20,750 nucleotides of DNA, taken from assembly GCF_902491285.1 (NCBI RefSeq), contig NZ_CABUHK010000089.1, positions 1-20,750 on the forward strand. Direction: 5' to 3'. The translations under genes were made by a program, and so were the position numbers. The stretch comes from an uncultured Bacteroides sp. (lineage in GTDB: Bacteria; Bacteroidota; Bacteroidia; Bacteroidales; Bacteroidaceae). Shown one piece after another: positions 1-20,750 of the stretch. Numbering within the stretch: the first letter of the stretch is position 1; each line of letters starts with the position of its first letter. The notes under the pieces were generated by a model, which was not told where the DNA came from, did no database searches, and was given only the letters and a program-made list of their open reading frames with translations.

Positions 1-71
1 CCGGGATTATTTGATTAATTAATAACTCGTCCCGATTTTAACGGGACACTAGTGATATCGGTAATAAAAAC

Positions 72-2264
72 ATGGAGAAGCTGTTGTGCCAGGAGTTCCG
101 GCAACAAGGAATAGAGCCCATATTTGATACGTTTTATCTTGATTGCAATAAATTTAATGAGAAAGAGGAAGTGGAGCATACAAGGAAATATTTGGAACTG
201 CTTGAAAGTAAATCCACAGATCTTATTCTGACTATTGGCGACCATGCAATCTATTCTCTTTTATCCACTCGTCATCGGTTGTTATCTTCCATTCCTGTGG
301 TAGCTTGTAATGTACATTTTCCAAATGAAGAATTGATAGAAGAATACGATTCGCAGAAAGTGTATGTATTGCGTGACAGTCCTGACCTGAAGCGTAATAT
401 TGATTTTATAAAAACATTGTATCCCCATACCGATATGGAGATTATTTATAACATAGACCTTACTTCCCTCGGGCATAAATCTTTTGCTAAACTTTCCAGA
501 GTGGTTGACAGGAAAAATGTAAGAGTGCTGGGTTACCAGCAAGCATATGTACAAGAATGCGATTATAAGCATTTGACGGAGATGATTGAATATTTCAATC
601 TGACACCCGGCTTGGCAAATGATAGTATTAAAAGGAGTGGACTGACCATAAGTCTCTGTCCCTTTCGCTATATAAAAGGAGCCGCTCTGCTGGTCATGCT
701 GGAACATTCAAATAGAGAGCAGGAAAAACAAGCGTTTTTGCTGGACAAGTTGGATATGATGTCAATTCCGATAGTAATCGCTTTGAATATTCCTTCGTTT
801 AGTTGTATTCGTGAAGGTTTTGGTGGAAATGCCAAAATAGTAGGCGGCTATATGGTTACGGAAGAGATTTCGGCAAGGGCTACTGTCGGTCTTGCTATGC
901 GCCTTTTGAAGAAAGAGAAGATCGGAATGCCTAAAATAAGGGAGCTGGAAAAAGAATATGTACTGGACTGGATGTATTTTTCCGAATATGCAGGCAATGT
1001 TAGCAATGTTCCGAAAAATGTTCGTATGATTAATTATCCGTTTTATGACCGCTACCGGAAAGAATTTTATATCCTGGGCGGGGTATTCGTACTCTCTTTT
1101 ATTTTGGTTACCATCAGTCTGCTGCGTACACATCGGCGTTCGTTGATGGAACGTCGGAATCTTCAAATGTTGGAAGAAGTCCACAAGCGACTGACGCTTT
1201 CTATGGATGGGGGTAAAATCTCACTTTGGAATATTCAGGAAGGTGTTCTTGAGTTTGATGACAATTATGTACAGTTGGTCGGGCTTGCACAGCGTAGATT
1301 CACAAAGGAGGATATGATGAAATATACTCATCCTGACGATGTACAGTTGCTGAGTTCATTTTATGAGACGTCTCATAAATCTTCCGGTATGCAAATACAA
1401 CGAATACGTTTTAGCTTTGAAACGAAAGGAACGGATTACAAATGGTATGAGTTTCGGTGCAGTAGTTTGAAAGATGCGAAAGGAGAGGTTATGTTGGCAG
1501 GCATCATGCAGAACATACAGAAACTGGTAGAACATGAACAACAGTTAATCCTTGCGAAACAGATAGCGGAAAAAGCCGAACTGAAACAATCATTCCTGAA
1601 TAACATGAGTCATGAAATCCGTACACCGCTTAATGCCATTGTCGGTTTCACCAATCTGCTGGTAGGCGAAGGATCGGACGAGGTAGAACCGGAAGAAAGA
1701 GCAGCCATGCTTGAAATAGTCAATAATAACAATGATTTGCTTTTAAAACTGGTGAATGATGTATTAGAGATATCCCGTCTGGATTCGGGAAGTTTGTCCT
1801 TTGAGATTAAGGAGTGTGACATTACAAAAACAGTGAAAGAGATTTATATGACCTATCAAACGCTGATCCAGCCTTCATTGCAATTTCTTCTCGAACTGGA
1901 TGAAACGGTTTCTTTGCCCGTTAACATCGACAACTTCCGTTTTACGCAGGTCATTTCCAACTTTCTGAATAATGCAAACAAGTTTACCAAAACGGGAATG
2001 ATTACCTTGGGATGTAAAATGAATAAAGAACAACAGGAAATTTGCGTCTATGTAAAAGATACCGGCAAGGGCATTGACGATAAAGAACTTATGATGATTT
2101 TTGACCGCTTCTACAAGACGGATGAGTTTGAACAAGGGAGTGGGTTGGGGCTTTCCATTTGCAAAGTGATTATCGAGCGATTGGCAGGTCGTATAGAGGT
2201 ACAGTCGGAAGTGGGCAAGGGCAGTTGCTTCTCCGTTATTCTATCTTTGGCAAATACAATTTAA
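72..2264 (+). CDS. Membrane sensor histidine kinase with periplasmic-binding-like sensor, PAS and kinase core; 5' end doubtful
   Basis: Hybrid-less sensor kinase that would autophosphorylate on His and pass the phosphate to a response regulator. Seen: an ABC-substrate-binding-like sensor region (about residues 1-300), one membrane helix (about 332-351), a PAS-like region (about 373-485), the HisKA box SHEIRTPLN with phospho-acceptor H514, the N box around N633 (NFLNNANKF), the G1 box DTGKGI (663-668) and the G2 box GSGLGLSI (689-696). All catalytic boxes are intact and no receiver domain is present. The ATG at 72 gives a protein with no signal peptide and no first transmembrane helix, although the sensor should lie in the periplasm. 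In the same frame the ten codons before it read RDTSDIGNKN and follow a TAA at 39-41. The true N-terminus is therefore probably lost, frameshifted or outside the window. The gene ends 39 bp before nrfA, so the two may be co-transcribed and the kinase may respond to nitrogen oxides or anaerobic respiration (inference). Confidence 0.85.
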   Translation: MEKLLCQEFRQQGIEPIFDTFYLDCNKFNEKEEVEHTRKYLELLESKSTDLILTIGDHAIYSLLSTRHRLLSSIPVVACNVHFPNEELIEEYDSQKVYVLRDSPDLKRNIDFIKTLYPHTDMEIIYNIDLTSLGHKSFAKLSRVVDRKNVRVLGYQQAYVQECDYKHLTEMIEYFNLTPGLANDSIKRSGLTISLCPFRYIKGAALLVMLEHSNREQEKQAFLLDKLDMMSIPIVIALNIPSFSCIREGFGGNAKIVGGYMVTEEISARATVGLAMRLLKKEKIGMPKIRELEKEYVLDWMYFSEYAGNVSNVPKNVRMINYPFYDRYRKEFYILGGVFVLSFILVTISLLRTHRRSLMERRNLQMLEEVHKRLTLSMDGGKISLWNIQEGVLEFDDNYVQLVGLAQRRFTKEDMMKYTHPDDVQLLSSFYETSHKSSGMQIQRIRFSFETKGTDYKWYEFRCSSLKDAKGEVMLAGIMQNIQKLVEHEQQLILAKQIAEKAELKQSFLNNMSHEIRTPLNAIVGFTNLLVGEGSDEVEPEERAAMLEIVNNNNDLLLKLVNDVLEISRLDSGSLSFEIKECDITKTVKEIYMTYQTLIQPSLQFLLELDETVSLPVNIDNFRFTQVISNFLNNANKFTKTGMITLGCKMNKEQQEICVYVKDTGKGIDDKELMMIFDRFYKTDEFEQGSGLGLSICKVIIERLAGRIEVQSEVGKGSCFSVILSLANTI

Positions 2265-2303
2265 TACAATAAACAGCGTTACACCTAAAAGGAAAAACAA
2301 ACA

Positions 2304-3785
2304 ATGAAAGATAAACTGAAACCTTGGCAGGGATGGTTACTGTTCGGCTTTGCAATGGCTGTTATTTTTGCATCGGGAGTAATTATTTCACTCTTGATGG
2401 AACACAGGCCGGAAGTTGTAAACGATACGGTTTATAACAAGAAGGTTGAGATAACCGGAATAGAATCACGCAGTTCCGTTTTCTCCCAAAACTACCTGCG
2501 TGAATATAAAACGTGGGTTGATACGACATCGACCGATTTGCACAGCGACCTGAATGGAAGAATTTCTGTTGATATTTTGGCGCAACGTCCCGAGATGGTC
2601 GTTTTATGGGCTGGCTATACTTTTTCTAAGGATTATTCCACGCCGCGCGGACACATGTATGCTCTGCAGGATGTCACTCGTTCTCTTCGTACCGGTGCCC
2701 CTGTGAGTGCTGTTGACGGCCCTCAGCCAGCGAGTTGCTGGATGTGTAAAAGTCCGGATACACCTCGCATGATAGCAGCTATCGGAGTGGATTCCTTTTA
2801 TAATAATAAGTGGGCTGCATGGGGAGCCGAAATTGTAAACCCTGTGGGATGTGCCGATTGTCATGAACCTAAGAATATGGATTTGCACATCAGCCGTTCG
2901 TCTCTTGTAGAAGCATTTCGGCGTCAGGGTAGGGACATCACACAAGCTAGTCCGCAGGAGATGCGTTCGTTGGTATGCGCACAGTGCCATTCAGAATATT
3001 ATTTTAAAGGCGATATAAAGTATCCGACTTATCCTTGGGATAAAGGTTTCACGGTCGAAGATATAGAAGAGTATTATGATGAAATCGGATTTACCGATTA
3101 TATCCATCAGTTGAGTCGTGCCCCTATACTGAAGGCGCAGCATCCCGATTATGAGATTTTCCAAATGGGCATTCACGGTCAGCGTGGTGTGTCATGTGCC
3201 GACTGCCATATGCCTTACAATGATGAAGGCGGTGTAAAATATAGCGACCATCACATTCAGAATCCGTTGGCTGTGATTGAACGTACTTGTCAGACTTGCC
3301 ATCGTGGGAGTAAGGAGACACTCTGTAAAAATGTATATGAACGTCAGTGGAAAGCGAACGAACTGCGTGTCCTGTTAGAAAAAGAACTGACCAAAGCCCA
3401 TATCGAGGCCAAGTTCGCCTGGGACAGAGGAGCTGCAGAAAACGAAATGAAAGAAGTGTTGCTGTTGATTCGCCGGGCACAGTGGAGATGGGATTTTGGT
3501 GTAGCGTCGCATGGCGGTTCTTTTCATGCACCACAGGAGACAATGCGTATTTTGGGACATGGGTTGAATAAAGTATTCCAAGCCCGTATGGCTATCAGCA
3601 AAATCCTGGTGTCGCACGGATATACGGGTAATGTTCCACTTCCGGATATTTCGACAAAAGAGAAGGCACAACAATATATCGGTTTGGATATGGCTGCTGA
3701 AAGGGCAGCCAAAGATAAATTCCTGAAAGAAGTGGTTCCGGAGTGGCTTCGGAAAGCAAAGGCAAACGGACGTATCGTTGATTAG
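2304..3785 (+). CDS. nrfA: Cytochrome c nitrite reductase, pentahaem catalytic subunit
   Basis: Reduces nitrite to ammonium with six electrons on the outer face of the cytoplasmic membrane. Five haem sites are visible in 493 residues: the family-specific lysine-ligated CWMCK (145-149), then CADCH (183-187), CAQCH (225-229), CADCH (298-302) and CQTCH (329-333). The catalytic set is present: R129 in LRTGAP, E231-Y232 after haem 3, and K277-Q279-H280 in the KAQH motif that supplies calcium and active-site ligands. Distal histidines occur in SDHH (316-317) and SHGGSFH (403-408). Residues about 9-32 form an N-terminal signal or anchor helix. AAAAGGA lies upstream of the ATG. The usual partner nrfH (tetrahaem quinol dehydrogenase) and the cytochrome c maturation genes are not beside it here; the gene lies 39 bp after a sensor kinase and before an AraC regulator. 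Length and motifs are normal for the family. Confidence 0.97.
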   Translation: MKDKLKPWQGWLLFGFAMAVIFASGVIISLLMEHRPEVVNDTVYNKKVEITGIESRSSVFSQNYLREYKTWVDTTSTDLHSDLNGRISVDILAQRPEMVVLWAGYTFSKDYSTPRGHMYALQDVTRSLRTGAPVSAVDGPQPASCWMCKSPDTPRMIAAIGVDSFYNNKWAAWGAEIVNPVGCADCHEPKNMDLHISRSSLVEAFRRQGRDITQASPQEMRSLVCAQCHSEYYFKGDIKYPTYPWDKGFTVEDIEEYYDEIGFTDYIHQLSRAPILKAQHPDYEIFQMGIHGQRGVSCADCHMPYNDEGGVKYSDHHIQNPLAVIERTCQTCHRGSKETLCKNVYERQWKANELRVLLEKELTKAHIEAKFAWDRGAAENEMKEVLLLIRRAQWRWDFGVASHGGSFHAPQETMRILGHGLNKVFQARMAISKILVSHGYTGNVPLPDISTKEKAQQYIGLDMAAERAAKDKFLKEVVPEWLRKAKANGRIVD

Positions 3786-3806
3786 AATTTATTTTCGTTA
3801 TATTTG
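3777..3806 (+). promoter_or_regulatory. Bacteroidetes-type promoter for the AraC regulator gene
   Basis: TATATTTG at 3799-3806 matches the -7 consensus TAnnTTTG, with GTTG at 3777-3780 as a possible -33 element 18 bp upstream. It overlaps the last codons of nrfA and would give a very short leader before the ATG at 3823. It suggests that the regulator is transcribed separately from nrfA. Confidence 0.6.
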
Positions 3807-3822
3807 CGTGCAAAATAGATAA

Positions 3823-4647
3823 ATGTACACAGAATATCAGCCTTCTCATCTGCTTGCTCCCTATATTGATAATTATTGGGAATTTAAAGGCAATCCGGAA
3901 TATGGTATGCGCATCCATATCCTGCCGGATGGTTGCACCGATTTTATTTTTACGTTGGGGGAGGTGGCTACTGCTGTGGAAGAGGAAAGCCTGATTATGC
4001 AACCTTACCGTTCCTATTTTGTAGGGCCGATGACGAAGTATTCCGAACTTGTCACTTATGCTGAATCCATCCATATGTTTGGCGTTCGTTTTTTACCTTC
4101 CGGGTTATCTTGTTTCACCAACTTATCTCTGCATGAGTTTGTAAACAGCAGAATCAGTACCAATGAGATGAAAGCAGTTTTTGATGATACCTTTATTGAA
4201 AGATTAAGTGAACAAAAGTCTGTCGCAGATCGAATACGAGTAGTGGAGGAATATTTATTGATGTATTTGACCCGGCATTATCAGCCTGCCGATTCTCGTG
4301 TGGTTATGGCGGTGAATATGATTAATCATTCCGGAGGAAAGCGTTCAGTCCGCAGTCTGATGGATGAAGTCTGTTTGTGCCAGCGTCATTTTGAGCGAAA
4401 ATTCAAGCATTACACCGGCTTCACCCCCAAAGAATATAGCCGTATTGTCAAATTCAAAAATGCTGTAGAGTTGTTGAGAAATACAACATCTGTGAACTTG
4501 CTGACTACGGCAGTTGATGCGGGATATTATGATTTAGCGCATTTCTCGAAAGAAATTAAGTCAATGTCAGGCAATACACCTGCATCATTTCTTTCGCTTA
4601 CAGTTCCGGAAGATACAACGCTTACTTATGTTGAGTCACGAAAGTAG
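3823..4647 (+). CDS. AraC-family transcriptional regulator
   Basis: 274 residues. The N-terminal part (about 1-140, beginning MYTEYQPSHLLAPYIDNYWEF with ILPDGCTDFIF following) is the ligand- or partner-sensing domain seen in AraC proteins of the DUF6597 kind (family name recalled, not searched). The C-terminal part (about 155-262) is the double helix-turn-helix DNA-binding region, with SVRSLMDEVCLCQRHFERKF and a second helix pair ending in GYYDLAHFSKEIKSMSGNTPASF. No membrane segment or kinase domain is present. It has its own promoter and sits just upstream of the PNPOx-like gene, which it may control; a link to nrfA is also possible. The ligand is unknown. Confidence 0.9.
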   Translation: MYTEYQPSHLLAPYIDNYWEFKGNPEYGMRIHILPDGCTDFIFTLGEVATAVEEESLIMQPYRSYFVGPMTKYSELVTYAESIHMFGVRFLPSGLSCFTNLSLHEFVNSRISTNEMKAVFDDTFIERLSEQKSVADRIRVVEEYLLMYLTRHYQPADSRVVMAVNMINHSGGKRSVRSLMDEVCLCQRHFERKFKHYTGFTPKEYSRIVKFKNAVELLRNTTSVNLLTTAVDAGYYDLAHFSKEIKSMSGNTPASFLSLTVPEDTTLTYVESRK

Positions 4648-4693
4648 ATTGGTAAAAGTCGATTTTTTACAATAAAGCGGAATGATATACCGT

Positions 4694-4701
4694 TACCTTT
4701 G
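4694..4701 (+). promoter_or_regulatory. -7 promoter element that fixes the start of the PNPOx-like gene
   Basis: TACCTTTG matches TAnnTTTG. Transcription would begin near 4707, which places the upstream in-frame ATG at 4682 outside the mRNA and makes 4727 the first usable start. No clear -33 TTTG is seen. Confidence 0.55.
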
Positions 4702-4726
4702 CAAGGTAATAAAAAACAATCAGATT

Positions 4727-5143
4727 ATGACCGCTAAAACAATGAAAGAGAAAGCAGCAGAACTGTTGCAGAGATGTGAGGTTGTTACCCTTGCTTCCGT
4801 AAATAAAGAAGGTTATCCCCGTCCTGTACCAATGAGTAAAATCTCTGCGGAAGGCATTTCCACCATTTGGATGTCTACTGGAGCAGATTCATTAAAAACA
4901 CTTGATTTCTTATCAAACCCGAAAGCCGGATTATGCTTTCAGGATAAGGGAGACAGTGTAGCGTTAACAGGAACAGTGGAAGTAGTAACCGATGAGAAGA
5001 TGAAAAAGGAACTTTGGCAGGACTGGTTTATCAAACATTTTCCGGGAGGTCCTGCTGACCCGGGCTATGTGCTGTTGAAATTTGAATCGAATTACGCAAC
5101 TTATTGGATTGAAGGGACATTTATCCATAAGAATCTGGGCTGA
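4727..5143 (+). CDS. Pyridoxamine 5'-phosphate oxidase-like flavin-binding protein
   Basis: 138 residues from the ATG at 4727 (MTAKTMKEKAAELL). It has the split-barrel FMN-binding fold of the general-stress-26 / PNPOx-like group: a helix, then VVTLASVNKEGYPRPVPMSK for the first strands, STIWMSTGADSLKTLDFL, then the strand pair KAGLCFQDKGDSVALTGTVEVV, and a C-terminal FESNYATYWIEG. Such proteins are cytosolic FMN or F420 binders whose substrates are usually unknown. It is too short and lacks the C-terminal dimerisation domain of true PdxH, so I do not assign vitamin B6 oxidase activity. It lies 79 bp after the AraC regulator with its own -7 element and is closed by a strong hairpin terminator. 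Confidence 0.85.
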   Translation: MTAKTMKEKAAELLQRCEVVTLASVNKEGYPRPVPMSKISAEGISTIWMSTGADSLKTLDFLSNPKAGLCFQDKGDSVALTGTVEVVTDEKMKKELWQDWFIKHFPGGPADPGYVLLKFESNYATYWIEGTFIHKNLG

Positions 5144-5206
5144 TTCTAGTTGGGAAGATAGAAATACCGGACTTAACGAGACAGTTTGAAAAGTTTCTAA
5201 AACAAC

Positions 5207-5246
5207 AAATTCCCCTTATTACAGCAGCTTGTAATAAGGGGAATTT
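5207..5246. terminator. Bidirectional intrinsic terminator
   Basis: Perfect 17-bp inverted repeat: left arm 5207-5223, right arm 5230-5246, 6-nt loop, A-rich on the left and T-rich on the right. It lies between two convergent genes and can serve both. Confidence 0.9.
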
Positions 5247-5284
5247 TATGAATTCAAGGCTTTTCGGACAACCTTGCAGCTCAT

Positions 5285-5560
5285 TTAGAATTCAAACTTC
5301 TCCAGTTTCATTTCAGCTAATCCCTGAATGATACCTACATACTTGCCGAAATGAGGAGATTTCTCGTGAGCTGCCAATACTTCGGCATTCTGCCATGTTT
5401 CGCAAATCATGAAAACGTCGTGACGGGTACTGCTTTCAAAAGTATCATAAGCAATACATCCTTCTTCTTTCAAAGAACAAGCAGTCAGTTCCTTAGCTGC
5501 TTCAATCGCTTCTTCGCGGTTTGTCTCGCTTACGCGGACGAAAACATTTAATCTAATCAT
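5285..5560 (-). CDS. Antibiotic biosynthesis monooxygenase (ABM) domain protein
   Basis: 91 residues beginning MIRLNVFVRV. The ABM ferredoxin-like fold is recognisable: first strand RLNVFVRV, helix NREEAIEAAKELTACSLKE, then the family-typical EEGCIAYDTFES, the strand HDVFMICETWQN and the helix EVLAAHEKSPHFGKYV. Members include small cofactor-free quinol or polyketide oxygenases (YgiN-like) and many of unknown substrate; it probably works as a cytosolic dimer. The start at 5560 is preferred over the longer reading because a TATCTTTG promoter element lies at 5621-5628 on this strand and the extra N-terminal residues do not look like protein. It is a single-gene unit convergent with the PNPOx-like gene. 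Confidence 0.88.
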   Translation of the reverse strand: MIRLNVFVRVSETNREEAIEAAKELTACSLKEEGCIAYDTFESSTRHDVFMICETWQNAEVLAAHEKSPHFGKYVGIIQGLAEMKLEKFEF

Positions 5561-5620
5561 AGTCTTTATTATTAAATGATTAAAAATAGCTTTATCACAT
5601 CTTCGTGAATAAATCGCAGG

Positions 5621-5628
5621 CAAAGATA
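5621..5628 (-). promoter_or_regulatory. -7 promoter element for the ABM gene
   Basis: Reads TATCTTTG on the minus strand, a match to TAnnTTTG. Transcription would start near 5614, about 54 nt before the ATG at 5560. The -33 element is not obvious. Confidence 0.55.
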
Positions 5629-5826
5629 CTCTTTTTGTGCTTTTCCGGATAGCTTGTTCTTTAAATTTTACCAAAACGTCATATAATTCTTATACACATA
5701 GGGTATTTGATTTTGAATTATTAATAAGGAAAATATTTTAAAACTGTATGAGTATGGTATTTCATAATCTAATATCATTTAAGTGAATGAATTAAGAGAA
5801 AAGTAATGTTATATGCAAATTTTTTA

Positions 5827-5834
5827 TAGTTTTG
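5827..5834 (+). promoter_or_regulatory. -7 promoter element for the membrane-protein gene
   Basis: TAGTTTTG matches TAnnTTTG. A transcript start near 5841 excludes the ATG at 5813 and favours the ATG at 5873, which has GGAAAG just upstream. The roughly 250 bp of AT-rich sequence around it (5561-5812) shows only the ABM promoter and this element. Confidence 0.45.
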
Positions 5835-5872
5835 TAATTCTAGAAAATATGATTGTAAAACATGGAAAGCAT

Positions 5873-6520
5873 ATGAAAACACAATTGGGAAAATATCTGT
5901 TTGTGGCACATCTGATAGGAATAGTCTTTTGTTCTGTCTTGCTTTTCTTTATTCCTTATGATAATCATCTGAGATGGAATATAGGTTATGTTGTCGTGTG
6001 GGTGACCTGTTTGTCTGCTATAATTTCTTTTTTCTTATTGCCGGTGGGAATGCGCTTTCGGAAATGGGTGAGAGGATATTTAGGAGTACATGTCTTTGGC
6101 CCATTGGCGGTCGCTTTTTTTTATTTAGCTGGTAGATTTATTGATTTCTTTTTTGCATTAGCAATGTTGCCGATATTAATTGCATGGTTTACTATGGTTC
6201 CAGACAAGCGATATTGTGCAAGTGAACATTATTTTATCAAAGATATTAAATGTGGATTTATGGGTAGCCCTATAGGACTGTATCAAAATAATGGGCTCAT
6301 GGAGGAATGTCTGCAAAAATATACTAATGTAAACAGTATGGAACGCATGGAGGAATATGAGGATTTATCTGTAATTGTAGGATATGGATGTGATAGTGAA
6401 GGTGACACATCTAAAACGATTATTTTTCCAATAGACAAAAATAGATTCAAAGAGAGATTGGTAGATATAAAAAAAATGGCAAAGGATTTGAATGCAGAGA
6501 TTTGGCTATTGTCGGAATAG
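5873..6520 (+). CDS. Unknown protein with N-terminal membrane helices and a cytosolic C-terminal half
   Basis: I do not recognise the family. From the ATG at 5873 (MKTQLGKYLFVAHLIG) it has 215 residues. About four hydrophobic helices fill the first 125 residues (near 8-26, 38-58, 73-90 and 92-110). The remaining half is soluble, with charged stretches and the end IKKMAKDLNAEIWLLSE. No catalytic motif is visible. It is followed 28 bp later by the SIMPL-domain gene on the same strand, so co-transcription is possible. In-frame ATGs at 5813 and 5849 are less likely starts because of the promoter position and weaker ribosome-binding context. Confidence 0.7.
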   Translation: MKTQLGKYLFVAHLIGIVFCSVLLFFIPYDNHLRWNIGYVVVWVTCLSAIISFFLLPVGMRFRKWVRGYLGVHVFGPLAVAFFYLAGRFIDFFFALAMLPILIAWFTMVPDKRYCASEHYFIKDIKCGFMGSPIGLYQNNGLMEECLQKYTNVNSMERMEEYEDLSVIVGYGCDSEGDTSKTIIFPIDKNRFKERLVDIKKMAKDLNAEIWLLSE

Positions 6521-6548
6521 CTGTAACTATAACATAATAATGATAGAT

Positions 6549-7250
6549 ATGAAAAAAGTATTTTTATTAGCATTTGTTCTGTTCGCGTCGAGTATCCTTG
6601 CCAATGCTCAGGAAAGTGACGAAAGATATGTTGAAGTGACCGGTTCTTCGGAGATAGAAGTCGTCCCGGACGAAATACACTTTCTGATTCAGATAAAGGA
6701 ATACTGGGAAGAAGAATATACGGGTAAATCAAAGAAAGAGGAAGATTTTCGGACGAAAGTGCCGTTGACTGTGATAGAGAAAGATTTGCGTAAAAGTTTG
6801 CGTAAAATAGGAATATCGGATGAGGCTATCCGTACGCAGGAAGTAGGGGACTATTGGCGTCAGCGGGGAAAGGAGTTTCTGATAGGCAAGCAACTGGATA
6901 TCCGTCTTACGGATTTCGAGCAAATCAATTCTATTATCCGGTCTGTCAATACATGGGGAATTGAATCAATGCGTATCGGCGAACTAAAACATAAAGATTT
7001 GCCTATGTACAGGAAGCAGGGAAAGATTGAAGCATTGAAAGCAGCCCGTGAGAAGGCATCCTATCTGGTGGAAGCAATGGGACAGCAATTGGGTGAAGTC
7101 ATTCGTATTGTCGAACCTGCCGATAACAACATAAGCCGTTATATTCCTTTTCAGGCACAGAGTAATGTCAACATGGGGACGGCAGCTACCGAACAGTACC
7201 GTGTCATCAAGCTGAGATATGAAATGACCGCCCGTTTTGCCATAAAATAA
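6549..7250 (+). CDS. SIMPL-domain (DUF541) exported protein
   Basis: 233 residues. The start MKKVFLLAFVLFASSILANAQ is a clean signal peptide with cleavage after NAQ, so the protein is periplasmic or outer-membrane associated. The mature part opens with YVEVTGSSEIEVVPDEIHF, the signature of SIMPL/DUF541 proteins. It continues with a Q-T-QEVGDYWRQ strand, a helix with ALKAAREKASYLVEAMG, and LGEVIRIVEP, as in Bacteroidetes members. Family function is poorly defined; relatives include oxidative-stress-defence and kinase-interacting proteins. The ATG at 6549 is chosen because it starts the signal peptide; the ATG at 6540 would add only three residues. Confidence 0.88.
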   Translation: MKKVFLLAFVLFASSILANAQESDERYVEVTGSSEIEVVPDEIHFLIQIKEYWEEEYTGKSKKEEDFRTKVPLTVIEKDLRKSLRKIGISDEAIRTQEVGDYWRQRGKEFLIGKQLDIRLTDFEQINSIIRSVNTWGIESMRIGELKHKDLPMYRKQGKIEALKAAREKASYLVEAMGQQLGEVIRIVEPADNNISRYIPFQAQSNVNMGTAATEQYRVIKLRYEMTARFAIK

Positions 7251-7268
7251 AAAAAATGCCTATCTTTG
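7236..7268 (+). promoter_or_regulatory. Promoter for the rsgA transcript
   Basis: TTTG at 7236-7239 and TATCTTTG at 7261-7268, separated by 21 bp, are a good Bacteroidetes -33/-7 pair. The -33 element lies in the last codons of the SIMPL gene. Transcription would start near 7274 and give a leader of about 195 nt before rsgA. Confidence 0.7.
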
Positions 7269-7308
7269 CCGCATGACTAAAAATAATAAATTGGATTTGG
7301 TTTAGTAA

Positions 7309-7445
7309 ACAGTCTGTGTCTCTGACACGGACTGTCCTTTCGTTTGCTCTCGGATGATTCCTTTCGGGAGTAATTCTTGTGTCTTTATAATTTCAATTTT
7401 AAACTGCGTACAATGACAGAAAATGCATTGTTATGCTTTCAATGC
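7309..7445 (+). promoter_or_regulatory. Structured 5' leader of rsgA
   Basis: Three hairpins can be drawn in the leader. A 12-bp stem (7309-7320 with 7324-7335, one G-U pair, 3-nt loop) is followed by a 6-bp stem (7347-7352 with 7365-7370) and a 6-bp stem (7425-7430 with 7440-7445) about 20 nt before the ATG. The first is strong enough to be an attenuator or the body of a small RNA, but its T tail is weak. I cannot match it to a named riboswitch. Confidence 0.45.
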
Positions 7446-7467
7446 GTGCGCTCTATACATTAAGATA

Positions 7468-8559
7468 ATGAATAACGAAAATAATACCAATCCTCAATCC
7501 GGCATTAACCTGAATATGTATGGCTGGAATGAGATGCTAAACCAACTTAAAAAAGAATCATTATATAGTGCTCTTGCACACGGTCGTGTATCCATTGTGC
7601 ATCGGACGTGTTATGAGATAGTTTCCGAAAGCGGACTGTTTCTGTGTGAACTGACAGGAAACATGATGTACGGGAAATCGGATTTTGAATTACCTTGTAC
7701 GGGCGATTGGGTAATCTTTCAGCCGTTTGATGAAAATAAAGGGATTATAGTTGATATGCTGCCCCGTGAACGGACACTGTATCGTAAGAAAAGCGGGACA
7801 GTTGCCGAAAAACAAGCCATTGCTTCTTATGTCGATAAGGCATTTATAGTACAAAGCCTTGATGATAATTTCAATGTCCGCAGGGTAGAACGTTTTATGG
7901 CTCAGATATTGGAAGAAAATATAAGTTCCGTGTTGGTACTCAATAAAGCCGATTTGGATTTTGACAGGCAGAGTGTTGAAGAACAAATAAAGCATATCGC
8001 CTGTCAGATACCCGTCTTTTTTACGAGTATCCGTCAACCGGAGACTATTCTCCGGTTACGCGAATCCATATCAGAAGGTGAAACGGTTGTATTTGTCGGT
8101 TCTTCGGGTGTGGGGAAAAGCTCTTTGGTGAATGCGCTTTGTGAAAAGTCGGTATTGCTCACATCTGATATAAGCCTGTCCACAGGAAAAGGCCGTCATA
8201 CTTCGACCCGTCGTGAAATGGTATTGATGAACAGTTCGGGTGTTTTAATCGACACTCCGGGCGTCCGTGAATTTGGCTTGGCCATTGACAATCCCGATTC
8301 TCTTGCCGAAGTACTGGAAATCTCCGATTATGCGGAGTCATGCCGTTTCAAGGATTGCAAACATATCAACGAACCGGGCTGTGCTGTTATAGAAGCAGTC
8401 AATAGCGGCGCATTAGATTCAAAAGTTTATGAGAGCTATCTGAAACTTCGTCGGGAAGCGTGGCATTTCTCCGCTTCTGAACATGAGAAACGTAAAAAGG
8501 AGAAATCCTTTACCAAACTTGTGGAAGAAGTGAAGAACCGCAAGGATGCAAGCCGCTGA
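7468..8559 (+). CDS. rsgA: Ribosome small subunit-dependent GTPase A
   Basis: Circularly permuted GTPase that helps 30S subunit maturation and checks the decoding centre. 363 residues. An N-terminal OB-fold region (about 35-115) is followed by the permuted G motifs: G4 NKAD (159-162), G1 GSSGVGKSS (211-219), a G2 region GKGRHTST (240-247) and G3 DTPG (262-265). The zinc knuckle C292, C297, H299, C305 comes next, followed by a basic C-terminal tail (KRKKEKSF). The length is greater than the roughly 300 residues of a typical RsgA, with extra residues at both ends, so this may be a second RsgA-like paralogue. The ATG at 7468 is chosen; an upstream in-frame ATG at 7423 lies in the leader hairpin. 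A strong terminator follows. Confidence 0.93.
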   Translation: MNNENNTNPQSGINLNMYGWNEMLNQLKKESLYSALAHGRVSIVHRTCYEIVSESGLFLCELTGNMMYGKSDFELPCTGDWVIFQPFDENKGIIVDMLPRERTLYRKKSGTVAEKQAIASYVDKAFIVQSLDDNFNVRRVERFMAQILEENISSVLVLNKADLDFDRQSVEEQIKHIACQIPVFFTSIRQPETILRLRESISEGETVVFVGSSGVGKSSLVNALCEKSVLLTSDISLSTGKGRHTSTRREMVLMNSSGVLIDTPGVREFGLAIDNPDSLAEVLEISDYAESCRFKDCKHINEPGCAVIEAVNSGALDSKVYESYLKLRREAWHFSASEHEKRKKEKSFTKLVEEVKNRKDASR

Positions 8560-8570
8560 TTTCTACTCAA

Positions 8571-8608
8571 AAAACGATGCAGGTATCACTGGATGCCTGC
8601 ATCGTTTT
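8571..8608. terminator. Bidirectional terminator after rsgA
   Basis: Perfect 13-bp arms (8571-8583 and 8596-8608), with AAAA on the left and TTTT on the right. Further pairs inside the loop extend the stem. It separates rsgA from the convergent array and lies only 4 bp from the stop of the restored gene at 8613. Confidence 0.88.
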
Positions 8609-8612
8609 ACGC

Positions 8613-9085
8613 TTATTTATATCCATAAATAATGAAAGTATGTTCATCTTCTTTTTCAAACGGTATATTGCATCTATGAAGAATCTCTAATAATATGCTC
8701 GTCTTATCTATAATTTCAGGTTTAACTAGCTTTCCTCTGTATCGTGCAAATCGGGGATGAATAGCAATCCACTCAATGTTAAAAAACGGTGGAAACTAAA
8801 TTCATAGTTTTCGTATATAAGTTCCCAGGCTCCTAAATAAGTCGGTACTTTTTCAAATATTGGCGAACGTACAATATCATCTGTCAATAGTTGTACTTCA
8901 TACGCAGGTTCGAAATCAGGCGTAGACGAAATTGCCGTTTGAAGTTTCAGCCATTTCGTGTCATTCATGACAGGAGATAGATGTCTTTGTTCCACAATTG
9001 TATTTGCCACCTTTTTTAAATCAGCATAGTTTGTTATAAATTCCTTGTATTTGACGTATATTTCGTTAATATCTTGCTCTTTCAT
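8613..9085 (-). pseudogene. Frameshifted small protein gene, DUF6678-like
   Basis: The intact frame from the ATG at 9085 gives 119 residues (to 8726) and contains HLSPVMNDTKWLKLQTAI. It then slips at a run of six A on the plus strand (8781-8786). Adding one base restores the reading frame, and the protein continues through EWIAIHPRFARYRGKL and PEIIDKTSILLEILHRCNI, ending in FIIYGYK at the stop at 8613-8615 (157 residues in total). The restored stop sits 4 bp from the terminator, whereas the truncated one leaves 118 bp unexplained. The pattern N-T-K-W near the start, EWI in the middle and IYGY at the end resembles DUF6678 proteins (recalled, not searched), a group of unknown or immunity-like function. 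The shift may be a real inactivation, a phase-variable tract or a sequencing error. Confidence 0.75.
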
Positions 9086-9173
9086 ACTTTTGATAATGTT
9101 TTGGAAAACGGTTATTCTATTTTGGGGTAATGTTGTGTTTTTATTATTATATTCTATAAGTCAATGATTTAAT

Positions 9174-9326
9174 TAATCGGGATTATTCATTTTCTGTCTT
9201 TTGAATATAGATGGTCGATTTTTTAAATGCTTTTGAAAGAACTTGTTAAAAGCACTTTGAGAATCAAACCCTAACAAAAACGCTATTTCAATAAATGAAA
9301 TATTTTCCTCTATATATCTTTCTGAC
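9174..9326 (-). pseudogene. C-terminal remnant of an AraC-family regulator
   Basis: On the minus strand, a frame different from the neighbouring membrane-protein gene encodes about 50 residues: SERYIEENISFIEIAFLLG, then FDSQSAFNKFFQKHL, KNRPSIFKRQK and a stop at 9174-9176. This is the second helix-turn-helix of an AraC protein (EIAFLLGF..QSAFNKFF). No N-terminal part exists; the frame is closed by a stop just upstream. The remnant begins right after a GTTAGTAAC core (9331-9339 on the plus strand), so it seems to have been cut at a cassette junction. It overlaps the 3' end of the membrane-protein gene in another frame. Confidence 0.8.
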
Positions 9327-9779
9327 AACTGTTACTAACTTATTTATAAATCTTAATCCGGTGAATAGACATCCAATCCCAATAAGTGGATAAATAATGC
9401 CGCATAAGACCGCAAGTATATTCAGCCCTCGTTCATCTCCTGCGAAACCGTCCAAACCAACAACTTGCAATAATAGGTTTGTAATTTGCCAATCCAATAG
9501 ATTTTGGTCAAAACAGATAAAGGCAAGCCACAAAAGTACAGAGCAACATTCCATGCCGAACCATAACATGATAGCTTTGGGATGACGGAAATATAGTTTA
9601 CAGACTTTGTAGATTATCAGCATATCTAAAACTACCAGCACACCTAAAAAGCTATATTCCATAACACCATATATTCCGAACAGCCGCCCGAAGCCTAAGC
9701 CGCCAAAAAAGAATGTTATCACTATCAGCAAAAGACTGAAAGCTGTCAATGATAGTATGGATAAGACTGTTTTATTCAT
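9288..9779 (-). CDS. Small integral membrane protein, last cassette of the array
   Basis: 163 residues with about four membrane helices (near 5-27, 40-58, 70-90 and 118-142) and a basic tail (VVRKIYRGKYFIY). The family is not recognised. The ATG at 9779 lies 6 bp after the upstream core (9786-9798). The 3' end crosses another GTTAGTAAC core and then runs in a second frame over the AraC remnant, so the last dozen residues are probably foreign, acquired at the junction. Comparison with an uninterrupted homologue would show the original C-terminus. Confidence 0.65.
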   Translation of the reverse strand: MNKTVLSILSLTAFSLLLIVITFFFGGLGFGRLFGIYGVMEYSFLGVLVVLDMLIIYKVCKLYFRHPKAIMLWFGMECCSVLLWLAFICFDQNLLDWQITNLLLQVVGLDGFAGDERGLNILAVLCGIIYPLIGIGCLFTGLRFINKLVTVVRKIYRGKYFIY

Positions 9780-9785
9780 CGCACT

Positions 9786-9845
9786 ATTGTTAGTAATGGC
9801 TTGACGGGGAACGGCGTTAGTCCGTTATCCCGGCTTGTTAGCAAC
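9786..9845 (-). repeat. Cassette junction repeat A with hairpin
   Basis: 60 bp differing from the element at 10486-10545 at only 5 positions, with no gap. Each end carries a core (plus strand ATTGTTAGTAATG at 9786-9798 and GTTAGCAAC at 9837-9845). Between them GGGGAACGG can pair with CCGTTATCCC, leaving one extra base and a 7-nt loop, much like a folded integron attC site. It lies between two minus-strand genes. Confidence 0.75.
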
Positions 9846-9867
9846 CTATTTGAAATAATTAATCAAT

Positions 9868-10478
9868 TTATCGTTATTAGGAATATTCCCAATATGCCAC
9901 AAATGGATTTATAACTTTATTGCCTTCAATTTTTCCATAAACATATATACAGCCAGCCATGAAAACGGAAATATCTTTCATGCAAATTTCGTTGATTTGA
10001 AAAATGAAGCTATTTCCATCTTTAGCCACTTTACCATCATTATCTAATCCCCATTGAATAGGCATTACGTTACCCCCAAATTTGATTGCACAATTTTTTT
10101 CAGGCATATCTTTTTCTGTACTCATCTCGTATATTGAATAAATATTATCTATTTCGGGGTGTTTATATCTATCACTTTTGCTTTGATTACTTAATTCATG
10201 TTCAACCAACAACAATTTACAATCGGGATATGTGTTATATTCCAATGCAACATCAAATTCCGGAGTGAAAATAGATATTTGCTTGTTGGGATTTAAAGGG
10301 TTTTGAAATGTTAGATAAAAATAGACATTGTCTTTTTTAGATAAATTCTTATCATCAAAGCAAGCTGGAGCATTTCCACCAGCCCAACTAAAGCATTCTT
10401 TTTGGTATTCACCAATGCCGTAGTATATTGCATTTTCTCTTGTTTTAAGTATTCTTTCTATATCCATAATAACGATAA
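9868..10478. repeat. 11-bp inverted repeat bracketing a cassette gene
   Basis: TTATCGTTATT at 9868-9878 and its exact reverse complement AATAACGATAA at 10468-10478 flank the gene. The first overlaps the stop codon and the second abuts the start codon. The two mRNA ends could pair. It may be chance in AT-rich DNA, but the placement is exact. Confidence 0.45.
9877..10467 (-). CDS. Unknown protein, DUF1963-like features
   Basis: 196 residues starting MDIERILKTRENAIYYG. The segment IKFGGNVMPIQWGLD followed by FIFQINEI and GCIYVYG has the order GG-x-PxxQ ... FxxQI ... G-x-IYV-x-G seen in DUF1963/YwqG proteins, but similarity is only by eye. DUF1963-type genes often occur among immunity genes of contact-dependent toxin systems (knowledge of the family); here that role is inference. 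No signal peptide or membrane helix. It stands alone between junction repeats A and B and is bracketed by an 11-bp inverted repeat. Confidence 0.7.
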   Translation of the reverse strand: MDIERILKTRENAIYYGIGEYQKECFSWAGGNAPACFDDKNLSKKDNVYFYLTFQNPLNPNKQISIFTPEFDVALEYNTYPDCKLLLVEHELSNQSKSDRYKHPEIDNIYSIYEMSTEKDMPEKNCAIKFGGNVMPIQWGLDNDGKVAKDGNSFIFQINEICMKDISVFMAGCIYVYGKIEGNKVINPFVAYWEYS

Positions 10479-10485
10479 TGATTTG

Positions 10486-10545
10486 ATTGTTGGTAATGGC
10501 TTGACGGGGAGCGGCATTAGTCCGTTATCCCGGCTCGTTAGTAAC
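10486..10545 (-). repeat. Cassette junction repeat B with hairpin
   Basis: Second copy of the 60-bp element at 9786-9845 (55 of 60 identical). An A-to-G change in the hairpin arm still allows a G-U pair. The plus-strand core ATTGTTGGTAATG is at 10486-10498 and GTTAGTAAC at 10537-10545. Confidence 0.75.
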
Positions 10546-10549
10546 TTAT

Positions 10550-10852
10550 TTAATCTCCAGTAATTCTTATCTTAGATATATTTACCAGATTTATACAATT
10601 CAATATTCGCTCAATCTCCTTACTATAAGGAGATTTTTTTCTAATTTCTTTTAGTTCCTCAATGAAAGAGGATATTTCTATACCCGAAAGTTTTACGTTC
10701 GTTTTATAGTAGTCTTGCACACGGAATATAGTCCGAAATCGTCCTTTATCTAAATTTGCAAGATTGAACAACCAATAATGTAAGTCTTCACTAATTTCAG
10801 ACTTATTCGTACATATTCCGTCATTGTTATAAATCAAAATATCTAAGCCCAT
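10550..10852 (-). CDS. Small protein of unknown function (cassette gene)
   Basis: 100 residues starting MGLDILIYNNDGICTNKSEISEDL; soluble, with an acidic N-terminal third and a lysine-rich C-terminal half (EELKEIRKKSPYSKEIERIL). The family is not recognised; the MGLDI-x-IYNN opening is common in small proteins found among Bacteroidetes immunity genes (recollection, weak). It stands between junctions B and C, 5 bp downstream (on the plus strand) of repeat B, with a core 15 bp from its start codon. Confidence 0.65.
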   Translation of the reverse strand: MGLDILIYNNDGICTNKSEISEDLHYWLFNLANLDKGRFRTIFRVQDYYKTNVKLSGIEISSFIEELKEIRKKSPYSKEIERILNCINLVNISKIRITGD

Positions 10853-10866
10853 ATAAGAATTGCTAA

Positions 10867-10918
10867 ATTGTTACTAATGGGATTCAACTAACTGCGTTTA
10901 GCAGTTTAGGTGATTGTT
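10867..10918 (-). repeat. Cassette junction C, overlapping a gene's last codons
   Basis: Plus-strand core ATTGTTACTAATG at 10867-10879, then a hairpin AACTGC-GTTTA-GCAGTT (10890-10906), then GTTTAGGTGATTGTT (10904-10918), which is identical to 12639-12653. The hairpin contains the stop codon of the gene at 10898-11266. Confidence 0.65.
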
Positions 10919-11266
10919 ATGTGCCTCATTGTCTTCTTCTATTTGCATAAGAAATATTTCCTGTAAATTTCCACTTATTATTTTACCATTCAAGGTTAAT
11001 TCAAAAAATCCTTCTTGGTTGGCAAAAGATGATACGTTATCCAGTTTGGCAAAAACATTAGATAATGTATCAGTCATGATTAAACGGACAAAAGATTTTA
11101 GCTCTTGCCGTTGTTTTTCATTCAAATGACTATATAATTCTTTGCTATCATTCCATCGCTCATCACCACCGTTCACCGGCAATGTATTTAGAGTGTTGAA
11201 ATAGCGATTATATAAGTCATTCAATATTTCTCTTTTCAATGAATTAACAAATTCTGAATCATTCAT
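10898..11266 (-). CDS. Small protein of unknown function (cassette gene)
   Basis: 122 residues, MNDSEFVNSLKREILNDLY. Predicted soluble and mostly helical: DERWNDSKELYSHLNEKQRQ, then ELKSFVRLIMTDTLSNVF and LTLNGKIISGNLQEIFL. The order of helix, D-x-L-S-x-V-F and GxLQ-x-x-F resembles small immunity-type proteins of Bacteroidetes, but I cannot name the family. The last residues NNHLNC are shared, apart from the final one, with the gene at 12633-12953 because the junction repeat covers the end of both. Core-like AAGTTGCACATAATG lies 15 bp upstream of the start codon. Confidence 0.7.
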   Translation of the reverse strand: MNDSEFVNSLKREILNDLYNRYFNTLNTLPVNGGDERWNDSKELYSHLNEKQRQELKSFVRLIMTDTLSNVFAKLDNVSSFANQEGFFELTLNGKIISGNLQEIFLMQIEEDNEAHNNHLNC

Positions 11267-11290
11267 ATTTTTCCATTTTTAAGTTGCACA

Positions 11291-11474
11291 TAATGTATAA
11301 ATAACCACACCTCATAGTGTGGTTCCTAACCTCTATCTCATATATTTTCTACCTGTCAGTTTCATATTATCAATCCTTACCGATAGGAAATGAAAGCAAG
11401 TCATCAATCATTCTGCTTTGAATCTCGGTCAAACCATTTTTCCAAAGCAAGGCTAGTCTTTTGATAGCCTTTAC
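11291..11474 (-). repeat. 184-bp direct repeat, copy 1 (junction D plus 3' coding end)
   Basis: Matches 12984-13167 with about 8 substitutions and no gap. It includes a perfect 8-bp hairpin AACCACAC/GTGTGGTT (11303-11310 and 11317-11324), a CCTAAC core-like end, and the last 34 codons of the gene at 11370-11957. Its coding boundary falls exactly at codon 162 of that gene. Confidence 0.9.
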
Positions 11475-11957
11475 CCTGTCATGCTCATATTGTTTCCACA
11501 AACCAAGTTTAAGCCGTTCATATTCTTTGGCAATAGCAGCATTTGTTTGAAGATAATCTCTGAAATATAATTCGTCATTATCTCCCTCATAACACAAATG
11601 CAGATGAAATACCCGTTCGGCAAATCCTTGTAAAGTGTAACCTTTATTGAAATCAATACGATTGTTGTTCTCTGTCATACAGATATAGCCGCATCTTTCA
11701 ATTGTGCCTTTCAAATCGGTGATTTTTTCTTCTCTCGGAATTTCCACAAGTATATCTATGATAGGCTTTGCCCAAATTCCTTTAATTGCTGTACTGCCTA
11801 TATGGCTAATACGCTCAATGCAGAGAAGTCTCTCTTTCAGCAACTCCGCTTCTTCCTTATACCAGTCTGTCCAGCAGTCTTGGTGTGCAGTCAGGGTTAT
11901 GAGGAATAATTGCCAAAGTTCGTCTAATGATAATTCAGTTAATTTCTTTTGTTCCAT
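11370..11957 (-). CDS. GrpB/UPF0157-like protein with a swapped C-terminus
   Basis: 195 residues. The GrpB (UPF0157) nucleotidyltransferase-like fold is shown by HIGSTAIKGIWAKPIIDI (52-69), FHLHLC (117-122) and YFRDYLQTNAAIAKEYERLK (131-150). Biochemical role of the family is poorly known. The usual end after the YEHDR segment (161) is missing. From V162 on, the last 34 residues (VKAIKRLALLWKNGLTEIQ and onward to PIGKD) are nearly the same as the end of the unrelated WGR-domain protein at 13063-13782 (3 differences). The gene is therefore a chimera made by recombination of 3' ends. The start at 11957 lies 12 bp after a core at 11969-11980. Confidence 0.85.
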   Translation of the reverse strand: MEQKKLTELSLDELWQLFLITLTAHQDCWTDWYKEEAELLKERLLCIERISHIGSTAIKGIWAKPIIDILVEIPREEKITDLKGTIERCGYICMTENNNRIDFNKGYTLQGFAERVFHLHLCYEGDNDELYFRDYLQTNAAIAKEYERLKLGLWKQYEHDRVKAIKRLALLWKNGLTEIQSRMIDDLLSFPIGKD

Positions 11958-11968
11958 GTCATGAGCTA

Positions 11969-11980
11969 ATTGTTACTAAC
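11969..11980 (-). repeat. Minimal cassette junction E (single core)
   Basis: Plus-strand ATTGTTACTAAC with no hairpin element. The stop codon of the upstream gene (11982-11984) is 1 bp away. It is the shortest junction in the array and may be the product of a deletion between two cores. Confidence 0.6.
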
Positions 11981-11981
11981 C

Positions 11982-12587
11982 TTACTTGCAACCTTCTTCA
12001 TACCATTTCAAGAACTCATCAATTAAAGGTCGGGGATTTCCTTTGGTCGTCCACCCGATTGGCAGGTCGTAGTATTCCAATTCGTGAATAATAATAGGAA
12101 TTTCTTTCCCTAACTTTTCTTTTATCACACCTTTTTTATGGATTTCTTGAGCAACAGAAATGATTATATTCATAAATGCTGATTGCATTTGCTCGTCTTT
12201 TTCTTCTAATTGTTTATAAGCAGTATCATCGCCTTCTTCTTCAAGTTGTTCTGCTTTCGACAAATCTCGTTGAGTATAGAACCAACCTTCCTCTTTGAAT
12301 AATTGACGAAGATTTTTGTCATTGCCACCTATCGTTGCAACATCTTCCTGCAGCCAATAAGCAAAATTCCATTTGGCTTCCATTGTGCTACTGGCATCCG
12401 CTTTTTCCGATTCCACTTGCGAGGTGGTATTATAACTAATTGTTATTGTCGGGCATCTTGGGTCATCTTCGTCATTGTCTTTCCAGAAAGAAATGGCATA
12501 AATATCCTTAATACCTTGTTTACTGATTTTCTCTATCGCTTTTGTTGCTTTTGTGTAAAAGCATTCAAATACAATGTTCTTATCCAT
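11982..12587 (-). CDS. Soluble protein of unknown function (cassette gene)
   Basis: 201 residues starting MDKNIVFECFYTKATKAIEK. The segments IYAISFWKDNDEDDPRCP, TISYNTTSQVESEKADAS and AKWNFAYWLQED suggest the DUF4303-like layout (a family found with toxin immunity genes), but this is by eye only. An acidic region (LEEEGDDTAYKQLEEKDEQ) precedes a helix and a C-terminal IIIHELEYYDLPIGWTTKGN. No signal or membrane helix. It is flanked by junctions E and F. Confidence 0.7.
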   Translation of the reverse strand: MDKNIVFECFYTKATKAIEKISKQGIKDIYAISFWKDNDEDDPRCPTITISYNTTSQVESEKADASSTMEAKWNFAYWLQEDVATIGGNDKNLRQLFKEEGWFYTQRDLSKAEQLEEEGDDTAYKQLEEKDEQMQSAFMNIIISVAQEIHKKGVIKEKLGKEIPIIIHELEYYDLPIGWTTKGNPRPLIDEFLKWYEEGCK

Positions 12588-12604
12588 ATTATATTGTTTT
12601 AATT

Positions 12605-12653
12605 AAGTTGTTAATGTACTTTAGTTAACTGCCTAGCTGTTTAGGTGATTGTT
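12605..12653 (-). repeat. Cassette junction F, overlapping a gene's last codons
   Basis: Plus-strand AAGTTGTTAATG (12605-12616) as the core, then AGTTAACT and an imperfect stem (GCCTAGCTG), then GTTTAGGTGATTGTT (12639-12653), the same 15 bp as in junction C. It contains the stop codon of the next gene. Confidence 0.6.
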
Positions 12654-12953
12654 GTCCGCCTTTTCTGTTAAGAATTGCTCAAATAAGATAAAGAACTTAT
12701 CTAAAGCCTTACTTTCATCGTTGGCAGACATCCAATATAGAAATTCACACCAACTACAAGTGCGTTCACTGCTATTAAAGAACGAATTATCTATCCATAG
12801 ACTAAAGTCATTCAATATTTTCATTTGAACATCTTCATCTATATTACGAAAGTGCCAACCATCTATATAGGCTTTCAAGCAGAAAATGCTATGTCTACCT
12901 ATATACATTGCCGGTCTGTCTTTCATCTCCCTTATAAGTTCTATCACATTCAT
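12633..12953 (-). CDS. Small protein with MYIG motif, unknown function (cassette gene)
   Basis: 106 residues starting MNVIELIREMKDRPAMYIG. The ELIREMKxRPAMYIG opening followed by L-x-AYIDGWHF is a recurrent pattern of small bacterial proteins with no known activity, often found singly in defence or immunity loci (recollection). Three cysteines cluster in SERTCSWCEFLYW and KAYI..C positions. It ends DNNHLNS, sharing NNHLN with the gene at 10898-11266 through the junction repeat. An upstream in-frame ATG at 13001 is rejected because it lies in the junction repeat and adds a poly-lysine stretch. Confidence 0.7.
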   Translation of the reverse strand: MNVIELIREMKDRPAMYIGRHSIFCLKAYIDGWHFRNIDEDVQMKILNDFSLWIDNSFFNSSERTCSWCEFLYWMSANDESKALDKFFILFEQFLTEKADNNHLNS

Positions 12954-12983
12954 GTTCTTAGTATTCTTTTTTTTGATTGCTAC

Positions 12984-13167
12984 TAATGTATAAATAACCA
13001 CACCTCATAGTGTAGTTCCTAACCTCTACCACATATATTTTCTACCTGTCAGTTTCATATTATCAATCTTTACCGATAGGAAATGAAAGCAAGTCATCAA
13101 TCATTCTGTTTTGAATCTCGGTCAAATCATTTCCCCAAAGCAAGGCTAGTCTTTTGATAGCCTTTAC
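12984..13167 (-). repeat. 184-bp direct repeat, copy 2 (junction G plus 3' coding end)
   Basis: Partner of 11291-11474. The hairpin arm at 13010-13017 has one change that keeps a G-U pair with 12996-13003. It covers the last 34 codons of the WGR-domain gene, which is probably the original owner of this end. Core-like sequence ATTGCTACTAATG is at 12976-12988. Confidence 0.9.
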
Positions 13168-13782
13168 TCCCCGTTCCTGTAATTCGGGTGAGAGATGACC
13201 GGTGATTTTTATTTGTCCAAAGGCAGTAGCGTAAGTCACCATGTCGCTTTGCGTCATGTCCATTTCTTTTTTTGAAGCCAGTTTCTTAATTGATTCCGGG
13301 TCGAGAGTTTCAACAGGGATATATTCCATGCCCCAGTCATGTTCTATTAAATATTGGGGATAATCCGTGAAGTTGAGATTAGGATTTTTTCTGATAGCTT
13401 CTTCAAGCGAATCCAAAGTATCACTTCCCTCATCGCTGCCGAACGGTGCTTCTTCGTCTATACAGTCGTAGTAGAATTCTTCCGTAAAGTGTTCGGTAAA
13501 TCGGGGGTGGGAAGTTTTGGGATGCAATCCGTATTCTTCAGAATCGATATAGATTCTGTTCATAAAGTCAAATCCGGTGTCTTCCACATATCCTTTTTTC
13601 TCTTTCGAGCGAATAAGTTTCTCAGCTTGTTTCAGACATTCCTCTTCCGTTTCAAATTCCTTGATTTCAAACTTGCCGATGCTGCCGGACTTGCCGTAAT
13701 TTACGGAGAAATCACAGTCACTATAATCAATACACCAGAATTTGTGAGATTTCTCGTCTTTATAGATAAATGCTCTTTTCAT
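13063..13782 (-). CDS. WGR-domain protein, first gene of the array
   Basis: 239 residues. Residues about 1-75 form a WGR domain: FWCIDYSDCDFSVNYGKSGS, then a glycine turn, then ETEEECLKQAEKLIRSKEKK and GYVE. WGR domains bind nucleic acid or occur as partners of PARP and MolR-like proteins. The middle is acidic (CIDEEAPFGSDEGSD). The end (DMVTYATAFGQIKITGHLSP and LQERGVKAIKRLALLW) looks native to the gene: the LQERG-VKAIKRLA run is a continuous helix. The last 34 residues recur on the GrpB-like protein. It starts the minus-strand series behind its own promoter. Confidence 0.82.
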   Translation of the reverse strand: MKRAFIYKDEKSHKFWCIDYSDCDFSVNYGKSGSIGKFEIKEFETEEECLKQAEKLIRSKEKKGYVEDTGFDFMNRIYIDSEEYGLHPKTSHPRFTEHFTEEFYYDCIDEEAPFGSDEGSDTLDSLEEAIRKNPNLNFTDYPQYLIEHDWGMEYIPVETLDPESIKKLASKKEMDMTQSDMVTYATAFGQIKITGHLSPELQERGVKAIKRLALLWGNDLTEIQNRMIDDLLSFPIGKD

Positions 13783-13796
13783 AATATGATGTGTTT

Positions 13797-13847
13797 ATTG
13801 TTGGTAGGGAGATTAATGCATTAATATCTCTGCTATACGCAAAAGTA
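13797..13847 (-). promoter_or_regulatory. Promoter and first core of the minus-strand array
   Basis: The minus strand reads TACTTTTG at 13840-13847, a match to TAnnTTTG, about 58 bp before the WGR gene start. The leader then has a 14-bp palindrome ATTAATGCATTAAT (13812-13825) and a TACCAACAAT core (13797-13806), the same motif that precedes the later cassettes. No comparable promoter was noticed in the short spacers, so this may drive the whole series. Confidence 0.55.
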
Positions 13848-13993
13848 TGAAAACTGTTGAGTTATCACCTATGTGTCTTTGCTTTTCTTCGGTATTCTTA
13901 CAAAATAAGTCCCGTTCATTCATTTTTTACTGTTTTTTTGAGAAAACAGCAAAAAAGTTTGAGTTACGCAAAAAGGCTGCGCATCACTGCGCC

Positions 13994-14001
13994 TATCTTT
14001 G
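13994..14001 (+). promoter_or_regulatory. -7 promoter element for the structured RNA cluster
   Basis: TATCTTTG matches TAnnTTTG. The predicted start (near 14005-14008) falls on the first base of the RNA-1 closing stem. An inverted repeat GCGC-ATCACT-GCGC (13979-13992) lies directly upstream of the element and could be an operator. The -33 element is weak. Confidence 0.6.
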
Positions 14002-14006
14002 TCGAA

Positions 14007-14094
14007 GAAACAAGAAAACAGGTCAAGTACGGGTTACTTCAACACACTCTTTAAGGTAGAACATTACCAGTACGATTATCCGTTTTCCTGTTTC
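14007..14094 (+). ncRNA. Structured RNA 1 with GGUCAA-N7-UUACUUC motif
   Basis: A long closing stem: 14007-14022 pairs with 14079-14094, with 14 of 16 positions paired. Inside are the motif (14021-14040), a small hairpin GGTA-GAACAT-TACC (14055-14068) and CGATTATCC (14073-14081) on the 3' side. The start coincides with the predicted transcript start. There is no significant open reading frame. It would be released either by its own ends or by 5' processing of the tRNA-like RNA 2 that begins 6 nt later. Confidence 0.65.
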
Positions 14095-14099
14095 GTAAA

Positions 14100-14216
14100 G
14101 GGGCAGTAGCTCAGTGGGTAGAGCATCATCTTTAATCTTGAGATAATCTTGATAAAAGGTCAATTAAGATTTACTTCTATTCCGTGACTGTCACCGGTTC
14201 GACTCCGGTCTGCTCC
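14100..14216 (+). ncRNA. tRNA-mimic RNA 2 lacking an anticodon arm
   Basis: Clear tRNA parts: a 7-bp acceptor (14100-14106 with 14210-14216), a D arm (GCTC 14109-14112 with GAGC 14121-14124, loop AGTGGGTA), and a T arm (14193-14197 with 14205-14209, loop TTCGACT). The 17-nt anticodon arm and variable loop are replaced by 68 nt that hold the motif GGTCAA-N7-TTACTTC (14158-14177). GGTCA (14158-14162) can pair with TGACT (14185-14189), which lies 3 nt before the T stem. No anticodon loop can be drawn. It is followed by ACAA, not CCA. It is best read as a tRNA mimic comparable in idea to bacterial YrlA RNAs. Confidence 0.8.
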
Positions 14217-14230
14217 ACAAAGACAAATAT

Positions 14231-14336
14231 AGAGGTAGGACAGTAGCTTCGGAATTATCTGAAATGAGGTCAACCGGGGCTTACTTCTTAACGGTGGCTA
14301 TTGCTGGTTCGAATCCGGCCTGTTCTACCTCTTTTT
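14231..14336 (+). ncRNA. tRNA-mimic RNA 3 ending in a terminator-like stem
   Basis: The acceptor-like stem is 13 bp (14231-14243 with 14320-14332, one G-U pair) and runs into TTTTT, so it can act as a terminator. The T arm (14303-14307 with 14315-14319) has the loop TTCGAAT. The D arm is degenerate. The motif is at 14268-14287; GGTCA (14268-14272) pairs with TGGCT (14295-14299). As in RNA 2, there are 7 nt between the motif and the pairing strand and 3 nt from there to the T stem. Confidence 0.78.
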
Positions 14337-14342
14337 ATAAAC

Positions 14343-14413
14343 TAAGGTCAAGGAAGGCTTACTTCAAAAACTGCAGGAATGCACCATTGATTCACAGTCT
14401 CCCGATTACCTTA
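14343..14413 (+). promoter_or_regulatory. mRNA leader element 4 with the same motif
   Basis: GGTCAA-N7-TTACTTC at 14346-14365, closed by TAAGGT (14343-14348) with ACCTTA (14408-14413) and with CGATTA (14403-14408) on the 3' side as in RNA 1. It ends 17 nt before the ATG at 14431. No separate promoter is seen between RNA 3 and this gene, so it is probably in the mRNA leader and may serve feedback control by the encoded protein. Confidence 0.6.
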
Positions 14414-14430
14414 CTTAAAAAACACAACGT

Positions 14431-16677
14431 ATGAAAAAAGATTTGTTGAAAGTAACTATCAGGCAAAATGCAATTTATTTGCCAGTGATAGAAGGAACAG
14501 AAAAGCGCGAAGCATTGACTTCGACTACTGTAACATTGGTTGCTCAACTTCGAAAAGTGGGATATAGCTTATCCGAGGAGTTGCTGCATGCTGTCAATCA
14601 GTTGTATCCGGCGCAGCAGGTGGAGATTCTTCAGGTGATGAAGGAAGTATTGGGCGTAACGCTCAATTGGGCTCCATTGGTGAAAGGCTGGGATACACCT
14701 ACTGGAGAAACAGGATTAGACCATTTGATAACATGGATTGCCAACATCTTCAATAGCAAGAAAGGCGTGAAGCTGCCCTGCGGACACGTGATTCCCGATA
14801 ATACCTTCCCTTTGGAGCGATACAACGGCTGCCCGTTCTGCGGAACTCCGTTTGAAACGTCCGCTACGGAATACTTCGGACAGGGAAGCAAGCTGAAAGT
14901 CCTTGAACTTTGGCGGGAAGAGGATTTGAATGGTTTCTTCCGCGACCTGCTTGAATCGCGTACGGCTCTTGATGCCACACAAGTGGATAGCTTGAAGATT
15001 TTGCTTGGCGAACTTCCGTTGCCGGCAGTCGGAATCAAGATGAAAGAAACTTTGATGCTGGTGATAGATACATTGGTAGAGCAGGACAGGGCGCAGGAAG
15101 CGCAAATCTATTTCTCCACTCCGAACGATATATTGCGTTATCTGTGGTATAAGAAAACCGGATTCCTGCAAATCATCGAACCTAAGACCATCATCCGTAA
15201 GGCGGGTAGAAACAATAAGCATATAACTGCTGCTTTGGATAAAAGCCGTTCGGCTGCTCAGGCGAAGCGTGAGGAACTGAAGTTGAAATACACCCGCCGC
15301 GAATGTAAAATGGTAGCCCTTTGGCTGAATAACCTGGAGATGAACGCGGAGAAGGCTTGCGAAATCATGCATCCGAAAAGAGAGATGTGGGTACGTATGA
15401 TACGTGCGTTGCGTTTAGCGGAATATGCCCGTAAGCCGGGATTCGGGAATTTGAAGGAGTTGATGGATATATTCTACTGTCAGGCATATACGGTTTGGCA
15501 GGGAGAGGTGGACTGCTACCGTTTGAAAGCGGATGCTGCACAGACATTCGCCTTATTGAAGCAGCGACCGGGTATGTTCGCACGTTCCTTGTTTGCCAAT
15601 ATGCTTTGGTTCGGAGCGGAAGAGACATTGGCTGCATTCAAGGAAGTCGTTCATTTGTTGCCGGCTCGTCTGGTGGTTACTTTGGGCATGTATGCGGAGA
15701 ACTACTTTGAGCAAGGACATAAGAGAATGGTGAAACCTTTGGGCGGTAATGCTCATTTGATAGAACCTCACTACTTGGTGGGTCTTTATATGGAAGACCA
15801 GCTTAAAGCAATGGTGAAAGATGTGCAGGACTTGTGCAAGGAAGTCGTGGCTGCCCGTTTTGCCAATGCAGCGGCTGAGGGAGAGAACAAGAGCATATAT
15901 ATCGACCCTATGTTGTTCCATATCCCGTTGTCTATCGGTGACCGTAGCGAGACTATTCAGGATACTTCCTGTGCCTTGCAGGGAACACGTTTCCCGGTAG
16001 AAGGGGATAAGGTGCGCCTGTTCATGCAGTGGGGAAAAGGGCTTCCGGCACAGCATTTGGATATGGACTTGAGTTGTCACATCACTTTGCCGTCAACGAC
16101 GGAAGTTTGCTCTTATTTCAAATTGCAGGCTATCGGTGCCAAACATAGCGGAGATATCCGAAGCATCCCCGATAAGAAAGGTACTGCCGAGTATATTGAA
16201 CTGGATTTGAATGAACTGAACCGTGTAGGTGCGCAGTATGTGGTTTTCACTTGCAATGCGTATAGTAATGGTGCTATCTCTCCTAATTTGGTAGTCGGTT
16301 GGATGGACTCAGCTTATCCGATGAAGATATCAGAGAAGACCGGAGTGGCTTACGACCCTTCTTGCGTTCAGCATCAGGTACGTGTTTCCCAAAGTTTGCA
16401 AAAAGGACTTGTTTTCGGGGTATTGAAAGTGAAAGAAAGGGAAATCGTCTGGCTGGAAATACCTTTCGGCGGACAGACCATTCTTTCTTTGGATACACAA
16501 GCTGTCGAAAAGTACCTGGATAAACTGGATGCGAAAACAACCGTCGGCGAACTGTTGGCTGTCAAAGCACAGGCACAGGGATTGAAGTTGGTTGATGCAC
16601 CGGAAGCGGACGAAGTATATACCCGTGAATGGGCGTTGAATACTGCTGCTGTGACTAAGTTGCTGTTGGGGGATTAA
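14431..16677 (+). CDS. RING-like, helical and TerD-like domain protein (MXAN_6230/SCO0854-type)
   Basis: 748 residues, with no signal peptide or membrane helix. The zinc ligands C117, H119, C134, C137 (LPCGHVI ... YNGCPFCG) form a RING-like treble-clef knuckle. Residues about 225-480 are an all-helical region with TRRECKMVALWLNNLEM, LWVRMIRALRLAEYAR-like repeats and FALLKQRPGMFARSLFANML. Residues about 520-680 resemble TerD: GDKVRLFMQW, DMDLSCH, KHSGDIRS, then AEYIELDLNEL and VVFTCNAYS. This order matches the MXAN_6230/SCO0854 RING protein family as I remember it. The helical part recalls the TROVE domain of Ro60, but this is only a suggestion and there is no vWA MIDAS motif. Four RNA elements sharing one motif lie immediately upstream, so the protein is the likely RNA partner (inference). 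Start at 14431; no Shine-Dalgarno is seen. Confidence 0.8.
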   Translation: MKKDLLKVTIRQNAIYLPVIEGTEKREALTSTTVTLVAQLRKVGYSLSEELLHAVNQLYPAQQVEILQVMKEVLGVTLNWAPLVKGWDTPTGETGLDHLITWIANIFNSKKGVKLPCGHVIPDNTFPLERYNGCPFCGTPFETSATEYFGQGSKLKVLELWREEDLNGFFRDLLESRTALDATQVDSLKILLGELPLPAVGIKMKETLMLVIDTLVEQDRAQEAQIYFSTPNDILRYLWYKKTGFLQIIEPKTIIRKAGRNNKHITAALDKSRSAAQAKREELKLKYTRRECKMVALWLNNLEMNAEKACEIMHPKREMWVRMIRALRLAEYARKPGFGNLKELMDIFYCQAYTVWQGEVDCYRLKADAAQTFALLKQRPGMFARSLFANMLWFGAEETLAAFKEVVHLLPARLVVTLGMYAENYFEQGHKRMVKPLGGNAHLIEPHYLVGLYMEDQLKAMVKDVQDLCKEVVAARFANAAAEGENKSIYIDPMLFHIPLSIGDRSETIQDTSCALQGTRFPVEGDKVRLFMQWGKGLPAQHLDMDLSCHITLPSTTEVCSYFKLQAIGAKHSGDIRSIPDKKGTAEYIELDLNELNRVGAQYVVFTCNAYSNGAISPNLVVGWMDSAYPMKISEKTGVAYDPSCVQHQVRVSQSLQKGLVFGVLKVKEREIVWLEIPFGGQTILSLDTQAVEKYLDKLDAKTTVGELLAVKAQAQGLKLVDAPEADEVYTREWALNTAAVTKLLLGD

Positions 16678-16681
16678 TTTT

Positions 16682-16709
16682 TTAGGAAGAACTGGCTTTT
16701 TCTTCCTAA
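16682..16709 (+). terminator. Intrinsic terminator after the RING/TerD-like gene
   Basis: Perfect 10-bp stem, TTAGGAAGAA (16682-16691) with TTCTTCCTAA (16700-16709), 8-nt loop. It starts 4 bp after the stop codon, with a short T-rich context on both sides. Confidence 0.8.
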
Positions 16710-16719
16710 GATTTAAAGG

Positions 16720-16752
16720 TCGCATTACATAAAGTTGTACCTTTGTATGCGA
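16720..16752 (+). promoter_or_regulatory. Promoter of the HU-type gene, flanked by a dyad
   Basis: TACCTTTG at 16738-16745 matches TAnnTTTG. The -7 box lies between TCGCAT (16720-16725) and ATGCGA (16747-16752), a perfect inverted repeat that could be an operator. The transcript would start near 16751 and have a leader of about 200 nt before 16949. Confidence 0.55.
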
Positions 16753-16761
16753 TAAGCTATT

Positions 16762-16847
16762 CGTCTGACAGCTGTTGAACTTTCGTCTGACAACTGTTCT
16801 CTTTTCGTCTAACAACTGTCAGACGCAAAAGAAACAGTTGTCAGACG
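16762..16847 (+). repeat. Three 15-bp direct repeats at 22-bp spacing plus an inverted copy
   Basis: CGTCTGACAGCTGTT (16762-16776), CGTCTGACAACTGTT (16784-16798) and CGTCTAACAACTGTC (16806-16820) recur at exactly 22 bp. AACAGTTGTCAGACG (16833-16847) is the exact reverse complement of copy 2 and is followed by ATTATTTTT. In RNA any of the three copies could pair with the last one; the pair formed by copy 2 is a perfect 15-bp terminator-like hairpin. Copy 3 also forms its own hairpin CGTCT ... AGACG (16806-16825). Confidence 0.85.
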
Positions 16848-16948
16848 ATTATTTTTATACTAAACGGAGCGTAAAGCTTAGGGAAGGGAGAGGCAAATGT
16901 CAGCGAATAAGGTATTAAATGTATAAACAACTAATAAATGATATCCTT

Positions 16949-17566
16949 ATGAGTGCATATTATGATTTGTATGAAACACCTGACCCTAATAGTACAGGAG
17001 AGAAACAACCTCTTCATGCCCGCATCGTCCCAAGTGGAACTTATTCTAAAAAAGAATTTTTAGAACGTGTATCCCGCCATCAGCCTTTTCCCCATAATAT
17101 TATTGAAGGAGTGCTTGGTGCTGTCGTTGATGAACTTGCCGAAGCTTTGGCAGACGGATATATTGTAGAACTAGGTGAACTCGGGCATTTCAGCATTTCA
17201 TTGAAATGTACACATAAAGTAATGAATAAGAAGGAAATCCGTGCCGAGTCTATCCGCTTCGATAATGTTCATCTACGCACTTCCAAAGGATTTAAAAAGA
17301 AAATACATCGGGAAATAGAACTCGAACGGGTGGAGAATTCCGGCGGGACTACTTCCAAAACGGAGATACCTATCGGACGACGTCTCCAAATGTTACAGGA
17401 GTTCCTAAAGAGAAACGGTGGAATCACCCGCATGGAATACAGCAGGCTGACAGGAGTAGCCCGATTGAAAGCTGTTGATGACTTGAATACTTTTATCCAA
17501 GAGGGGAAACTGCGTAAAAGAGGTTCGGGACGAACTGTGTTTTATGTATGGAAACAGGAAGAATGA
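16949..17566 (+). CDS. HU-type DNA-binding protein with C-terminal winged-helix-like extension
   Basis: 205 residues from the ATG at 16949 (MSAYYDLYETPDPN), the usual start of Bacteroidetes HU/IHF-like proteins. The next ATG upstream (16919) would add ten unlike residues. The HU-like part (about 1-125) includes the KPLHARIVPSGTYSKKEF-type arm, PHNIIEGVLGAVVDELAEAL and the E-L-G-x-L-G-x-F (ELGELGHFS) segment. The rest (about 140-205) reads GRRLQMLQEFLKRNGGITRM, TGVARLKAVDDL and KLRKRGSGRTVFYVW, a winged-helix pattern. It probably binds DNA as a dimer and may be an architectural or regulatory protein. The unusual repeated leader suggests tight control of its own expression. Confidence 0.85.
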   Translation: MSAYYDLYETPDPNSTGEKQPLHARIVPSGTYSKKEFLERVSRHQPFPHNIIEGVLGAVVDELAEALADGYIVELGELGHFSISLKCTHKVMNKKEIRAESIRFDNVHLRTSKGFKKKIHREIELERVENSGGTTSKTEIPIGRRLQMLQEFLKRNGGITRMEYSRLTGVARLKAVDDLNTFIQEGKLRKRGSGRTVFYVWKQEE

Positions 17567-17736
17567 GATAATCGATTTTTCAAAGAGGCTTGATAACCAA
17601 AAAGTTTTTGATATGAGATTTTATCATATTACATGACTTTCTTCAATAAAACAATGCGTAATGTTCTATTGTTATAGTTTTGTAATCTTTATTTGGACAT
17701 TAAAAGAGATGCAGTATCTAGTTTAAAAACAGGTTC

Positions 17737-18081
17737 CTAAATAGATAGTATTTTTTCTCCATTTTTCAGATATTCTGTTAGTGGAGCTCCCATGTATCTA
17801 ACGGTAATACCTAAATTGATAATAATTGAAGTTACTCCAAAATTGTTGCAGCAATCCTGGCATGCTTCAATTGTAATTCCTGATTGTAGCATTTCCAATA
17901 CTTCTGTCTGAACTTGTGTATCGTTTGCCACTAATCTTACCGATGCTCCCCAAAGGATTACATTTATATGTTTCCACCAACCTCTGTTTTTAGAGTTTAT
18001 TGCGTACATTGACAACATATTAAAGATTGTATCTTTATTGTCGGTTGTCCACAGGATATTTAACTTGTCGTTTTCATTCAT
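17737..18081 (-). CDS. DsrE-like small protein
   Basis: 114 residues starting MNENDKLNILWTTDNKDTIF. The alternating pattern NILWTTDN, then a helix, then HINVILWGASVRLVAND, a helix with VLEMLQSGITIEACQDCCNN and a final VRYMGAPLTEYLKNGEKIL matches the DsrE/DsrF-like fold. The central C-x-x-C (CQDCC) sits where the active cysteine of sulfur-relay DsrE proteins lies. Function in Bacteroides is unknown; sulfur transfer is possible. The start at 18081 is chosen because a -7 element lies at 18110-18117 and the longer reading adds a hydrophobic, unlikely stretch. It stands alone on the minus strand between two plus-strand genes. Confidence 0.82.
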   Translation of the reverse strand: MNENDKLNILWTTDNKDTIFNMLSMYAINSKNRGWWKHINVILWGASVRLVANDTQVQTEVLEMLQSGITIEACQDCCNNFGVTSIIINLGITVRYMGAPLTEYLKNGEKILSI

Positions 18082-18109
18082 TGTTTTAAATTTAAAATGT
18101 TCAATACAA

Positions 18110-18117
18110 CAAAAGTA
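18110..18117 (-). promoter_or_regulatory. -7 promoter element for the DsrE-like gene
   Basis: Minus strand TACTTTTG matches TAnnTTTG, about 29 bp before the ATG at 18081. The -33 element is weak. Confidence 0.5.
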
Positions 18118-18181
18118 GTGAATTAAATTTGAAATTCGTTTGTTATAGATTCTTTTAAATAACACATATTAAGCCTGATAA

Positions 18182-18213
18182 TTTGTCCGTTCACTTTCAT
18201 ACGCCTATATTTG
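18182..18213 (+). promoter_or_regulatory. Strong promoter of the His-rich protein and receptor unit
   Basis: TTTG at 18182-18185 and TATATTTG at 18206-18213 with a 20-bp spacer: the best -33/-7 match in the window. Transcription would start near 18220, about 25 nt before the ATG at 18246. Confidence 0.8.
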
Positions 18214-18245
18214 CTCCCGCTATTCTATATAATCAATAGGTGAGA

Positions 18246-18560
18246 ATGTATCATAAGAGAAAAGCAAGAGCATACATAGCGTGGATGTTATTCATGACAT
18301 TCATTCCTTTCTTTGCAGTGAAGACCTTTCACTATCATGGAAGCGAGGATGAAAAGTCATGTTCTCATGCAGAGCATTCCCGGAATCATGCAGATGATTG
18401 TGCGATATGCAAGTACTCTCTTTCCCTTTTCACGGAACCTCAACCAATAGAATTTCATAGCATACTGACGCTCATTCCTTATGAGCTGATTGTTACTCAG
18501 GATAAGGTCGTTTGCAAACGGACTTATTCGCATCAACTGCGTGCACCCCCTGTCGCATAA
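18246..18560 (+). CDS. Small His/Cys-rich membrane protein, probably metal-linked
   Basis: 104 residues from the ATG at 18246 (MYHKRKARAYIAWMLF); a GTG at 18240 is in frame but AGGTGAG just before the ATG favours 18246. One N-terminal hydrophobic segment (about 8-26, IAWMLFMTFIPFFAV) is followed by HYHGSEDEKSCSHAEHSRNH and DCAICKYSL. The clustered His and Cys could bind copper or zinc. Bacteroidetes often carry such a gene just before a TonB receptor; it ends in a typical ...LRAPP tail. It lies 85 bp before the receptor gene and is probably in the same transcript. The family function is not established. Confidence 0.75.
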   Translation: MYHKRKARAYIAWMLFMTFIPFFAVKTFHYHGSEDEKSCSHAEHSRNHADDCAICKYSLSLFTEPQPIEFHSILTLIPYELIVTQDKVVCKRTYSHQLRAPPVA

Positions 18561-18645
18561 TTACATACTTAAATTTACCAAGAAGACAGATTCACAGTAA
18601 CCTGTCCTCACACTCTTTTTACACATTAAATAAAGATTGTAATTG

Positions 18646-20750
18646 ATGCGTATCGGAATTATTTCGGGCGTACTGGGGCTGATTGTAGCCTTACCCGTCC
18701 ATGCACAGAAATCCGATTCAATCAAGAGTATGCTTTTACCTGATGTTGTGGTGACGGAAACGTACCAGCAACGTCAAGCCAAGAAGTCTGCGCTCACGGT
18801 TGAAGTGATAAATCAGGATTTTCTGCGCAAACATTTTACAGGAAACTTCATGCAGGCGATGGAGAACATACCCGGCGTGCAAGCAATGGATATAGGCTCC
18901 GGCTTCTCCAAACCGATGATTCGCGGGATGGGATTCAACCGGATTGCCATATTGGAGAATGGCGTCAAGCAGGAAGGGCAACAATGGGGAGCCGACCACG
19001 GATTGGAACTCGATGCTTTCAATATCGAAGCGGTCAATGTCCTGAAAGGCCCTGCTTCCTTACTGTACGGCAGCGACGCGATGGGCGGAGTGATTGATAT
19101 AACCCCGCTACCCGTCCCTGCTGACAACAGTGTCTTTGGAGACGTTACTCTCCTGGGCAAATCTGTCAATGGAACGATTGGCGGCTCACTGATGCTGGGA
19201 ATAAAGAAGAATGCCTGGTACTCACATATCCGCTACTCGGAACAGCATTTCGGAGATTATCGTATCCCTACGGATACCATCGTTTATCTCACGCAGAAAA
19301 TGCCCGTCTACGGACGTAAGTTAAAGAACACGGCAGGTATCGAACGCAACGTCGGATTCTTCACCCAATATCAAAACAAAGGATATAAGGCGAACTACTC
19401 CGTAAGCAATGTATATCAAAAGACCGGTTTCTTTCCGGGAGCGCACGGTGTGCCCGACGCGTCCCGTGTAGAAGATGACGGAGACAGCCGCAATATTGAA
19501 TTGCCATATAGCAAGGTGAATCATCTGAAAGTGACTACCCATCAGCAATACGCGTGGGAGAAACTAATCCTGTCAGGTGATTTGGGCTTCCAGAACAACC
19601 ATCGTGAAGAATGGAGTGCCTTCCATACCCACTACGGTTCGCAATCCGCACCGGAGAAAGACCCGGACAAAGAACTGGCTTTTAACCTGAATACTTACAG
19701 TACTTCGGTTAAAGCCCGCTTTGTCGGTTCTTCCTCGTGGGAGCATACGCTGGGTTGGGACGGACAGCACCAACGAAACGGCATCTCCGGTTATTCGTTC
19801 TTACTGCCCGAATACCACCGTTCCACCACCGGATTGCTTTGGCTCACCACCTATCGACCTAACAATCTCCTCTCCATTAGCGGCGGAGCACGATATGACT
19901 ACGGACATATCAACATCTCTGCCCATGAAGACGCCTATCTTGCCGATTATCTTCGGAAACAAGGATATGAACAAGAACAGATAGACCTCTATAAGTGGAA
20001 CAGCCACGCAGTGAAGGAACACTTCGGTGATTACTCCTTTTCTTTAGGGCTTGTGTGGACGCCCTCGGCCGCTCATATGATAAAGCTGAATGTAGGACGC
20101 AGCTTCCGCCTGCCCGGTGCGAACGAGCTTGCCGCCAACGGTGTTCATCACGGCACTTTCCGCCATGAACAGGGAGACGCGACGCTGAAGTCCGAACAAG
20201 GCTGGCAACTGGACGCCTCTTATAACCTGAACTACCGGGGAATCTCTTTTTCCGTTTCCCCCTTTGTCAGTTGGTTCAGCAATTATATCTTCCTGCGTCC
20301 TACCGGCGAATGGTCTGTATTGCCCTATGCCGGACAAATCTATCGCTATACCGGAGCAGAAGCCTTATTCGCGGGAACGGAAGCTACAATAGATGTCCGC
20401 TTTCTGCGCAACTTCAATTACCGTATCTCCGCCGAATATGTCTACACCTATAATTGTGACGAACATATCCCGTTGAGCTTCTCTCCACCGCCCGGTATGC
20501 GGAATACATTGACCTGGCAGCATAAACGCTATATGCTTTATGCCGAATGGCAAAGTATCGCCCGTCAGAACCGTGTCGACCGTAACGAAGACCGTACGTC
20601 CGGGGCAAACCTTTTCCATTTGGGCGGCTCATTAAACATTCCGACAGGTGGAAACAGTGAAATAGAAATCACCCTGACCGCCCGTAATATCTTCAATACC
20701 CGATATTACAATCATCTTAGTTTTTACAGGAAAGTTGAAATCCCCGAACC
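18646..20750 (+). CDS. TonB-dependent outer-membrane receptor, 3' end beyond the window
   Basis: 701 residues are visible from the ATG at 18646, with no stop before the window ends. The signal peptide MRIGIISGVLGLIVALPVHA is followed by a TonB-box-like segment LLPDVVVTETYQ, then the plug domain (about 35-150) with QAMENIPGVQAMDIG, PMIRGMGFNRIAILENG and VLKGPASLLYGSDAMGGVID. The remainder consists of beta-barrel strands with aromatic ends. GVHHGTFRHEQGD near residue 500 and other His-rich loops resemble zinc or copper receptors such as ZnuD. No carboxypeptidase-like N-terminal domain of SusC type is present, which also points to metal or siderophore uptake rather than glycans. It follows the small His-rich protein in one probable operon. 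Confidence 0.93.
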   Translation, partial: MRIGIISGVLGLIVALPVHAQKSDSIKSMLLPDVVVTETYQQRQAKKSALTVEVINQDFLRKHFTGNFMQAMENIPGVQAMDIGSGFSKPMIRGMGFNRIAILENGVKQEGQQWGADHGLELDAFNIEAVNVLKGPASLLYGSDAMGGVIDITPLPVPADNSVFGDVTLLGKSVNGTIGGSLMLGIKKNAWYSHIRYSEQHFGDYRIPTDTIVYLTQKMPVYGRKLKNTAGIERNVGFFTQYQNKGYKANYSVSNVYQKTGFFPGAHGVPDASRVEDDGDSRNIELPYSKVNHLKVTTHQQYAWEKLILSGDLGFQNNHREEWSAFHTHYGSQSAPEKDPDKELAFNLNTYSTSVKARFVGSSSWEHTLGWDGQHQRNGISGYSFLLPEYHRSTTGLLWLTTYRPNNLLSISGGARYDYGHINISAHEDAYLADYLRKQGYEQEQIDLYKWNSHAVKEHFGDYSFSLGLVWTPSAAHMIKLNVGRSFRLPGANELAANGVHHGTFRHEQGDATLKSEQGWQLDASYNLNYRGISFSVSPFVSWFSNYIFLRPTGEWSVLPYAGQIYRYTGAEALFAGTEATIDVRFLRNFNYRISAEYVYTYNCDEHIPLSFSPPPGMRNTLTWQHKRYMLYAEWQSIARQNRVDRNEDRTSGANLFHLGGSLNIPTGGNSEIEITLTARNIFNTRYYNHLSFYRKVEIPE

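What the first reader, a model, noticed from the sequence alone, without database searches (positions are those of the whole stretch)
14007..14413. Four RNA elements with an exactly spaced GGUCAA-N7-UUACUUC motif, two of them tRNA mimics
GGTCAA and TTACTTC occur four times within 345 bp (14021, 14158, 14268, 14346), each time with exactly 7 variable bases between. The variable bases differ while the flanks are invariant, as expected for a protein-binding RNA motif. RNA 2 and RNA 3 have true T arms (TTCGACT and TTCGAAT loops) and acceptor stems but no anticodon arm. In both, GGUCA pairs with UGRCU at identical distances (7 nt after the motif, 3 nt before the T stem), with an A-U to G-U change that keeps the pairing. 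RNA 1 and element 4 share a 3' CGAUUAYC strand. This resembles bacterial Y RNAs (YrlA), which fuse a Ro-binding stem to a tRNA-like module, but the partner gene is not a recognisable Rsr. It may be an undescribed RNA family.
Basis: partly seen in the sequence, partly recalled or inferred. Interest (0 to 1): 0.94.

Follow-up and report, generated by a model that had tools for sequence, protein, structure and literature searches.

The report
tRNA-mimic RNAs of an RNA-repair regulon
Four predicted small RNAs, two of them built on a tRNA frame, sit in front of an uncharacterised Bacteroides gene; their paired motif recurs beside the same gene across the Bacteroidota and, in a related form, beside distant homologues in other bacteria and large phages, and the RNAs likely work with that protein in the repair of damaged tRNA.

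Summary
GGUCAA-N7-UUACUUC stands at 14021, 14158, 14268 and 14346, and recurs upstream of the same gene in 79 of 80 related loci. In 296 evenly drawn Bacteroidota genomes, all 7 with the full-length gene carry the cluster; none of the other 289 does. In the tRNA-like RNAs this strand lies upstream: the module is circularly permuted into the anticodon-arm position. The partner is a RING/helical-repeat/TerD protein, not Ro60. Similar UU(A/C)CUUC units flank 14 of 16 distant homologues. A palindrome precedes 58 of 76 arrays and 20 of 23 linked RtcB genes and, elsewhere, RlaP, RNA-ligase, Ro60/TROVE and WYL genes. Best reading: partner RNAs of an RNA-repair ribonucleoprotein, analogous to but distinct from Ro60-Y RNA. 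Transcription, binding and repair are untested. A 2016 review that I could not read may mention the tRNA-like RNA.

The parts
13965..13983 (.). Palindromic operator TACGCA-N7-TGCGCA, 56 nt before the first GGUCAA
   Evidence: T[AG]CGCA-N7-TGCGYA lies within 400 nt upstream of the first unit in 58 of 76 arrays (window included) and between 118 nt upstream and 26 nt inside the start of the match for 20 of 23 linked RtcB genes
13994..14001 (+). TATCTTTG, resembles a Bacteroides -7 box (TAnnTTTG, recalled); would start transcription near RNA 1
   Evidence: Position; promoter reading is inference
14007..14094 (+). RNA 1, direct module: GGUCAA 14021-14026, N7 14027-14033, UUACUUC 14034-14040, N7' 14067-14073 (6 of 7 pairs), GAUUAUC 14074-14080, terminal stem 14007-14022/14080-14094
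   Evidence: (62.2 bits to model R1, which was built with it)
14100..14217 (+). RNA 2, tRNA-like: acceptor 14100-14106/14210-14216, D arm from 14107, permuted module N7' 14135-14141 (7 of 7 pairs), GAUAAUC 14142-14148, GGUCAA 14158-14163, N7 14164-14170, UUACUUC 14171-14177, T arm 14193-14209
14231..14332 (+). RNA 3, tRNA-like with 13-bp terminal stem and no recognisable D arm: N7' 14246-14252 (7 of 7 pairs), AAUUAUC 14253-14259, GGUCAA 14268-14273, N7 14274-14280, UUACUUC 14281-14287, T arm 14303-14319
14338..14418 (+). RNA 4, direct module next to the start codon: GGUCAA 14346-14351, N7 14352-14358, UUACUUC 14359-14365, N7' 14397-14403 (6 of 7 pairs), GAUUACC 14404-14410
   Evidence: (55.8 bits; model built with it)
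14431..16677 (+). Partner gene, 748 aa: zinc RING-like region around C117-C137, helical repeats 163-480, C-terminal TerD fold about 520-695

Best explanation
The locus encodes a family of predicted partner RNAs, two of the four built as tRNA mimics, that likely bind the RING/helical-repeat/TerD protein encoded just downstream and likely act with it as a tRNA-damage-response or repair ribonucleoprotein, working like Ro60 with its Y RNAs but made from different parts. Shown by the calls: the four units share one two-strand motif, a helix ending in GGU:AYC, a 3x4 internal loop CAA/NAUU, a 7-bp helix that covaries across relatives, and UUACUUC after it. The module occurs in direct order (RNA 1, 4) or circularly permuted inside a tRNA frame (RNA 2, 3). 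The cluster co-occurs with the gene, and the array shares an operator sequence with RtcB and other RNA-repair genes. Inferred: transcription from one promoter at the operator, processing of the tRNA-like units by tRNA enzymes, binding of the constant loop residues by the protein, induction through a WYL regulator when RNA is damaged, and a role in holding, recognising or delivering damaged tRNA to ligases. The unit next to the start codon could also let the protein regulate itself.
For: Linkage: units in 79 of 80 loci (the miss, L058, has 40 nt upstream); 7 of 7 gene-bearing against 0 of 289 other genomes have the cluster. RNA, not DNA or protein: partner strand 7/7 paired in 166 of 315 units against 9.7 with shuffled N7; covariation score 0.627 against 0.198 shuffled, 0 of 500, slid controls at most 0.258 (units preselected for pairing). 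tRNA frame: D-like arm and T loop in 69 of 78 permuted units, and T stem of at least 4 plus acceptor of at least 6 pairs in 50, with 16 distinct acceptor pairs. Cross-phylum: in 16 distant loci 38 motif matches flank the gene on its strand, against 7 on the other strand there and 16 (+) and 28 (-) in the other 167 kb. The Bacteroidota model finds units directly after the Rhodococcus phage Weasels2 homologue at E 5.5e-5 and 0.0055. Repair: RtcB in 24, RlaP in 8, WYL in 37 of 81 loci. Operator before 58 of 76 arrays and 20 of 23 RtcB genes. In 9 of 12 further operator regions RtcB, RlaP, T4-type RNA ligase, TROVE or WYL lies beside it. The Variovorax homologue lies 1.3 kb from a divergent rtcR. 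Phage homologues sit among tRNAs, with a tRNA nucleotidyltransferase next or RtcB 3 kb on.
Against: No transcript, binding or phenotype data. The window itself shows no RtcB, RlaP or WYL gene. In the three named Bacteroides genomes the operator occurs only at arrays; the fourth, a MAG, has two further sites that I did not examine. So for Bacteroides the repair link rests on one genome with the operator before RtcB (L173) and on relatives. Model R1 found nothing in 10 of 11 phage and plasmid records. Two of 16 distant loci (L160, L171) show no unit and L170 only a poor one. In 14 of 34 distant units the own partner strand does not beat 95% of foreign strands. RNA 3 of the window fails the D-arm test. 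The helical region of the protein gives only middling matches to common helical repeats.
Confidence: 0.62

Rival explanations
1. Decoys: the tRNA-like RNAs are bait for anticodon nucleases or other tRNA-attacking enzymes. The protein only stabilises or counts them, and the real tRNAs found beside some arrays are replacements.
For: The frame keeps acceptor and T arm. Clusters of real tRNAs lie just upstream of arrays in Aquimarina (L012 6, L017 11), a Flavobacteriaceae MAG (L024, 11) and Emticicia (L050, 7) (49 of 80 loci scanned). Phage homologues sit in tRNA islands. Hughes et al. [quoted passage not shown]
Against: Without an anticodon arm it is a poor bait for anticodon nucleases. 174 of 252 units assigned a pairing are in the direct form, and some arrays, such as L076, show no tRNA match at Rfam's cut-off.
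Confidence: 0.18
2. Cis-acting leader: the units are 5' regulatory elements through which the RING-TerD protein, or a tRNA-processing enzyme, controls its own mRNA.
For: In 68 of 80 arrays the last unit lies within 120 nt of the first aligned codon, and the clustered units are on the coding strand.
Against: In Variovorax, Vibrio, Niallia, Weasels2 and the 485-kb phage the units lie 3' of the gene. Weasels2 has a further match 64 kb away. A leader needs neither several copies nor a full tRNA frame.
Confidence: 0.12
3. Degenerate tRNA genes with inserted repeats, without function.
For: RNA 2 passes Rfam's tRNA cut-off; L003 holds a truncated tRNA-like remnant.
Against: Pairing with double changes, invariant loop residues and linkage to the gene.
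Confidence: 0.01

Closest known systems
Ro60/Rsr with Y RNAs (YrlA), rsr-yrlBA-rtcBA operon
   Same: Dedicated RNAs beside a partner gene, a tRNA-like module fused to a protein-binding-type stem, RtcB/RtcR linkage; two TROVE genes found here carry the same operator
   Different: Partner has no TROVE domain; no YrlA match in the window; the motif GGUCAA/UUACUUC/NAUUAYC is permuted into the tRNA; no R1 unit in the 5-kb and 3.6-kb regions around the two TROVE genes
RtcB/RlaP RNA-repair systems and the 'novel tRNA-like molecule' paired with SPFH/Band-7 (Burroughs and Aravind 2016, recalled from its abstract, not readable here)
   Same: RtcB, RlaP, WYL, and Band_7 among neighbours (Band_7 2 of 110); a tRNA-like RNA is said to exist
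   Different: Their RNA is, as I recall it, assigned to Band-7, not to a RING-TerD protein; whether it is the same RNA could not be checked
MXAN_6230/SCO0854 family RING protein (NF041916), Prok-RING_4
   Same: The only NCBIfam family matched; similarity over the helical/TerD core (protein 354-682)
   Different: 137.7 bits against a cut-off of 600; paper searches for these names found no account of an RNA partner
tRNA (RF00005)
   Same: Acceptor, T arm and, in RNA 2, D arm
   Different: No anticodon arm; the module stands in its place

Membership tests
tRNA RF00005 | Score above Rfam gathering cut-off 29 | tested here: inconclusive
   RNA 2 48.4 (met), RNA 3 23.3 (not met)
tRNA RF00005 | Anticodon arm / callable anticodon | tested here: not met
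   ARAGORN: 0 tRNAs in the window; place taken by the module
Bacterial Y RNA / YrlA | Match to an Rfam Y-RNA family | tested here: not met
   None up to E 10 in the window
Bacterial Y RNA / YrlA | Encoded with a TROVE (Rsr) protein | tested here: not met
   Partner matches only Prok-RING_4 weakly; TROVE genes lie elsewhere in two genomes
Bacterial Y RNA / YrlA | Binds Ro60 and tethers PNPase | not testable with these tools
   Needs biochemistry
MXAN_6230/SCO0854 RING family NF041916 | Score above 600 bits | tested here: not met
   137.7 bits
Prok-RING_4 PF14447 | Score above 27 bits | tested here: not met
   24.9 bits; C117, H119, C134 and C137 invariant in 46 aligned sequences
TerD fold | Structural match of the C-terminal domain | tested here: met
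RNA-repair regulon | Shares a rare operator sequence with RtcB/RlaP/ligase genes | tested here: met
RNA-repair regulon | Induced by RNA damage | not testable with these tools
   Needs expression data

The most novel reading that the evidence does not exclude
A third, previously unnamed class of RNA-repair ribonucleoprotein beside Ro60-Y RNA. An ancient RNA motif, an outer helix, an internal loop, a variable helix and then UU(A/C)CUUC, partners a helical-repeat/TerD protein across bacterial phyla and large phages. It has repeatedly been circularly permuted into tRNA frames. It is switched on together with RtcB, RlaP, RNA ligase and Ro60 through one operator when tRNAs are cut, and phages carry it to keep translation going under host tRNA attack.
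Probability: 0.5. Interest if true: 0.95.

Novelty: new variant of a known kind. Interest (0 to 1): 0.9.

Why it matters
RNA-repair systems are widespread but how they find and handle broken tRNA is open. This gives a concrete RNA-protein pair, an RNA motif with a covariation-based model, a DNA operator that defines a candidate regulon, and phage versions, so the role of non-coding RNAs in RNA repair and in the phage-host fight over tRNA becomes directly testable. It also supplies an RNA family that Rfam 15 does not hold and whose tRNA-like members score partly as tRNA, and a proposed RNA partner for a widespread RING/TerD protein family.

Tried and rejected
Y-RNA membership: no Rfam match in the window, no TROVE domain in the partner. 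Known defence protein: no PADLOC match. PDB sequence search of the partner: only chance-level matches, E 0.15 or more. Foldseek of the whole model: nothing at or below E 0.001; Ro60 was not among the rows listed by VIA-align, which excludes nothing. Viral-contig scans with three protein queries gave no locus. Model R1 on the 12 operator regions found no further unit, and among 11 phage/plasmid records matched only Weasels2. Rfam microRNA and SpF22 matches in the window are below their cut-offs. Papers: eight answered searches showed no description of these RNAs in the listings and passages that I saw. Burroughs and Aravind 2016 is not held, so prior mention of the tRNA-like RNA cannot be excluded.

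Selection effects: units in alignment A3 were chosen for at least 6 of 7 N7 pairs and for a tail NAT[TA]A[CT]C, so the N7 helix is inflated and the constancy of GGU:AYC is partly by construction; one search uses all 315 units (up to one mismatch in the motif) with its own shuffle, though it too requires the tail. The permuted units were preselected in the same way. A3 used 68 of 129 non-redundant direct units (of 174). The pattern was settled after I had looked at some of the same loci (L154, L156 and L163), so its enrichment is partly post hoc; L155 (Bacteroidota), L164 (near copy of L158, with two units) and L165 (gene ends unclear, TTCCTTC on both strands) were left out of it. The 34 units are the 38 minus four that I judged off-target before the count. 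The neighbour count used 110 of 125 listed ORFs from 33 of 80 loci. The RtcB count leaves out L073 (a partial match at the locus edge). Many RtcB and WYL cases are Flavobacterium and not independent. The 12 operator regions (13 sites) were picked by me from about 25 off-array sites (my own count of that list) before seeing their genes; one site (L181) is inside an ORF that I did not scan. Alignment A4 was made but not counted. My script read only one strand and so missed arrays in five minus-strand loci; one search gives the right places.

Full report
OBSERVATION. Four exact copies of GGTCAA-N7-TTACTTC lie at 14021, 14158, 14268 and 14346 on the + strand and none on the other strand of the window. 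Chance would give about 6e-6 in 407 nt. ARAGORN finds no tRNA in the window. Rfam's tRNA model matches 14100-14217 (48.4 bits, cut-off 29) with a long insert, and 14237-14327 at 23.3, below the cut-off; no other family matches the region up to E 10.

LINKAGE. A profile of the downstream protein gave 80 loci, titled as Bacteroidota groups and one as Chlorobi (204 candidates, 80 kept). With up to two mismatches the motif stands upstream of the gene in 79 of 80; the exception, L058, has 40 nt upstream. In 20 whole genomes with the gene the exact pattern occurs 54 times: 50 fit the arrays by place and letters, two lie in a second cluster of one genome that I did not examine, two are isolated. The reversed pattern occurs 7 times. 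In 296 genomes drawn evenly from the phylum, 12 match family NF041916, of which 7 have the full-length gene and 5 only TerD-sized frames. The 7 have three to six exact copies next to it. Of the other 289, 24 have one or two isolated matches and the rest none; the reversed control gives isolated matches too. So gene and array go together, and the system is patchy (about 2% of genomes).

STRUCTURE. The variable N7 pairs with N7', which is followed at once by NAUUAYC. In 315 units the best partner is 7/7 paired in 166 and 6/7 in 90, against 9.7 and 45.6 with shuffled N7; in 252 of these 256 the partner ends exactly at the tail. On 68 direct units (A3) the N7 helix is paired in 96% of cells, and its seven pairs all show double changes, with 2-6 pair types each; an A just before N7', which was not selected for, is invariant. 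Whole structure: covariation 0.627, shuffled 0.198, slid at most 0.258. These units were preselected for pairing and for the tail, so one search is the fairer test. In 52 short-loop permuted units (30 distinct strand pairs) 94% of N7 cells pair, against 75% with mismatched partners. Here the order is N7'-NAUUAYC-loop-GGUCAA-N7-UUACUUC: the same two strands, circularly permuted. Of 78 permuted units, 69 have a D-like arm and T loop, and 50 have a T stem of at least 4 and an acceptor of at least 6 pairs, with 16 acceptor combinations. The next base is A in 45 of these 50, and at most one encodes CCA. RNA 3 of the window is among the nine without a D-like arm.

BEYOND BACTEROIDOTA. tblastn found homologues in Variovorax, Vibrio, Niallia, Streptomyces and Deinococcus plasmids and in phages of Rhodobacter, Ruegeria, Rhodococcus, Xanthomonas, Lactobacillus, Mycolicibacterium and Salicola. 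Around 16 such genes, [AT][AT][AC]CTTCT occurs 38 times on the gene strand within 1,000 nt upstream or 700 nt downstream, 7 times on the other strand there, and 16 (+) and 28 (-) times in the remaining 167 kb; 14 of 16 loci have at least one, L160 and L171 none. The pattern was settled after looking at three of these loci. Many of the sequences show GGCYAU-N8-UUCCUUCUA at fixed spacing, and duplex folding often repeats an outer helix, an internal loop of 3x4 or similar size and a 5-9-bp helix; 20 of 34 beat 95% of foreign partners. The Bacteroidota-only model R1 finds two units right behind the Weasels2 homologue (E 5.5e-5, 0.0055) and a third match 64 kb away. It finds none in ten other records, so most of the cross-phylum claim rests on the motif statistics, not on the model. 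In the two phages RcXuper (L163) and RpAliso (L166) some units run into a T arm, with CCA after the acceptor in RpAliso.

REPAIR LINK. Among 110 flanking proteins Pfam finds WYL 10, RtcB 7, RlaP 7, Band_7 2. By tblastn over 81 loci: RtcB 24, RlaP 8, WYL 37, any of these 44; the window has none. A palindrome TACGCA-N7-TGCGYA stands 56 nt before the first unit in the window and in five further Bacteroides loci (L001, L002, L003, L015, L062); the exact form lies within 400 nt of the first unit in 36 of 80 arrays. With T[AG] allowed it precedes 58 of 76 arrays and 20 of 23 linked RtcB genes. It is rare: up to 4 per strand in each of 19 genomes, reversed control 0-1. Twelve further operator regions were fetched. 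The gene beside the operator is RtcB (B. cellulosilyticus, L173), RlaP (L176), T4-type RNA ligase (L180, L182), TROVE (L175, L178) or WYL (L177, L179, L183) in nine; two have no Pfam match (L174, L184), and in one the site is inside an ORF that I did not scan (L181). In three named Bacteroides genomes the operator occurs only at arrays; a fourth, a MAG, has two more sites that I did not examine. In Variovorax the homologue lies 1.3 kb from rtcR on the other strand, with three short genes between. RpAliso has a tRNA nucleotidyltransferase next door and Weasels2 an RtcB 3 kb on.

MECHANISM. Shown: linkage, RNA covariation, tRNA frame, shared operator sequence. Inferred: one transcript from the operator, processing of tRNA-like units, binding of the constant loops by the protein, and a scaffold or sensor role in RNA repair under WYL control. 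The decoy and cis-leader rivals remain possible and are not exclusive.

KNOWN OR NEW. No Rfam family covers the units in the window, 14 Bacteroidota loci, four distant loci or seven more, beyond tRNA and tmRNA-type matches; one FopS sRNA match in L009 lies 3 kb from its array. Paper searches found no account of them (listings and starts of abstracts; passages read in PMC7790460, PMC9650030, PMC7824862, PMC6514570, PMC7159879, PMC4012209). From recall only, the abstract of Burroughs and Aravind 2016 names a novel tRNA-like molecule as partner of SPFH/Band-7 repair proteins. That paper is not held, and it is the main doubt about priority. Hence 'new variant of a known kind': it likely works like Ro60-Y RNA but fails the membership tests.

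Noticed in passing
window 16776-16855: Long near-perfect inverted repeat (CGTCTGACAACTGTT...) about 100 nt after the RING-TerD gene; Rfam microRNA matches to it are below cut-off. Perhaps a terminator or a mobile repeat.
   Followed up: no
L012 2451-3286, L017 2071-3317, L024 1775-3043, L050 2903-3632: Clusters of 6, 11, 11 and 7 real tRNA genes directly upstream of the array, like phage tRNA islands.
   Followed up: partly
record NC_041887.1 21164-21230 (-), genome of L167: Third R1 match in Rhodococcus phage Weasels2, 64 kb from the gene: a possible unit away from its gene.
   Followed up: no
L156 710-1990: Fecal 'Bacteriophage sp.' contig with tRNA-Met, tmRNA, tRNA-Trp, tRNA-Glu, tRNA-Met, then four TTCCTTC units and the gene; phage RcXuper (L163) likewise has tRNAs, a tmRNA-type match and units.
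   Followed up: partly
L166 1101-1222: RpAliso 'tRNA-Gln' is 122 nt with two T-arm-like hairpins; perhaps a tRNA-like or nested RNA annotated as a tRNA.
   Followed up: partly
L163 1642-1772: tRNA match (31.3 bits, cut-off 29) with a large insert in phage RcXuper.
   Followed up: partly
L003 about 3875-3916: Truncated tRNA-like unit: 5' half (AACAGTAGCTCAGTGGGTAGAGCA) left without motif or T arm.
   Followed up: no
L008 373-1319; L188 and L190 (Bacteroides xylanisolvens XB1A): Duplicated arrays: two tandem sets in L008, and two arrays 8.5 kb apart, each with its own operator, in XB1A.
   Followed up: partly
L174, L184: Operator beside ORFs without Pfam match: candidate new members of the repair regulon.
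   Followed up: no
L012 3704 and 3787; also L011, L050: One module with its own T-arm-like hairpin appears nested inside another within a single tRNA-like RNA.
   Followed up: no
Deinobacterium chartae (control genome): The only one of 14 control genomes with a match to NF041916; its surroundings were not looked at.
   Followed up: no
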